From Xanthostigma xanthostigma (taxonomy: Eukaryota > Arthropoda > Insecta > Raphidioptera > Raphidiidae): a DNA stretch of 64,000 nucleotides. The stretch covers positions 3,596,001 to 3,660,000 of the forward strand of contig OY754467.1 of assembly GCA_963575645.1 (NCBI GenBank), read 5' to 3'. Position numbers and translations under genes: made by a program. The notes under the pieces are model-generated. The model did not search any database, was not told where the DNA came from, and saw only the letters and a program-made list of their open reading frames with translations. How positions within the stretch are numbered: position 1 is the first letter of the stretch; every line of letters begins with the position of its first letter. Positions 1-64,000 of this stretch are shown here, in pieces.

Positions 1-53
1 AAAAAGAAAACAAAAATCTGTTAGATATTGTTTACATAGGACTTCTTATAGAG

Positions 54-215
54 AAAATCACGCTGAATCGATTCTGACCATTTCCACTTCGATCCCTTTC
101 TTTGTTTAGAAGTTGTGGCGTTTTTAAGACCCCAAAAAAAAAATGTAAAAAGCATCTCTGAAACTAAAAGAAATACAGGGTTGCGGATAGTCGGAATCGA
201 AACAGCGTGATTTTT
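54..215. repeat. Short inverted-repeat (MITE-like) element
   Basis: The stretch near 54-80 reads AAAATCACGCTG then TCGATTC, and its reverse complement recurs at about 185-215 with a few mismatches. Two 25-nt arms around about 105 nt suggest a small MITE. I see no clear target duplication and no coding potential. The rest of 1-399 shows nothing else I recognise. Confidence 0.4.
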
Positions 216-549
216 CTATGAGTAGACTTAATATAAAACGATTTTGATCGAATTTATTTTCAAAAATGTCTTACAATCGTTCCTTTATAGTTTACCGTAG
301 TCGGGAAAAAACAAATTATACTGACATCATTTGTGGAGCATTTATATAGCTCCTCACATTTGAAGTTGGACCGGTAAAAAGAAAAACCTGTATTAAAAAC
401 TAGCGGTCCCGCCCGGTTTCATCCGGGTGCAAAAGAACTAATAGGGAAGGGAAGGACATGAGTACGCACATTCATCTTAGTTTATACCGAGATGAATGTT
501 GTGTCCAAACTTCATAATAATTGGAGTTACCGTTCAAAAGTTTTTGTCG

Positions 550-898
550 TTAAAAAGCCGTATTTATACTTTTTTTAAGTAATAAATTTCTTTTAATATA
601 ATAAATACTTAATTGAAAACACTGTAGGAAAATTATTTTTATATAGGTACCTGTAGTTGTAACAGTTTTCAAATGAGCTATTAATTAGATTTATTTAATT
701 TTAATTAGTCGTAATAAAAAAATCGAAATGTAAGCCTTAGAAGAAAGCAATGTAGAAAAAAAAATATTCGGCGACGTGGGGCTTGAACCCAAGATCCTGG
801 CATTAAGAGGCTGACGCTCTCCCGATTGAGCTATCCGGGCTTGTAAACTTCACGCGCTAATATTGCAATATTTAGTTAAAGCATTTCACCTCATAATA
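550..898 (-). mobile_element. tRNA-Lys-bearing insertion inside Helitron A
   Basis: The Helitron consensus is broken after TTTTTGTCG (to 549) and resumes at TTTGTCGGACGG (from 899). The repeated TTTGTCG is a 7-bp target duplication. The insert is about 349 bp, AT-rich, and carries a tRNA-like head at 770-840 on the minus strand with about 55 bp of unrelated sequence before it. It may be a tRNA-derived SINE, but I see no poly(A) tail. Confidence 0.5.
770..840 (-). pseudogene. tRNA-Lys(CTT)-like sequence
   Basis: The reverse complement begins GCCCGGATAGCTC, has a D-arm-like GCTC...GAGC, an anticodon loop CTCTTAA (anticodon CTT) and a T-arm GGGTTCAAGCCCC. The anticodon stem and acceptor stem no longer pair well and the 3' acceptor strand lost a base, so it is a degraded tRNA or SINE head, not a working gene. 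Confidence 0.6.
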
Positions 899-1093
899 TT
901 TGTCGGACGGACTAATTTTTCATTGATGTTCCGCTCCAATTGGTCGTAGCGTGATATTATATAGCCTATAGCCTTCCTCGATAAATGGGCTATCCAACAA
1001 AAACAAATTTTTCAATTCGAACTAGTAGTTTCTGAGATTAGCGCGTTCAAACAAACAAACAAACAAACTCTTCAGCTTTATAAATTAGTATAT

Positions 1094-2150
1094 AATGTCA
1101 ACGTATTCTGAAAAATTTGGGTAAAAATCCGGATAATAATATGTAATATTCGCTTTTAAATAAACTCTTATAAAGTCATCAATATACTCAGAGTTCACCA
1201 AACAATGGACCAAACAGTTTGACAACAAATTTTAGCCACCATCAGTTCATTTCAGCAAACATACGTGAAACTGTACAAGGAGTGACAGTGTGACGGTTTA
1301 TCATCACGCTCTTTCAAAATAACTCGTATCTGTGTGAATAACAGAAGAGAGTCAGTATGTTGTCTGTCTGCGTGTGACATAACCGAAGGTGTAGACCGAA
1401 GATGGAAAAAGATAAACGTGTCCCCAGAGGCCGGATCAATAGGCTTGATTTCCGTTCTCGGTCTGTACAGATATGCAACAGCACAAACTCCAAAGCAGAC
1501 GTTCCTGAAACGCTACAATAATAAAAACGGACAAGCGCGAGCCGGACACGCGCACCGCAAACTTGTCGGTATCTAAATATGGGAATAAAATCGCAATCGA
1601 ATCATTAGGGTGCAAACATATACTTCTGTCCTTTTTTAAGCCGTAAGCACTGGCGTATTCAGGAGGGCAAAACAAGCACGGGGGGCCCTTAATTTGCCCC
1701 CTCTTGGGCCACAAGCTGGGTACACTCACGTTAACGTCATATAGAAAAAGACAAAGTTTTTGAAACAGAGATACTTTATTCAGATTGAATGCAAGTACAT
1801 CAACCAATCCTATTGTGACAGGTCCTTATGGTTTCCCTTCCAATTAATACTAGTAGATCCAGAAAAATGATTTAAACACTCTCTTTTTAAATGTTTTTAT
1901 TAACACAAACTCAAAACACTTTCTCACAACTCTCAAACTCTCTCCTCCTCTCCCCTCTCGCCTTCCTCGATCTCCAATTCACACACACTCCCCTCTCGCC
2001 TTTCTCGATCTCTAACTTCATACCTATCATCGGAGAAATCAAGGAATTACATCGAAGAAAGAGACGCAGATATATTTTCGATACGCTTTGTTGCCTTCGC
2101 TCACCGCACATTGAGTACATAGACAATGATTCATATAGTAAATTATTAAG
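1094..2150. other. Gene-free stretch with scraps of dispersed repeats
   Basis: A short piece near 1527-1570 (ACGGACAAGCGCGAG then ACTTGTCGG) resembles the head of the dispersed repeat better seen at 53753. A GC-richer scrap lies near 1650-1720 and a CT-rich tract at 1915-2020. The open frames here lack recognisable domains and I do not call genes. Confidence 0.4.
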
Positions 2151-3095
2151 TATATGTTCGTCTATCACGGAAATCGAGTCTCGAAGATTTTTCCCGCTTA
2201 CTGTATAAGTACCGTACATCTTAAGGTCAGCTTATCAACTGCAAATAAGTTCATAATCGCATTTTTTTTGTGTTGTAACTACAAATTTACGGTTTTCGGA
2301 TTTTTCCCTTTACTTGTGTTATAAGACTTTGCTATTTGCCAAATTTCCTGATTTTAGGTCAACGGGAAGTACCCTATAGGTTTTGATTTCTTTGCGAGTG
2401 TCAAAACATGCGGCATAAACGACCGTATCTTTTGATTGCGTTTACTTAGAAGTTTGACTATTTCACAGCTCCAAGGGATTGCAGACCTGAATATTTGATA
2501 TTAATTTCAACTTGATACCTCCACGCTAGAGGTGCGCAGAGTGTGTCAGTAAAAAGAAAGATAGATACATATCTTTTGTACCACAGGATATATATCACTC
2601 ATTTAGCTCAGTCGCTCATTTAGCTCAGTGAATGGAAACAAGATAATTTCTCTCAAATCTCAATAACTCAATCTGAATGATGCATTGGTGTACTGAGCGA
2701 GATGGAAAGATACTCAAGAAAGAGAGACAGATTTAGTACTGCGTTCCATGACCTTGGTCTACCAACAACAACACGAATATCGTCACACTATCTGTCTCTG
2801 TCTCTCCCTTTGTTTAGTAGAGTAGCACGCTCTCGTTTACTCTCGCTCAGTAACTCAGCATTTCAGTGGTTCGAAAATGAACATTAAGACTAGTGAGCTA
2901 AAGATATATTTGAAAACCGAGTGAGATAGTGAGTGATTAGTTCACCGGCACCGATATAATTTATCTTTTTTATCATTCACTCATGAGCTACCCAAGTCTA
3001 CTCCACGCGCTCCTGAGAAACAGAGTCTTGATAAACAGACGGACGACGAAGTGATCCTGCAAGGGTTCCTTTTTATCCTTTTGAAATACGAAACC
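2151..3095 (+). repeat. Dispersed retroposon-like repeat J, copy 1, split by hAT element
   Basis: Shared blocks with 53753-54258 include CACGGAAATYGARTCT, the TTACTTGTGYTATAAGAC tract, and a tail with CAGACGGACG...AAAGTGATCC. The order of blocks matches a repeat I know as common in Lepidoptera. It runs to 2526 and resumes at 3009. The gap is exactly a 474-bp hAT-type element with an 8-bp duplication. Confidence 0.6.
2527..3000. mobile_element. hAT-type MITE with perfect 8-bp target duplication
   Basis: CTCCACGC occurs at 2519-2526 and again at 3001-3008, flanking a 474-bp insert that begins TAGAGGTGCG and ends CCCAAGTCTA, giving short imperfect terminal inverted repeats typical of hAT. Inside, TCATTTAGCTCAGT is repeated near 2598-2632. 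Removing the insert restores an unbroken copy of the host repeat. Confidence 0.75.
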
Positions 3096-3117
3096 GTAAA
3101 AATCGGCTTGTTTTGTC

Positions 3118-3300
3118 GCTGGAAACACAGCTAAGACTTAAGCTGGCGGCGACGATGGAAAGGACAGCACTGCGGGCGCGCGTGCTTAGTTCCAAGCTGG
3201 ATTTCAAAGCTAGAACCGGGGCTATTACTACGTTGGTTTTTAGACAGAATCAATCAGAAAACAGTATCTTGGAATTTGGAATTTCGTTGTTGAGACAAGG
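3118..3300. repeat. Diverged copy of the TTA-flanked MITE at 14204
   Basis: AGCTGG, GACAGCACTGCGGGC, GCTAGAACCGGGGCTATTA and the CAATCAG...CAGTATCTT block are collinear with 14260-14385. The terminal repeats are gone. Downstream 3301-3798 shows nothing I recognise. Confidence 0.5.
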
Positions 3301-3798
3301 AATGCTGCTTCTATAACGTCTTGGAATCAAAGACGAAAACGATAATGATCACTTCTCGTCGAGACTAGACGAGACTGCAACAACACGGCGGTAATACCCT
3401 TATCCCTTCAGAACTATCCAAATCATAAAAGAAAACGAACACAGCAAAAGAAAAACTGTCCAGTAGGTGATTTCAGAGCCGTTAAACCCAATCGGTCGTG
3501 AATGCTTCAATGTCTATTGATCTACTGTAACCTTGTTTACACTTTCTGGAAAGAAAACACCCAATGATAATAAAAAAAAACTCCATATAAGACAAAATGG
3601 CGTTACTAAATAGATTTTCGTAATTTTCTAAACAATTTAAATCACGTTTGTCTCTCCAACTGTCCAACTTCTTTTATAATTTTGCTATTAGAAACTAGTT
3701 TCTCGGCACGGTATCTGCTTTCGTAGCCTTTAGACATAAAATCTTTGGAAACAGATGTTCTGGTGAGTGTGACCCAAGAAGGGCTGATTATTCATTTA

Positions 3799-4127
3799 CT
3801 AGCGGTCCCGCCCGGTTTCACCCGGGTGCAAAAGAACGAATGGGGGGAGAGACATGAGTACGCACGTTTACCGTCCAAATTTCATGATGATCGGAGTTAC
3901 CGTTCAAAAGTTTTTGTCGAACGGACAAATTTTGAGTTTTATTTTGTAACATTTTCCATTGATGCTCCGCTCCTATTAGTCGGAGCGTGATATTATATAG
4001 CCTATAGCCTTCTTCGATAAATGGGCTATCCAACAAAAAAAAATGTTTTCAACTCCAACCAGTAGTTCCTGAGATTAGCGCGTTCAACCAAACAAACAAA
4101 CTCCTCAGATTTATATATCAGTATAGA
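3799..4127 (-). mobile_element. Helitron family A, copy 2 (complete)
   Basis: On the minus strand this copy starts TC at 4127-4126, runs 329 bp and ends with a CCCGG...CCGGG hairpin, 12 nt, CTAG at 3802-3799. Host A/T bases flank both ends, as expected for Helitron insertion between A and T. No Rep/helicase is encoded. It is the best reference copy of the family in this window. Confidence 0.8.
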
Positions 4128-4367
4128 TTACAAAAAATAATAATACGAATTCGTACTAGGCCCATATACTTTTTGAAATCGTTGAATTAAAAGAAGTGAA
4201 ACTAAGAGAAAGCTGGCAATAGCAGCCTATGAAAATTATTTTCGTTTTTACAAGCTTTATATTAACTTCACTTGTAAGTTTGTATGTAGGTATGTATGCA
4301 TGTATGTTTGTTTGGACTACAGCAAGTGGTTTATTACTGTAGTATAATATGCCAACACTGTAACTAC

Positions 4368-4446
4368 AGTGGTTAGCCGTGCGGTCTAAGGCATGGGTCT
4401 TCGCTGACGTTAACTCTCGGAATCACGGGTCGTGGGTTCTAATCCC
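4368..4446 (+). pseudogene. tRNA-Leu/Ser-like (class II) sequence
   Basis: The D-arm-like GCCGTGCGGTCTAAGGC is close to tRNA-Leu, and the long variable region before GGGTTCTAATCCC fits a class II tRNA. The acceptor stem is not closed, and the sequence ends early compared with the copy at 42478. It is a transposon passenger, not a likely functional gene. Confidence 0.55.
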
Positions 4447-4482
4447 TAATTTTTGACAATAAATCGAACTAAAAAGTGGAAA

Positions 4483-4780
4483 ATAAATATAGTTTAAAAA
4501 AACTAAAAAACACGCTTTATATCGAACTAAAAAGTAAAAAATATTTTTTTTTAAAAATAAGCTTAAAACAATAATGAATAAAAAATACAAGTATTATTGT
4601 GAAAAAAGCGTGTGGCGCTTTGTTCCACATTTTCGTACATCGAGCGCCCCACGCTTTTTTCACAATAATACTTGTATTTTTTATTCATTATTGTTTTAAG
4701 CTTATTTTAAAAAAAATATTTTTTACTTTTTAGTTCGATATAAAGCGTGTTTTTTAGTTTTTTTTAAACTATATATTTAT
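4483..4780. repeat. Long palindrome (about 130-nt arms)
   Basis: Both arms contain AGTTTAAAAAAACTAAAAA, CACGCTTTATATCGAACT and CAAGTATTATTGTGAAAAAA in mirrored order. The centre near 4611-4652 has GTGTGGCGC...GCGCCCCAC. Such an arm length would form a large cruciform or hairpin RNA. Confidence 0.75.
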
Positions 4781-5128
4781 TATTTATTCTGTTTCAAAAT
4801 TGTTTTACTATTTAAAAAGAAATCGCTAAATTACGAGATGTTGACTCTTTCTGTGTCCTTCTATTTTCAGGCTCAGCGATCGGTGTAAACCAACCTTCTT
4901 TATAGGTAATCTTATCCAATGTCGCGACAACAGTAACCTTTATGTCACGGTCAAAAGCAGTGGCTTACGAGAGATTTTCAGAAAGGAAATCAGGATATCG
5001 TTTCTCAATTTGTAACCCTATCAATATTTCATATAGATTACTGAAATTCGAAGTCAGGATACTCGGAAAAGTATCTTAAACACAAAACGGAATCCTAATC
5101 CTGTGTACCTATAGCATTATAACACTTA

Positions 5129-5159
5129 CTAGTGTACCCGTGCAAAACCTTTTGCATGT
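5129..5159 (-). mobile_element. Isolated Helitron 3' end
   Basis: On the minus strand a perfect hairpin TGCAAAAGGTTTTGCA is followed by CGGGTACACTAG (12 nt) and host T. The body is missing because another element begins at 5160. Confidence 0.6.
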
Positions 5160-6020
5160 ATTGCACATACCGCTAAACTAGCGGTATGTGCTTTATTATC
5201 GCTTTGTGCGTCAGAGCTGACTTTCGTTCATATAAGAAGTTATATCTAAGTTAATTTCACACGAAATCCATTCAAATTGAAGCTTTTTGAAAAGAGGAGA
5301 TTCTAATCTATAAAATAGAACCATTTTTAAATCAATTTGAGTTCATAAATACTATTAAAATTGTAATTGAAAATCACAAACAGCAGTTGTCGGTTGGTCT
5401 GTACGTATGTACGTACGTACGTACGTCACGACTCTACAGATCGCAATTTTGGTCGGATTGCCTTGGGTTATATTTTATTCACTTTGTTTACTATCAGACC
5501 AGAACCCTATTTAAATTCACTAAAATGTGTTCAGTAGTTTAATTTTTATAAACAGTTTTATTTTTTATTATTTTTGACAGCTAATAGTTTAAAAACAATA
5601 TAATAATTGCTGTGTAAATATCTATAGTGTAATCCATAAAACAAGTGCTACACTTGTATACCGTGATAACACCACTACACGTATTAGGCCGCCGTGGCGT
5701 AATGGTTATGCCGTTGGATCCCCAAGGGCAAGGTCCTGGGTTCGATTCCTTACGAAATCATTGATTTTTTTCTTTTTTTTTTCTTTTTATTTTGTTTTAT
5801 TTTATTCCACTTGATATTAATTATATATTATATTATGTATAGTTCTTAATTTTTTTTATTTTTGCAAACTTAAAAAAAATATTTTTTCAATTTTTAATTA
5901 TTTATTTCTTTAAATTTTTAAATCTTTTTAAATTTATTAAAAATATTTTTTAATTATTATTTTTTTATCATACAGTGGAAAACTTGCGGGATGTGCACTT
6001 TTGGTTTTGCCAACTATTTT
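5160..6020 (+). mobile_element. tRNA-bearing non-autonomous element T, copy 1
   Basis: It is collinear with 17096-17890. The left end is a perfect palindrome (GCACATACCGC...GCGGTATGTGC, 5163-5191). The right end carries GCGGGATGTGC near 5987-5997, an inverted match of 10/11 to the left. Inside are a GTAC/GTAT microsatellite (5402-5426), a region ending TATACCGTGATAACA, a tRNA-like sequence and an AT-rich tail. No ORF of note. The superfamily is unresolved. Confidence 0.65.
5688..5757 (+). pseudogene. tRNA-like sequence carried by element T copy 1
   Basis: Box A-like TGGCGTAATGG and box B-like GGTTCGATTCC are spaced as in a tRNA, about 70 nt in all. The D-stem GGC...GCC pairs, but the anticodon arm is degenerate and I cannot assign an amino acid. 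Element T copy 2 carries a different tRNA-like sequence at this place. Confidence 0.55.
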
Positions 6021-6820
6021 CATATTGTTTTTAAAAAACGATATTTTGATACAGACCTACGACAATAATTTTATTCCTCATTAGTTTCCATTTACAGTTA
6101 TTTTTCTTTTGATTTAGCTTGATCCATCAAGTTGTCTCTATGTTTAATTGGTTATAAATTCAAAAAAAATGTATGAGATCTGTTCATCGTTGTCATGGTT
6201 ACCCCGCAAGAGCTGTCACAATTCATTTTTAGAAAATCTAACCTCATTTGATACATTTACGATTTTCACTATTTTTTTCTGATCTGAGACCAAATTTTAG
6301 ACTTGGTACAGTCCATGTAATATTTAAAAACTCTATTTTGGCATTAAATTTACATAAACTTACACGTTCTTAAATTATTTGGAAAATAAAATAAAATTTA
6401 TTTGTGCATTAATATTTGAAATATTTGCGCTAAAATACAAACTAAAAATATACACTTCAATTGTCAAAGTCGACTTGTCAAAATGTTTGTAAAATCTCCG
6501 ACATACGTACATATTTGCATTTCTCTCCCACTCATGTCTCGTGAACATCGAAGGATTTTCTCTCTTTACGTTCCTCTTCACCCCGCTACCCCCTCGTCAT
6601 TTTTACTATTATCGCTTGAAATCACCCCTTTTAAAGAAATTTCACCAAAAAAAAAATAGCGATAACATATCTGTGGACTAAAGGCATCAGTTTAAAAAAA
6701 AAATTGTGTCAATCGGTTTAGTAGGGATGGCTTGCGGATTGTCTAGAGATTTAGGGCTTGTGTTTTAAATATATAGATAGTCGTAGAATTGAAATATTGC
6801 ATTCGATTTACCTAGATACC
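6021..6820. other. AT-rich gene-free stretch
   Basis: No repeated family, RNA gene or coding region was recognised. Poly(A/T) runs occur near 6645 and 6690. Stops are frequent in all frames. Confidence 0.5.
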
Positions 6821-7045
6821 GCACTGTACGGGTCAAAGCCAACTATGAGCGTGGAGTCAACGTCTATTATGTAGGTGTACATAAGCTGGTACGTTATTTC
6901 ATCGGCGATTATTATTATGAATCCGAATTCCACGGGATCAACCGGAAAGCGCGCTGTACGGACCGAAGCCAAGTATTAGCAAGGGGTCAATATTTGTTAT
7001 GTAGGTGTAAGTTGTGTAAATTGGTGCATTATTTCATCGTCGATC
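6821..7045. repeat. Diverged tandem duplication, period about 130 bp
   Basis: CGCACTGTACGG...GTCAACGTCTATTATGTAGGTGT...ATTTCATCGGCGATTAT at 6820 is followed by a diverged repeat from 6950 (CGCGCTGTACGG...GTCAATATTTGTTATGTAGGTGT...ATTTCATCGTCGATCAT). Confidence 0.65.
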
Positions 7046-7102
7046 ATATCGTGTGTTACAATAAGTACCTTCTTAGTTTAATTTAATATTATTATCACGT
7101 TC

Positions 7103-7140
<38 letters not shown>
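7103..7140. repeat. (AAT)n microsatellite
   Basis: About twelve uninterrupted AAT trinucleotides. Confidence 0.9.
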
Positions 7141-7450
7141 CGTTTAACGTCCGTTTCTTGGCTTTATGTCCTAACAGACGCCATTCGCACCTTTACTATT
7201 TTCCATCTATCACACATCCCGTTATTTTCTACATTTTTAAACTTCCACTTAATTAATAGCAATGGGCGAATGAAGGAATTTTAAGACATTTAGGCAATTT
7301 TTGGGCATATAAGTTTGACAGGTACCTAATCGACTATGGCTTTGAATAAGGAACCATCTCGATATTTATTTGAAATTAGAACAAGATGGCCGGTACAGGA
7401 ATTACCGTTTCTCGGCGAGAGGCAGCAGGAAAAAGTCCCAGTCACATCTG

Positions 7451-7519
7451 CCCCCGCCAGGATTCGAACCCGGTACCGCTCGTATGCGAGTCTAGTGCTC
7501 TCACCATTACGCCATCCCG
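7451..7519 (-). pseudogene. tRNA-derived SINE-like head
   Basis: The reverse complement has box A-like TGGCGTAATGGTGAGAGC and a perfect box B GGTTCGAATCC, with a T-stem CCGGG/CCTGG that pairs. The acceptor stem does not pair (CGGGATG against CGGGGGC), so this is a pol III promoter-bearing tRNA relic. The SINE body limits are not clear; a CCGCCGCTGCCGCCGCC tract lies at 7575-7595. Confidence 0.55.
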
Positions 7520-7820
7520 TTCTATATTCAAGGTCCTTCGAAGTCGAAAACAGAAATAAACGGTGTGGATAAGGGCCGCCGCTGCCGCCGCCAGTGGTCT
7601 CTGGGTTTCTAAAGACTGTCAGGTCAGACGATATCGGACGACAGCGGTGATTTTTATCTACACGCAAGGACGCAAACGCCACGCATCGAACTTTAATGAA
7701 TGGCCACATGTCATGACTGGGCCGATCCTTGCATCGATCTGAACTTTGTGTGTGATACCGCGCGGTCGATGTGACGGAACGTTTCGCTTACGCAGTCCAT
7801 GTATACTCGAAAAGCAAAAA

Positions 7821-8393
7821 GTATGTAAACGCGTAAGGTGCACGTAAGGAAATTAGCATATGGAAAAAATACTTGGATCAGAGTTAGTCATGACTGCATT
7901 AATTGTTATTTTTATTGAATTATCGTGGTAATCTTGAGGATTTATATTTTATTTTGAATATATTTTTATTTTACTTGACTTTTTTAATAATAAAAAGCTC
8001 TTATAAAACATTATTTTAATTTTTTTGTACAAAAATAAAACAAAAAAACAACTCCATCTGTTTGGAAACATTTCATTCAAAAATTCTCTGACTGATATGA
8101 CGTATGCGCGTTGGTAAATCAGTGACCCAAATGTCTTTAGGTTCAACACGAATAGGCGGAGATATTTGATCTCGCACCATATTTAAGTATTTTTGGGAAT
8201 TTAATGTGCCATTAATAAAAAAAGTCCGATTATGTTGTAATCATTTGAATATTTTCTTCGGTAGTATACACATTCATTTTGCAAAAGAATATTATCTGTC
8301 AAATTGAAAAACAAGATTTCAAGGCTCACTCTGATCCAGTCATTTTTTCCCCATGTTAATTTCCCTATGTGCACCTTACGTGTTTACATACTG
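7821..8393 (-). mobile_element. Tc1/mariner-type element, family H, copy 1
   Basis: Terminal inverted repeats of about 60 bp start (CA)GTATGTAAACRCGTAAGG and include TGCACRTARGGAAATTARCAT and CTTGGATCAGAGT. The right end reads ACATACTG followed by TA. It is the same family as 54641-55220, in the opposite orientation, with the first two bases lost at the left. Confidence 0.7.
8053..8230 (-). pseudogene. Tc1/mariner transposase fragment
   Basis: Translation shows blocks such as GTLN..KYL, VRDQIS, then VREFLNEMFPNRW. The last is like the (V)REFLN..FPNRWIGR segment before the third catalytic residue in Tc1/mariner-superfamily transposases. The frame is broken and the rest of the catalytic domain is absent, so this is a fossil. 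The family call is from memory of the motif. Confidence 0.55.
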
Positions 8394-8406
8394 TATAATA
8401 TTAAAC

Positions 8407-8600
8407 GCTATTGAGACGAAACGCAGATGATTTCGCATTACTTGGCATAGTAACTCCTTTCTCGACGTAGACCCCCTAATAAATTTAAAAATTGATGACA
8501 TTCACATGATCAAGGTCGTGACAAATTTTGATTTTTAGACTATTTACCTCTTTTCACCTTTTGAAGGGGTTGTTTTTGAAAAAGCATGTAACAAGTTAGT
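8407..8600 (-). mobile_element. Helitron family G fragment
   Basis: ATTGAGACGAAACRC, TTTCTCGACGTAGACC and the GAAGGGGTTGTTTTTGAAAA block match 60050-60245 in order. The terminal hairpin seen at 60034 is not kept here. Confidence 0.5.
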
Positions 8601-8661
8601 GTTTATTTATTTGTTATAATAATAATAATAATAACAATATTTAACCTAGCTATACTAAGTA

Positions 8662-9180
8662 TAGATGTGAATAGTCCGCGGATATCCGAGAGAGAAGAAA
8701 GATCCGTATCCGTATCCGTTAGTTTTTAGCGGATCTTTTACCTTATTAATTTTCAATTCATAGATGAAATTTTATATATATATAGGTGATGAGGTAATAA
8801 TGAAAAACTGTTAAATTCCATTCAGATTATTCTTTATTTTTTAAAATCGTATTTGGCGCCTTTATATTGCAAACATTTATCGTAGTGAGTACCATACCAA
8901 TAGTACATAACTCAAAGGTACTCAATCTACTATATCTTTATAATGAGATATTGAACATTGATCTTTGAAAACAGACAATCTGTTATGAGAGTTAAGTCTT
9001 AAAAAGGTCAATAACTTTTTCCCATAACAGATAGTCTCTTTCCAAAGGTCGATGTGCAATATTTACCGCCGCGTACTTTAAGAAAGTTAAGATCCGTATC
9101 CGTATCCGCGGAGCTTGAAACCAAATATCCGTATTCAGATCCTTATGCGCGGATATACATTTTTAACGATCCGGCACATC
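8662..9180. mobile_element. Putative hAT-like MITE rich in GTATCC repeats
   Basis: The left end TAGATGTGAATAGTCCGCGG and the reverse complement of the right end (TAGTGATGTGCCGGATCG) are partly alike. Subterminal GATCCGTATCCGTATCCG occurs near both ends (8700 and 9092). No matching 8-bp flank was found. Confidence 0.45.
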
Positions 9181-9184
9181 ACTA

Positions 9185-10430
9185 ATAATGTCGCAGGCTA
9201 CCGGTACGTTGGGCGACCTCAGCTCGATGCAACTTGAGCTATCCATGAGCGTATAGTCGAAGGTTCAATCTGTTGATCAAGCCGGAACGTCACTGCATTG
9301 ATTTCTGCTCGACGGTGCGCATGACAATACAAATCAATTTTATCACTCGGACATCAAAAATATTGGCAAAACTTCAATGTCTATGAACAGGGTCGGTTAA
9401 ATAAGCTTTGTTGAGATATCTAGTTGGAGGATATTGCATTGGGGTTGCAAAATTACAAAACCCTTAATAAATGATTCGTGCGCAGGTTTTGAACTTTCCG
9501 GTGACCTCCGGGCTCCATTCAAATGATCTTTTTTACAGTTGGTTTATTTTTCTCGACAAACTTAAAGCACAAATTTCGTTGGCTTGCAGAGAGTAATTTT
9601 TGTAAGTAAAAGTATTGGTCAATTTATTTTAATAAAATATTCTACTTTCAATTTAAGCTGTCCTAATTTGTAATTTTCAGCGTGTGTGTGTTAGAGAGAG
9701 TCCAGATTATAGACGCTTGATAACTGAAATCGTTATCGTCTAAATATATTTTAAAATACCTATAAAAGAAATTGATTTAAAAAAAAAATTAAATACATAC
9801 CTATTATTATTTTAAATGTGTTCCATAATAAATTTTAAGTATCTACTTGTACAAAATACTTTAGCAGGGGCGTACCGATAATGGGGCAAACGTGTCCACA
9901 CTCGTTTCTTACATTTTGAAGCCCTTCCACAAATTACCTCTAGAATTGTATGTAAAAAAAAACATTGAAAAAAGCATTTTTTAAATTCTACGTAGGGGGC
10001 CCCAATTTTACTTCTTGACCCGGGGCCTCCGTGGTTCTTTTAGCAAGTATTCAAAAAACAATTTAAAATAGGCACGACTGAAATATTTTAAATGCTTTTT
10101 TGCACACTCCCCTGTAAAAACCTGCTTTTCATGCAAGTATTATAGCGGTAGTAAAATTATTCATTTCGCACTCGTGCGTGAAGTAAGACATTTCAAATGC
10201 ATGAAAATCCAAAACAGCCAACAATATTAGAAGTGAACTTGCTCAAAATCGAACTGAATTGTAAAACAGCGCCACACAGCACCATCTGTTGAAGGTTAAA
10301 ACAACACTCGCTATACTAAATTATTTACGAGCACCATCGTTTGTATACCGCGTAATCTGTATGACTAAATATTTTACGCCAATGGGAGCGCCATCTGTAA
10401 CAGCAACACACGCAAATCAAACTGAGCCAC
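9185..10430. other. Gene-free stretch
   Basis: Nothing is firmly recognised. A GGGGGCCCC-bearing scrap lies near 9995-10030. At 10440-10455 the sequence GCCGGGTACAGCTAG followed by T resembles a Helitron 3' terminus, but I could not find a good hairpin before it. Confidence 0.35.
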
Positions 10431-10570
10431 ATCAGACAACGCCGGGTACAGCTAGTCTTTGAATAAAAATCCTGCTTGGAAATATTTGTTTGGTCGGCTA
10501 GATTCAATCAGGGTTGCCAATTTAATAATAATAATAAATTCCTTTCACTCCTAAGTGGAGCATAGGGCCT

Positions 10571-11215
10571 CTACGAAATTTTTAAATCAGTCCTATCTTT
10601 CGCCATATGTTTGACTTGAAGCCAGGTAGTTCCTTGTTCCATAACTTCTTCACGAACAGTTCTTCTCCAGGATATTTTTGGTCTGTCTCTTTTTCGGTAT
10701 CCCTGTGGGTTCCAATCCAAGGCTCTCTTCGCTATGTCGTCATCTGTCTTTCGTAGCGTGTGTCCTCTCCAATTCCATTTCCTACGTTTTATAGTAACAC
10801 AGATTTGTTCAAGACATGCATGCTTCCAAAGTTCGTTGTTCGAGACGTGTTCATACCATTTCACCTTGAGGATTGCTCTAAGACATTTGTTTATGAAGAT
10901 TTGCAGTTTAGTTGTTACGGCTTTCGTCACTTTCCAAGTTTCAGATCCATATAGAAGGACCGATTTTACATTCGAGTTAAAAATACGTAACTTCGTTTTT
11001 TCAAAAATCTTGCTTGAATGCCAAATACGATTTAAACTTCCGAACGCTTGGGATGCTTTTTTGATTCTACTGTCTATATTCACTTCTGCTCCTCCATCAT
11101 TGCTAATTGTACTGCCCAGATAACAAAATTCTTTCACTTCTTTAACAGGTATATCCTTTATTACCAAGGAGTTGGCAACCCTGGATTCAATTCGTGACTC
11201 AAAGAGTTGATACAA
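10571..11215 (-). pseudogene. LINE reverse transcriptase C-terminal fragment (RTE-like)
   Basis: The 214-residue open frame encodes a typical non-LTR retrotransposon tail: FCYLGSTI near residue 31, TKLRIFNSNV...LLYGSETW near 75-95, then RRKWNWRGHTLRK and ALDWNPQG near 145-175. These are hallmarks of the region after the RT palm in RTE-like LINEs. The endonuclease and RT catalytic motifs are missing, so the copy is 5'-truncated although the frame is still open, which suggests a fairly recent insertion. The frame ends at a stop just before an AAT tract (10523-10540). Confidence 0.75.
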
Positions 11216-11802
11216 CTTTATAGATAACCTTAATTGAATGTATTTCTAAGCGGTACGGCAATATGTTGCTTTCCTTAATCTGATCTAAGTTGAGCAACAA
11301 ATAAATCGATCTGTGGTACAGCAAAAGCATGTACAGAGATACTGCTTATGCATGTATCTTTATTATCATCAAGTGGCGGGGGCAAAGCCGGTACGGCGCT
11401 AGATTCTTCTTGTATAAGGAAAGGGGCCCATCATGTGTGAGGGTGGCTCATTGGCTTTTGTGTTGACTCAGCGCGTTCAAGTCTTGTGTAGCAACGGTGT
11501 ACATACTTACACCGGGATCAATGCAGAATTATTCTACAACCAAATCGAACGGATGGAGCGGTAATATGCCAATGAAAAATATTTTTGGGCCCAAAAATAC
11601 CGAATAATTCTCCGAACCGTTTCAAAATTGAAATTTAACCGATTAGTAAAGATAAAAATGTGCTTCCAAAATTTTATTGAAATCGGCCAGACAGGAACGG
11701 ACTTAAACATTTTATGAAAAGATTAGTTTGTAGATAGATATTATTTATTAGTGAAGGGTGAATTTATTTTTGTAAATTGATATCTAGTAATATTGAAATT
11801 AA
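11216..11802. other. Gene-free stretch
   Basis: No repeat family or coding region recognised. A GGCGGGGGCAAAGCCGG segment at 11375 stands out in GC content but without clear meaning. Confidence 0.35.
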
Positions 11803-11880
11803 GAAAAAAAATTAAAATCTTTATCTAACGTCTGATTAGAACTCTTCAATAAATAAAATTATCGACCAATAAAAATAAAC

Positions 11881-12231
11881 TTGATTAAAATTATTAAAAA
11901 GGGAAAAGATAAAATTAATAAATTACAAAAACATAATGTTGTATACAAAATTAATTGTGAAAATTGTAATAAGAATTATATTGGTCAAACAAAAAGAGCT
12001 CTTAAAACAAGAATAAGAGAACACCAAAATAATCATAAATTAATCCCTGACAAACATAATGTAACAACTAAACACAAATTAGAACTTGACCACAAAATTA
12101 ATTGGGATAATATAAAAATTTTAGAAAATGAAACTAATTCTTTTAAAAGAAATATTTCGGAAATGTTACATATAAAATCAAATAAAAATTCTCTCAATGC
12201 TCAATTAGATACGGTAAATTTAAGTATATAA
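11881..12231 (+). CDS. Penelope-like GIY-YIG endonuclease domain (5'-truncated)
   Basis: This 116-residue open frame is the C-terminal end of a Penelope-like retroelement protein. VVYKINCENCNKNYIGQTKR (about residues 20-39) is the GIY-YIG core, followed by LKTRIREH, a His/Lys-rich linker, and NWDNIKILENE...KRNISEMLHI...NSLNAQLDT near the end. In the family this domain nicks DNA for target-primed reverse transcription. The reverse transcriptase part is absent; the frame begins right after the terminal repeat at 11870. It starts at a TTG only by convention and is not expected to be made from here. Confidence 0.75.
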   Translation: MIKIIKKGKDKINKLQKHNVVYKINCENCNKNYIGQTKRALKTRIREHQNNHKLIPDKHNVTTKHKLELDHKINWDNIKILENETNSFKRNISEMLHIKSNKNSLNAQLDTVNLSI

Positions 12232-12329
12232 TATATAATATTATTTTGAAATAATATTTTGTTTTTAATAATTTTTTCTTTCTTTTTAGGTATTCACAAT
12301 TATTTCTATGACTACTTAATAAAAAATTA

Positions 12330-13013
12330 GGAGGTTGATCCGTTACAGTCCCAATCAAAAGTAAGTCGAATTCTAAATGGGAACTTTTATAGTTTATAAG
12401 TCGATGATACCAATAAATTATTGTCATAAAGGCATAAATAAATAATTTTTTTAATATTAATTAATTATTTCAGTACTTTATACTTAATGGACTAACTTTT
12501 GTATTTTTGTACAAAGTTATGTTAAAAAAAATAAATTTATGTAAATATCTGTATTTTACATATTTTTTGCAGTAAATAATTGAAAAAAGAAATTAGAAGT
12601 AATAAAAATTAAAATTGAATCATTAAAAAGTTGAAAAATCAGTTACAATTGTTAAATCTGTCAAGAATAAAAGTCCATAATCGGAAAGTACTAAGGTTTA
12701 ATATTTTTTTTTATTGATTAAAAGTCTCCTAATTAAATTGGAAAAAATATTAAAATATGCGTAAGACATCGATGATTTACTTAGATAGTTTTCGGAACTG
12801 CTGACATTATTTGGTTATAATTAAAATGAACAGTTTGCATGCTGGTTGACATATTTTCCATAAGACTACATGTAAAAGTTTTTTTTAATTTTTAACTTTA
12901 TAAATCTCCTAATGATTTTGGATTTTTTACAGAAAATTTTGTCATAAAAAAATCTATTAAAAAAACTTTATTTCAGATTTTTTTCATTATCTTCGTAAAA
13001 CGGCTCAACCTCC
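12330..13013 (+). mobile_element. TTAA-type MITE, family C, copy 1
   Basis: Ends GGAGGTTGATCCGTT and CGGCTCAACCTCC form inverted repeats. The flanks are ATTAG and TTAT, a decayed TTAA. Length is 684 bp with no transposase. Three better copies (38540, 55805, 59055) have intact TTAA on both sides, as for piggyBac-like transposition; the terminal bases are not canonical piggyBac. Confidence 0.7.
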
Positions 13014-13071
13014 TTATAAAAAGCGAATTAGAATTAAATATTAATTATTTCTTATATTTTTTAGATCAGTT

Positions 13072-13103
13072 CTGAAGAAGCTCTAAATCCGGATCGAAAC
13101 GTA
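13072..13103 (+). ncRNA. Hammerhead-ribozyme-like motif in Penelope P1
   Basis: CTGAAGA (13072-13078), a potential stem II, then GAAAC (13096-13100) and GTA follow the order of a hammerhead core. Stem II is partly degraded (CTC against GGATC). Penelope elements are known to carry such ribozymes. Probably inactive. Confidence 0.45.
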
Positions 13104-13170
13104 CATGTATTAATTATATGTTTTGTTAATATATTGTCTGAAAAATTGGTCGATAATTTTATTTATTAAA

Positions 13171-13585
13171 AAAAATATTATTTTAAGGCATGTATTAGGG
13201 GGTTAAAATTTTTATTTTGTCTAAAAACGCCACACTGCCACTGTACGCAAATACACTATATTGTCGGCAGGGTTTCACACTGCGAGTCGAGTTTTTTAAT
13301 TTTGACGAGACGAGGTGAGTTCGGTGTCTGTCGGAGTCGTAAGGACGAGGCGGTATAGTGATCGAGGGCACGCTGAGTTCAACTTAAGAACGGCCGGTGT
13401 TCAGAACAAACAGGCACAGGGTGGCGCTAACAACGCCACCCACCCGTCTCTATATCCATGCTCCAACAGTACCTCTCTACTGCACAGAACTCTCTCAATA
13501 GCTGTTGCAAAATGTAGTAGATGTGTAACAGTTTATGGCTAAAGCACGATCGCCATTCACACAACACGCCCTTCGCAACCAGTTT
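13171..13585. other. GC-richer gene-free stretch
   Basis: It contains an inverted pair GGTGGCGC...AACGCCACC near 13421-13442 and a CGAGACGAGGTGAGTTCGG stretch that looks like a splice donor context, but no supported gene. The short open frames have no recognisable domain. Confidence 0.35.
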
Positions 13586-14130
13586 ATTAAGCTATTGCAT
13601 AGCTTCTATCGCGGGCTTTGGGCGCGGCGACCGAATCAAGAAATTCCGTAACGAAAAAAAACCTAACACCCCCCACTCCGACCGGCACAGCGGTGCGGCG
13701 TTGACAGCCGTGCATCGTCTAACGTCGTTTCAGTTCGGCAGACTTCGGCACGGTGTTTGTGTGCTCATAACTGCATAACTTCTCATAACTGATTCTATCT
13801 TTATTTGTGTATAAATGAATTTATATATAATACTGCTATAAAAATAACCTAAATTATTTAGGTTATGTGCAGAGAAAGTATACCTATATGATATTATATC
13901 TATATAAATGTACATCGCGCGAAATTCTATGATCAAACTCTTAATATCGTTCTTTTTGTTCAAATTTTTTGAATGAATAATTGTTTTGGTGTGTAATTAC
14001 ACTATTTATACCTTATTATTTATACCTAGCTATTTTCGTTTTATAGAGAAGAAAAACTTAAAGACATAAAAGGAATATGCAATAGCTTTACCGCGGCAGT
14101 CCCCGAGTGCCACACGTATTTTTTTTCATA
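13586..14130 (+). mobile_element. Repeat family D, copy 1
   Basis: Near-identical in inverted orientation to 57548-58205. Both ends contain AAGCTATTGCATA inverted (13588 and 14079-14092), followed outward on one side by GGCAGTCCCCGAGTGCCACAC. Internal blocks include AACCTAAATTATTTAGGTT (palindromic, 13848-13866) and a GCACAGCGGTGCGGCGTTGA region. Probable DNA transposon; superfamily not assigned. Confidence 0.6.
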
Positions 14131-14203
14131 TTAGCGGTCCCGCTCGGTTTCACCCGGGCGCAAAAGAAGGGGGGGGGGGGCATGAGTACACACATTCATC
14201 TTA
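14131..14203 (-). mobile_element. Helitron family A fragment (copy 4)
   Basis: Minus-strand 3' end with the CCGGG-type hairpin and GGACCGCTAA (CTAG mutated). A run of about twelve G lies at 14169-14180. The copy is cut at 14203 by the MITE at 14204. Confidence 0.6.
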
Positions 14204-14616
14204 AAGCCGCTGCACACGAGGCTAGAAACGCTGCTAGGAGTTCTGCTAGCCGGTAGGTTGGGTACGAAGCTGGAAATGACGTCACTGCGGGCTGCCTTGC
14301 TAGCTCAGAAGATAGGTTTTAAAATTAGAACAGGGGCTATTTTCCCTGCTAGGTGTGAGCAAGAACCAATCAGGAAGCAGTATCTTCACGTGGGCACTTG
14401 AACACCCACATGGCGTCATTCTGCCCGTTTTGCTCTGTGTTTATATTCGAACTGTCACTGTGCGCGCACCAGATCTATCCACAAAACACGCTTGAAAAAT
14501 AATCTCGTGTGAAGCGAGCACTTAACAGCAATCAAGAAAACCAGCGCTAGAAAACTAGTATAAGGCAAATCTAGCAAGGAATCTAGCAGCGTTTTTAGCC
14601 TCGTGTGCAGTGGCTT
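14204..14616. mobile_element. MITE with about 34-bp TIRs and TTA target duplication
   Basis: TIRs read AAGCCRCTGCACACGAGGCT and continue ARAAACGCTGCTAG, about 31/34 matching. TTA flanks both sides (14201-14203 and 14617-14619), as for PIF/Harbinger elements. Length 413 bp, no transposase. A diverged relative lies at 3118. Confidence 0.7.
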
Positions 14617-14625
14617 TTATAGTCA

Positions 14626-14925
14626 ATGTGCCCGTCGGCAAAAATTTTACTCTCCCCAAACTTTGTATATGGCTTTCATTAGGCCTAGTCTGACACCTAT
14701 TTCCTCTATGACTTTTCTTGATTTTGGGGCGTTTTAAGTTTTCCGAAAGATGTCATTTTGACGACATGTAAAAACTTATAGATACTGTTTGTTGTTTTTT
14801 TTTAATTGGATAGCTTAAAAACTTCAACCAAAACGCTAAAATAATGTTCTCTGACAAATACATGAACCATTTAAAATGTCTGACACCTCGAATATGTTCG
14901 ACATAATTCGAGGTTATCTAGATAT
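14626..14925. repeat. Partial foldback element (half of the one at 32510)
   Basis: GCCCGTCGGCAAAAATTTTA, AGGCCTAGTCTGACACC, AATTGGATAGCTTAAAAACT and TGTCTGACACCTCGAATATG are shared with the palindromic element at 32510-32930, but the order shows a deletion/inversion of the inner arms. Confidence 0.65.
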
Positions 14926-14937
14926 ATATTAAATATC

Positions 14938-15391
14938 GTGTCCTACAAGATCAACAGACTATTTTCTAACACAAATATCAAGTTGGTGTTTTATAACTTA
15001 AATAAATTAGACAGATTATTCACAAGTCTTAAAGATAAAACATCTATTTTACATCAATCTAATTTCATTTATAAAATACCTTGTGAATGTAGTAAGTAAG
15101 TGTTATGTGGCGCAAATCAGACAGTTACTAAAACATAGAATTTACCAACACAAAATGGACTGTAGAAACATAAATTTATTAAGTGATAATAAGACCGCGT
15201 TGTCATCTCATCATTTCGACACTGGACATAAATTTCTATTTAACGAAGTTCAAATATTAGATAAAGAGTCAAATTGGAAGAAACGTAATATCAGTGAAAT
15301 GTGTTTTATTAGAAAAAACAATTCTATTAATTATAGAACAGATACTCAAAATGTAAGTAGTCAGTACAACTATATTATGAAATTGAACTAA
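14938..15391 (+). pseudogene. Penelope-like GIY-YIG endonuclease, frameshifted
   Basis: The first frame (14938-15096) gives NTNIKLVFYNLNKLDRLF then LHQSNFIYKIPCECSK and stops. A +1 shift near 15090 leads into RQLLKHRIYQHK, TGHKFLFNEVQILDKE and KKRNISEMCFIRK. Joined in description only, this is the linker and GIY-YIG domain of a Penelope protein different from P1. The frameshift marks it dead. Confidence 0.7.
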
Positions 15392-15500
15392 CTTTCGAAT
15401 TTTTAATTTTTTAACTTTTATTATTGTTTAAATATTTATACATAAACTTGTTGCCATGTTTCCTTAAAAAGTCTAAAAATATAGACGAAACGTCGTACAT
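14938..15500 (+). mobile_element. Penelope-like element fragment P2
   Basis: It carries the end of the Penelope ORF (14938-15391) and, at 15470-15500, a GTCTA...TAGAC stem followed by GAAACGTCG, the 3' part of a Penelope-type hammerhead whose CTGANGA box is lost. Confidence 0.6.
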
Positions 15501-16325
15501 TTATAAATATAACTTTTGTCCACAAACCTGCGAATTTTTTCTTATTAGTTGTCTAGATATTTTATTTGTATTTTGTGGTTACTTTTTCAGTGTCCAAATA
15601 ATTATTATCAAAATCGGCCTGCAACTGTTTTCATATGCTGCAATGGGCCAAGTGAGAACAGGCAAGTGTAGAGACCCGGTGCTGCTGACGGTTTAGCTAC
15701 TATACCCTCCCTCGTCCGCCTCCTCTCATTCCCCTCTCGTTCGCCAGCCCTCAAACGATCAACAATTTTATGGCAAAGGCATCGAATATAAAACAAATAT
15801 ATGAGAGCGCGAAGAATGAACGGGGACAGCCGGTCCCAGCCGACGGAAAATTCGGTTCACTATGAACAATTCAGTGATCCGAAAATCTGACTCGAATGAT
15901 TCCATCATTCCAAATCTTCTTGGTTACCCGGACTCGAAGGCCGCAATCAATTGGCGTTTCTACCTGACGTTGCGTCTACAAGTGCGGTAGACATTATCAA
16001 AAACGCTGTGGCCAAGTGTCCTCCTTGACGGTGTCGAAGACTGGTGTTCTCCTTTCTACGACCGAGCAGAGAGCACCAACACGCATAAAGGAAGGGAGAA
16101 CATTAGTCAACGACACACTTACCTGTGAGCCGCCAAACTGGATACTTAGTCCACCGCAGTTGTAAGCGAGACGTCAGATATACCAATGAACCACAGTCTA
16201 CAAGCCTGGAAATAAAAAAATATTTGGAAAAATTCCGGCCGTGAAAGCCTACTTGGAATCCATCTAAGTGACTCGTTATACTATAATAAACGTCTTAGAG
16301 TACTTAATTTATCGTAACGCCTAAT
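15501..16325 (-). repeat. Degraded Penelope-type tail P9 and unknown sequence
   Basis: At 15905-16200, the blocks AATCTTCTTGGTT, CGTCTACAAGTGCGGTAGAC and ACACTTACCTGTGAGCCGCC recur at 40175-40260 and 41100-41300. On the minus strand they give a GTCTAC...GTAGAC stem followed by a GCAAC/GAAAC box, like a Penelope hammerhead. 15501-15900 holds nothing else I can name. Confidence 0.4.
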
Positions 16326-17095
16326 AATATATTACACCACAAGGGCCGAAAGTTTAATATTCACACGCGCAGTGCAAGGTATCAAACTTTCGACCAGTGT
16401 GGTGTATACTATTTTATTCAACTCATGCGCGTTATTCATGTTTTATCATGCCTAAAAACCGAACCCTAAATAGCCATTTACCGACTGGTGACAATTACTT
16501 GTCATAACTCAATGAAGATTCCTACTAGCTCGGCCATTGTGGAGTAATGAAAATAAACGTAACTAATTTCTGAGTCGTAACGAAATAGTCGGTAACAACA
16601 AGTCCGTTGTTACCCATTGAGGCTAAAATTGAGAGGCCGAATGTTTTCGACATGGAGTTTATTCATAACCGGCTAACCTTAAACCAAAACATTGAATCGT
16701 GCTGTTTGGTGCTGTTAGTATTGACAGTTTTTTTTATAAAGAAATAAATAGATATTTACATCTCATTAATAACAATAAATAAAACATGAATAACGCGCAA
16801 TTGTTGAATAAAATTATGTGCGTAACTTGTAGGCTAAGTCATGACCTGTCAGCGCGATGAATGACTTAGACTACTAGTTACTCCAATAACTATTTCTTCA
16901 TACCTCGGTCGTAAGTACGCTTATTAAATACATTAATTAATTAATTACATAAAAACACAGATAAGTTACAAGCAAGCAGCTTTGAGATTATACGTATATA
17001 AAAACACGAATGACAGCTGCTCGCGACTATTAGCTATAATGACAATGTAACAGGGTTGCTATCGAAACGACATCTAAACAACAGTTGATAGGCTA

Positions 17096-17890
17096 TTGCA
17101 CATACCGCTAAATTAGCGGTATGTGCTTTATTATCGCTTTGAGCATCAGAGCTGACTTTCGTTCATATAAGAAGTTATATCTAAGTTAATTTCACACGAA
17201 ATCCATTCAAATTGAAGCTTTTTGAAAAGAGGAGATTCTGATCTATAAAACAGAACCATTTTTAAATCAATTCGAGTTCATAAATACTATTAAAATTGTA
17301 ATTGAAAGTTACAAACAGCAGTTGTCGGTTGGTCTGTACGTATGTACGTATGTACGGATGTACGTATGTACGTATGTACGTACGTCACGACTCTACAGAT
17401 CGCAATTTTGGTCGGATTGCCTTGGGTTATATTTTATTCACTTTGTTTACTATCAGACCAGAACCCTATTTAAATTCACATAAATGTGTTCAGTAGTTTA
17501 ATTTTTATAAACAGTTTTATTTTATTATTTTTGACAGCTAATAGTTAAAATAAAAAACCTTAAAAAAACAAAAAAATATCTATTACTGTTATTGTAATGT
17601 AGTGTATTACGTAGAATAACTGCTCCACTTCTATACCATAATAACAACGCAAGCTGGGATATCAGAATGGCCGAGTGGTTAAACGCGTAGTCCAGTAATA
17701 GCAAGGTGCCGAGTTCGATTCCCGCTGACACCAAGTAATTTTTTTTTTCTATTCCATTTTATTTTTATTTTTTTTTCTATTTTTTTAATTGTTTTTTTTT
17801 TAAATCTATTTTCTCAATTTTTTTTCATTATAATATGTACCTACAGTGGAAAACTTGCGGGATGTGCACTTTTGGTTTTGCCAACTATTT
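17096..17890 (+). mobile_element. tRNA-bearing element T, copy 2
   Basis: It has the same left palindrome, GTAC microsatellite, AATAACA block and right GCGGGATGTGC as 5160-6020. It sits inside repeat I: the empty site at 49785 reads AACAGTTGATTGG then GCTTTACGATCGCCCG. No clear target duplication. Confidence 0.7.
17655..17732 (+). pseudogene. tRNA-Ser/Leu-like sequence carried by element T copy 2
   Basis: TGGCCGAGTGGTTAAACGCG is a textbook D-arm/box A of tRNA-Ser/Leu, and GAGTTCGATTCCC is box B-like. The acceptor GATATCA against TGACACC pairs at five of seven positions. The anticodon arm is not clear. It differs from the tRNA-like part of T copy 1. Confidence 0.6.
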
Positions 17891-18010
17891 TTGTCTTTAC
17901 TGTCGCCCGAACGTACGTACGTCCCGCATCAGTGCGTGTAATCCCACCAATGCGCAAATGTTAGCGTTTCTGCCTTACAATTGATGCCAAAAGTATGTAT
18001 GAGGTATGAA

Positions 18011-18525
18011 GAAAACATATTTAATGTTTGACTCATTTGCTACAAATATTCGAAACAATACAGAGGCTTGAGAATATTCGAGAAAGTTTGGATACAGGCC
18101 CCTAGTTTCCAGAGGCTACCCTGAAAGGCAGTGATTGCAGTTTTTTCGGTTGTTACGAAACAGTTTTTCATTAACCTGGCTGAAACCAAATACAAGCTAA
18201 TTACACGCTATTACAGGACGTCCTACACGAAATCTGGGAATGCCAGGCGTCTTTAGGGCGGTGAAAGTGCTAAACAGGAAGAATGGACCACTGATTATAA
18301 AAAAAAGACAACACATTTGTCTATTTTTTTTATTTAAATGATAATTTGAGAGATTACAATAATTCTCCGTATTTGAACGCATTATTAGGCCTTGAACAAT
18401 TTTAGATTTTATTATCATTATATTATTTTTCAAAGCACGTGCACGATATTTGTTGATTCACAAAATTTAATTTATACAGTGTGTAAAAAAAACTACACAA
18501 ATATTTACTTTATTTTAAATCTTTG
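18011..18525. other. Gene-free stretch
   Basis: No repeat family or coding region recognised. Confidence 0.4.
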
Positions 18526-18645
18526 ATTAACGTCTGATTAGAACTCTTCAATAAATAAAATTATCGACCAATTTTTCAGACAATATATTAACAAAAAATA
18601 TATATTTTTTGTTAATATATTGTCTGAAAAATTTTATTTATTTAT
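18526..18645. repeat. Inverted Penelope P-family termini
   Basis: The terminal module AACGTCTGATTAGAACTCTT...TTATCGACCAAT runs into CAGACAATATATTAACAAAA, which is then mirrored (18578-18627) as a perfect palindrome of about 50 bp. This looks like two element ends joined head to head. Confidence 0.6.
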
Positions 18646-18755
18646 TTTATTTTGTTTATAGAACCAAATATATTGTTTTAGAAACCGTTTAATTAGTATA
18701 ATATGGCGCGGAAAAATGTATGGCTAAAGCTATACTAGCTACTAAGTACCATAAA

Positions 18756-19318
18756 AAGTATAATAATTATCACTTTACAAAATTATTTTTTAAATATGAA
18801 AGCAGGTATTCAATTCGTTTCTTATAATTTTGCACACTGCTTATAACGTTCTTCTTTTTGTTGTATTACAATATGAAGCTCAGATGACAGATCGAAGAAA
18901 TATTTTACTAAAATTGTCATATAGAGGCGCAAGTAGCAAAAGCGTTGAGCTAAGTCGTCAGATGGCATCATGCAGCATTGCTGTGACGTTGTTCAGCGTT
19001 GCTCGCTGTTTCAAAATTAAAAGCATCAGATAACAGTATGCAGTATTGTGTCTGTTGTATTACAATATGAAGTATAGATGACAGATCGAAGTGTTGACGT
19101 TGTTTCAAAATTAAAGCCGTCAGATGTCAGACGTTGTTCAGCGTTGCTGTGTTTTAATTAATTTATAAAAACAAAAGCAATAATATTTTTTTAGTTGTCG
19201 ATGTCAGTAGAGCAAGCTATTATCTGTAAAATGATATATAATTTATGTAGAGAAATTGTGAGGTTTTTTCTAAAAAGGGAGGCAAGCATCTTTAACCTTA
19301 GCGTATTAATATATATGA
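18756..19318 (-). mobile_element. Helitron family B, copy 1 (3' end lost)
   Basis: Starts TC at 19318 (minus strand), shares the whole body with five other copies, but lacks the terminal hairpin and CTAG. Confidence 0.7.
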
Positions 19319-19323
19319 TAATG

Positions 19324-20035
19324 AAGTAAAATGTAAAAATAGAATCCTGTTCAATGATACAAAGAACAATATAGCTTTGCCGAAAAAAAGAAGCGAGATC
19401 TAAGGTGTCAAGTTTTCACTTGACAAGCTTTTATGTTTTATTAGTAGAAGTTTTGTTCCAAAATATGTATTGAAGGAGATTTATTTGGTTGAGGAACAAT
19501 TGAAAATAAGCTTTATCAGTATATCGCTTGTGGCCAACGTTTCGAAAAATATATTTTCATCATCAGGGCCTATGAACATGTATAATATTCGTTACATATA
19601 TTATTATAATTTCTAACTTACATTATACACATTATAGATAATACTAAAAGCTATAACATACCTCAATGCAAGTTAAGATGGTAAATTGTAAAAATAATTC
19701 TAATATACATGATCATTTATTATGAATCTCGACAAATTTTTAAATTTAAAATTATCATAAAACCTAGTTTTCTTATAAAATTGTTCTGTCAATTGTGCAA
19801 ATAATATTGTACTAATGTATAAGAAAGGCTATCTCTATACAAACTACATTTTGTTTACAAGTTAGAATTTGTTAAAATTTGTTAATTAATTATATTGCCA
19901 TAAATGTTATTTAACCCATCTATGTCCGTTCTCTTATTGACAGTGTTTGAATTTCAATAAATAAATAAATGACTTGTGTATGTAAACTTGTTCTTTGTAT
20001 CGAACTTGGCTTCTTTTTACATTTAAGTTTTTGCG
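19324..20035 (-). mobile_element. Penelope-like remnant P7
   Basis: Sides share an inverted block (GATACAAAGAACAA near 19357 and TTGTTCTTTGTATC near 19989). A hammerhead-like motif lies at 19536-19566 on the minus strand. No endonuclease or RT frame remains. Confidence 0.4.
19536..19566 (-). ncRNA. Hammerhead-ribozyme-like motif
   Basis: On the minus strand the canonical box CTGATGA is followed by a GAAAA/TTTTTC stem with a short loop, then GAAAC and GTT. This is the best preserved hammerhead core in the window by box 1. Activity is uncertain. Confidence 0.5.
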
Positions 20036-20700
20036 AGGATAATATTTACACACTTTAGAATGTATATAAGTAATGATACGAAAAATCGGTCCTATGAAAG
20101 TCACGTGGTCACAGAACTATAAAACTTGGAAACTGGTCTCATATACACGGCGTTATATGGGAGCTAGGCAAAATCAATGTATAAGAATACGTTAGAGATA
20201 CGTCGGCATTTAGCACAGAAAAAAATCTCTAACCAGATTCTTCGATTGACGTTTATACACAAATGGAACGGAATCCAGAGTCGTGCAAATCGTTCAAGTC
20301 TTGGGATCGATTCACAATATTTCAAAAAGCAACGAGTGCAGAAAAGAAACCTGTCGCAGATTTTTATATAAGGCAATAATATTGTAGCGAAATATATTAT
20401 CCGCAACCTGTTCCTTACATTTCCAATTTTTTTATTCGGAATAAAAGGGAACGTTCCATACATATGAACAATGAAGCACTGGACACGGGTTGACCTGACA
20501 TTTAATATTTCACACCATGAGCAACGCTGTACACATTTCAACCATTTTTATCATACCATTTCAAGAAAGAGTATTCGCCTTTTACTGTGTTTTTGTCTGT
20601 CTTCTGTTTCACTAAATATTCGCGGCTACAAAGTGGTTTTCTTGTAAAGTTTATTATACAGGCTTCACTAACATTTTTTAAATAAGTTTGATTAGCTTTT
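20036..20700. other. Gene-free stretch
   Basis: Overlapping open frames on both strands (20164-20541) lack recognisable domains and I do not call them. Confidence 0.4.
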
Positions 20701-20703
20701 ATG

Positions 20704-21317
20704 CACTGCAAATCTAAACCGTGTTATTTAAACGCGTGTAAGTGTGTTTATTCTTTTAACCGTGTTAAAAAATATGATTTTAGTACACGGCGTGTTATAT
20801 CGACACGTGTAATATGCAATATTAACACAGTTATGTGTGTTAGAATCAAAACACATTTGGTGACACAGCATGAGAATAACACACTTACTATATAGATAGG
20901 TGTGTTGAAAGAACACGTGTAAGATCATTTTACACTCTTAAGTGTAGCTTTAGAAACTTGAAGTAACACGTGTTCAAGTCAGCATAAATATACTATTTGA
21001 AAAATAAATAATTCATTTTTTTAATTTTTAAGATGAAAGAAATTTATTAAATAACTAATACTACTTTTACCCTTCCAACCCACAAGTGGGGAATAGGTAC
21101 TAATTTAGGTCAAAAATCACTTTTCAAAATCTTACAATTTAATTTCGTTTTGAGGTCCCCCGAATCCAAAAAACATATTTTTGGAAAAACTCTATGCGTC
21201 TGTTTGTCTGTGAACACGATACAGGTCAAACGAATTGAAACATGCGTAAGTGTGTTATAGACTACAAGAAAAAACACGCTGTGGCGTGTCAAATTAACAC
21301 ACTTCCGATTTGCAGTG
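20704..21317. mobile_element. TIR element with ACACGTGT repeats, holding a family F insert
   Basis: CACTGCAAATC at 20704 is inverted as GATTTGCAGTG ending at 21317. The interior has many GTGTGTT/AACACAC and ACACGTGT motifs (20800-20975, 21240-21305). A 165-bp piece of family F (21073-21238) interrupts the motif-rich part. Confidence 0.55.
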
Positions 21318-21991
21318 TGGAAAACTATAAATGTTAGTTTATAATAATAAATGATTACAACAGTGTTTCCATATAGTACAGTAAAAATAGACAAAAAAAA
21401 ACATCCAAACCGGAAGACTAAACAAAAAATGGAAATCTTGTGAAGCAGGAACACTCTGTACAACGTTTTCGTAAATATATTAATACAAGGAACAATCTTG
21501 AAATGAATTTGAAACTGATAAAATGACGACTAAAATGTCCAGATATTTTCTGTCAAAACTTATCTATATATCTTAAGCTTCCGGTAGCATTTCTATGCAG
21601 CATTTTAACCGCGTCTTTATCAGTACAAATAATAAGCAAAAGAAAAAAAAATAAGACCATATGACGCGGTGAAGTCTTCGTATTTCTTTATCTGCACATC
21701 CGACTGTCTGTCTGAAAGTTGAACATCGTGTCCGGTTTGGTGTAGGAGGTCGCGGCTCGACGGTGAGCGTCGCGACGTCTACTTGTACACCTATATTACA
21801 TACATCCTCCCTGACTATATATACCGTAACCGTAAAAGTAGAGATTTTCTTTATGTGAAATATCATGATTTATCTCAAGTGAATAAATTGAAAATTTGAT
21901 ACTGTAACACGGTGATTAATTGGTATTAATTCAATTTATTGAAAATATGAATTAATAAGTTCGTTACAAAATTATATAAATTTATAAAGAA
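21318..21991. other. Gene-free stretch
   Basis: A GC-richer segment at 21730-21785 (GTCGCGGCTCGACGGTGAGC) stands out, without assignment. No gene supported. Confidence 0.35.
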
Positions 21992-22313
21992 CTAGCGGTT
22001 CCGCCCGGTTTAACCCGGGTGCAAAAAAACGAATGGGGAATTCATCTTAGTTTACCGAGATGAATGTTGTGTCTTAATTTCATGATGATCGGAGTTACCG
22101 TTCAAAAGTTTTTATCGGACGGACAAATTTTGCAACATTTTTCATCGATGCTCCGCTCCTATTGGTCGTAGCGTGATATTATATAGCTATAGCCTTCCTC
22201 GATAAATGGACTATCCAACAAAAAAAAAATTAAATTCGAACCAGTAGTTCCTGAGATTAGCGTGTTCAACCAAACAAACAAACAAACTCTTCAGCTTTAT
22301 ATATTAGTATAGA
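21992..22313 (-). mobile_element. Helitron family A, copy 3
   Basis: Complete on the minus strand: TC at 22313-22312, hairpin and CTAG at 21995-21992. Its 5' base directly abuts Helitron B copy 2. Confidence 0.8.
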
Positions 22314-22911
22314 CTAGTGTGACCTGTGCGAATTATTCGCACTAAATAAGTATAATAATTATCAATTTACAAAATTATTTTTTAAATATGATTGCAGGTA
22401 TTCAATTCGTTTCTTATAATTTTGCACACTGCTTATAACGTTCTTCTTTTTGTTGTATTACAATATGAAGCTCAGATGACAGATCGAATAAATATTTTAC
22501 TAAAATTGTCATATAGAGGCGCAAGTAGCAAAAGCGTTGAGCTAAGTCGTCAGATGGCATAATGCAGCATTGCTGTGACGTTGTTCAGCGTTGCTCGCTG
22601 TTTCAAAATTAAATCCGTTAGATGGCAGTATGCAGTATTGTGTCTGTTGTATTACAATATGAAGGTCAGATGACAGATCGAAGTGTTGACGTTGTTTCAA
22701 AATTAAAGCCGTCAGATGACAGACGTTGTTCAGCGTTGCTAATAATTAATTAATTTACAAAAACAAAAGCAATAATAAATTTTTTAGTTGTCGATGTCAG
22801 TAGAGCAAGCAATTATCTGTAAAATGATATATAATTTATGTGGAGAAATTGTGAGGTTTTTTCTAAAAAGGGAGGCAAACATTCTTAACCTTAGCGTATT
22901 AATATATATGA
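22314..22911 (-). mobile_element. Helitron family B, copy 2 (complete)
   Basis: 598 bp. Minus strand: starts TC at 22911, ends with GTGCGAATAATTCGCAC hairpin, AGGTCACACTAG (12 nt) at 22314, and the next base is the T of Helitron A's TC. Internal repeats of CATCTGACGGC and CAACGCTGAACAACGTC are family traits. No transposase. Confidence 0.8.
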
Positions 22912-22925
22912 TATCTGAAAAATGT

Positions 22926-23069
22926 ATGAATATTGAATCGTTAGGGATCGCTGATGAAGAAAGCCGCTTGTGTTTGAAATATTATAGATTCCCTGATAAA
23001 TTCATGACACAAACATGCAGAGCAAACATATTTAGACAACAATATGTCGATAGCGCATCACGCTTTTAG
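22926..23069 (+). CDS. Unrecognised 47-residue open frame between inverted Helitrons
   Basis: The frame from an ATG at 22926 reads MNIESLGIADEESRLCLKYY and continues with charged and aromatic residues to ...SASRF. The composition looks more protein-like than the AT-rich surroundings, but I recognise no domain. It could be a captured exon piece or chance. It lies just outside the 5' end of Helitron B copy 2. Confidence 0.2.
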   Translation: MNIESLGIADEESRLCLKYYRFPDKFMTQTCRANIFRQQYVDSASRF

Positions 23070-23168
23070 CGCAAATTACATCATGTTGTTTAGGTAACTG
23101 AATTAGGTGTTTTGCTCTGGCTCGCTTGTCCCTTTCTATGCTTACATTAGTAAGTTCATAATATTATC

Positions 23169-23195
23169 ACGGCTTTCTGGATAACAGAAAGCCGT
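23169..23195. repeat. Perfect 11-bp hairpin followed by T-rich sequence
   Basis: ACGGCTTTCTG, GATAA loop, CAGAAAGCCGT, then TGTTTAT. It looks like a bacterial intrinsic terminator, though in this eukaryotic setting the meaning is unknown. Confidence 0.6.
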
Positions 23196-23327
23196 TGTTT
23201 ATAAATAGTAAGTACGCAGCAAAAGTTTAGACTGTTTAGAGGTTAAAATCCGTTAGTAAAATGAAAATTATTTGACACTAAACATTTCCACAAAATCGCA
23301 AAAGGGTGCAAATTTGAAGACCATTTA

Positions 23328-23445
23328 TATAAGGATATGATACACAATCTATTAAAATTACACCTTCGTGTGATGACTGGAACTTGTTAAAAAAGAGTTA
23401 AAAAACTCAGTTTCATCAGTTTTTTGCTTGTATCTTGTCAAAATT
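23328..23445 (-). mobile_element. Helitron family G fragment
   Basis: TGATACACAATCT, TTCGTGTGATGACTGGAACT and AAAAAAGAGTTAAAAA match 60389-60460. Confidence 0.5.
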
Positions 23446-23480
23446 CAATCTCAAAAGTGTGTAAATTTGAGGAACGTTTA

Positions 23481-24057
23481 TCATATATATTATTACGCTA
23501 AGTTAAAAGATGTTTGCCTCCCTTTTTAGAAAAAAGCTCACAATTTCTCCACATAAATTATATATCATTTTACTGATAATTGCTTGCTCTACTGATATCG
23601 ACAACTAAAAAATTTATTACTGCTTTTGTTTTTGTAAATTAATTAAAATACAGCAACGCTGAACAACGTCTGCCATTTGACGGTTTTAATTTTGAAACAA
23701 CGTCAACACTTCGATCTGTCATCTGACCTTCATATTGTAATACAACAGACGCAATACTGCCATCTGACGGCTATAATTTTGAAACAGCGAGCAACGCTGA
23801 ACAACGTCACAGCAATGCTGCATGATGCCATCTGACGGCTTAGCTCAACGCTTTTGCTACTTGCGCCTCTATATGACAATTTTAGTAAAATATTTCTTCG
23901 ATCTGTCATCTGAGCTTCATATTGTAATACAACAATAAGCAGTGTGCAAAATTATAAGAAACGAATTGAATACCTGCAATCATATTTAAAAAATAATTTT
24001 GTAAAGTGATAATTATTATACTTATTTAGTGCGAATAAATCGCACAGGTCACACTAG
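23481..24057 (+). mobile_element. Helitron family B, copy 3 (complete)
   Basis: 577 bp, TC start and hairpin plus CTAG end. With copy 2 (minus) it forms a large inverted repeat spaced by about 570 bp. Confidence 0.8.
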
Positions 24058-24590
24058 TTCGGTTATAAAATAATATTATTAAAATATATAAATACTTTGC
24101 AAAAAATGGTGTAATAGCCTATTTAGCACATCGCGGTTTACGTTCGATAAATATAGCGGCCATTAATCAGAAATCTAATTTAATTAATAAATTAATTTAC
24201 GATTATTTTAGTCACGCTAATTTATTTATACATGTTTAGAATACATTAGAAAAGTTAAAAAGTGAATATAAAATAAAACTGTCAAAACATTTGTAAGTTA
24301 TAAAATATTTGCATTATGACATGAAATATGTTAATTCACTTGGGATGAAGAAGTTTAAACGTTAAAAAAACTAAATACCTGTTTCACTTTTTAAACTGAA
24401 AATTTATTGGATAAAGTTTACGCTGTTAGATTTGGAGACATGATTTATGTTATTTGAACATTCTGAAAAACTTTTGAAACCTGAACGCTCGCTTTGTACT
24501 TGTTTTAAATCATACAATATTGTTATGTTACGATATTTTCAAAAAAAAAATATACAAATAATACACATTTCTAAAAAAAATAATTATAAA
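24058..24590. other. AT-rich gene-free stretch
   Basis: No recognised repeat or coding region. Confidence 0.4.
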
Positions 24591-24731
24591 AAAAGTGAGA
24601 CTCACCCAAAATTGGTAGTTTACAGAGGTTGCCTCGTTCCCTGTAACCAATCAGCCTAAGCGCGGGAATATGACGTCAGCTGGCAGATCTATAAAGACAA
24701 TATCAAAAATGTCATTTATATTATTAAAATA

Positions 24732-24980
24732 CAGTGTAACCTCTTTATAACGTCCTTCGTTATAACGAAAAACTCCCTATAACGTAGACATTTTTACAAT
24801 TTGGCGGGTTTACCTTAAAACCCATACATTAATATCCTCTTTATAGAGCAACAGCCATTTTCTATTACGAAGAAATATGTTCATATTTTAGGCGTCAGCA
24901 AATATTTACAGACGTAAAGAGGACGATTATGAACCATCACCAACTATTCAACAAGCACTTGATGTCACCAAATTTATGGA
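24732..24980 (+). mobile_element. Truncated Tigger/pogo element
   Basis: Begins CAGTGTAACCTCTTTATAAC after TA, like the complete copy at 25695, but stops inside the remnant transposase at the junction with family E. Confidence 0.65.
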
Positions 24981-24987
24981 AAAAAAA

Positions 24988-25562
24988 ATTGGTTGTCTGT
25001 AAAGTCGGTTTACGGACGATAGTTTTACGTGATAACGTATTCCGTAATACATAACCTAAATTTATATAATAATTATAATAATTCGAATCTATGATACTGC
25101 ATCTTTCGCTTCAAATTTAGGTTAATTTTATGTATTAAAATACTCACCACCTATAATAATAATTGTTTTTTTTTAACTTTCTTTCTTTCGTATTTATTTT
25201 AAGCCTCAAAGATTAATTGTCATAATATTTTGAAAACAATTATTTCATTGTTTATATAAAATTCCAAAACCTACTTACAATATTTAAGTATTTTCATACG
25301 TCAAAAAATTGATTTTTATAATGATAAAATTTGTAAGAAAACGATTTTTTCGAGAGATGAGACCTAGCTAAAACGATTTTTTGCCCCCCAAAATCCCTTT
25401 TCAGTAAATTTCATCCAAATCGTTAGGGCCGTTTTCGAGAAAAGCACGCACAGGGTCAGGCGGAACGTTAGGAACGTTACACTTTTTCGTGCATGCAGCC
25501 GGTGTTTCATCAATTTATAAGATTGGTGATTCATCAATTTATAAGACGTTATCACGTCAAAA
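24988..25562. mobile_element. Repeat family E, copy 1
   Basis: Left end TTGGTTGTCTGTAAAGTCGG, then TTTTACGTGATAACGT; right end ACGTTATCACGTCAAAA gives a 16-bp inverted match. Internal CGCACAGGGTCAGGCGGAAC and the AAATTTATAAGA/TTCATC blocks define the family. No transposase; class unresolved. Confidence 0.6.
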
Positions 25563-25694
25563 AGTGTGAGACTCACCCAAGATTGGTAGTTTACAGAGGT
25601 TGCCTCGTTCCATGTGACCAATCAGCATAAGCGCGGGAAATGACGTCAGCTGGCAGATCTATAAAGACAATATCAAAAATTAAATATTAAAATA

Positions 25695-26187
25695 CAGTGT
25701 AACCTCTTTATAACGTCCTTCGTTATAACGAAAAACTCCCTATAACGTAGACATTTTAACAATTTGGTTAGTTTACCTTAAAACCCATACATTAATACCC
25801 TCTTTATAGAGCAACAGCCATTCTCTATTACGAAGAAATATGTTCATATTTAGGCGTCAGCAAATATTTACAGACGTGAAGAGTATGATCATGAACCATC
25901 GCCAATTATTCAACAAGCACTTGATGCCGCCAAACATTCGAAAAATTCTAATTATTTAATGAAGTTGATTCCGCCACATCCCAAGACAAGATATTTAATT
26001 AAATACAAAAAAAATATTGGCATAGCAAAAAACGTCAGGCAAAGTTAACAGACTATATATTGTGTTTGGACTAAATTAATTAGGCGAAATTAGGTTATTT
26101 TTCTTTCTTCCCTCCATATAACTAAAACTCTTTATAACGAAAAAAAATGCTCGGTCCCTTGAGATTCGTTATAAAGAGGTTACACTG
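25695..26187 (+). mobile_element. Tigger/pogo-type element with TA duplication
   Basis: TIRs CAGTGTAACCTCTTTATAAC and GTTATAAAGAGGTTACACTG are flanked by TA on both sides. Length 493 bp. At about 25870-25955 a frame reads YRREEYDHEPSP then QQALDAAKHSKNS, like the C-terminal tail of Tigger transposases. The catalytic core is gone. Confidence 0.75.
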
Positions 26188-26464
26188 TAGTTACATTTTT
26201 TTTAAATTAATAGATAGATTATAGATTATAGACGCTCGACATTTGAGGTCATTACATTCATGTAATATTATAATCACTATCATTCATATTACCTCATATT
26301 TTTAATTGCTTCCTGACATTTGACCTTTTTGAGTTTTTGTCCATTAAAATAAACAGATAACAAATTATTTATCATACAACATTGCAACATTGAATACTAT
26401 TATTTTTAACTATTTGATAAGATAATAGAGAACTAAATTTTTGGACTCTAAATAGTAGATTATA

Positions 26465-27143
26465 CAGACTGATCGGTAATTGCTCGTATTCCTCTCGGGA
26501 GAACGAACTATGACTAATTTAGAATGATTTAACCTTATCACTTAGGGGTTGGAAATGCGTCATTTTTTATGATAATGACAATTCCGTGAAGAATTTTTAT
26601 TTTATTTTTTTATATAGGTATTGTAAGTTTTAACATACAACATAAAATCTAACAGTAAATTGCGTGGTTTTTAGCTTGAGGGCTGGCCAATTAGTGAGCT
26701 ATCAAACCATGGAAAAATTCATGCCAAAAAGTTGACAATATTTTTTTTTTTAATTTTTAACTCCCAAAATTCGGATTTTTGTAAAAATCGGTTGTCTGTA
26801 AAGTCGGTTTACGGACGATAATTTTACGTGATAACGTATTCCGCTCCAATATCATATTTAATAATACATAACCTAGTAGCTGTCAAACTATATTTTTACC
26901 GACTCTCTATCGCTTATACTGCGCTCTCGCTTGCACGCACAGGGTCAGGCGGAACGTTACACTTTTTCGTGCGTGCAGCTGGTGTTTCATCAATTTATAA
27001 GACGTTATCACGTCAAAAGTAAACCGGAGTAGATTTTCTCGAAAATGACGCACTTCCGACCCCCAAGTGATAGAGGTTAAAACGTTAAAAATTAGTCATA
27101 GTTTCTTCTCCCGATGGAAATACGAGCAATTACCGGTCACCTG
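26465..27143. mobile_element. Long-TIR element (about 105-bp arms) with nested family E
   Basis: GATCGGTAATTGCTCGTATT...CTATGACTAATTT...TTGGAAATGCGTCATTTT at 26473 is inverted at 27042-27135 at roughly 85% identity. Ends begin CAG and sit near TA dinucleotides. A family E copy (26785-27017) lies inside, so E inserted later. Confidence 0.6.
26785..27017. mobile_element. Repeat family E, copy 2
   Basis: Short form with both ends (GGTTGTCTGTAAAGTCGG and GACGTTATCACGTCAAAA) and the CTCTCGCTTGCACGCACAGG interior. Confidence 0.6.
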
Positions 27144-27377
27144 TGTACTACTCGTTTTCTACTACAATTTTTTTTCATCGGTTAATCTTTCACTCATCGA
27201 CTTTAAAATAAAATTAGTGTAAACATAGTAGGTACTAAAATTCGCTACAACAGTTCAGCTTTTTATTAAAAAAATAATAATAATAACATGCTAATCACAT
27301 CATTTTTAGGATAACTGTTAGACGTGAAACATTCTGATTCACAATGTGCTTATTTGTCCAAAATTAGTAAATTTCAA

Positions 27378-27386
27378 GGTATAAAT
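27378..27386 (+). promoter_or_regulatory. Candidate TATA element for the Cys-rich gene
   Basis: GGTATAAATTAG lies about 105 bp upstream of the candidate initiator ATG at 27487. The region between has three short upstream ATGs that stop at once. Weak by itself in AT-rich DNA. Confidence 0.2.
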
Positions 27387-27486
27387 TAGTCGAGAAATTA
27401 GTGACAAAAATTTGTAAAAAACATCTTAGATTTCAAGATCCGAATATATGTTCATATAATTTAATGTTTTAATGTGAAAAAAAAAA

Positions 27487-27495
27487 ATGGTAAGT
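27487..27495 (+). other. Candidate initiator ATG abutting a splice donor
   Basis: ATG at 27487-27489 is directly followed by a consensus donor GTAAGT (27490-27495). Splicing in phase 0 to the acceptor at 29285 would give M-NIITTLTLIVLTAALGHA, a well-formed signal peptide. A first coding exon of one or a few codons is common in insect secreted-protein genes. The implied intron is 1796 bp and contains a family E copy. No transcript supports this. Confidence 0.35.
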
Positions 27496-28987
27496 AATAA
27501 ATAATTGACTTTTAGCGTCAAAAATTAAATTTTGTAGAGCTTTAAAATTTTGTTTGCACTTTGTATGAAATAAATAAAAAACCACTAAAATTGATTTTCA
27601 AAATTGTTAAAGATATTTATAACTATCTTTTTATATTTAACATTCACGATATTTTGAAAAATATAAATGGTAGCGTTTCAAACTTTAATCTACTTGTGAG
27701 AAATTGGGGATTACAGTTGTTTGAAAACCGTGGTTATTAGCGGAACTTTACTTGAGATTGAAATCTTATTATTTTTTTTTAATATTCAATAAATTTAACT
27801 TCAGGTTATTGTAGGGCACATACCAAGGTTTGAACAGACGCGAAATCTCTGAATAACAGTGTTTTAAGTTTTTTAATTAAAAAAACAGCATAATATTCGG
27901 TTAAAAAATATTTATAAAACCACGCAACAATCTAAAAACAAAACGTTAAAATTTTGTACATTTTTTTTGTTTTCATAGTAGTGATAATTTAAAAAATTAA
28001 GCAAAAAATATACTAATTCTTTTATTCGTTGTTCAAAGCCGGATTCTTTTTCAAAATATATTTGAATTAAAAAAAAAAAATTTTTAAGAGATATGTAGGG
28101 ATATTTTTTCCAATTAATAAACCTTTATAAAAAGTTTTTTTTTTTTACTACAAAAAATGTACACTTTTATCTTCAAAATCGGTTCAGTCGTACAGACTGC
28201 ACGCATGAGACACAGACAAAATTAGTATATATATGAACGCTTGTCATGAAAAAAAGCGCAAATGTAGGAAGTTTTCCAAAATTGGTTCAGCAGTATAGGC
28301 TGCAAGCGTTTAAAAAATCTAATATGATAAAGTTACTTGAAAAAATAAAATGAATATATTTTTAAGTATCATTTACAATAGATATTTTATTTTTATTATT
28401 AATAGGTATACCGTGTCAAAGGTCAACGATAAAAATACTTTTTAACAATATGCAAAAAACAATCTATTACACAATAATATAATGACCGCGTTCCACATTT
28501 CCGTTCATTTCTTGTTGTAAATTTTTATATTATATTATAAATAAATTAATTTATTAATCAGTTTTGCAGAAGAAAACAAATACTGTTATGTCATTTGACC
28601 CCCCGTCCAATTAAAAAATTGTGGGGGTGCTACAACCCGCACAGGGCAAGAGTTGCAGGAATGATTTTTGCATAAAAATTGGTTCCCTTTGATATAAAAA
28701 TCGTCGTGTTTTTGGAATTTTGCCAAAACGTTTATTTTGCTGAGTTTTATGGGGGTACAAGTTTTCATTGGGATACCGTGTATAATAATAGTATTTGTCA
28801 TTAAAATTTAACTTTTTAGTATTCAGATTTTATCAAAATCAAAATTGGCCGGACAGAGCCGAACACAATCTAGTAGTCTGGTATAAAAGTATCGCCTAAT
28901 ATTCAAGTGTGAGATGATACTAAGCTCTTTTTGTCCGACTATTTTCAAATTGTAAACCTGCCCTGTGTTAAGCGCTGTCCGTATTTT
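27496..28987. other. Probable intron of the Cys-rich gene; otherwise gene-free
   Basis: AT-rich with no host exon recognised. A block at 28586-28801 (CCCCCCGTCCAATT...GGGGGTACAAG) looks like a dispersed repeat but I could not match it in the window. TATAAAAG occurs at 28882-28889 with an ATG at 28914, but that frame stops after 13 codons and does not splice in frame. Confidence 0.35.
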
Positions 28988-29246
28988 TTGACGTGATAAC
29001 GTCTTATAAATTGATGAAACACCGGCTGCATGCACGAAAAAGTGTAACGTTCCGAAAAGTGTCAAGTTCCGCCTGACCCTGTGCGTGCAAGCGAGAGCGC
29101 AGTATAAGCGATAGAGAGTCGGTAAAAATATAGTTTGACAGCTACTAAAATTTAGGTTATGTATTATTAAATATGATATTCGAGCGGAATACGTTATCAT
29201 GTAAAACTATCGTCCGTAAACCGACTTTACAGACAACCAATTTTTT
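28988..29246. mobile_element. Repeat family E, copy 3 (inverted)
   Basis: Runs from TTGACGTGATAACGTC to CGACTTTACAGACAACCAA, the reverse of copy 2. It ends only about 40 bp before the splice acceptor of the host exon. Confidence 0.6.
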
Positions 29247-29285
29247 TAAAGAATATTTCAATACAACGATTTACTTTTATTTCAG

Positions 29286-31406
29286 AATATTATAACCACA
29301 CTAACACTTATAGTGTTAACAGCTGCTTTAGGACACGCATGTCAGCAAACTTGTGAGCAACAAAATTGCCAAGCCGTTTGCAATAGTAGTTGTCAAACCG
29401 ACGAATGCAAGCAAGATTGCCAAGTATGCGTTACCGGCTGTCAAAAAACATGTCAAAACATTCAACCATGTACGTCGGGTTGTCAGTCGTGTCAACAAAA
29501 TTGCCAGCTACAAAATTGTCACTCGATTTGCAGCAGTAATTGTCAAACCAAAGAATGCAGACAAGATTGCAACGTATGCGTCAACACCTGTCAAAACAAG
29601 TGCCAAAACATTCAGCCATGTACATCGGGTTGTCAACCGTGTCAACAAAATTGCCAGCAACAAAATTGCCAGGTCGCTTGCAACAGTTGCCGCACCAACG
29701 AATGCAGGCAGAATTGTCAAGTTTGCGTCAACAGCTGTCAAAACCAATGCCAGAACAACTGTTGTCAATCAGATTGTGATTCTAAACCGTGTCCAGATAA
29801 AGTACAACTGGATAGACAAATATCACGGGAAAGTGATAAATCGGAAAGTGTTTCAACAGCCGATAGTTCTGCAAAACAGGACTTGAGCGTTGTATTGAAA
29901 GCGGACAATATTTTGAACAGTGTGAACAAAATTGACATTCCCATCGACGTCCACAGTTCAAACCTGAACAAAATTGACGTTAATCGTACAGCATGCTGTT
30001 CCGGCGGGGGTAGTGGAAATCAAAACACGACAATAGTCATAACAAAATCACAAAAGCAACATCAACATCACATTCCCGATGTCCATGTCCCCCAGCCGGT
30101 TGTTTATTACTACAAACCACCTCCAATAGTACGACATCCTCCACCAATTGTAAATAAGCCCACAGATCGCGTTTATCGTCATCCACCGGTATACGTACCG
30201 TCGCCTCCAAATTTTCAAAGAGGTCCTCCAATATATTTAACATCTCGTGACGTTCAAGTACCTTCCGAGCCTCGATTCGTTCAAGGACCACCGCGATATA
30301 TTCCGACTGGACCGTACAGGATACCATCCGCACCGATTCCCGTTCCTTCTCCACCAAGGAATTTTTATATTCCACGACGTAGAGTAGTCTACTGTCCCAG
30401 TTCTACACAACCCTGTCCTTATACGATACCTCCACCCGCTCCAGTAGCTCCGGTAGCTCCAGTAGCTGCGGTTGCTCCTGTAGCTGCAGTGGCTCCAGTA
30501 GCTGCAGTTAATCCATGTCCTATACCAGCGATTGGCACGGTAGCCACACCATGTCCTCTTATTGCTGGATCTACAGGTGGAACGGCGGTTGTTGGTCAAA
30601 CTCTTCCAGCAATTCAGACTGGTGTTGTTAGTCAAACTCTTCCAGCAATTCAGACTGGAGTTGTTGGACCAACTCTTCCAGCAATTCAGACGGGAGTGAT
30701 TGGACAAACTCTTCCAGCAATTCAAACTGGAGTTATTGGACAGCCTTTCCCAGCAATTCAGTCGGGAGTAATTGGGCAAACTCTTCCGGCAGTAATCGGA
30801 CAATCAGTACAGTCTAGTCTCCCAGTAGGTTATGCAGCAGGCTATCAATCAGTTCCACAAAGTTTTGGAGCTTTTCAATCTACTTCACCGGGATTCACAA
30901 CACTTCAAAATGCTCCGCCAGACTTTGCAATGTTACAGCCCGGTGCGCAAGGTTTCGCTGGATTTCAATCCGGTCCGCAAAGTTTCGCAACGTTTCAATC
31001 CGGTCCACAAAATTTCGCTGGTTTTCAATCCGGTTCGCAAGGTTTCGCAGGACTTCAAGCTATTCCACCAGGTTTACCACAACTCCCTTCGCAAAGTGCG
31101 ATTTCCTTTCAGTCTGGCGTCCCTGTTCCTCCGCAATCTTTAAATGCAATCCAATCTGATATGGAATTCAATCCAGAATCTTTTTCCAATTTTCAATCTA
31201 ATATCGACGTATCTTCACAACCTTTTGCGACGCCCGAGTTTCAATCTTCTATTCAGATGGATCAAGCTCCTCAATCTTTCGGGCCCCCGTCTCTGTATGG
31301 ATCTTCTGGCTTATCTTCAATTGGCGTAGGGTCTGATCCTTATACATCTTTTGATGGATCTTCCCCTCAAATGTCAAGTATAGGATCTTTCCCAACACGC
31401 CTATGA
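29286..31406 (+). CDS. Secreted Cys/Gln-rich, Pro-rich repeat protein (terminal exon)
   Basis: Exon of about 706 codons ending in TGA at 31404. The in-frame stop at 29247, no upstream ATG, and the acceptor TTTTATTTCAG at 29275-29285 show that the start lies in an earlier exon. Residues from 29286 read NIITTLTLIVLTAALGHA, a signal peptide core with likely cleavage before CQQTC. Then come three 50-residue repeats (29340-29790) with about ten Cys each, built on CQQNC, NC..xC, EC.QDC, VCV..C and IQPCTSGCQ. Next are a charged Ser/Asp linker, a Pro/Tyr-rich part (YYYKPPPIVRHPPP, about 30090-30420), a PVAPVAAV run, a 12-residue repeat (TLPAIQTGVV, 30588-30795) and a ten-residue repeat (FAGFQSGPQS, 30950-31060). 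I do not recognise the family. A structural extracellular role (cuticle, eggshell, silk or gut lining) is inferred from composition only. Confidence 0.75.
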   Translation, partial: NIITTLTLIVLTAALGHACQQTCEQQNCQAVCNSSCQTDECKQDCQVCVTGCQKTCQNIQPCTSGCQSCQQNCQLQNCHSICSSNCQTKECRQDCNVCVNTCQNKCQNIQPCTSGCQPCQQNCQQQNCQVACNSCRTNECRQNCQVCVNSCQNQCQNNCCQSDCDSKPCPDKVQLDRQISRESDKSESVSTADSSAKQDLSVVLKADNILNSVNKIDIPIDVHSSNLNKIDVNRTACCSGGGSGNQNTTIVITKSQKQHQHHIPDVHVPQPVVYYYKPPPIVRHPPPIVNKPTDRVYRHPPVYVPSPPNFQRGPPIYLTSRDVQVPSEPRFVQGPPRYIPTGPYRIPSAPIPVPSPPRNFYIPRRRVVYCPSSTQPCPYTIPPPAPVAPVAPVAAVAPVAAVAPVAAVNPCPIPAIGTVATPCPLIAGSTGGTAVVGQTLPAIQTGVVSQTLPAIQTGVVGPTLPAIQTGVIGQTLPAIQTGVIGQPFPAIQSGVIGQTLPAVIGQSVQSSLPVGYAAGYQSVPQSFGAFQSTSPGFTTLQNAPPDFAMLQPGAQGFAGFQSGPQSFATFQSGPQNFAGFQSGSQGFAGLQAIPPGLPQLPSQSAISFQSGVPVPPQSLNAIQSDMEFNPESFSNFQSNIDVSSQPFATPEFQSSIQMDQAPQSFGPPSLYGSSGLSSIGVGSDPYTSFDGSSPQMSSIGSFPTRL
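29340..29790 (+). repeat. 150-bp coding tandem repeat, three units
   Basis: Units start at about 29340, 29490 and 29640, each encoding 50 residues with conserved Cys spacing; the third unit is shortened at its end. Confidence 0.85.
30588..30795 (+). repeat. 36-bp coding tandem repeat
   Basis: About six units of CTTCCAGCAATTCAGACTGG-type sequence encoding TLPAIQTGV(V/I)G(Q/P). Synonymous differences between units show it is not a very recent expansion. Confidence 0.85.
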
Positions 31407-31529
31407 GTTAAATTATAAAGATATGGGTTTTCAGAACCAGAAGCAACAAAAACTATTAACTAATCACTAATATAATAGGATGAATTTAGAGTAGAGGTGT
31501 CAACTAATTTAAACATAAAATTCTACTTC

Positions 31530-31535
31530 AATAAA
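31530..31535 (+). terminator. Candidate poly(A) signal AATAAA
   Basis: The first AATAAA after the stop codon, 124 bp downstream, just before a Penelope-type terminal fragment at 31538. Confidence 0.5.
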
Positions 31536-31537
31536 TA

Positions 31538-31600
31538 TAAATTGGTCGATAATTTTATTTACTGAAGAGTTCTAATCAGACGTTAATCAAAGATTTGAAT
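31538..31600 (+). repeat. Penelope P-family terminal fragment
   Basis: AAATTGGTCGATAATTTTAT, GAAGAGTTCTAATCAGACGT and AATCAAAGATTT match the P1 and P3 ends. It lies directly downstream of the host gene. Confidence 0.6.
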
Positions 31601-32509
31601 AAAATTTACTACTCAAGAAAAAAATGAAAATAGATTTAGGGACAATGTTCCACACTTCCCAAGTTTTTAATATATATTTCAAAATATTTTACTAATTAAA
31701 AAAATATAATCATCCATAGATCGTGGACGATACTGTTGTAACCTCTGAATTAGAAAAATCAAGATTTACAATTTGAAAGACAATAAATTTACTTCAGTCA
31801 TCGTGTAAATATTTTATATGTATCAATTTACTAACAAATCTTGTTATTGACCTGGAATTTCAAAACTAATTGCCTACTAGATAACGTAGATTTTTCATTG
31901 ACATTCCATCCAATTACATCATCTGAGTTTTTGTACCTTGATGTTATATTTTTTTAGAGAATACATTTTTCCAATCTATTATTGATTTTATCTTGACCGC
32001 ATTAACAAATATTTGTGCAATGTTAATTTTAACTGAATGTGTCACAATAATCAAAATAATGCTCGACTTGACGATCAATTTGTTGTTTCTTTTCTTTCTT
32101 CAAGTTCAAAGAGATTAGCGCCCAAAGAAGTTACAGTATGAAATAAATTGTACACTGATTTCGGTTATCAAAACTGCGCATGCGTTGATCACAGACCATT
32201 CAGTTTTGAAACAAAAGTGTAAAACTACAAAGTACAAAAATATTTATTAACTTGGTCAAGATTTTAGACATTGGATTAGATTTATTAGTCTAAAGCACTG
32301 CCAATCACCGATATTGTGTTATGTAATTTTGTTAAATAAATAATTATTATCACGCATTGTAGAATTATTTTATGTCTTACCTATATGAAGTTTTCTTTTT
32401 TTAAAGGTTGGCAAACGCCAAACCAGGATGGACAGAGTAGATAGCACATACTGAGCACTTTAAAGAAAAAAAAAGACAGTTTTGTAACCGCCTAGCAGAC
32501 ATTTATAGC
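31601..32509. other. AT-rich gene-free stretch
   Basis: No repeat family or coding region recognised. Confidence 0.45.
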
Positions 32510-32930
32510 CAGAGTGCCCGTCGGCAAAAATTTTATTGATACATACTCTGCCCAAACTTTGTATATGGCTTCATTAGGCCTAGTCTGACACCTATTTCCT
32601 CTATGACTTTTCTTGATTTTGGGGCGTTTTCCCTAAAATGTCTGACACCTCGAATATGTCGACCATATTCGAGGTGTCAGACATTTTAAATGGTTCATGT
32701 TATTTGTCAGAGAACATTATTTTACCGTTTTGGTTGAAGTTTTTAAGCTATCCAATTAAAAAAACAAACAATATCTATAAATTTTTACATGTCGTCAAAG
32801 TTTAGAGGGAAAACGCCCCAAAATCAAGAAAAGTCATAGAGGAAATAGGTGTCAGACTAGGCCTAATGAAGCCATATATAAAGTTTGGGGAGAGTATGTA
32901 TCAATAAAATTTTTGCCGACGGGCCCTCTG
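32510..32930. mobile_element. Foldback element, palindromic over its full length
   Basis: Ends CAGAGTGCCCGTCGGCAAAA and TTTTGCCGACGGGCCCTCTG are inverted. Arms of about 150-200 nt meet near 32652-32678 at CCTCGAATATGTCGACC...GAGG. Length 421 bp. No ORF and no clear target duplication. A partial copy is at 14626. Confidence 0.75.
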
Positions 32931-33061
32931 ACTATTAGACCCAACCCAGCTATTTATTTCTTATTATTTTATTAAATAGTAAATTTTAATGCATTAAAAT
33001 TGCAAAAAGCTTCAAGAACTTTCTTTGCAAATAAAATTAAAATTAAGTTAATAATTCACAG

Positions 33062-33117
33062 CTGGCAAAGCCCCACTACCGACCTTCGCGCTCTAACCAA
33101 ATGAGCCATAGAGCCAC
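33062..33117 (-). pseudogene. tRNA 5'-half-like sequence
   Basis: The reverse complement reads GTGGCTCTATGGCTCATTTG then GTTAGAGCGCGAAGGTC, with a good D-arm. The T-arm is not recognisable. Likely a truncated tRNA or SINE head in AT-rich surroundings. Confidence 0.4.
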
Positions 33118-33899
33118 TGTGTGCTATGTGCCTTACAACGGTATAAACAAGAAAGAACGAATTATATGTTTTTATTAAAATTTCTTAATTTCTTTTATTA
33201 TTTTCTTCTTTATTTTAGTATTTTCTCGTATTGTCATCTAATTCTGAGTTATGTTAAAAATTTCAAGTCTCTATCTCATCAGGAAGTTAGTTTAAAATCA
33301 ATTACAAAGTTCCGCCCGACATACACGAAAAGCAAGTTGATATAAACGTGGTAAAAAGAAGTGTTACATAAATCTTCACGATATTAGCACACATCGGGCA
33401 CATTATAGCACAATACTTTTTTTTTTAAGTTGAAAATGGCGGAGCTTAAACAGCTATTTTCGGTTTGCTGAAATATAGATTATAAATATGTGTACATAAT
33501 AGGTTAGGTAAGTTACGTTTATCATAACAAACGTCATCACACACACACACACACATAGAAGTCTAGATGTCAACAGCAATAACTGACAGTCGCAGGTGTT
33601 AACAATGTAATCCGCGTTACGATCATCAATCTTAACAGCTTATGCAGTGCCACCAACCTACAAAACAAACACTCTCGGTTATGTTATCACGTGGATTCCG
33701 CTGATTATTATGTACAGGCTGCGCTCAAACTACTGCTAGATTTTTGAAACGACGTATCCATTTGCAATTTTCTGCAGTGACGTTAAAAGGGAAATATATA
33801 GGAGTAACCTTGAGCGCGAGAAAGGTAGGGGCAACTGTATACATATACACAATTACACATAACAAGATTAATTTATTCAGTAGTTTTCTGTGGATTGTA
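33118..33899. other. Gene-free stretch with a (CA)n tract
   Basis: A (CA)n microsatellite is at 33538-33555. The segment AGTAACCTTGAGCGCGAGAA at 33802 recurs at 39630, showing a further low-copy repeat. Confidence 0.5.
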
Positions 33900-34498
33900 T
33901 CATATTATATGTATATTAATACGCTAAGGTTAAAGATGTTTGCCTCCATTTTTAGAAAAAAACTCACAATTTCTCCACATAAATTATATATCATTTTACA
34001 GATAATTGCATGCTCTACTGACATCGACAACTAAAAAAATTATTATTGCTTTTGTTTTCGTAAATTAATTAAAATACAGCAACGCTGAACAACGTCTGCC
34101 ATCTGACGGATTTAATTTTGAAACAACGTCAACACTTCGATCTGTCATCTGACCTTCATATTGTAATACAACAGACACAATACTGCATACTGCCATCTGA
34201 CGGCTTTAATTTTGAAACAGCGAGCAACGCTGAACAACGTTACAGCAATGCTGCATGATGCCATCTAACGGTTTAGCTCAACGCTTTTGCTACTTGCGCC
34301 TCTATATGACAATTTTAGTAAAATATTTCTTCGATCTGTCATCTGAGCTTCATATTGTAATACAACAAAAAGAAGAACGTTATAAGCAGTGTGCAAAATT
34401 AGAAACGAATTGAATACCTGCAATCATATTTAAAAAATAATTTTGTAAAGTGATAATTATACTTATTTACTGCGAATAATTCGCACAGGTCACTCTAG
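33900..34498 (+). mobile_element. Helitron family B, copy 4
   Basis: 599 bp, TC start (with a small insertion near the start) and GCGAATAATTCGC hairpin, 12 nt, CTAG at the end. Confidence 0.8.
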
Positions 34499-34889
34499 TT
34501 AATATTGTATAACTGTCAAAGTACTATAAAGTCTGTGCTAATAAATAATTTATCAATACAGTGTTTAGTGTATTTATTGTTTGCATATCATGTGTATTTC
34601 TTTGAGTGTCATCATTTTAGTTATAATAAATAATTTCGAAAGAAGTTTGACTTCCCTCGTGAGTTTATGGGGTAAGACTCACAAGTTTTTTTATATAGTT
34701 TGCATTCCAGATCATTGATCAAGTTGCGTTTGTTTCGTTTCTGTAGTGTGTAGTGTAAATAACATATCATATGATTCCACCAACAAAAATGCTTTATAAT
34801 AGGCGTGGCTTACATACAATTATTATAACACAAAAAATATTGAACCAGATTCAAGCGATATTAAATGTAGTTTTGTTATCTTTATATAG

Positions 34890-35260
34890 GTAAGTATATA
34901 AAAATCTCGTGTCATGAAGCGATTTTAATGAAATTTTGTAAATGTGTCTTGCTTGGTGCAACTTACGCTATATGATTATTTTATTAAATATTTTGTACAA
35001 AATTACGGTGTCTTTGTAAAAATAAACTGTTTTAGTAACATGTAGCGACATCTCATACAATTTACTCAAAGCTACTAGTTCAGAAGCAAACAAAAAAAAA
35101 CTGTTTCGTACATCTAATAGAATTCAGGCAAAGCTATTAGTTCAGAAGCAAATCTGGTAGAATTTGCTCAAAGCTATTAGTTCATCGCCGGACCGCAAAC
35201 GAAATACATTTTGCAGAATATTATCTATCGCACCCGGGTGAAACCGGGCCGAGACGCTGG
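34890..35260 (+). mobile_element. Helitron 3' end, variant with CTGG terminus
   Basis: The hairpin CCCGGGTGAAACCGGG is followed by CCGAGACGCTGG and host T. Upstream ATAAAAATCTCGTGTCATGA and GATTTTAATGAAATTTTGTA look like Helitron 5' body. A 45-bp tandem repeat (GCTATTAGTTCAGAAGCAAA) at about 35070-35185 lies inside. Confidence 0.5.
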
Positions 35261-35589
35261 TTATAACAAATATTTTATGTCGGCTGTACAAACAGCAACT
35301 GTTATATGATGTGCCGGAATTTTGGCATCAATTTTCTTGCCAAATATGGCCAATTAAAAAAACCTTCACCTTTTTAGAACCGAAAAAGTAAAGCTTGCGC
35401 AAGGGAAGCAGATAATATAGTAGTCGTTACACGTTATTATAGTGAAATGCAAATATTGCAGTTGTAGAGCGCTATTCAATGCGTCTGAGCCTTTCAATAG
35501 AGAGAGTCGAATGATAAACAATTTAGCATCGTTAATGATATTCACACAAATGTGATTGTCGCTACGTTAACTCGGCATTCTAGTGTTGA
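35261..35589. other. Gene-free stretch
   Basis: Nothing recognised. Confidence 0.35.
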
Positions 35590-36256
35590 CTATACGAGGT
35601 TATGTCCAAATTAAGAAAAAAATTTGGCGACGGGACCAACTACAAAATTTTGACATTTGATATACTTAGTATAATAAAGAAAATAAAATTTCTGATATCG
35701 CGTGAGGTGACGCGGGTAATGGCTAGTATTCAATATGATATTTGCTATTCGTTGCCATGGTTACCTACATAATATTATGTTTACGTCATGTAAAAATTAA
35801 TCAAAGCATGATTAACTAGTTTATTTCTAACAGATCTACAAAACAAAAGAGCAGCTGATTTTTTTATATTTAGAATATTTCCGAAACTATAAAGTTTAGA
35901 AAAAAAAATTTCAACGAAACTTTTTTGAAAGAATAAATAGAATAATAAGCCGTTATGAAAAGTATACCATTATCATATAGAAAACACCGTTATAGGATAT
36001 ATCTCTTCTGCGCATGCGCCGATTTTCCCCAAAAACAATAGGGCTCTTAATATTTGCATACCAAACATCCACCCAAAATTTGGTTTCAATCTGTTCATCC
36101 GTTTGACCTGTATCGTGCTCACAGCCAAACAGACGCACAGAATTTTTCCAAAAGTATGTTTTTTTGGATTCGGGGGACCTCAAAATGAAAAGATACTGTA
36201 AAATTTTGAAAAGTGATTTTTGACCTAAACTAGTACCATTCCCCATTTGTGGATTG
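35590..36256 (-). mobile_element. Composite repeat F + Helitron end, copy 2
   Basis: Read minus: CCACAAATGGGGAATGGTAC, GTCCCCCGAATCCAAAAAA, CGATACAGGTCAAACGG, CGGCGCATGCGCAGAAGAG, then ATACTAGCCATTACCCGCG. The last part is a Helitron 3' end (CGCG hairpin, GGTAATGGCTAG at 35715-35726, plus strand). The same junction occurs at 61951. Confidence 0.6.
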
Positions 36257-36693
36257 AAATGGCAAAATGCGAGTCATCGAATATGAAACATCAATTTTAG
36301 CAAAATTCTAGTAATTAAATTTCGCCCTGTCAACTAACTAAATTCTAGTGACTAAATATCGCCCTGTAACTAAATTTTGCTTGTCCTCCAGTTGTCGCCT
36401 TTAACAAAATCCAAGTTATAATCCAACGCATACACAAAGCAAGCGTCACGCGCTGCCATCTACCGAAATACTAGTAACTAAATTTCGTTCTGTAGCCTTC
36501 AACTAAAGTCATTTAATCCAAGGCACACAAACCCATAAGAGTGTCACGCCAATTGCACGGTTTTACTCCCAACCAAACGCGCCATTAGATGTTTCACATC
36601 AAAACGTTTAGATTATCAAATTTCAACAAACAGTCATTGTTTGATATTTGCACCGACAGTTCCGGATCACAAAAATTAAACCCTTGGTTGTCA
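36257..36693. other. Gene-free stretch with short degenerate repeats
   Basis: ACTAAATT(C/T)..GTCCTGTA-like units (CTAGTGACTAAATATCGCCC) recur three or four times between 36300 and 36510. No gene. Confidence 0.4.
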
Positions 36694-36701
36694 TGTGGAG
36701 G

Positions 36702-37190
36702 TAGGGTTGCCAGATTGGGAAATCAAAGTTTCTGGACAATATTCTAAAATATCTGGACCAAAGGATTTTAGGCGGGGCAAAATAAAAATCTGCATTAATC
36801 AACCGAAACACGACATATAATTAAGTAATATGTACTTACTTGGGTACTATTGTTATAAGAAAAATGAAAATATTAACTATTGAGCTGAACAGCTGAAATT
36901 GGTACAAAAACAGAGGTAGCTTAATCTAACAGTCAATGGTACCTTTCAAGTTACTTTTTTGCCACATATATTTAGTATTTCCCTTAGCCGCCTTTATCAT
37001 TTTAGAGCCTTTCTCTGTATTTAGAAAAGATTTAAAATTAGTACAGTTTTCTTCAAAGTTTAATCGAATGATTAGCTCTGGCGGTGCATTTTTTTATTTT
37101 TAGCTGGACATTTTGCCTAAAACCGGGACACTGGACAACGTGTAAAATTGCTGGACAATCCAGCCAAGTCCCGCCAATCTTGTAACCCTA
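36702..37190. mobile_element. hAT-type MITE, perfect 8-bp duplication
   Basis: TGTGGAGG at 36694-36701 and 37191-37198 flanks a 489-bp element with TIRs TAGGGTTGCCAGATTGG and CCAATCTTGTAACCCTA (15/17). No transposase. Confidence 0.85.
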
Positions 37191-37198
37191 TGTGGAGG

Positions 37199-37583
37199 TC
37201 ATTAAAATCTAGCCTTTGTACGTTTTAGTCGAAATCAATTTTCCTGGAAAAAAACCCCTAAATTTTTCAAACTTTGAAAACGCCTAGTAAGCCGCGTTAG
37301 CGCGTCTGATGGAAATCAGACGATGGCTGAACACAATGACGTTATTACAGTACAATGTGCTTAACGGGGATTCACTGAGCAAACACACTGGAGAATCCAA
37401 GCATCACACACACATGTATTGTATAATATCTCTGCAGTCTACACGTTAAATTGCATTCACTAAAATCCTTGTCAAATAAATGTACACACTTTCCTGTACG
37501 GAATAACACTATATAGTTATTACGAGCAAAAATAAGTCTAGTCGACACCGTAACACGAAGAAATTGTATTACGTCATAGATAA
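37199..37583. other. Gene-free stretch
   Basis: Nothing recognised. Confidence 0.4.
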
Positions 37584-38178
37584 TCATATATATTAATACG
37601 CTAAGGTTAAAGATGTTTGCCTCCCTTTTTAGAAAAAACCTCACAATTTCTCCACATTAATTTTATATCATTTTACAGATAATTGCTTGCTCTACTGACA
37701 TCGACAACTAAAAAATTTATTATTGCTTTTGTTTTTGTAAATTAATTAATTAACAGCAACGCTGAACAACGTCTGCCATCTGACGGCTTTAATTTTGAAA
37801 CAACGTCAACACTTCGATCTGTCATCTGACCATATTGTAATACAACAGACACAATACCGCATACTGCCATCTGACGACTTTAATTTTGAAACAGCGAGCA
37901 ACGCTGAACAACGTCACTGCAATGTTGCATTATGCCATCTGACGGCTTAGCTCAACGCTTTTGCTACTGGCGCCTCTATATGACAATTTTAGTAAAATAT
38001 TTCTTCGATCTGTCATCTGAGCTTCATATTGTAATACAACAAAAAGAAGAACGTTATAAGCAGTGTGCAAAATTAGAAACGAATTGAATACCTGCAATCA
38101 TATTTAAAAAATAATTTTGTAAAGTGATAATTATTATTATACTTATTTAGTGCGAATAATTCGCACAGGTCACTCTAG
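37584..38178 (+). mobile_element. Helitron family B, copy 5 (complete)
   Basis: 595 bp with TC start, hairpin and CTAG end. Confidence 0.8.
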
Positions 38179-38324
38179 TTTAATTATATTGTTGGACAAT
38201 CTAAGTAGATTTTGGTTTCGCAACTAAATAGTAACCAATTTCGCAGCTCAATAATCGCGTGCGGAATCCTTGACTTTTTTTAATAAATAAATGGAGTCAC
38301 CAGGAACACCGCAGCCTCTTGGGC

Positions 38325-39450
38325 TTATTGTGCTATCTTCCAATCTCTTAAATCACACGGTCCAGTATCCTCGTTCCTTGCACTAGCTTGTGAAGTCCGG
38401 GGATTGGGTGATTGATATAATCTTCTACATTGTCCATAAATTATCTGTCTTCTACGATCCAAAGCCTCGCATTCACACAGAATATTATAAGCTGTTTCCG
38501 TCTCCTTTTTGCACTTTCTGCACTTTAAGTCCCCGTTAAGGAGGTTGATCCGTTACAGTCCCAATCAAAAATAAGTCGAATTCTATATGGGAACTTTTCC
38601 TTAATAAATTTTTACAAAAGGTTATAAGTCGATGATAACAATAAATTATTGTCATAAAGGCAAAAATAATTTTTTTTTTTAATTATAATTAATTATTTCA
38701 GTATTTTACTTTATGGACTAGCTTTTGAATTTTATGTACAAAGTTAGGTTAAAAAAAATAAATTTATGTAAATATCTGTATTTTACATATTTTTTGCAGT
38801 AAATAATTAAAAAAATATCAGAAGTAAAAAAAATTAAAATTAAATCATTAAAAAGTTGAAAATTTAGTTAAAAATTGTTAAAACTGTCAAGAATAAAAGT
38901 CCATAATCTAAAAGTGCTAATGTTCAATAATTTTTTTATTGATTAAAAGTCTCCTAATTAAATTGTAAAAAATATTAAAATATCTATGCGTAAGACATCG
39001 ATGCTTTACATAGTTAGTTTTCGAAACTGCTGACATTATTTGGTTATTTGCAAAAAAATAAAATGAACAGTTTGCATGCTAGGTTGACATATTATTTTCC
39101 ATAAGACTTACATGCAAAAGTTTTTTTTAATTTTTAACTTTATAAATCTCCTAATGATTTTGAATTTTTTACAGAAAGTTTTGTCATAAAAAAATCTATT
39201 AAAAAAACTTTATTACAGATTTTTTTCATTATCTTCGTAAAACGGCTCAACCTCCTTAAACAGTCCGATTTCCCTTTTCCCTTTCAGGGCACAATGTCCT
39301 GTCAGGGAGCCTACCGCGAGACGAAGATTGTTCCTACTGAGTTGTAGTAGTTCTTCATTCATCTTTCGGGATGGCCCTTTAATAAAAGTCTTGCCATGTT
39401 GCTGCCCGTTTGTTCCAGTACTTATGTCTTGTGCTGATTTTTGATCCTTG
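38325..39450 (-). pseudogene. LINE C-terminal fragment split by a TTAA MITE
   Basis: Minus-strand translation gives QLSRNNLRLAVGSLTGHC, KGKREIGL, then after the MITE FNGDLKCRKCKKETETAYNI, LCECEAL, and a stop at 38325. This is the post-RNase H Cys-rich tail of a LINE. The upstream part shows a likely frameshift near 39398. The MITE at 38540-39255 interrupts between GL and FNGD. Confidence 0.65.
38540..39255 (+). mobile_element. TTAA-type MITE, family C, copy 2
   Basis: 716 bp between TTAA at 38536-38539 and 39256-39259. Ends GGAGGTTGATCCGTTAC and GTAAAACGGCTCAACCTCC. Removal with one TTAA restores the LINE reading frame across the site. Confidence 0.85.
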
Positions 39451-40119
39451 CCCTTATTTAACCCAGTACTGTGCTTTTGGACACTCCCAGAACAGATCCC
39501 CGACTTACTTCAGTGTTATTCTTGAATGTTCTCTTGGGAGTGCCAACAGTGGCACTTCTTTAGCGGCGTGGGTACGAAATTTTCTGTAACGCTGAAGGAG
39601 AAATGATTCAACAGCGGAGAACTATAAGAGTAACCTTGAGCGCGAGAAAAGCATACATATACACATTTACAAGTGTAAAATCTATGTAGCATTTCATAAA
39701 GGTATACCCTATTCGTTACTCCGATGAAATTGAGTTAATCAACAAATTGACACTGGTGTACAGTTTTAGAGACATAACAATAAAGAAAATACAAAAATGA
39801 AGTGGTTACTTACTTAACAATAAAGTGGCACTACACAAAACTTTTCGTCAATAAGAAACGCAATACATATTATCTGCTGTGCTATAAACTTTTATATCGA
39901 TTTATTATCGAGCCTTTCGCAGTTTGTTGTGGCAGTAAAAACTTTTTAATGTCGTTTACATTTTTATTATTGCAGCTCTTTTGTGCCACTAGACTGAAAG
40001 CTTTGAGAAGTTTTCATTTTTATTTGCAAAAAAATTAAATACAAACGCGACCAGTGTTATTTAATATACAGGGTGTGATGAAACCAAGTCAACCGTTTTT
40101 AAAGAGGCAAAGAAACACC
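39451..40119. other. Gene-free stretch
   Basis: Beyond the LINE tail and the short repeat at 39625-39670 shared with 33800, nothing is recognised. Confidence 0.35.
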
Positions 40120-40270
40120 TTTAGATGGATCATAATCAGAGTGTGCGTAGGATTTCATGGCCACCGTTATTTCAAATCTTCTTGGTTTCCGGGTTTGTAG
40201 ATATTTCTACCCGACGTTTCGTCTACAACTGCGGTAGACGTTATCAAAGGCGATGGGGCAGTGTTCTCAT
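40120..40270 (-). repeat. Penelope-type tail P8
   Basis: Minus strand: TTTGATAACGTCTACCGCAG, GTAGACGAAACGTCGGG. A perfect GTCTAC/GTAGAC stem before GAAAC resembles a Penelope hammerhead with a decayed first box. Confidence 0.45.
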
Positions 40271-40660
40271 TGGCTGCTCGCAGGAAGTGTGTGTTCACTG
40301 CAGGGTTACACCAACTCCTAAAAATCTTTCCCTCCAACCACACGTCGAAATATCCCTAAAAATCCCCTAAAAATTGTCTTACTTTGAAAAAAAAAAATTA
40401 TTTCTATTCATATTTAAGGAGATCGAGTGTGGCCTCGGTCTCCTTATATAGCAGAATAGTAAATACCGTCGTCAAAGCAGCAAACTTTGTTGATGATAAG
40501 TTAACAAATAAAAAAATATTGTTCTACAGTTACAATAATCGGAATTCATTGTTAACTTATCTTCAACAAAGCCACATGATGTTACTATAATACTATAATT
40601 ATTAAGACTTAGGTTATTACTTAGTAAACAGATATTTAACAATGAGTTGGATATTGTAGT
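40271..40660. other. Gene-free stretch
   Basis: Nothing recognised. Confidence 0.35.
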
Positions 40661-40668
40661 TCATATAA

Positions 40669-41000
40669 TAGAGCTGTAAAAGTAACGAAAAATTGTGAAC
40701 CCGTATGTATTCGTTACTTATATAACCAGTACCCGTTACTTTCGTATCGTTACGTTACTCGTTACTTTTCATACGACATACAATCGTGTACTAACAGCAT
40801 CAAGCATGTACCATCGCATCGAGGCGCGTCGCATACGTGACTTCGTTCGTATAACGTATAACCGCATCAAACGAGTCGAACTGACATGGATACGACAAAT
40901 GCGAGTAACGAAACGAATTTGTAAGTAACGATTCGTTACTTCGAGTCAGACGATGTACCCGTTACTCAGTAACGAATACATACGGTTTGTTACAGCTCTA
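40669..41000. mobile_element. hAT-type MITE with CGTTACT subterminal repeats
   Basis: TCATATAA at 40661-40668 and 41001-41008 flanks a 332-bp element with ends TAGAGCTGTAAAAGTAACG and GTTTGTTACAGCTCTA. Many CGTTACT/AGTAACG motifs cluster near both ends, as in hAT transposase binding regions. Confidence 0.85.
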
Positions 41001-41089
41001 TCATATAATGATTGACAGAAAAATTAAGTTTTTTTGTGTCCCTAAAATTATCTCTAAAAATATTAGGGCCTCAAAAAAATCCCATTCTA

Positions 41090-41335
41090 CATTTTATCCC
41101 CCGAGGGAGAATACCTCCAAGTTGGAAATCCTGGTTCACTGCTCGGTCTTTGTTCGCTCTACGACCGAGCAGAGAACGCTGAGCATGACAGAAAGGAGAA
41201 CACCAGTCATCAACATACTTACCTGTGAGCCGCCAAGGAGAACACTTCGCCCGCTGCCACACCGTCTTTGATAATGTCTAACGCAGTTGTAGAATGGACT
41301 ACGGTCTACAATCGAAGAAACCAAGTTTTGAACTT
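41090..41335 (+). repeat. Penelope-type upstream region P10
   Basis: ACGACCGAGCAGAGA, ACTTACCTGTGAGCCGCCAA and TTTGATAATGTCTAACGCAG are shared with 15905-16200 in the opposite orientation. Confidence 0.4.
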
Positions 41336-41648
41336 TACTCAATTGACATGGCTGGGCAGAGATCTTCACGACCCTAAGCCCGGAACTGCGAACACTCCAG
41401 TATTTTTAAAATGGCGGACACGGTGTAAATCATTAGTGCAGACTGTAGTACTATACACAACATCGAACGTGATTAACAAGGCTGATGATCCGGCCGCGAC
41501 GATGGAAACGAAAGGAAATCATGACGTGGGTATATATATCACACACTTGCTAACCAAAATGTTAAACGTAGCTACGCTCTGAGCTATATTAAGGTGCCTA
41601 TAGGGATCAATCAGACTCACGCATTTGACTGTTACTTTCATCCTGAGG

Positions 41649-42019
41649 TCCGGATTTGTCCGGACTTTTGGCCTTCCGTCCGGATTTTGTGCGGCTTTTT
41701 AATTCGTCCGAATTTTTTACGCAGATAGAAAAATAAAAAAATATTTTTTCATTTAATTACTTTAAAATAAAATGCACGTATCAAATCAGTCTTCAATCTT
41801 GCGTGCGATTGTGTGAAGGTCTAATTCGCTTGCTGTAGGTTTATTTAGAAAATAATAACCGTCCGTTTGGAACGACCGGACCAGACCAACTGTTCGGAAC
41901 GTCTAAAACGTGCATGATACGTGGAATTAATTATTTCATTTTGTAACTAAAATGTCCGGACTTTTTTTAAATGTCCAGCTTTTTGTTCGGACATTTGAAA
42001 TTTTGAGATGGTAACCCTA
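41649..42019. mobile_element. hAT-type element with 8-bp duplication but no left TIR
   Basis: TCCTGAGG at 41641-41648 and 42020-42027 flanks 371 bp. The right end GGTAACCCTA matches the element at 36702. The left begins TCCGGATTTGTCCGGAC with no matching TIR. Repeated TCCGGAC motifs lie near both ends. Confidence 0.6.
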
Positions 42020-42109
42020 TCCTGAGGGTTATGAGTTTTTATTAATTCCGGAATTCCGATATTAGTTTATTCAGTTCCAGAATTACTGATATGTTAAATT
42101 CCGAAATTC

Positions 42110-42245
42110 TCTGAAGAGAGAGTTTGCATGTTTGAACGCGCTAATCTCAGGAAATACTAATCCGATTTGAAAAATTATTTTTACATTAGATAGCCCGTTT
42201 ATTCAGGAAGGCTCTAGGCCATATAACTTCATGCTATTGCCGTAA
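42110..42245 (+). mobile_element. Helitron family A 5' fragment (copy 5)
   Basis: CTGAAGAG...GTTTGAACGCGCTAATCTCA and the GATAGCCCGTTTAT block match family A; the rest is lost. Confidence 0.6.
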
Positions 42246-42367
42246 GAAGCGGCGGTGACGCGTTGAGTCGGAGGTCAGTTAGCTGCACGCCGAAAACCGA
42301 ACATTACCGAGAAGAGCCGAAATGCGAATATGTACAGGTCAGCGAGATGGATAAAAACGAATGTTGA

Positions 42368-42935
42368 AACATCTTTTACACGCTTCATATTAACTTCACT
42401 TGTAAGTTTGTTTGTAACCTCCGTTTGGACTACAGCAAGTGGTTTATATAGTGGTATAATATGCCAGCACTGTAACTACAGTGGGTAGCCGTGCGGTCTA
42501 AAGCACGGGTCTTCGCTGACGTCAACTCTCGGAATTACGAGTCGTGGGTTCTAATTCCGTCCACGCCGAAAAAAAATTGTTTTTTTTCGGCAAATTTTTG
42601 ACAATAAATCGAACTAAAAAGTGGAAAATAAATATAGTTTAAAAAAACTAAAAAACACGCTTTATATCGAACTAAAAAGTAAAAAATATTTTTTTTAAAT
42701 AAGCTTAAAACAATAATGAACAAAAAATACTAGTATCATTGTGAAAAAAGCGTGGGGCACTTTGTTCCACATTTGCGTACATCGAGCGCCCCACGCTTTT
42801 TTCACAATAATACTAGTATTTTTTATTCATTATTGTTTTAAGCATATTTTACAAAAAAATATTTTTTACTTTTTAGTTCGATATAAAGCGTGTTTTTTAG
42901 TTTTTTTTAAACTATATTTATTTTCCACTTTTTTT
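42368..42935 (+). mobile_element. Palindromic tRNA-bearing element M, copy 2
   Basis: Same order as 4247-4790, with a more complete tRNA-like part (42478-42565) and the palindrome 42620-42925. It lacks the longer GTATGTAG tract of copy 1. Confidence 0.65.
42478..42565 (+). pseudogene. tRNA-Leu/Ser-like (class II) sequence
   Basis: GTAGCCGTGCGGTCTAAAGC, a long variable region, GTGGGTTCTAATTCC and an end TCCACGCCGA. It is longer at the 3' side than the copy at 4368. Confidence 0.55.
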
Positions 42936-43317
42936 AGTTTGAGAACTGCTGCGTACCACAATAACACGACAAGAGGCGACGGAGGCAGACAGAGTCCAAT
43001 TGAGGAAAGGGTAGGACAGCGGCATGGGATGATGCGACAACATAACAAAAGTGTTGACAGGACAGGATAAAGGGTGAAGTTGAGCGCTGGTGGGGAGACG
43101 GACGCAGGCGGTAAGTGGCCCTCAGTGCACCTCCCCCTTCGTTACACTCATGCCAGATTTCACCCTCTATTGTAAACCGAAACTATACTTTGTTTTTTTT
43201 TATCGTCCGATTCAGTAAATTGGAAGCGAGAATTCAAATTTGAGTCAGGAAAAACAAGGAAATGTGGAAATTATGCACATGACTTATCGGAAAAATCAAG
43301 TTAAGTTAAAACTTTAT
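42936..43317. other. Gene-free stretch
   Basis: GC-richer 42960-43140, no gene recognised. Confidence 0.35.
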
Positions 43318-43500
43318 TCAAAGGACCTTATGGGATTTGAAAATGATCGAAAATGGTTTTATTTTGTAGTTTAAAGGTCACTAAGAAAAAGTGTCCACGG
43401 GCGCGTAGCATAAAAACTAATAGATTTTTAGCGACAGATAAGTTTAGCGAGATTTTAGATATGTATAGGGATATCCATTGAATTCACAAACATGTTTGTG
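43318..43500 (-). repeat. Repeat family N, copy 1
   Basis: AAAATGGTTTTATTTTGTAG, AAGGTCACTAAGAAAAAGTG and TATGTATAGGGATATCCATT are the inverse of 47268-47470. Confidence 0.55.
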
Positions 43501-43599
43501 CTTTTCTTTCAGAAATAGAAAAATAGTCGAAAACTAGGTAATGTTGGAAGCCTGTATAAAATAATAATGTCATATTCGGATTCAGCGCACTCGAAAACA

Positions 43600-44790
43600 T
43601 ATTTCTAGAGCTTAGGATATTTTAAGATTGTGAATTAAGTGGATATCCCTATATCTAAAATCTCGTAGCTAAAAAATTGGTAGTCTGTAAAGTCGGTTTA
43701 CGGACGTTAGTTTTACGTGATAACGTATTCCGTAATACATAACCTAAATTTATATAATAATTATAATAATTCGAATCTATGATATTGCATCTTTCGCTTC
43801 AAATTTAGGTAAATTTTATTAAGTAGAATAATAAAACAATATAAAAAGTACACTATTATTATATAAAAAACAACTATGGCATGTATCTCTTTTGCGCATG
43901 CGCCGATTTTCCCCAAAAAATTTACAAAAATTTCTAGTAAAAATAGATAGAGTAAAAACCGTTTTAAAAACTATATTATTATTATATAAAACATCATTAT
44001 AAGAGATATATTCTTTTACGCATGCGCCGATGTTCCCCAAAAACAATAGGTCACTTCATATTTGCATATCAAACATCCTTCCAAAATTTGGTTTCAATCC
44101 GCTTATCCTTGGTGTCGGAATGATAAGAAATGTCAAAAGTGACGTTTGCAACTGTCAAAGTATTATGTTCTAATAATAATTAGTTATTCCAATAGTTAAC
44201 TTAGAAGGCGTTGCATTTCACAAAATACTAATGTCAAAAAATTGAATTAAACATTAGAAATGCAGCCGTTTTCATGTTAAGACAAGACATACGTTATTTT
44301 CTAATTTCCATGTACGGCAAACAAAGACGACCGACCGCGACGCGCGCGCGCCATGCATTAGACAACATTGCATTTATACAGCTATTTTTCTATATAAATT
44401 TGTATAAAAAAACTGTTTAGGCAAATTCTGTTATACGAAATCTATGTAAAATGTTCTCCTCTTTCGTTTAAGACTGGTTTCAAACCGATCTGATTTAAAT
44501 TGAGCGAGAAATTAGCAAAAAGCATGCACAGGGTCAGGCGGAACGTTACGCGTTACGCGTTACGAACGTTAGGAACGTTACGTTACACTTTTTCGTGCAT
44601 GCAGTCGGTGTTTTATCAATTTATAAGATTGGTGATTCATCAATTTATAAGACGTTATCACGTCAAAATCTATTGGCTTTTAGGCTATGCGCCCAGGGAC
44701 ATTTTTTCTTAGTGACCTTTAAACTATAAAATAAAAATTTTCGATCATTTTAATCGAGAACCAAATCCCATAAGGTTTGTGCGGGGTCCT
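43600..44790 (+). repeat. Repeat family N, copy 2, split by family E (itself split by F)
   Basis: N runs to about 43676 (TATCCCTATATCTAAAATCT) and resumes at 44668 (TTGGCTTTTAGGCTATGCGC). Between lies family E copy 4 (43677-44667), whose middle contains two family F pieces (43815-44110). Three nested layers are visible. Confidence 0.6.
43677..44667. mobile_element. Repeat family E, copy 4 (expanded)
   Basis: Left TTGGTAGTCTGTAAAGTCGG, right GACGTTATCACGTCAAAA. The interior has an iterated ACGTTACGCGTTACG / GAACGTTAGGAACGTTACG segment at 44540-44585 and a GC-rich tract at 44325-44350. Confidence 0.6.
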
Positions 44791-44958
44791 ATGATACTGG
44801 AATCCAATGGAAATGCGTTTCTAAACTCACTTTAAGAAGAAAAATGTCCTGAAATATATCCTCAAAATGTTCTTAGTCCAATTTTGTTCCTTCAGCATTA
44901 AAATCAGTTTAGAGGAAATAAGGACTGTATTTTTGAAGAACAATCGAATTAACAAACA

Positions 44959-45555
44959 CTAGTGTGACCTGTGCGAATTATTCGCACTAAATAAGTATAA
45001 TAATTATCACTTTACAAAATTATTTTTTAAATATGATTGCAGGTATTCAATTCGTTTCTATAATTTTGCACACTGCTTATAACGTTCGTCTTTTTGTTGT
45101 ATTACAATATGAAGCTCAGATGACAGATCGAAGAAATATTTTACTAAAATTGTCATATAGAGGCGCAAGTAGCAAAAGCGTTGAGCTAAGCCGTCAGATG
45201 GCATCATGCAGCATTGCTGTGACGTTGTTCAGCGTTGCTCGCTGTTTCAAAATTAAAGCCGTCAGATGGCAGCATGCAGTATTGTGTCTGGTGTATTACA
45301 ATATGAAGGTCAGATGACAGATCGAAGTGTTGACGTTGTTTCAAAATTAAAGCCGTCAGATGGCAGACGTTGTTCAGCGTTGCTGTATTTTAATTAATTT
45401 ACAAAAACAAAAGCAATAATAAATTTTTTAGTTGTCGATGTCAGTAGAGCAAGCAATTATCTGTAAAATGATATATAATTTATGTGGAGAAATTGTGGGG
45501 TTTTTTCTAAAAAGGGAGGCAAACATCTTTAACCTTAGCGTATTAATATATATGA
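44959..45555 (-). mobile_element. Helitron family B, copy 6 (complete)
   Basis: 597 bp, minus strand TC at 45555, hairpin and CTAG at 44959. It sits inside a diverged tandem array with units like CTTYAGCAYAAAATCAGTT (44890, 45603, 45687). Confidence 0.8.
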
Positions 45556-46130
45556 TTCTTGAAGTATATGTTTAACTGTTTTCTACAGTCTGATTTAATT
45601 CTTTCAGCATAAAATCAGTTCAGCGGAAAGATGAAATGTTCCTGACTTTGTGAGGAGTGTTGAAGCAACTTTTTTCTAGTTTGATTCCATTCCTTCAACA
45701 CAAAATCAGTTCAGTGGTAGATATAGAAACGTGTTTCTGAAACACAGTATAAAGTTGTACGTGCTGAAGGAGGCCAGATAAAGCACGTGTCTCAACAACT
45801 GAAAAGTGCTGAAAGAATTATATCAAGTGAAAGACTTGTTGTCGTTGGTATTGTATAAAATATCTGTTGCACACCCGTTCGATTCTATATTGTCTGTCTG
45901 GTTAATATAGCCGGAAATTAACCTTTTGTTCTATCGTGCGTATATATATCGAAAATGTTAGTTTTGAACCTAACCCTTTGTTGCCGACACAAAAGTAGAC
46001 TACGACACAATTGAAACGCAACGTACCAAAATGAGTGTTTTATTCAAAATTAAATGATTTTTTAAGTAAAATTTATTTAGGGATTTTTTGTGAATTTCGC
46101 TAAGGGGCTAAACTCTGTAGTTATCATTAT
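45556..46130. other. Gene-free stretch with diverged about 90-bp repeats
   Basis: Besides the AAAATCAGTT array interrupted by Helitron B, nothing recognised. Confidence 0.4.
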
Positions 46131-46660
46131 ATTATGTTTATTAATTTAAAACAAATATTAACTCAACAGCAATTAATAAATATATATTATGCACAAGTCT
46201 ATTCAAGATTAAAATACACTATTTGCTTTTGGGGTATGTCTTCTCAAGCAAATAGTGTATTTATATGTCAAAAGAAAATTGTCAGATGTATTGCTGGTGT
46301 GTCTCAGCGAACGAGTTGCAGAGATTTATTTAAGAAATATCGAATACTTACCTACATTAGTTTCCATACTAATCTATGAATTATCTGTGTATGTTTATAA
46401 GAATCATAGTAGGTTCATCAAGAACCAGACATTCATAACATAAATACTAGATCAAAATCTGAACTCAGAGTTCCTTTTAACCGTTTCAATATTTCATTGA
46501 AATCCCCAAATAGTCTAGGTATACCTAACTGTCTTTAATAAACTTCCCCAAAACATTAAAAAATCCGATAAACTCTCTAAGTTTAAGAAATACTTAAAAG
46601 AATTCCTACTTACAACCGCATTTTATAAACTGGATGACTTTTTAAGTTATGAATGATGGA
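46131..46660 (+). pseudogene. LINE reverse transcriptase C-terminal fragment (Jockey/CR1-like)
   Basis: First frame: NIYYAQVYSRLKYTICFWG, VFICQKKIVRCIAG, QRTSCRDLFKKYRILT. A frameshift near 46370 leads to YELSVYVYKNHSRF, then IKKSDKLSKFKKYLKEFLLT and FYKLDDFLSYE. These are standard motifs of the thumb and tail of Jockey/CR1-type LINE reverse transcriptases. Catalytic motifs are absent. Confidence 0.7.
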
Positions 46661-47261
46661 GTTCTTGATGGACCTACTAAAAATGACGATTGTACCCATT
46701 CTTTGGCACCACAAATAAATAATAATTATTATTATGTTCAAACTGTCTTGAATTTACTTCTAAACACTGCGGAGCTCTTCTAGATATGTTATGAGTACCT
46801 GGAAGTATTTTCCGACAAAAAAAAAAACAATTGCAATAATATTATTGAAAACTTATTGTGACACTGTTTAATTAGGTAACTAGTTTTTAAATGTCGATTT
46901 TTAAAATTAAGTTTGTTATTCTGACATGTTAATTTAATAATTTCAAACGAATATTACTTAACAGGGGTGGCAGTAACAAAAAAAAAATGTCCTACAAAAC
47001 TTGCTTATTTTTTAAAGATCTTTTCAACAATACCACTTTCGACCTATCGTGCTATTTAGCATTCCGGAGTTCAGAACATTCCGGAGCAAACTAACAGGGA
47101 AGCCGACCTTTCCGGGGGGAAAAAAATATTACCATTCGATTCTTCATTAGGGCATTTATAATACAGATTTTTGACACAACTCTCTACGACTAACCGTTTT
47201 CGAAAAAAACGACCGATACGGGTGGTCTGACTCATCCTATATATAAAACAAAGTCCCTCCG
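46661..47261. other. Gene-free stretch
   Basis: Nothing recognised. Confidence 0.4.
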
Positions 47262-47470
47262 AGCTTATAATTTTTTAAGATTGTGAATTCAATTGATATC
47301 CCTATATCTAAAATCTAGCTAAACATATCTGTAGCTAAAAATATACTGGATTTTAGGCTATGCGCCCATGGACACTTTTTCTTAGTGGCCTTTAAACTAT
47401 AAAATAAAACCATTTTCGATCAATTTAACCGAGTACCAAATCCAATAAGGTTTGTGCGAGGTCCTTTCCT
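47262..47470 (+). repeat. Repeat family N, copy 3
   Basis: Unbroken across the site where copy 2 holds family E: TATCTGTAGCTAAAAATATA then GGATTTTAGGCTATGCGCCC. Confidence 0.55.
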
Positions 47471-47666
47471 AATGGCTATGGAATTCAAAATTGATGTTTT
47501 TTTTTAGATCTGCAATCTGTATCCATTTAATAATATAAAAGCAGATTTCGTTGCTCTAAATTATGTGTGACTCAATTTTTAATTGAAACTAAATCGCTAA
47601 AGTATAAATTTTATGTCATCACAGAACAAATAATTTAGGTTAACGAGTACTCGAATTAAGTATATA

Positions 47667-48411
47667 TGTTACGGTCTATACCCGAATTTTGTCAATGACC
47701 GAAATAAATGCGCTTAACTAGTTTTGACCAACGAATATTGCCCAAACCCGAAATCTTACATTTAAACGGGTATTGAGTGTTATAAAATGAGTTTTGCGCA
47801 TTTTCAGTTGGGCAAAACTAGTTCTATCTATTTCTGAACGGACAATACTAATGCTGCTTGTTTCATTCAATCAACGTCCGAACCCGAATAAAAGTAGGGT
47901 TATGTTCTTGTTTACTTATTGAATTGTTCTCCTGAATGTTATAATTAATATAATTGTGGGATATTCAGTGTAATAATTAAGTAAAAATGCAAGATGAATT
48001 TGAGTCTCAACTAGTTCGCCTATTGGAGGCTTTTGAAACATAATTTTATGACGAAACATAATTACCTTATTACATTAAGTGAGGTTAAGAAAGCAAATTT
48101 ATTGAAAGCTGAATTAAAACCTCTGTCTGCTAAACAATACAGAAAAATAAATCACTTTGATATAATAAGTACTTATCATTGATGTGAAAAAGTTAATTAA
48201 AAAACGCAAAAAAGATCCCGATGCTGTCCGTTCAAAAATGGTCAGAACTAGTTTTGTCCAATTGAAAATGCGCAAAACTAGTTTTACTCATTTTATAACA
48301 GTCAATACCCGTTTAAATGTAAGATTTCGGGTTTGGGCAATATTCGTTGGTCAAGACTAGTTTTGCGCATTTATTTCGGTCATTGACCGAGTTCGGGTAT
48401 AGACCGTAACA
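47667..48411. mobile_element. Long-TIR DNA transposon remnant, TGT...ACA ends
   Basis: TGTTACGGTCTATACCCGAA at the left is inverted at 48392-48411. Arms of about 190 nt repeat TTTTGACCAACGAATATTGC and related tracts. TATATA lies on both sides. TGT...ACA ends and a 4-bp-like duplication recall Ginger-type transposons. Confidence 0.65.
48048..48182 (+). pseudogene. Short ORF inside the long-TIR element
   Basis: MTKHNYLITLSEVKKANLLK and AKQYRKINHFDII. The spacing (aromatic, L..V/..K, then K.Y.K...FD.I) faintly recalls the N-terminal part of Ginger/KRBA2-like integrase proteins. Only 44 residues remain, so this is tentative. Confidence 0.3.
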
Positions 48412-48417
48412 TATATA

Positions 48418-48837
48418 TATTTTATATAATTTATAATGTGAAAGAGTGAATTCAATTTTAAATTGGTATAATTATTAAAGTTCAACAATTTGTCTGCAGC
48501 TTTCGATGCAGCGTAAAATGACGACGAGTGGTTTTGTAAAATCGAACGAGTGGTCGTTAGTAATAATGAACAATTATCACACTTTGCCGTTAGGCGCAGC
48601 ACCAATCTCTATAAGCAATAATAATTATGCTGTCACATAATATTAAATGTGGAAATTTGTTTTGTTAATTTATGTAAATTATTTGAAAGGGATAAAAAAA
48701 TAAATCACAGTTTGAAAATGTATAATTGGAATTTAATGGAAATACTTGATTTCATTAATACTATTTATGCGGTGCATATCATTAAAAATTTAAAAACGAT
48801 GTCATATAATAATTCCACCAATGTGACCGATACGAAG
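48418..48837. other. AT-rich gene-free stretch
   Basis: Nothing recognised. Confidence 0.4.
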
Positions 48838-48839
48838 TA

Positions 48840-49413
48840 GGGTAGGATGGGGGAATGGCGTTCATTTAAGGAAAACATGGTGTATTTTTTAAATTATTTA
48901 TTATAAATCAAAATTAAGAAGAGTAACAAAGTCTTTAATTATCGAGTAATCAACAATTTAGCAAACAAAAGCATATATATCTTTCACCTACTAGTAGTAG
49001 GAAAACATTATTAAAAAAACATGTTTGAGCGGCATTGCCCCTGACTTTGGGTAATAAAGAAGTGTACCCAATCCAATCCGGCTGTTTTGCTGCTTTGATC
49101 AAAATTGTTTTTGATAGTGTTGCGCTCAGCAAATTTATAAACAAGTTTACGCAAACCTGCAACACTGAGTCCATAGTATAGCGAGCCAAGCAACTTGTTC
49201 AGCACCTAATTAAAAATTAGATCAGCGCGGCCGCAAACGAAGAAACGCTCTTCACGATCGCATGACGCGAGCTGACTGTCCGTTTGCATCGCTGTCTATT
49301 AGAGGCCCCCTCCCCTCGCGCTTCACGCGACGTGACGTGTTGCTACGTTCCTTTTTGACAGAGTTACAGAGGTGAGCGCCATTACCCAGTGAGCGCCATT
49401 CCCCCTCCCCCCC
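48840..49413 (-). mobile_element. Pogo-like element with TA duplication
   Basis: GGGTAGGATGGGGGAATGGCG and the reverse complement of the right end (GGGGGGGAGGGGGAATGGCG) are TIRs, flanked by TA at 48838-48839 and 49414-49415. 574 bp. Contains an N-terminal transposase piece on the minus strand. Confidence 0.7.
49011..49205 (-). pseudogene. Pogo/Tigger-type transposase HTH fragment
   Basis: YYGLSVAGLRKLVYKFAERN, then NNFDQSSKTAGLDWVHFFI, follows the pattern Y.L....R.LAY..AE.N....F....K.AG.DW...F seen in the HTH (CENP-B-like) part of pogo/jerky transposases from insects. Catalytic domain absent. Confidence 0.55.
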
Positions 49414-49499
49414 TACTAGTGGGCTTCCCTGCTTTGCCGCAAAAAGGAAGTGATATATTTTCTAATATCGGAAGCTTAAATTAAGAAAATCATTTTTTT

Positions 49500-49915
49500 G
49501 AACTCTAATTTTTTAAGTCATGCGCCATGATGCCTAAGGGCATCATGAAGCGCAGGGCAAGGCTATGACACCTTCAGCCAGGGTGGTGTATACTATTTTT
49601 CTTCATGCCTCGGTCGTGAGCACGCTTATTAAATACATTAATTAATTAAAATATAAAAACACAGATAAATTCCAAACAAGCTTTGAATTTATACGTAAAA
49701 ACACGAATGACAGCTGTTCGCGACTATTAGTTGAAATGTAATAGGGCTGCTATGGAAACGACATCTAAACAACAGTTGATTGGTTGATTTTGCTTTACGA
49801 TCGCCCGAACGCACGAATTTTCCGCATTTGGGCGTTTAATCCCACCAAGGAATAAATATTAAACATTCTGCCTTAAAATTGGCGCCGAAAGTAGGCACTT
49901 TCGATCGAGGTATGA
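49500..49915 (+). repeat. Repeat family I, copy 2 (empty site for element T)
   Basis: Starts with a strong hairpin (49521-49554, TGCGCCATGATGCC / GGGCATCATGAAGCGCA) and continues with the family I blocks without the element T insert. Confidence 0.55.
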
Positions 49916-50259
49916 ATAAAAAGAATATGAAATATCGAAGAAAAAACATCGATATTCACCGACTTGTCGAAAAATACCATCGACGTTATCATCGAAAATA
50001 GAAAGTAGAGAATCGACTTTTTCAAACATTGATGTATCGTGTGCATAAAAATAAACTTTAATCTGTATATCGCGTTTGGCTCAATTCGCACGGCGCGGCG
50101 TGGGGTCTCAAAGTCTGTTTCCCGCAGTGGATTGCATTTCCTAGAGATATATATATTCGACATATCCGATCGGCCGAACCCTGTTTCACGATGCGTTAAT
50201 AGTTTTTGCGATGGGATCCTGCACCGCTCTTATCTGTATCTATCCTATAATCAGTATAA
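49916..50259. other. Gene-free stretch
   Basis: Nothing recognised. Confidence 0.4.
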
Positions 50260-50980
50260 TCTATACTAATATATAAAGCTGAAGAGATTGTTTGTTTGTT
50301 TGTTTGAACGCGCTAATCTCAAGAACTACTGGTTCGAATTGAAGAATTTTTTTGTTGGATAATTTATTTATCGTGGAAGGCTATAGGCTATATAATATCA
50401 CGCTACGACTAATAGGAGCGGAGCATCAATGAAATATGTTACAAAATATATTATTATTATAATTTTTTGCAATCTATACTAATATATAAATCTGAAGAGT
50501 TTGTTTGTTTGGTTGAACGCGCTAATCTCAGGAACTACTGATTCGAATTGAAGTATTTTCTTTGTTGGATAGTCCATTTATTGAGGAAGGCTATAGGCTA
50601 TATAATATCACGCTACGACCAATAGGAGCGGAGTATCAATGAAAAATGTTACAAAATATATATTATTATTATATTTTTATGCAATCTATTACTGACATAT
50701 AAATCTGAAGAGTTTGTTCGTTTGTTTGTTTGGTTGAACGCGCTAATCTCAGGAACTACTGGTTCGAATTGAAAAAAAAAATTCTTGTTGGATAGTCCAT
50801 TTATCGAGGAAGGCTATAGTCTATATAATATCACGCTACGACCAATAGGAGCGGAGCATCAATGAAAAATGTTGCAAAATGTAACTCAAAATTTGTCCGT
50901 CCGACAAAAACTTTTGAACGGTAACTCCGATCACCATGAAATTTGGACACACCATTCATCTCGGTAAACCAAGATGAACG
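50260..50980 (+). mobile_element. Tandem Helitron family A 5' ends (three units)
   Basis: TC starts at 50260, 50473 and 50695, each followed by about 213-222 bp of the family A 5' region (GTTTGAACGCGCTAATCTCA, GGCTATATAATATCACGCTA, AATAGGAGCGGAG). Only the third unit goes on into the interior (CCGACAAAAACTTTTGAACG) and none reaches the 3' hairpin. Confidence 0.75.
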
Positions 50981-51822
50981 TGCGTTTTGAAAAAAATCAA
51001 TCATCGATTACATTCGGAGAAAAATTGTTTACAACTTAATTTTAAAGCGTAAAAGCTTAGTGGTTGTCAATTATGCGCGCTTTGTGTTTGTGGTCCTTGC
51101 CATGTATAAGTTATGTTCTGACCACAAATATATGTATGCGCGCTGTTGTTTCGTGATGGTCGCTCGCTTGTTTTTTTGCAGTTCACTGCCAGTCCCGAGG
51201 CTTGCGTCAAGAAGCACACCTTCAAAAAGTTATGCATGGCACACTTCGACTTCTTCGCATTTTTTTTGAAATAAAATAAAAATTAAAAAAATAGAGTTTA
51301 TGCTTAAGATCACGAGTTAGTAGTGCAACTCTCTCACTCACTCGCCGGGGTATTTTCATACGCTCTCTCGTTCACATTTATTTATTGGAGGTGAGAAAAC
51401 GCCTTTATATTTCGAATTGGCTTCAAAAATGTAATATAGGTACTGTTATCGTGGTTTAAACTCCGATAAAGACATAACGTTAGTGCAGGCAAGATTTGAG
51501 ATCTAAAATTCCTCAATAAATAAATAAAATTCTCAATAAAAGGTATTTACGAGGTATTAAACTGTTGACATTGATGCATGTGTTTGGTAAGTAATGAGTC
51601 CTTTTGCATGTATTCAACGTTGCAGACATTTGCTATATCACAGTTTCCATTGGATTCTGATACAACGTGAAGTTGATATTCATCACACATTATACAAGAT
51701 CGAACTTTGAAAACGAACCGATTAACCAAAGCGCTCAAACATTAAAACTGTGAACGTAATCTTTCCTTTTTAAACGGTTTTATTTAGCTTGACTCCGTAC
51801 AGGGCCGGGGGATAATGTTTGT
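50981..51822. other. Gene-free stretch
   Basis: Small open frames without recognisable domains; nothing else. Confidence 0.35.
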
Positions 51823-51885
51823 ACAGTGGGTAGTACTACCCACTCGGTAAATTCCGAGTGGGTAATTTACCCACTCGGAATTCTG
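51823..51885. repeat. Nested hairpins of CCCACTCGG
   Basis: ACCCACTCGG and CCGAGTGGGT alternate four times (51838-51883), able to form alternative stem-loops, directly before the 16-bp array. Confidence 0.7.
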
Positions 51886-51900
51886 AAGTACCTTACGATT

Positions 51901-52924
51901 ATGACGCCTGATGAATATGACGTCTCACGAATATGACGTCTGAAGAATATGACGATTCACTAATATGACGTCTGATGAATATGACGATTCACTAATATGA
52001 CGTCTGATGAATATGACGTCTCACGAATATGACGTCTGATGAATATGACGTCTCACGAATATGACGTCTGATGAATATGACGTCTGATGAATATGACGAT
52101 TCACTAATATGACGTCTGATGAATATGTCGATTCACTAATATGACGTCTGATGAATATGACGATTCACTCATATGACGTCTGATGAATATGACGTCTGAT
52201 GAATATGACGATTCACTAATATGACGTCTGATGAATATGACGACTGATGAATATGACGTCTGATGAATAGGACGATTCACTAATATGACGTCTGATGAAT
52301 ATGACGTCTCACGAATATGACGTCTGAAGAATATGACGATTCACTAATAAGACGTCTGATGAATATGACGTCTGATGAATATGACGATTCACTAATATGA
52401 CGTCTGATGAATATGACGTCTCACGAATATGACGTCTGATGAATATGACGTCTCACGAATATGACGTCTAATGAATATGACGTCTGATGAATATGACCTC
52501 TGATGAATATGACGATTCACTAATATGACGTCTGATGAATATGACGATTCACTAATATGACGTCTGATGAATATGACGTCTGATGAATATGACGATTCAC
52601 TAATATGACGTCTGATGAATATGACGATTCACTAATATGACGTCTGATGAATATGACGATTCACTAATATGACGTCTGATGAATATGACGATTCACTAAT
52701 ATGACGTCTGATGAATATGACGACTGATGAATATGACGTCTGATGAATAGGACGATTCACTAATATGACGTCTGATGAATATGACGTCTCACGAATATGA
52801 CGTCTGATGAATATGACGATTCACTAATATGACGTTTGATGAATATGACGTCTCACGAATATGACGTCTGATGAATATGACGATTCACTAATATGACGTC
52901 TGATGAATATGACGTCTCACGAAT
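51901..52924. repeat. Tandem array of exactly 64 x 16 bp
   Basis: Three main unit types: A ATGACGTCTGATGAAT, B ATGACGATTCACTAAT, C ATGACGTCTCACGAAT. All 64 units are exactly 16 bp with no indel (1024 bp). B and C units are never next to each other; each is flanked by A. A block of units 21-26 (with rare variants GACTG and AGGACG) is repeated at units 51-56. Confidence 0.9.
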
Positions 52925-52963
52925 GTCATATTCGTGAGACGTCATATTCATCAGACGTCATAT
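52891..52963. repeat. Perfect inverted repeat closing the 16-bp array
   Basis: The last A and C units are mirrored after a GTCAT spacer, giving 34-bp perfect arms. Confidence 0.85.
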
Positions 52964-52977
52964 ATATCAAATATATT

Positions 52978-53058
52978 CGCCAACCATGGGGCTCGAACCC
53001 ACGACGCTGATATTGACATTTGACAGTCGCATGCTCTACCGATTGAGCCACCTGGAGT
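52978..53058 (-). pseudogene. tRNA-Asp-like sequence next to the array
   Basis: Reverse complement: GGTGGCTCAATCGGTAGAGC, loop CTGTCAA (anticodon GTC), and GTGGGTTCGAGCCCCAT, whose T-stem pairs. About 9 extra nt lie between anticodon and T-arm and the acceptor does not pair, so it is a relic. Confidence 0.5.
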
Positions 53059-53124
53059 CGTGTTCTCACAACGCTAATATGAGTATATCTAGTTAGTGCA
53101 GTTCACATGAATAGAAGCTTATTT

Positions 53125-53324
53125 TTGAGATACATTTTGCGACATTTTTCATTAATGCTTCGCTCCTAATAGTCGTAGGCCGTAGCGTAATATTATATAG
53201 CCTTATAGCCTTCCTCGATAAATGGGGTATCCAACAAATTTTTTTTTTCAATTTGAACCAGTAGTTCCTGAGATTAGCGCGTTCAAACAAACAAACAAAC
53301 TCTTCAGCTTTATATATTAGTATC
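53125..53324 (-). mobile_element. Helitron family A, copy 6 (3' truncated)
   Basis: Contains the 5' half (CTTCAGCTTTATATATTAGT at the right, TCCTGAGATTAGCGCGTTC), lacks the hairpin end. Confidence 0.7.
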
Positions 53325-53752
53325 AATCGAAACATTAAGCGGCCATTAATAATTAAGCAGAAAGTAGGTTTATTTTGAGAAACCTGCATCCATTTACTAA
53401 AGCCGTTGCGGAAGGTATCACGATATCAGAGAGTGTGTATAGTTGAATATATAGGGTACATGTATAGTGGATGCTAGGAGCGCAGGAGGGAACAGGAGGA
53501 CGCCATGTCATTTAGCTAATGGTTTCCTGAATGCTAATTCAAAGTGCACGCGCGTTCCTCCTTGAGAGAGGAGGTGGCGATCCCATATAAACGATCAGTC
53601 AAGCGTCGGGACGTATCTACCTAAATGGACTCGGAAAAAGAGTAGGCGGAAAAGGCAAAGGAATAATATTCACATGTGAATGCTTTGTATGAATCAGAAA
53701 AGTCTTAGTTTACATACAATTTCTATTTACCCTATACACATTGATACAAAAA
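53325..53752. other. Gene-free stretch
   Basis: Nothing recognised. Confidence 0.35.
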
Positions 53753-54258
53753 AAGACGGACAAGCGCGAGTAGAACTCGCGCACCGAGGGCTCCGTACAA
53801 ACTTGTAGTTGTCCATCACGGAAATTGAATCTGGAAGATTATTCCCGCTTAGCCGTTGGAAAATCGACAATGGTCGCTGTCAGTTTTCCAATTAAGCGTG
53901 TAATTGCAATGAGTTCAGATGGACTACTGTACCTCGTGGCTATATCTGACAGTCTGGTTGTCGTACCGTGTTGTATGCGAGAGTTATCATGTGTAAACGC
54001 ACCGGTAGCGGACGCTTTGTATCAGAACTGTTACTGTGTACGTGCGTGGCATGTTGTTGTGGTTTAAAAACATTATCTTTTTCTGTGATGTAATTACAAG
54101 TTTACGAGTTTCGGATTTTTCCCGTTACTTGTGCTATAAGACATTGCTTCTTGCCAAATTTCATGATTTTATGTTTTGACAGACAGACGGACGGACAACA
54201 AAGTGATCCTATAAAGGTTTCTTTTTTCCTTTTGAGGTACGGAACCCTAACAAATAAA
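53753..54258 (+). repeat. Dispersed repeat J, copy 2
   Basis: GACGGACAAGCGCGAGT...ACTCGCGCACCGAGGG head and GACAGACGGACGGACAACAA...TTTTGAGGTACGGAACCCTA tail. An 80-residue open frame inside (53825-54067) has no known domain and lies across the repeat, so I do not call it. Confidence 0.6.
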
Positions 54259-54640
54259 AAAATATTAGTTACCTCAACTTTGGGGTGCAGAAAGTATTTG
54301 TCAAAAAATTTGAGAGAGACACTCGCGACTTAGAAGTGAAACTTTTCGGGTTTTAGCATTTCAGGATTAAGAAATGGTTATGTGAAATTTGTTACCACGT
54401 TACAGTACGCACTGCGCATGCGTGTAGAGTACGTATGACGCGTTAAAGTCGGAGAAGGGAAAGCGTGTGATCCAGGACAATTGGCCCTACCGCGAAAAAT
54501 TGAGCAAAGTCGATTCAGTGCGATCACAGACAGAATTTATGTTAAAAAAACACTTTTTGGACTTATATAAACTCGTAAAATTACTTAAATCTTAAAATCG
54601 AATTTTTGAACAACTTCCTCCAGTACACTTTGTATATATA
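54259..54640. other. Gene-free stretch
   Basis: Nothing recognised. Confidence 0.35.
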
Positions 54641-55220
54641 CAGTATGTAAACACGTAAAGTGCACATAGGGAAATTAACATTGGGAAAAAATGACTGGAT
54701 CAGAGTGAGCCTTGAAATCTCGCTTTTCAATTTGACAGATAATATTCTTTTGCAAAATGAATGTGTACATACTACCGAAGAAAATATTCAAATGATTACA
54801 ACATAATCGGACTTTTTTTATTAATGGGACATTAAATTCCCAAAAATACTTAAGTATGGTGCGAGATCAAATATCTCCGCCTATTCGTGTTGAACCTAAA
54901 GACATTGGGTCACTGATTTGCCAACGCGCATACGTCATACCAGTCAGACAATTTTTGAATGAAATGTTTCCAAACAGATGGAGTTGTTTTTTTTGTTTTA
55001 TTTTTGTACAAAAAAATTAAAATAATGATTTATAAGAGCTTTTTATTATTAAAAAAGCCAAGTAAAATAAAAATAAATCAAAATAAAATAGAAATCCTCA
55101 AGATTACCACGATAATTCAATAGAAATAACAATTAATGCAGGCATGGCTAACTCTGATCCAAGTATTTTTTCCCAATGCTAATTTCCCTATGTGCACCTT
55201 ACGTGTTTACATACCTACTG
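54641..55220 (+). mobile_element. Tc1/mariner-type element, family H, copy 2
   Basis: CAGTATGTAAACACGTAAAG...ACGTGTTTACATACCTACTG, TA on both sides, 580 bp, TIRs of about 60 bp. Confidence 0.8.
54815..54981 (+). pseudogene. Tc1/mariner transposase fragment
   Basis: FFINGTLNSQKYLSMVRDQI, then VRQFLNEMFPNRW. Same fossil as at 8053-8230, with a similar loss of the catalytic parts, so the internal deletion predates the spread of the family. Confidence 0.55.
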
Positions 55221-55222
55221 TA

Positions 55223-55800
55223 TATTATAGGGCAGTAATAAACAATTCTAATAGCCATTAGGACTAATGTACAATTTTGTGCCCCTTGTGTTTATTAAAA
55301 AACAATATAATTAAAATGTTTGTAAATGTCAGAGTATTATTAAAAAACTTCATTTAAGAGTTCAAAGTGAAATATTCAATTTAATTCTATTTGACATTGG
55401 TAATAAATTTATGTGTCAAATATCAGCAACATGATATTCCACTTTGCAATATTTGCTGTTAATTTAAAACCGATTGATTCATGAATCACGTAGATAGCTC
55501 ATTGACAATAATTAATTAAATATCAATGGATCAATCAGACACAAAGAGTTAATGAAACTTCTTCATCCATAGGGAAATTTTATTTCATTCGTTTTTCAAG
55601 TGCTTGTTTCTTTGTAAAAAAAATACGTTCAGTTATACGACAGAGTCAAAATAGGTTTTGTTTATCGGTAATACAGAACTCTTTGAACACAACTGCGATT
55701 CTGCTGGTCAAATTCTCTTTGGGCCATTGAACTTGGTTCTAGCACTCCTACAGAATGGCTAGAACTAAGCTCAAACAGCTAGAAAAGTCCGAGAATGTGT
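55223..55800. other. AT-rich gene-free stretch
   Basis: Nothing recognised. Confidence 0.4.
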
Positions 55801-55804
55801 TTAA

Positions 55805-56522
55805 GGAGGTTGAGCCGTTTTACGAATATACTGAAAAAAATCTGAAATGAAGTTTTTTTAATAGATTTTTTTATGACAAAATTTTCTGTAAAAAATCCAA
55901 AATCATTAGGAGATTTATAAAGTTAAAAATTAAAAAACTTTTACATGTAGTCTTATATGGAAAATATGTCAACCTAGCATGCAAACGGTACATTTTAATT
56001 TTTTGCAAATAACCAAATAATGTCAACAGTTCCGAAAGGCGAAAACTAACTATGTAAAGCATCGATGTCTTACGCATATTTTAATATTTTTTCCGATTTA
56101 ATTAGGAGACTTTTAATCAATAAAAAAAATTATTAAACCTTAGCACTTTTCGATTATGGACTTTTATTCTTGACAATTTTAACAATTTTAACTGAGTTTT
56201 CAACTTTTTAATGATTTAATTTTAATATTTATTACTTCTAATTTCTTTTTTTAATTATTTACTGCAAAAAATATGTAAAATACAGATATTTACATAAATT
56301 TATTTTTCTAACCTAACTTTGTACATAAAAAATTCAAAAGTTAGTCCATTAAGTAAAATACTGAAATTTGAAATTGATATTAAAAAAAATATTTATTTAT
56401 GCCTTTATGACAATAATTTATTAGTATCATCGACTTATAACCTTTTGTAAAAATTTATTATAGAAAAGTTCCTACTTAGAATTCGACTTACTTTTGATTG
56501 GGACTGTAACGCATCAACCTCC
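55805..56522 (-). mobile_element. TTAA-type MITE, family C, copy 3
   Basis: 718 bp, TTAA at 55801-55804 and 56523-56526, opposite orientation to copies 1 and 2. Confidence 0.85.
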
Positions 56523-56526
56523 TTAA

Positions 56527-57547
56527 CAAATAAAAGTTCTGTATTATTGGGAGTTCAAAACTTACGTAAGAAACACACCAAAAAATTGATAATCAAACCT
56601 GCCGCGGCAGTTCAAATCTCGCTTGTGTTGCGTCTTAAATGAAACTCACTCTATGTACATTGTGCGTTTGATTTTGATTCAGATGTAGTTGCTTTTATTA
56701 TTTTTCGCAAATTATGTAAAACGGTGCTAAGGGGGATGATATAATTCCTACCAGTTGCGGCGACGCGTAGCCAATTCAAAATAGGCTCTAGATCGTGTCT
56801 GATGCAAGAGCATCGCCCGAAGGGATGTAAAACACGGTGAAAAGGGGTGCAAAGGGTGCCGGTCTGTCAGTGAATAAGGACTTGTTGCGTGCTGCATGTC
56901 GGTACAGAGCAACCCCACACCCCAATCCGTGTGCTGTATGATGTGTACGAGGTTATGTCAAAAACAACGATGATATGATCTTTTATAGTACGCGCCACGG
57001 ATCTAAAAGGTTCGGAAGTTAGTCACAAACAGCGTCGCAAAGGCACGTTTTAGAACCGTTGTGACTCCCACCACCTCCCAGCTACCTGAACGGAACGTGC
57101 GCTCATCGGTGATTGGCCGTGATCGCTCGTTGCCTTTGTCACTTGTCGCTTTCCTGCTTTAAAGTACAGTCGAGTACGCTATTGTCAAGTTGTTATTGCT
57201 ATGTTGCCTTTTAGCCCTGCTCTACCCTAATGAAAGAAGAAAATTACATTGAACCGCCCCTAGTATATCATGATAAAAACATAATGCATACATATGTGTA
57301 ATATAGGGATGCTATTTATCCTGCAACACCCTCTCGAGTTCTACTGTCACATACGAAACGAACTTGTGGAACTAAAATAAAATATTTTTCAGAAAAACTA
57401 CACTTGTAGACTGATTTGTCACATAAAAAGGGCTGTATTTGTAACGGGATGCATTTGCTTTTAATTTCCGCTTCAAAGAGAAACAATTAATGAGCTATTT
57501 AGTATTTATAAATTTAAAACAATAAAAAACTGGACATTTGTAAAAAA
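56527..57547. other. Gene-free stretch
   Basis: GC-richer 56740-57140 includes GGTGAAAAGGGGTGCAAAGG and other unassigned sequence. No gene recognised. Confidence 0.35.
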
Positions 57548-58205
57548 AAATACGTGTGGCACTCGGGGACTGCCGCGGTAAAGCTATTGCATATTCTTTA
57601 AGTTTTTCTTCTCTATAAAACGAAAATAGCTAGGTATAAATAAATAATAAGGTATAAATAGTGTAATTACACACCAAAACAATTATTCATTCAAAAAATT
57701 TGAACAAAAAGAACGATATTAAGATCTTTGATTAATTTTATTTACTTGAAACGATATTAAGAGTTTGATCATAGAATTTCGCGCGATGTACATTTATATA
57801 GATATAATATCATATATACTTTCTCTGCACATAACCTAAATAATTTAGGTTATTTTTATAGCAATATTACCTATATATAAATTATAAAAAATTCAAAAAA
57901 AAAATACTTCATTTGTGATAATAATAAAATGTATGTATATAGAGTACTCACTAATTTTCTTTCACTATTTTTTTATTACTTTGTTCATTAATAAATGCAC
58001 TCTGTTTATTCATATTTAAAACACTTTATACACAAAAACATCGTGCCGAAGTCTGCCGAACTGAAATGACGTTAGACGATGCACGGCTTTCAACGCCGCA
58101 CCGCTGTGCCGGTCGGAGTGGGGGGTGTTAGTTTTTTTCGTTACGGAATTTCTTTATTCGGTCGCCGCGCTCAAAGCCCGCGATAGAAGCTATGCAATAG
58201 CTTAA
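57548..58205 (-). mobile_element. Repeat family D, copy 2
   Basis: Inverse of 13586-14130 with a 26-bp Penelope-type insert (57724-57749). Confidence 0.6.
57724..57749. mobile_element. Micro-insertion of Penelope terminal sequence
   Basis: AACGATATTAAG is duplicated (57712-57723 and 57750-57761) around a 26-bp insert made of two pieces of the Penelope P-family end (ATCTTTGATTAA and TTTTATTTACTTGA). The other D copy shows the empty site. Confidence 0.65.
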
Positions 58206-58317
58206 AAATTTCAAAAACAAGTACGCATCAACAATATTGAGAAATAATTAATTAGTGTAGCAAACTAAGGTGATCGGTAGAAGCGCAGAAGAGATATATG
58301 CTACAACGTTGTTTTTT

Positions 58318-58690
58318 TAACATTTCAACCTACAAGTGCGGAATGGTATCTACTAGTTTAAGTCAAAAATCACTTTTCAAAAATATTACAATATCTTTCC
58401 GTTTTGAGGTCCCCCGAATCCAAAAAACATATTTTTGGAAAAACTCTGTGAACACGATACAGGTCAAACGGATGAGCGTATTGAAACCAAATTTTGGGAG
58501 GATGTTTGGTATGCAAATATGAAGAGCCCTATTGTTTTTGGGGAAAATCGGCGCATGCGCAGCAGAGATTTATGACACAACGGTGTTTTTTTATATAATA
58601 ATGGTATACTTTTCATAACGGTTTATTGTTCTATTTATTTTTTCATAAAAGTTTTGTTAAAAATTTTTTTCTTAACTTTATAGTGCTTTC
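58318..58690 (+). repeat. Repeat family F, copy 3
   Basis: AACCTACAAGTGCGGAATGG through CGGCGCATGCGCAGCAGAG to the ACTTTATAG block; the Helitron part is absent. Confidence 0.6.
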
Positions 58691-59050
58691 ACTATTACAC
58701 CTTTCATTCAGTATCGAGAAATAAATTATGATTATAGAAAATAGTGACTGTTGTTATATGATTCGAACTTTTAGAAAAAACCCACTTACACGCATTTCTA
58801 TCTCCCTTACGACAATGCATGTGTGTGTGTGGGTCTGTATGAGACAGCGCGTATCAGCTGCCACCATATGTACCTTGCAAAGCTACCCCCAGTGCCGATA
58901 GGGTGCATACCCTTCAATGATCGTAGAGAGAAACAATTCCCCGGACAGCAAGCCACTCTCACCTGCTTGCAGCGTATGTCGGTCCCAGTGGAAGCACTGC
59001 CAAAGCAAACGCATCGGCACCGATATTCCTAAAAAGGTGACAACTGTGTT
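58691..59050. other. Gene-free stretch
   Basis: Nothing recognised. Confidence 0.35.
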
Positions 59051-59054
59051 TTAA

Positions 59055-59739
59055 GGAGGTTGAGCCGCTTTACGAAGATAATGAAAAAAAAATGAAATAA
59101 AGTTTTCTTAATAGATTTTTTTATATAAAATTTTCTGTAAAAAATCCAAAATCATTAGGAGATTTATAAAGTTAAAAATTAAAAAAAACTTTTACATGTA
59201 GTCTTATGGAAAATATGTCAACCTAACATGCAAACGGTACATTTTAATTTTTTGCAAATAACCAAATAATGTCAGCATCGATGTCTTACGCATATTTTAA
59301 TATTTTTTCCAATTTAATTAGGAGACTTTTAATCAATAAAAAAAATTATTAAACCTTAGCACTTTTCGATTCTGGACTTTTATTCTTGACAATTTTAACA
59401 ATTTTAATTGAATTTTCAACTTTTTAATGATTTAATTTTAATTTTTATGACTTCTAATTTCTTTTTTTTAATTATTTACTGCAAAAAATATGTAAAATAC
59501 AGATATTTACATAAATTTAGATTTTCTAACCTAACTTTGTACAAAAAATTCAAAAGTTAGTCCATTAAGTAAAATACTGAAATAATTAATTAATATTTAA
59601 AAAAATTATTTATTTATGCCTTTATGACAATAATTTATTGGTATCATCGACTTATAACCTTTAGTAAAAATTTATTATGGAAAAGTTACCATTTAGAATT
59701 CGACTTATTTTTGATTGGGACTGTAACGCGTCAACCTCC
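59055..59739 (-). mobile_element. TTAA-type MITE, family C, copy 4
   Basis: 685 bp, TTAA at 59051-59054 and 59740-59743. Confidence 0.85.
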
Positions 59740-59840
59740 TTAAGACTGCTTTCTGAAACTATAGTTAACCTCGAACTGGTTGCTTGGCCGATGCAGGATG
59801 CCCAACTACTCGAGTTGTGAACTAGCTAAAGGTAACGTAC

Positions 59841-59991
59841 GTCAAGTTAGATTGCCCATCATGACAGATTTTTGATTTTTTTTTATGCCAATCGTAGTGC
59901 TTCGTTAGTGCTGCAAAATCCCAAAATTGTTTCGTTAGTGCCCAAAAAATGTCAAAGTAGTGGACATTTTTTGTGGGCAATCTAACTTGAC
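59841..59991. mobile_element. Small MITE with GTCAAGTTAGATTGCCCA TIRs
   Basis: 151 bp between inverted GTCAAGTTAGATTGCCCA copies. A third copy of the end follows at once (59992-60010), making a perfect 38-bp palindrome (59973-60010). Confidence 0.7.
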
Positions 59992-60033
59992 GTCAAGTTA
60001 GATTGCCCACATAAAAATGTCTTATATAATAGA

Positions 60034-60480
60034 CTAGCCGTTACCCGCGACTTTGCACGCGATTGAGACGAAACACGGATACATTCCCATTATTTGGCAT
60101 AGTTACTCTTTTCTCGACGTAGACCACCTATTAAATTTCAAAATTGATGACATTCACGTGATCAGCGTCCTGACAAACCTTGAAAATTACATTTTTGGAC
60201 CATTTACCTGTTTTCAACCTCTGAAGGGGTTGTTTTTGAAAAAGCATGAAACACGTGTTTACTTATTTGTTGACAGGACTAATCTGGCGCCTTTTCGAAT
60301 TGATACATCTATCTTATATGATGTCTCCATGCAAATTTTGAACCCCCGTTACACCCTTTTCAAAAATCCGTTCTTTATTTATAAAACTATGATACACAAT
60401 CTGTCTAAATTGCACGTTCGTGCAATGACTGGAACTTGTTAAAAAAGAGTTAAAAAAACTGTGTTTCATCAGTTTTTTGC
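60034..60480 (-). mobile_element. Helitron family G, copy with 3' end
   Basis: On the minus strand: CGCG...CGCG hairpin, GGTAACGGCTAG (12 nt) at 60034. Body blocks match 8407-8600 and 23328-23445. The 129-residue frame inside (60053-60442) has no known domain and overlaps the hairpin region, so I do not call it. Confidence 0.65.
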
Positions 60481-60639
60481 TTGTATCTCCAAAACAGTTA
60501 GAACTAGCCTTATTTTTAATTGATAATATTGTAAAAGAGATAATGATTTGCGAAAAATCTTTGAAAATAATTTTCCACTTATTGTCAAAAATTAATATAA
60601 AAATTATAAATTATCAATTATTTGAATTTTTCTATTTTT

Positions 60640-60975
60640 TAAGTAAATAAAATTGTCGACCAATTTTTCTCAGACCATATATTGACAAAAAATAATAAAA
60701 ATACAAATCAATAAAACACAAAATGACGTTTTTGATTCAAAGTTTCAATCTTGCGTGCAATCTATTAGATAATAAATTACTAGATACTAATTAATTTTTA
60801 TATTTTTTAGATATTTCTGAAGAAGATCCAAATCCGGATCGAAACGTCATCTTGTGTTTTATTGATTTGTATTTTTATTATTTTTTGTCAATATATCTGA
60901 GAAAAATTGGTCGACAATTTTATTTACTTGAAGAGTTCTATTTAGACGTTAATCAAAGATTTGGATTTTCTATTT
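60640..60975 (+). repeat. Penelope-like terminal remnant P3
   Basis: Inverted TTGTCGACCAATTTTTCTCA (60649) and TGAGAAAAATTGGTCGACAA (60897), with a hammerhead motif between and the GAAGAGTTCT...GACGTTAATCAAAGATTT end. No ORF. Confidence 0.6.
60817..60848 (+). ncRNA. Hammerhead-ribozyme-like motif in Penelope P3
   Basis: CTGAAGA, stem II GATCC/GGATC with loop, GAAAC, GTC, then AT. All conserved boxes are present (position 7 is free to vary). A very short stem III, as described for Penelope hammerheads. Confidence 0.6.
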
Positions 60976-61435
60976 TTTATTGATTTTTTTAAATCGGGCC
61001 AAAACTGTCTTGTTATCCGCTCCGAGTTCTTCTAACTTTCAAATTAGTGAAAACTGAGTTCGTCATTTTGATCCGTGATTCAAAAATAATCTGGCCTTCC
61101 GGCGCCCCTCTGGGCCTGGCACCCTGAGCGGTCGCTCAGCCTCGCTCCCCCCGCCTAAAGCCGCAAGCAAGACTCATGCAAATTAGAGTCTAAAAATATT
61201 CCAAAACAAATTATAACATTAATGTACTGCATCAATTAATTACAGAGAAAATAATGTCATTATAATTTTAAAACATATGCATGTATATTACAGCTCATTT
61301 GTATGGTAGCAATGTTAGCATATTTTGTGAAGTTGGTATGCTGCATTTATATGCTTCATATATTATGTACCTACATCCTAGAAACAGTATGTGGGGTACT
61401 TGCACAGTGCAAGCGCCAAGCATTAAAAGTTTTTT
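60976..61435. other. Gene-free stretch
   Basis: A GC-rich scrap (61097-61160, TGGGCCTGGCACCCTGAGC) is unassigned. Confidence 0.35.
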
Positions 61436-62130
61436 TAAAGTGGCACTAATTTAGGTCAAATTTCACTTTCCAAAATTTTACACTACTTTTTCGTTTTGAT
61501 GTCCCCCGAACCCAAAAAAACATTTTTGGAAAAAACTGTGCGTCTGTTAACACACGATAGAGGGCAAATGGATGAGCGGATTGAAACCAAATTTTGGGAG
61601 GATGTTTGATAATATGCAAATATGAAGATGCCTATTGTTTTTGGGGAAAATCGGCGCATGCGCAGAAGAGATATATGCTAAAACGGTATTTTTTATATAA
61701 TAATGGTATACCTACTTTTCATAACGGCTTATTATTCTATTTATTTTTGCAAGAAAGTTTTGTTAAAAAATTTTTTTCTAAACTTTATAGTTTCGAAAAT
61801 ATTTTGAAAATAAAAAAAAATCATCCGCTCTTTTGTTTGATGGATCTGTCAGAAATAAACTAGTTAGGCATGCTTTCATTAATTTTTACATGACGTGGAA
61901 CATACTATGTAGGTAACCATGGCAACGAACAGTTAATATCATATAGAATACTAGCCATTACCTGCGTCACCTCACGCGATATAATAAATTTTACTTTTTT
62001 TATTATAATCAAATGTCAACATTTTGGACGTTGGAATGGTCCCGTCGCCCAATTGGCTGGAATTTTTTATACTATATCAAATGCCAATATTTTTGAAGCT
62101 CGAAATGGTCCAGTCGCCCAATAGGGTATA
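61436..62130 (+). mobile_element. Composite repeat F + Helitron end, copy 4
   Basis: F blocks then ATACTAGCCATTACCTGCG at 61949, the same junction as at 35723 in reverse. After the Helitron hairpin the shared CCCGTCGCC..ATT block follows. Confidence 0.6.
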
Positions 62131-63011
62131 TGCACAATTTTTGAAAATATTTTAAATCAATTATTTTCATACTAAAAGTTATCAAACACATGAAATCATT
62201 CATGAAAATATTCTTATTGAATTAAAAAATAAATATTCTTTTTCGGCAAGCTATTTTGATTATTCAAACGCGCCATTTTTGCGCGGGAGATATATGACGT
62301 CATATAACATGTCAACAATTTTGTTTAAATAAATTTGTATTGAAATAGGGGCAATAATTCTATGGCAATCATATGTTTACGTGGTTTTTGACGTCACACT
62401 ACGGTCGAATCAATAGCATTGCGTTTCAATATTTTATGTTTCGCGCGTATTTATTGCATTTTTGTTTAATTAATATTTATTATTTAGCAAAAATTTAAAA
62501 AGAAAAAACTATTTAGAGTTTAATCAATTGCAATAAAGATTACAAAAAATAACACTTAAACTAAATATAAGTTACATGCATATACCCTATTGGCTGTGAT
62601 TTTTTTTAAGATCATGTTCTGTTTGAAAAAGATACAAGAGATTATTCGCCAGTGAGTAAGTGAAAGCATTGAGTGAGGTCAAGCAATTATATTTTACAGT
62701 GTATAGTGATAAAATACAGATACACGTTGAGGACCTCGCTTTCGCGTTGCTGTTCCCCTTTTCGCTGGATATAATATTGTAAAACTTGTTACAAAGTTGT
62801 TATTGTGTGTCGGGGGTGAAAATAAGTAAACAGCTGACATTGGGTTCGAACTGACCCCTGTCTATTTAATATACAGATGTTTATAGTACATCTACCTTTA
62901 CAATCTGTGGCCGCAACGCAACACTGCTCATGTCGAAATTCAGTCTGAGGTTACATTTGTTTTTTGTGAACTTTTCGAGAATACGGTATTTGACACTATA
63001 AAAAAGGGTAG
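62131..63011. other. Gene-free stretch
   Basis: Nothing recognised. A GGGTTCGAACTGACCCC hairpin-like segment at 62841-62857 was considered as a tRNA T-arm and dropped. Confidence 0.35.
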
Positions 63012-63765
63012 TATACGAGTGACTGTAAATTACAATTTTGGGTGACAAAAATAATCAATTTGGGTTACTGTATTACTAAGTGAGCGACTGACTGCGCGCG
63101 ACGAGAAAATAATAGTTGGGTGACTAAATTACTAAGTGAGCGACTAAATTACTAAGTTGTTAATAGTTAATTGTTTGAATAAAACTGCGTTTTCTAAAAA
63201 ATATATATTTAATTGACTGTCAATTAAATATACATTTTTTAGAAAACGCAGTTCTATTCAAACAATTAACTATTTAATTCGCATACCCCGTTATCGTTCA
63301 CCCCGGAATTGTTTTTTTTAAAACTCCACATTTGCCCCTTCCCGTTTCACTGCGAGACAATTCGCATACCCCTTTATCGTTCACCCCGGAATTACAATTC
63401 GCATACCCGTTTATCGTTCACCCCGGAATTATTTTTTTAAAAACTCCACCTTTGCCCCATCGCGTTTCACTGCGAGACAATTCGCATACGCCTTTATCAA
63501 AAAAGCGGTGGTTTTCAATCTTCATGAAAATGTGAGTTTTAAGTTGTAGTCTTTAAGTGGAAAAAAAAAATAAAAAGTAAAAACAAAAGATGATATCTGC
63601 TTCAAAATTACCGAAGGCATTCTAGTCGCTCACTTAATAATTTAATCGCTTACTTAGTAATTTAGTCGCTCACTTAGTAATTTAGTCGCTCACTTAGTAA
63701 TTTAGTCACCCAACTATTATTTTAATATCTCAAGTTACTAAAACAGTATCTCATCATCAGTCACC
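63012..63765. mobile_element. Foldback element with tandem-repeat ends
   Basis: Left: ACTAAATTACTAAGTGAGCG repeated (63075-63150). Right: the inverse CGCTCACTTAGTAATTTAGT repeated four times (63625-63705). Inside: a palindrome (63155-63272, AAAACTGCGTTTTCTAAAAA arms) and a separate tandem repeat. Confidence 0.6.
63275..63505. repeat. Tandem repeat of about 85 bp (2.5 units)
   Basis: AATTCGCATACCCC, TTATCGTTCACCCCGGAATT and GTTTCACTGCGAGACAATTC recur at 63277, 63358 (partial) and 63395. Confidence 0.75.
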
Positions 63766-63767
63766 AA

Positions 63768-64000
63768 ATTTTTTGACGTGATAACGTCTTATAAATTGAT
63801 GAATCACCAATCTTATAAATTGATAAAACACCGGCTGCATGCACGAAAAAGTGTAACGTTCCTAACGTAACGTTCCTAACGTTCGTAACGCGTAACGTTC
63901 CGCCTGACCCTGTGCGTGCTTTTCTCGAAAACGGCCCTAACGATTTGGATGAAATTTACTGAAAAGGGATTTTGGGGGGCAAAAAATCGTTTTAGCTAGG
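63768..64000. mobile_element. Repeat family E, copy 5 (cut by window edge)
   Basis: Starts TTTTTTGACGTGATAACGTC and runs out of the window; matches 25340-25562 inverted. Confidence 0.6.

Follow-up and report, generated by a model that had tools for sequence, protein, structure and literature searches.

Two copies of one transposable element in a 64,000-nucleotide stretch of Xanthostigma xanthostigma DNA (the whole of which is called the window here) carry different tRNA-like sequences in their middles, which raises the question of whether a DNA transposon has repeatedly captured different tRNAs or whether a single internal part has diverged and been traded between subfamilies. An earlier note on this DNA placed the two elements at 5160-6020 and 17096-17890, which proved right to within a few bases. 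Their parts, and one uninterrupted host repeat, are as follows.

5161..6016, + strand: HINE copy A, with type A central module; ends from a nested empty site in L098, uncertain by at most two T's
5163..5191, + strand: copy A 5' subterminal repeat and inverted partner (13-bp hairpin); fold -15.1 kcal/mol, z -8.41
5400..5427, + strand: copy A GTAC/GTAT microsatellite, within the 5' module
5625..5675, + strand: copy A conserved upstream block of the central module; TATACC at 5657-5662
5676..5687, + strand: copy A hypervariable leader; 5 of 12 sites polymorphic (n = 50 copies)
5688..5756, + strand: copy A tRNA-like part, lacking a cloverleaf; A box 5695-5705, B box 5739-5749
5765..5771, + strand: copy A T run, Pol III terminator-like
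5973..6016, + strand: copy A 3' end; 3' subterminal repeat GCGGGATGTGC at 5986-5996, short palindrome TTGG...CCAA at 6001-6013
17096..17887, + strand: HINE copy B, with type B central module; empty host repeat at 49698-49893
17098..17126, + strand: copy B 5' subterminal repeat and inverted partner (hairpin); fold z -8.24
17335..17387, + strand: copy B GTAC/GTAT microsatellite
17600..17648, + strand: copy B conserved upstream block; TATACC at 17632-17637
17649..17660, + strand: copy B hypervariable leader; 7 of 12 sites variable (n = 11 copies)
17661..17729, + strand: copy B tRNA-like part; A box 17668-17678, B box 17712-17722, with A instead of G as first base of the B box
17739..17748, + strand: copy B T run, Pol III terminator-like
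17844..17887, + strand: copy B 3' end; 3' subterminal repeat at 17857-17867, palindrome TTGG...CCAA at 17872-17884
49698..49893, + strand: host repeat, an uninterrupted copy of the one in which copy B lies (empty site)

The copies lie in the same orientation; aligned over 459 columns, their left blocks are identical in 421 and gapped in 26, with matches at E 0.0 for the left block and 9e-29 for the right end. Their tRNA-like parts, at about 5688-5756 and 17661-17729, do differ as the earlier note had it.

Membership of a rolling-circle transposon family

Both copies are members of a large family of small DINE-1-like elements (HINE, non-autonomous Helentron, rolling-circle transposon); their earlier assignment to a DNA-type element was right, and their anatomy is that of HINEs. 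The 5' subterminal repeat lies within the 2-4 nt of the terminus expected of HINEs and has an inverted partner, with which it forms a hairpin in copy A that none of 200 shuffles folded as well as. The 3' subterminal repeat is complementary to the 5' one (GCGGGATGTGCA against GCGGTATGTGCA, 11 of 12) and starts 31 bp from the 3' end, nearer than the 38-60 bp described in mite families. The 4-bp palindrome TTGG/CCAA is present in the 3' sequence; folded as DNA, the final 46 nt took another structure (z -1.10). The microsatellite lies in the 5' part. The exact 5' hairpin pattern was found at about 3,000 places in the genome (1684 forward and 1675 reverse; reversed-pattern control, 0), and TTGCACATACCGCTAA is the start of 82 of the 83 full copies collected through the hairpin or because they resemble copy A.

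Insertion is without target duplication and next to T-rich right flanks. The nested empty site in L098 is exact, with ten T's both when empty and when filled, and comparison of copy B with the empty host repeat supports the same, less exactly because the two repeat copies differ. A cut-and-paste MITE with TA duplication was considered and rejected: T and A each precede the element in 69 of the 83 copies, but the right flank does not vary accordingly and the nested site has no duplication. One head-to-tail array (L097), with periods of 940 and 934 and both inner junctions lacking the 3' tip, is of the kind expected from rolling-circle replication. The genome holds 89 Helitron_like_N matches, some of them in open frames of 2,000-2,500 aa, and no autonomous Rep/Helicase partner bearing the family's 5' ends was found in the 4.5 kb upstream of six of these 89. 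The end patterns had no exact match in viral, bacterial or archaeal contigs, and blastn gave no match for copy B in plasmids and none for copy A in phages.

In some insect genomes few repeats are commoner than HINEs and DINE-1 elements. They are described as having a 5' subterminal repeat with an adjoining inverted repeat, a microsatellite after the core, a variable centre, a 3' subterminal repeat with a palindrome, T-rich insertion without duplication and high copy number (PMC4067079, PMC2374699). The present family agrees with that description in its subterminal repeats, microsatellite, variable centre, insertion and copy number, and has a short 3' palindrome in its sequence; it differs in having a tRNA-like Pol III promoter unit as its centre and GTAC/GTAT, not GTCY, as its microsatellite.

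Exchange of the central module

The element is built of modules: the microsatellite belongs to the 5' module, a central module follows, and about 43 bp form the 3' end. Comparison of the consensus of 50 A copies with that of 10 B copies (the divergent L055 being left out) showed the 5' module identical at 384 of 393 positions and the 3' end at 43 of 43; the stretches leading to the tRNA-like part have drifted (spacer 21 of 35, upstream block 39 of 51; Fisher P = 2e-7 for the 5' module versus the upstream block). The leader and tRNA-like part are identical at 43 of 79 positions, and the trailer with the T/AT-rich part at 83 of 112, with 104 gap columns. The upstream blocks can be aligned up to a point some 20 bases ahead of the A box, which puts the tRNA-like part at a homologous place in A and B, and the earlier description of two versions of a tRNA-like cargo at one site is borne out. 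The left block, the microsatellite and the right end are indeed common to both copies, as had been claimed, but the near-identical flanks stop short of the tRNA borders to which they had been expected to run. Since the whole middle differs between a near-identical 5' module and 3' end, what was exchanged was probably a central module of 300-400 bp and not the tRNA-like part alone.

Related copies trade the tRNA-like promoter block as one unit. The complete module types A, B and D share one upstream block and one trailer, each in a version of its own, and in the single copy of type C (L048) both are again present, with a gap that removes TATACC. A subfamily of 1,175 bp carries two central modules in tandem and is a D+A recombinant: positions 1-734 are 99.6% identical to a D-only element and positions 718-1175 are 95.7% identical to an A element, with the crossover in a 17-bp overlap within a T-rich tract. 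Four copies of it (L068, L094, L095 and L096) are 100% identical over 1,175 bp and have different flanks. Exchange of whole modules is thus shown by the D+A recombinant, and we infer that it also separates A from B. The suggestion that tRNA sequences recombine into the site stands as far as the occurrence of exchange goes, given the near-identical ends and the two-module recombinant, but what moves is the central module in its entirety, the tRNA-like part together with its flanks.

Comparable arrangements are known. The Cg_HINE elements of the Pacific oyster have related HINE ends and unlike central repeats, which were read as independent incorporation into flanks of common origin; the cargo there consists of satellite-like tandem repeats, whereas the present family has a tRNA-like unit and a recombinant with both modules (PMC7492417). 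An Arabidopsis tRNA-Cys cluster, with tRNA genes in tandem units, overlaps annotated Helitrons, but unlike the present family it is a single locus of tRNA genes with evidence of expression, for which Helitron tools made no reliable prediction (PMC10701932).

A further explanation is that a tRNA-derived SINE was inserted into a HINE and then carried along. Such SINEs have internal A and B boxes, with different tRNA heads on common bodies; the A box, B box and T run seen here are what a SINE head has, and the genome does hold SINE-like repeats with tRNA heads (L107-L111). The boxes of the present family lie some 530 bp inside a DNA element, however (the A box starts 534 bp into copy A), and are followed by a T-rich stretch and the HINE 3' end. 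No target duplication, poly(A) or LINE-like tail was seen around the tRNA-like part in the aligned copies, and the upstream block and trailer extend across types A, B, D and, gapped, C, which makes SINE insertion highly improbable. Dada DNA transposons are also associated with tRNA genes, but they insert into them, whereas the tRNA-like part here lies inside the element.

Identity and origin of the tRNA-like part

The tRNA-like part is not a tRNA: it has neither a cloverleaf nor an Rfam tRNA match. ARAGORN predicted no tRNA in the window or in 22 loci, and RF00005 had no match at E<=10 in the A stretch, the B stretch or eight old copies, which rules out a functional tRNA gene and leaves neither stretch scoring as the tRNAs that had been proposed (an unassigned one in one copy and a Ser/Leu-like one in the other). 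Twelve loci searched at E<=5 gave a single RF00005 match (20.6 bits, in L066), which lies outside the element. The tmRNA model also matched weakly there, well under the cut-off, and two such matches, of 13.6 bits and 15 bases, fell on the B boxes of L055 and L095. With no match to the Rfam tRNA model, it is the boxes, the distances between them and brief stretches identical to genomic tRNAs that point to a tRNA origin.

The repeated capture of different tRNAs that had been suggested is not supported, the exchanged unit being a whole module whose upstream block and trailer are common to A, B and D, with old copies between A and B; the two tRNA-like parts are probably old, diverged forms of one module. 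A rival explanation, which we think unlikely, is that genomic tRNA genes or SINE heads were recombined into the module several times by capture or conversion, replacing mainly the 5' half (acceptor, D arm and 5' strand of the anticodon) to give Arg-, Ser- and Ala-like versions. Compared by themselves, the A and B bodies resemble each other no more than real tRNAs of two isotypes do, and the leader and 5' half are far more divergent between types than the upstream block (A against A-like variants: upstream 0.95, leader/acceptor 0.19, D/anticodon-5' 0.82). The scores of three old forms are 22-48 with A-type bodies and 39-50 with B-type ones, and those of A with B are 12-37, so that the old copies appear to lie between A and B. 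Taken alone the body would fit capture too: against three real tRNAs the old form h1 reaches scores of 49-52, as high as with B, and three of the six h1 copies examined share an 18-base run with tRNA-Arg(TCG) of this genome. It was their similarity to L048, often in its 3' half, that brought up the old copies L116-L135, and their high 3'-half identity is hence biased. The A-like variants L034, L037, L051 and L081 were tried as intermediates and rejected, three of the four having been compared and found no closer to B than A is.

Fresh tRNA imports would be expected to show covariation of D-stem partners. The two inner D-stem pairs were no better paired than shuffled partners (0.600 versus 0.642, sd 0.122), which counts against capture, although with 10 haplotypes this is a weak test. 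Variation in the young copies is also largely single-site (25 leader haplotypes among 45 copies), though small groups have some alleles in common, and in type A the box positions are fixed while their neighbours vary.

Promoter boxes, local variability and meaning

With TATACC, an A box, a B box and a T run, the tRNA-like part looks like a Pol III promoter unit. TATACC and the A box are 36-38 bases apart in 62 of 63 copies, the A and B boxes 44 apart in 58 of 62, and the first T4 comes 14-20 bases past the B box in 67 of 74 sampled copies (those in which a B box was identified). The fit to the A-box defining positions is 6.70 of 7 in the 23 of 26 diverse copies without gaps, while at A-box positions 5 and 6 pairwise identity in the 26 falls to 0.25 and 0.32. 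Among 50 young A copies, chosen without motifs, 24 of 81 sites in the leader and tRNA-like part are variable compared to 12 of 389 in the 5' module (P = 5e-12), and none of the 17 box-defining positions is polymorphic compared to 19 of 52 in the remaining tRNA-like part (P = 0.003). The regional contrast persists at G/C positions alone (12 of 44 versus 4 of 131, P = 1.5e-5) in a set of 45 copies whose selection by motifs overlapping the B box and upstream block may have biased it.

The module might instead be a dead relic, its uneven diversity coming from old subfamilies, base composition or misalignment and its boxes being conserved by chance. There is no cloverleaf, the promoter is a predicted one, the spacer is variable too, and among 74 sampled full-length copies one (L018) has lost the upstream block and 5' half, one (L043) the part after the B box and one (L067) the whole tRNA-like part. 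The persistence of the contrast at G/C positions and without motif selection, the absence of polymorphism at the box positions and the nearly fixed spacing argue against such neutral decay, which we regard as distinctly unlikely.

The best explanation as a whole, and probably the correct one, is that modular HINE subfamilies exchange a conserved tRNA-like Pol III promoter module. A and B are two subfamilies of one non-autonomous, DINE-1-like rolling-circle transposon, with a central module made up of an upstream block that contains TATACC, a leader, the A and B boxes and a T run, and would swap such modules entire, with T-rich tracts as the sites of recombination or template switching. The leader and non-box part evolve much faster than the 5' module while the type A box-defining positions stay fixed, the likeliest cause being germ-line transcription or TFIIIC binding of the promoter, with selection while the promoter served the element and transcription-associated mutation around it. 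Against this explanation stand the missing Rfam tRNA match, the limited likeness of the A and B bodies, the losses in L018, L043 and L067 and the failure to find a partner upstream of six of the 89 Helitron-domain matches. In addition, a 37-bp spacer that should not be part of the transcript varies as much as the leader (12 of 37 sites in the 50 A copies), which transcription-associated mutation does not explain, and in type B 3 of 17 box positions vary (any variant counted, in 11 copies including the divergent one).

More tentatively, a rolling-circle DNA transposon family may have made a Pol III promoter one of its working components, with selection on the TATA-like block, the two boxes and the terminator alone, leaving the transcribed sequence free and subject to local hypermutation tied to transcription; transcription or TFIIIC binding would then aid amplification. 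If so, it might for instance open the chromatin locally, shield the element from silencing or offer the nicking enzyme single-stranded DNA. An element whose centre preserves a Pol III promoter at fixed spacing amid changing sequence would have a testable function, the D+A recombinant together with types A, B and D would serve as natural markers of module exchange, and with thousands of copies the local mutation around a Pol III unit would become measurable.

Structure and insertion of the two elements

Two HINEs (non-autonomous Helentrons, DINE-1-like rolling-circle elements with a 5' module, a central module and a 3' end) lie in the window, together with a second copy of the repeat that hosts one of them:

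5161-6016, plus strand: HINE, copy A
17096-17887, plus strand: HINE, copy B
49698-49893: second, uninterrupted copy of the host repeat of copy B

The proposal of the earlier note that two copies have common ends was borne out by blastn within the window, which aligned copies A and B over a left block 459 columns long and again at a right end; no third full copy was found in the 64-kb window with copy A or copy B as query. Since copy B interrupts a repeat that is intact at 49698-49893, its ends are the ends of the insertion. The right flanks of two further loci, L078 and L082, match the same site of this repeat (window 17001-17995 and 49600-49950), which, judging from these matches, may be a recurrent HINE target. 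Some repeats of the window or assembly have what we take to be a lepidopteran look.

Copies A and B have DINE-1/HINE anatomy. Their left end, TTGCACATACCGC, makes a 13-bp hairpin (z about -8) with its inverse, which follows directly. At the right end the left-end repeat returns in inverted form with a single change, followed by TTGG..CCAA and then by flanking DNA rich in T, and the 5' part contains a GTAC microsatellite. This overall layout is the one described for DINE-1 and HINE elements in PMC4067079 and PMC2374699. Beyond CCAACT the right flank is T-rich, and its first bases are AT in 82 of 83 elements (74 from a sample of contig C1, copy B, and eight from a search biased towards A). Insertion occurs without target duplication at locus L098, where an element is nested in the T run of another, next to a version of that stretch without the insertion, with ten T's in both the empty and the filled version. 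Locus L097 is a head-to-tail array lacking the 3' tip at both inner junctions, a sign of rolling-circle arrays according to PMC7492417.

In type D elements the T-rich tail also contains a small additional segment (L097 1066-1130 and repeats) that bears another, diverged 5'-like hairpin, GCACATACCGCTAGTGTAGCGG, possibly a nested end. In the insect's own genome many intact Helitron_like_N open frames are around 1,555 aa long and others fall into a class of 2,000-2,500 aa; these size classes are probably canonical Helitrons and Helentrons within one genome.

Copy number and types of central module

The exact 5' hairpin gave 1684 forward and 1675 reverse matches in the 623-Mb assembly (control pattern 0), but palindromic variants score twice (8/92 sites, among the 100 matches listed), so that about 3,000 hairpin sites are expected by extrapolation. 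The first 92 sites on C1, of which 90 were retrieved, yielded 74 distinct full-length elements, and twelve of the sampled loci held no full element within the retrieved stretch. Type A made up 53 of the 74, A-like variants four (L034, L037, L051, L081) and type B twelve, one of which (L043) ends after the B box; the others were single copies, namely type C (L048), D-like (L015), a two-module D+A copy (L068), an A copy without the upstream block and the 5' half of the tRNA-like part (L018) and a B-like copy that lacks the tRNA-like part (L067). Screening the genome for candidates gave 2381 with the 5' part of A, 1208 with the B module and 1284 with the D module, which are screening counts and not copy numbers.

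Other tRNA-like repeats occur in this genome. A different repeat at L136 (C1:65382500-65384300, 523-1284) and L137, 92% identical between the two copies, has a tRNA-Lys-like sequence with a T-rich tail, the tRNA part scoring 38.4 and 37.9 bits, above the cut-off for Rfam tRNAs; at L066 (1934-1991, minus strand) a tRNA-like stretch that also has a T-rich tail lies close to a HINE but not within it and scores 20.6 bits to RF00005, under the cut-off; and L107-L111 are a SINE-like family with a tRNA head (39-45 bits to RF00005), in whose retrieved stretches no HINE end motifs were found.

Exchange of whole central modules

The earlier note had the tRNA-like part swapped between common flanks. Comparison of the consensus of 50 A copies with that of 10 B copies upheld the difference between the bodies (leader plus tRNA-like part 43/79 identical), but the spacer (21/35), the upstream block (39/51) and the trailer plus T/AT-rich part (83/112, plus 104 gap columns) differ too, so it is the whole middle that is exchanged. 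The 5' module (384/393) and 3' end (43/43) are nearly or wholly identical, and such unevenness is incompatible with uniform divergence, meaning that the middle has another history than the ends. A tree of 5' modules places the B copies together with L048 and L067 in a single group (support 0.948) among the A copies.

The D+A element is a direct case of module exchange. It is present at four places, each time 1,175 bp long and with different flanks, and the four copies are 100% identical, which indicates very recent movement; up to position 734 they match a D element (99.6%) and from 718 an A element (95.7%), placing the crossover within a 17-bp T-rich overlap, with both modules kept in tandem. 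The A and B modules would have been exchanged by the same route.

Variability and origin of the tRNA-like core

Type A is locally hypervariable around fixed boxes. Among 50 full-length A copies (801-899 bp, with the four A-like variants left out by name), counting sites with at least two alleles each in two copies, variable sites made up 8/230 and 4/159 of the 5' module, 12/37 of the spacer, 2/49 of the upstream block, 5/12 of the leader, 17/47 of the tRNA-like part outside the boxes, 5/12 of the trailer, 14/204 of the T/AT-rich part and 3/43 of the 3' end; defining box positions did not vary (A box 0/7, B box 0/10) and free ones did (1/4 and 1/1). Leader plus tRNA-like part was more variable than the 5' module (p 5e-12), the boxes less than the rest of the tRNA-like part (p 0.003) and the upstream block less than the leader (p 0.002), although some alleles are common to small groups of copies, so that variable sites are not all independent. 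With G/C positions alone the contrast persisted in a motif-selected set of 45 copies. The spacer (window 5588-5624 and counterparts), upstream of the Pol III block, is in young copies as variable as the leader. Eleven B copies, any variant counted, showed the same tendency (leader 7/12, tRNA-like part 12/69, 5' module 18/387), except that box positions varied in 3/17. Mutation is described as elevated around the transcribed unit of tRNA genes in other organisms.

Across 26 diverse copies, of which 23 are gap-free at the A box, 6.70 of the 7 defining A-box positions fit (permutation p 0.007, within 25 columns on each side), whereas A-box positions 5 and 6 come close to random (0.25 and 0.32). 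Both boxes are present in 62/74 copies, with TATACC 36-38 from the A box in 62/63 and the boxes 44 apart in 58/62.

Whether the middles descend from one old module or from several tRNA captures was approached through 20 old copies, retrieved by similarity to L048, which carry a module of this kind or its 3' part; a script recognised the upstream block in 17. In 18 of them (L128 and L131 left out) pairwise identity is mostly about 0.8-0.9 in the upstream block and trailer, while it drops to 0.24-0.6 in single columns of the leader, D arm and anticodon arm, which marks the module as old and the tRNA-like part as its variable core. Another twenty copies, retrieved with L133 and left out of these counts, were mostly one old form, h1. 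D-stem partners showed no covariation among 10 haplotypes, which speaks against halves of real tRNAs having been imported recently. Scored against each other, A and B bodies reach 12-37, inside the range for real tRNA pairs of different isotype in this genome (5-74, from only six real tRNAs); the scores of three old forms are 22-48 with A types and 39-50 with B types, but h1 also scores 49-52 with three real tRNAs. On these scores the tRNA-like body by itself gives no verdict between one module and several tRNAs. The central modules probably have a common origin.

HINEs with variable middles are already known. A HINE middle that is a tRNA-like Pol III unit was not found in the literature searched, and the novelty of such a middle is claimed within that coverage, most subscription papers, including lepidopteran ones cited in PMC4067079, lying outside it. 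We suggest that the module may be transcribed by Pol III and that this would benefit the element.
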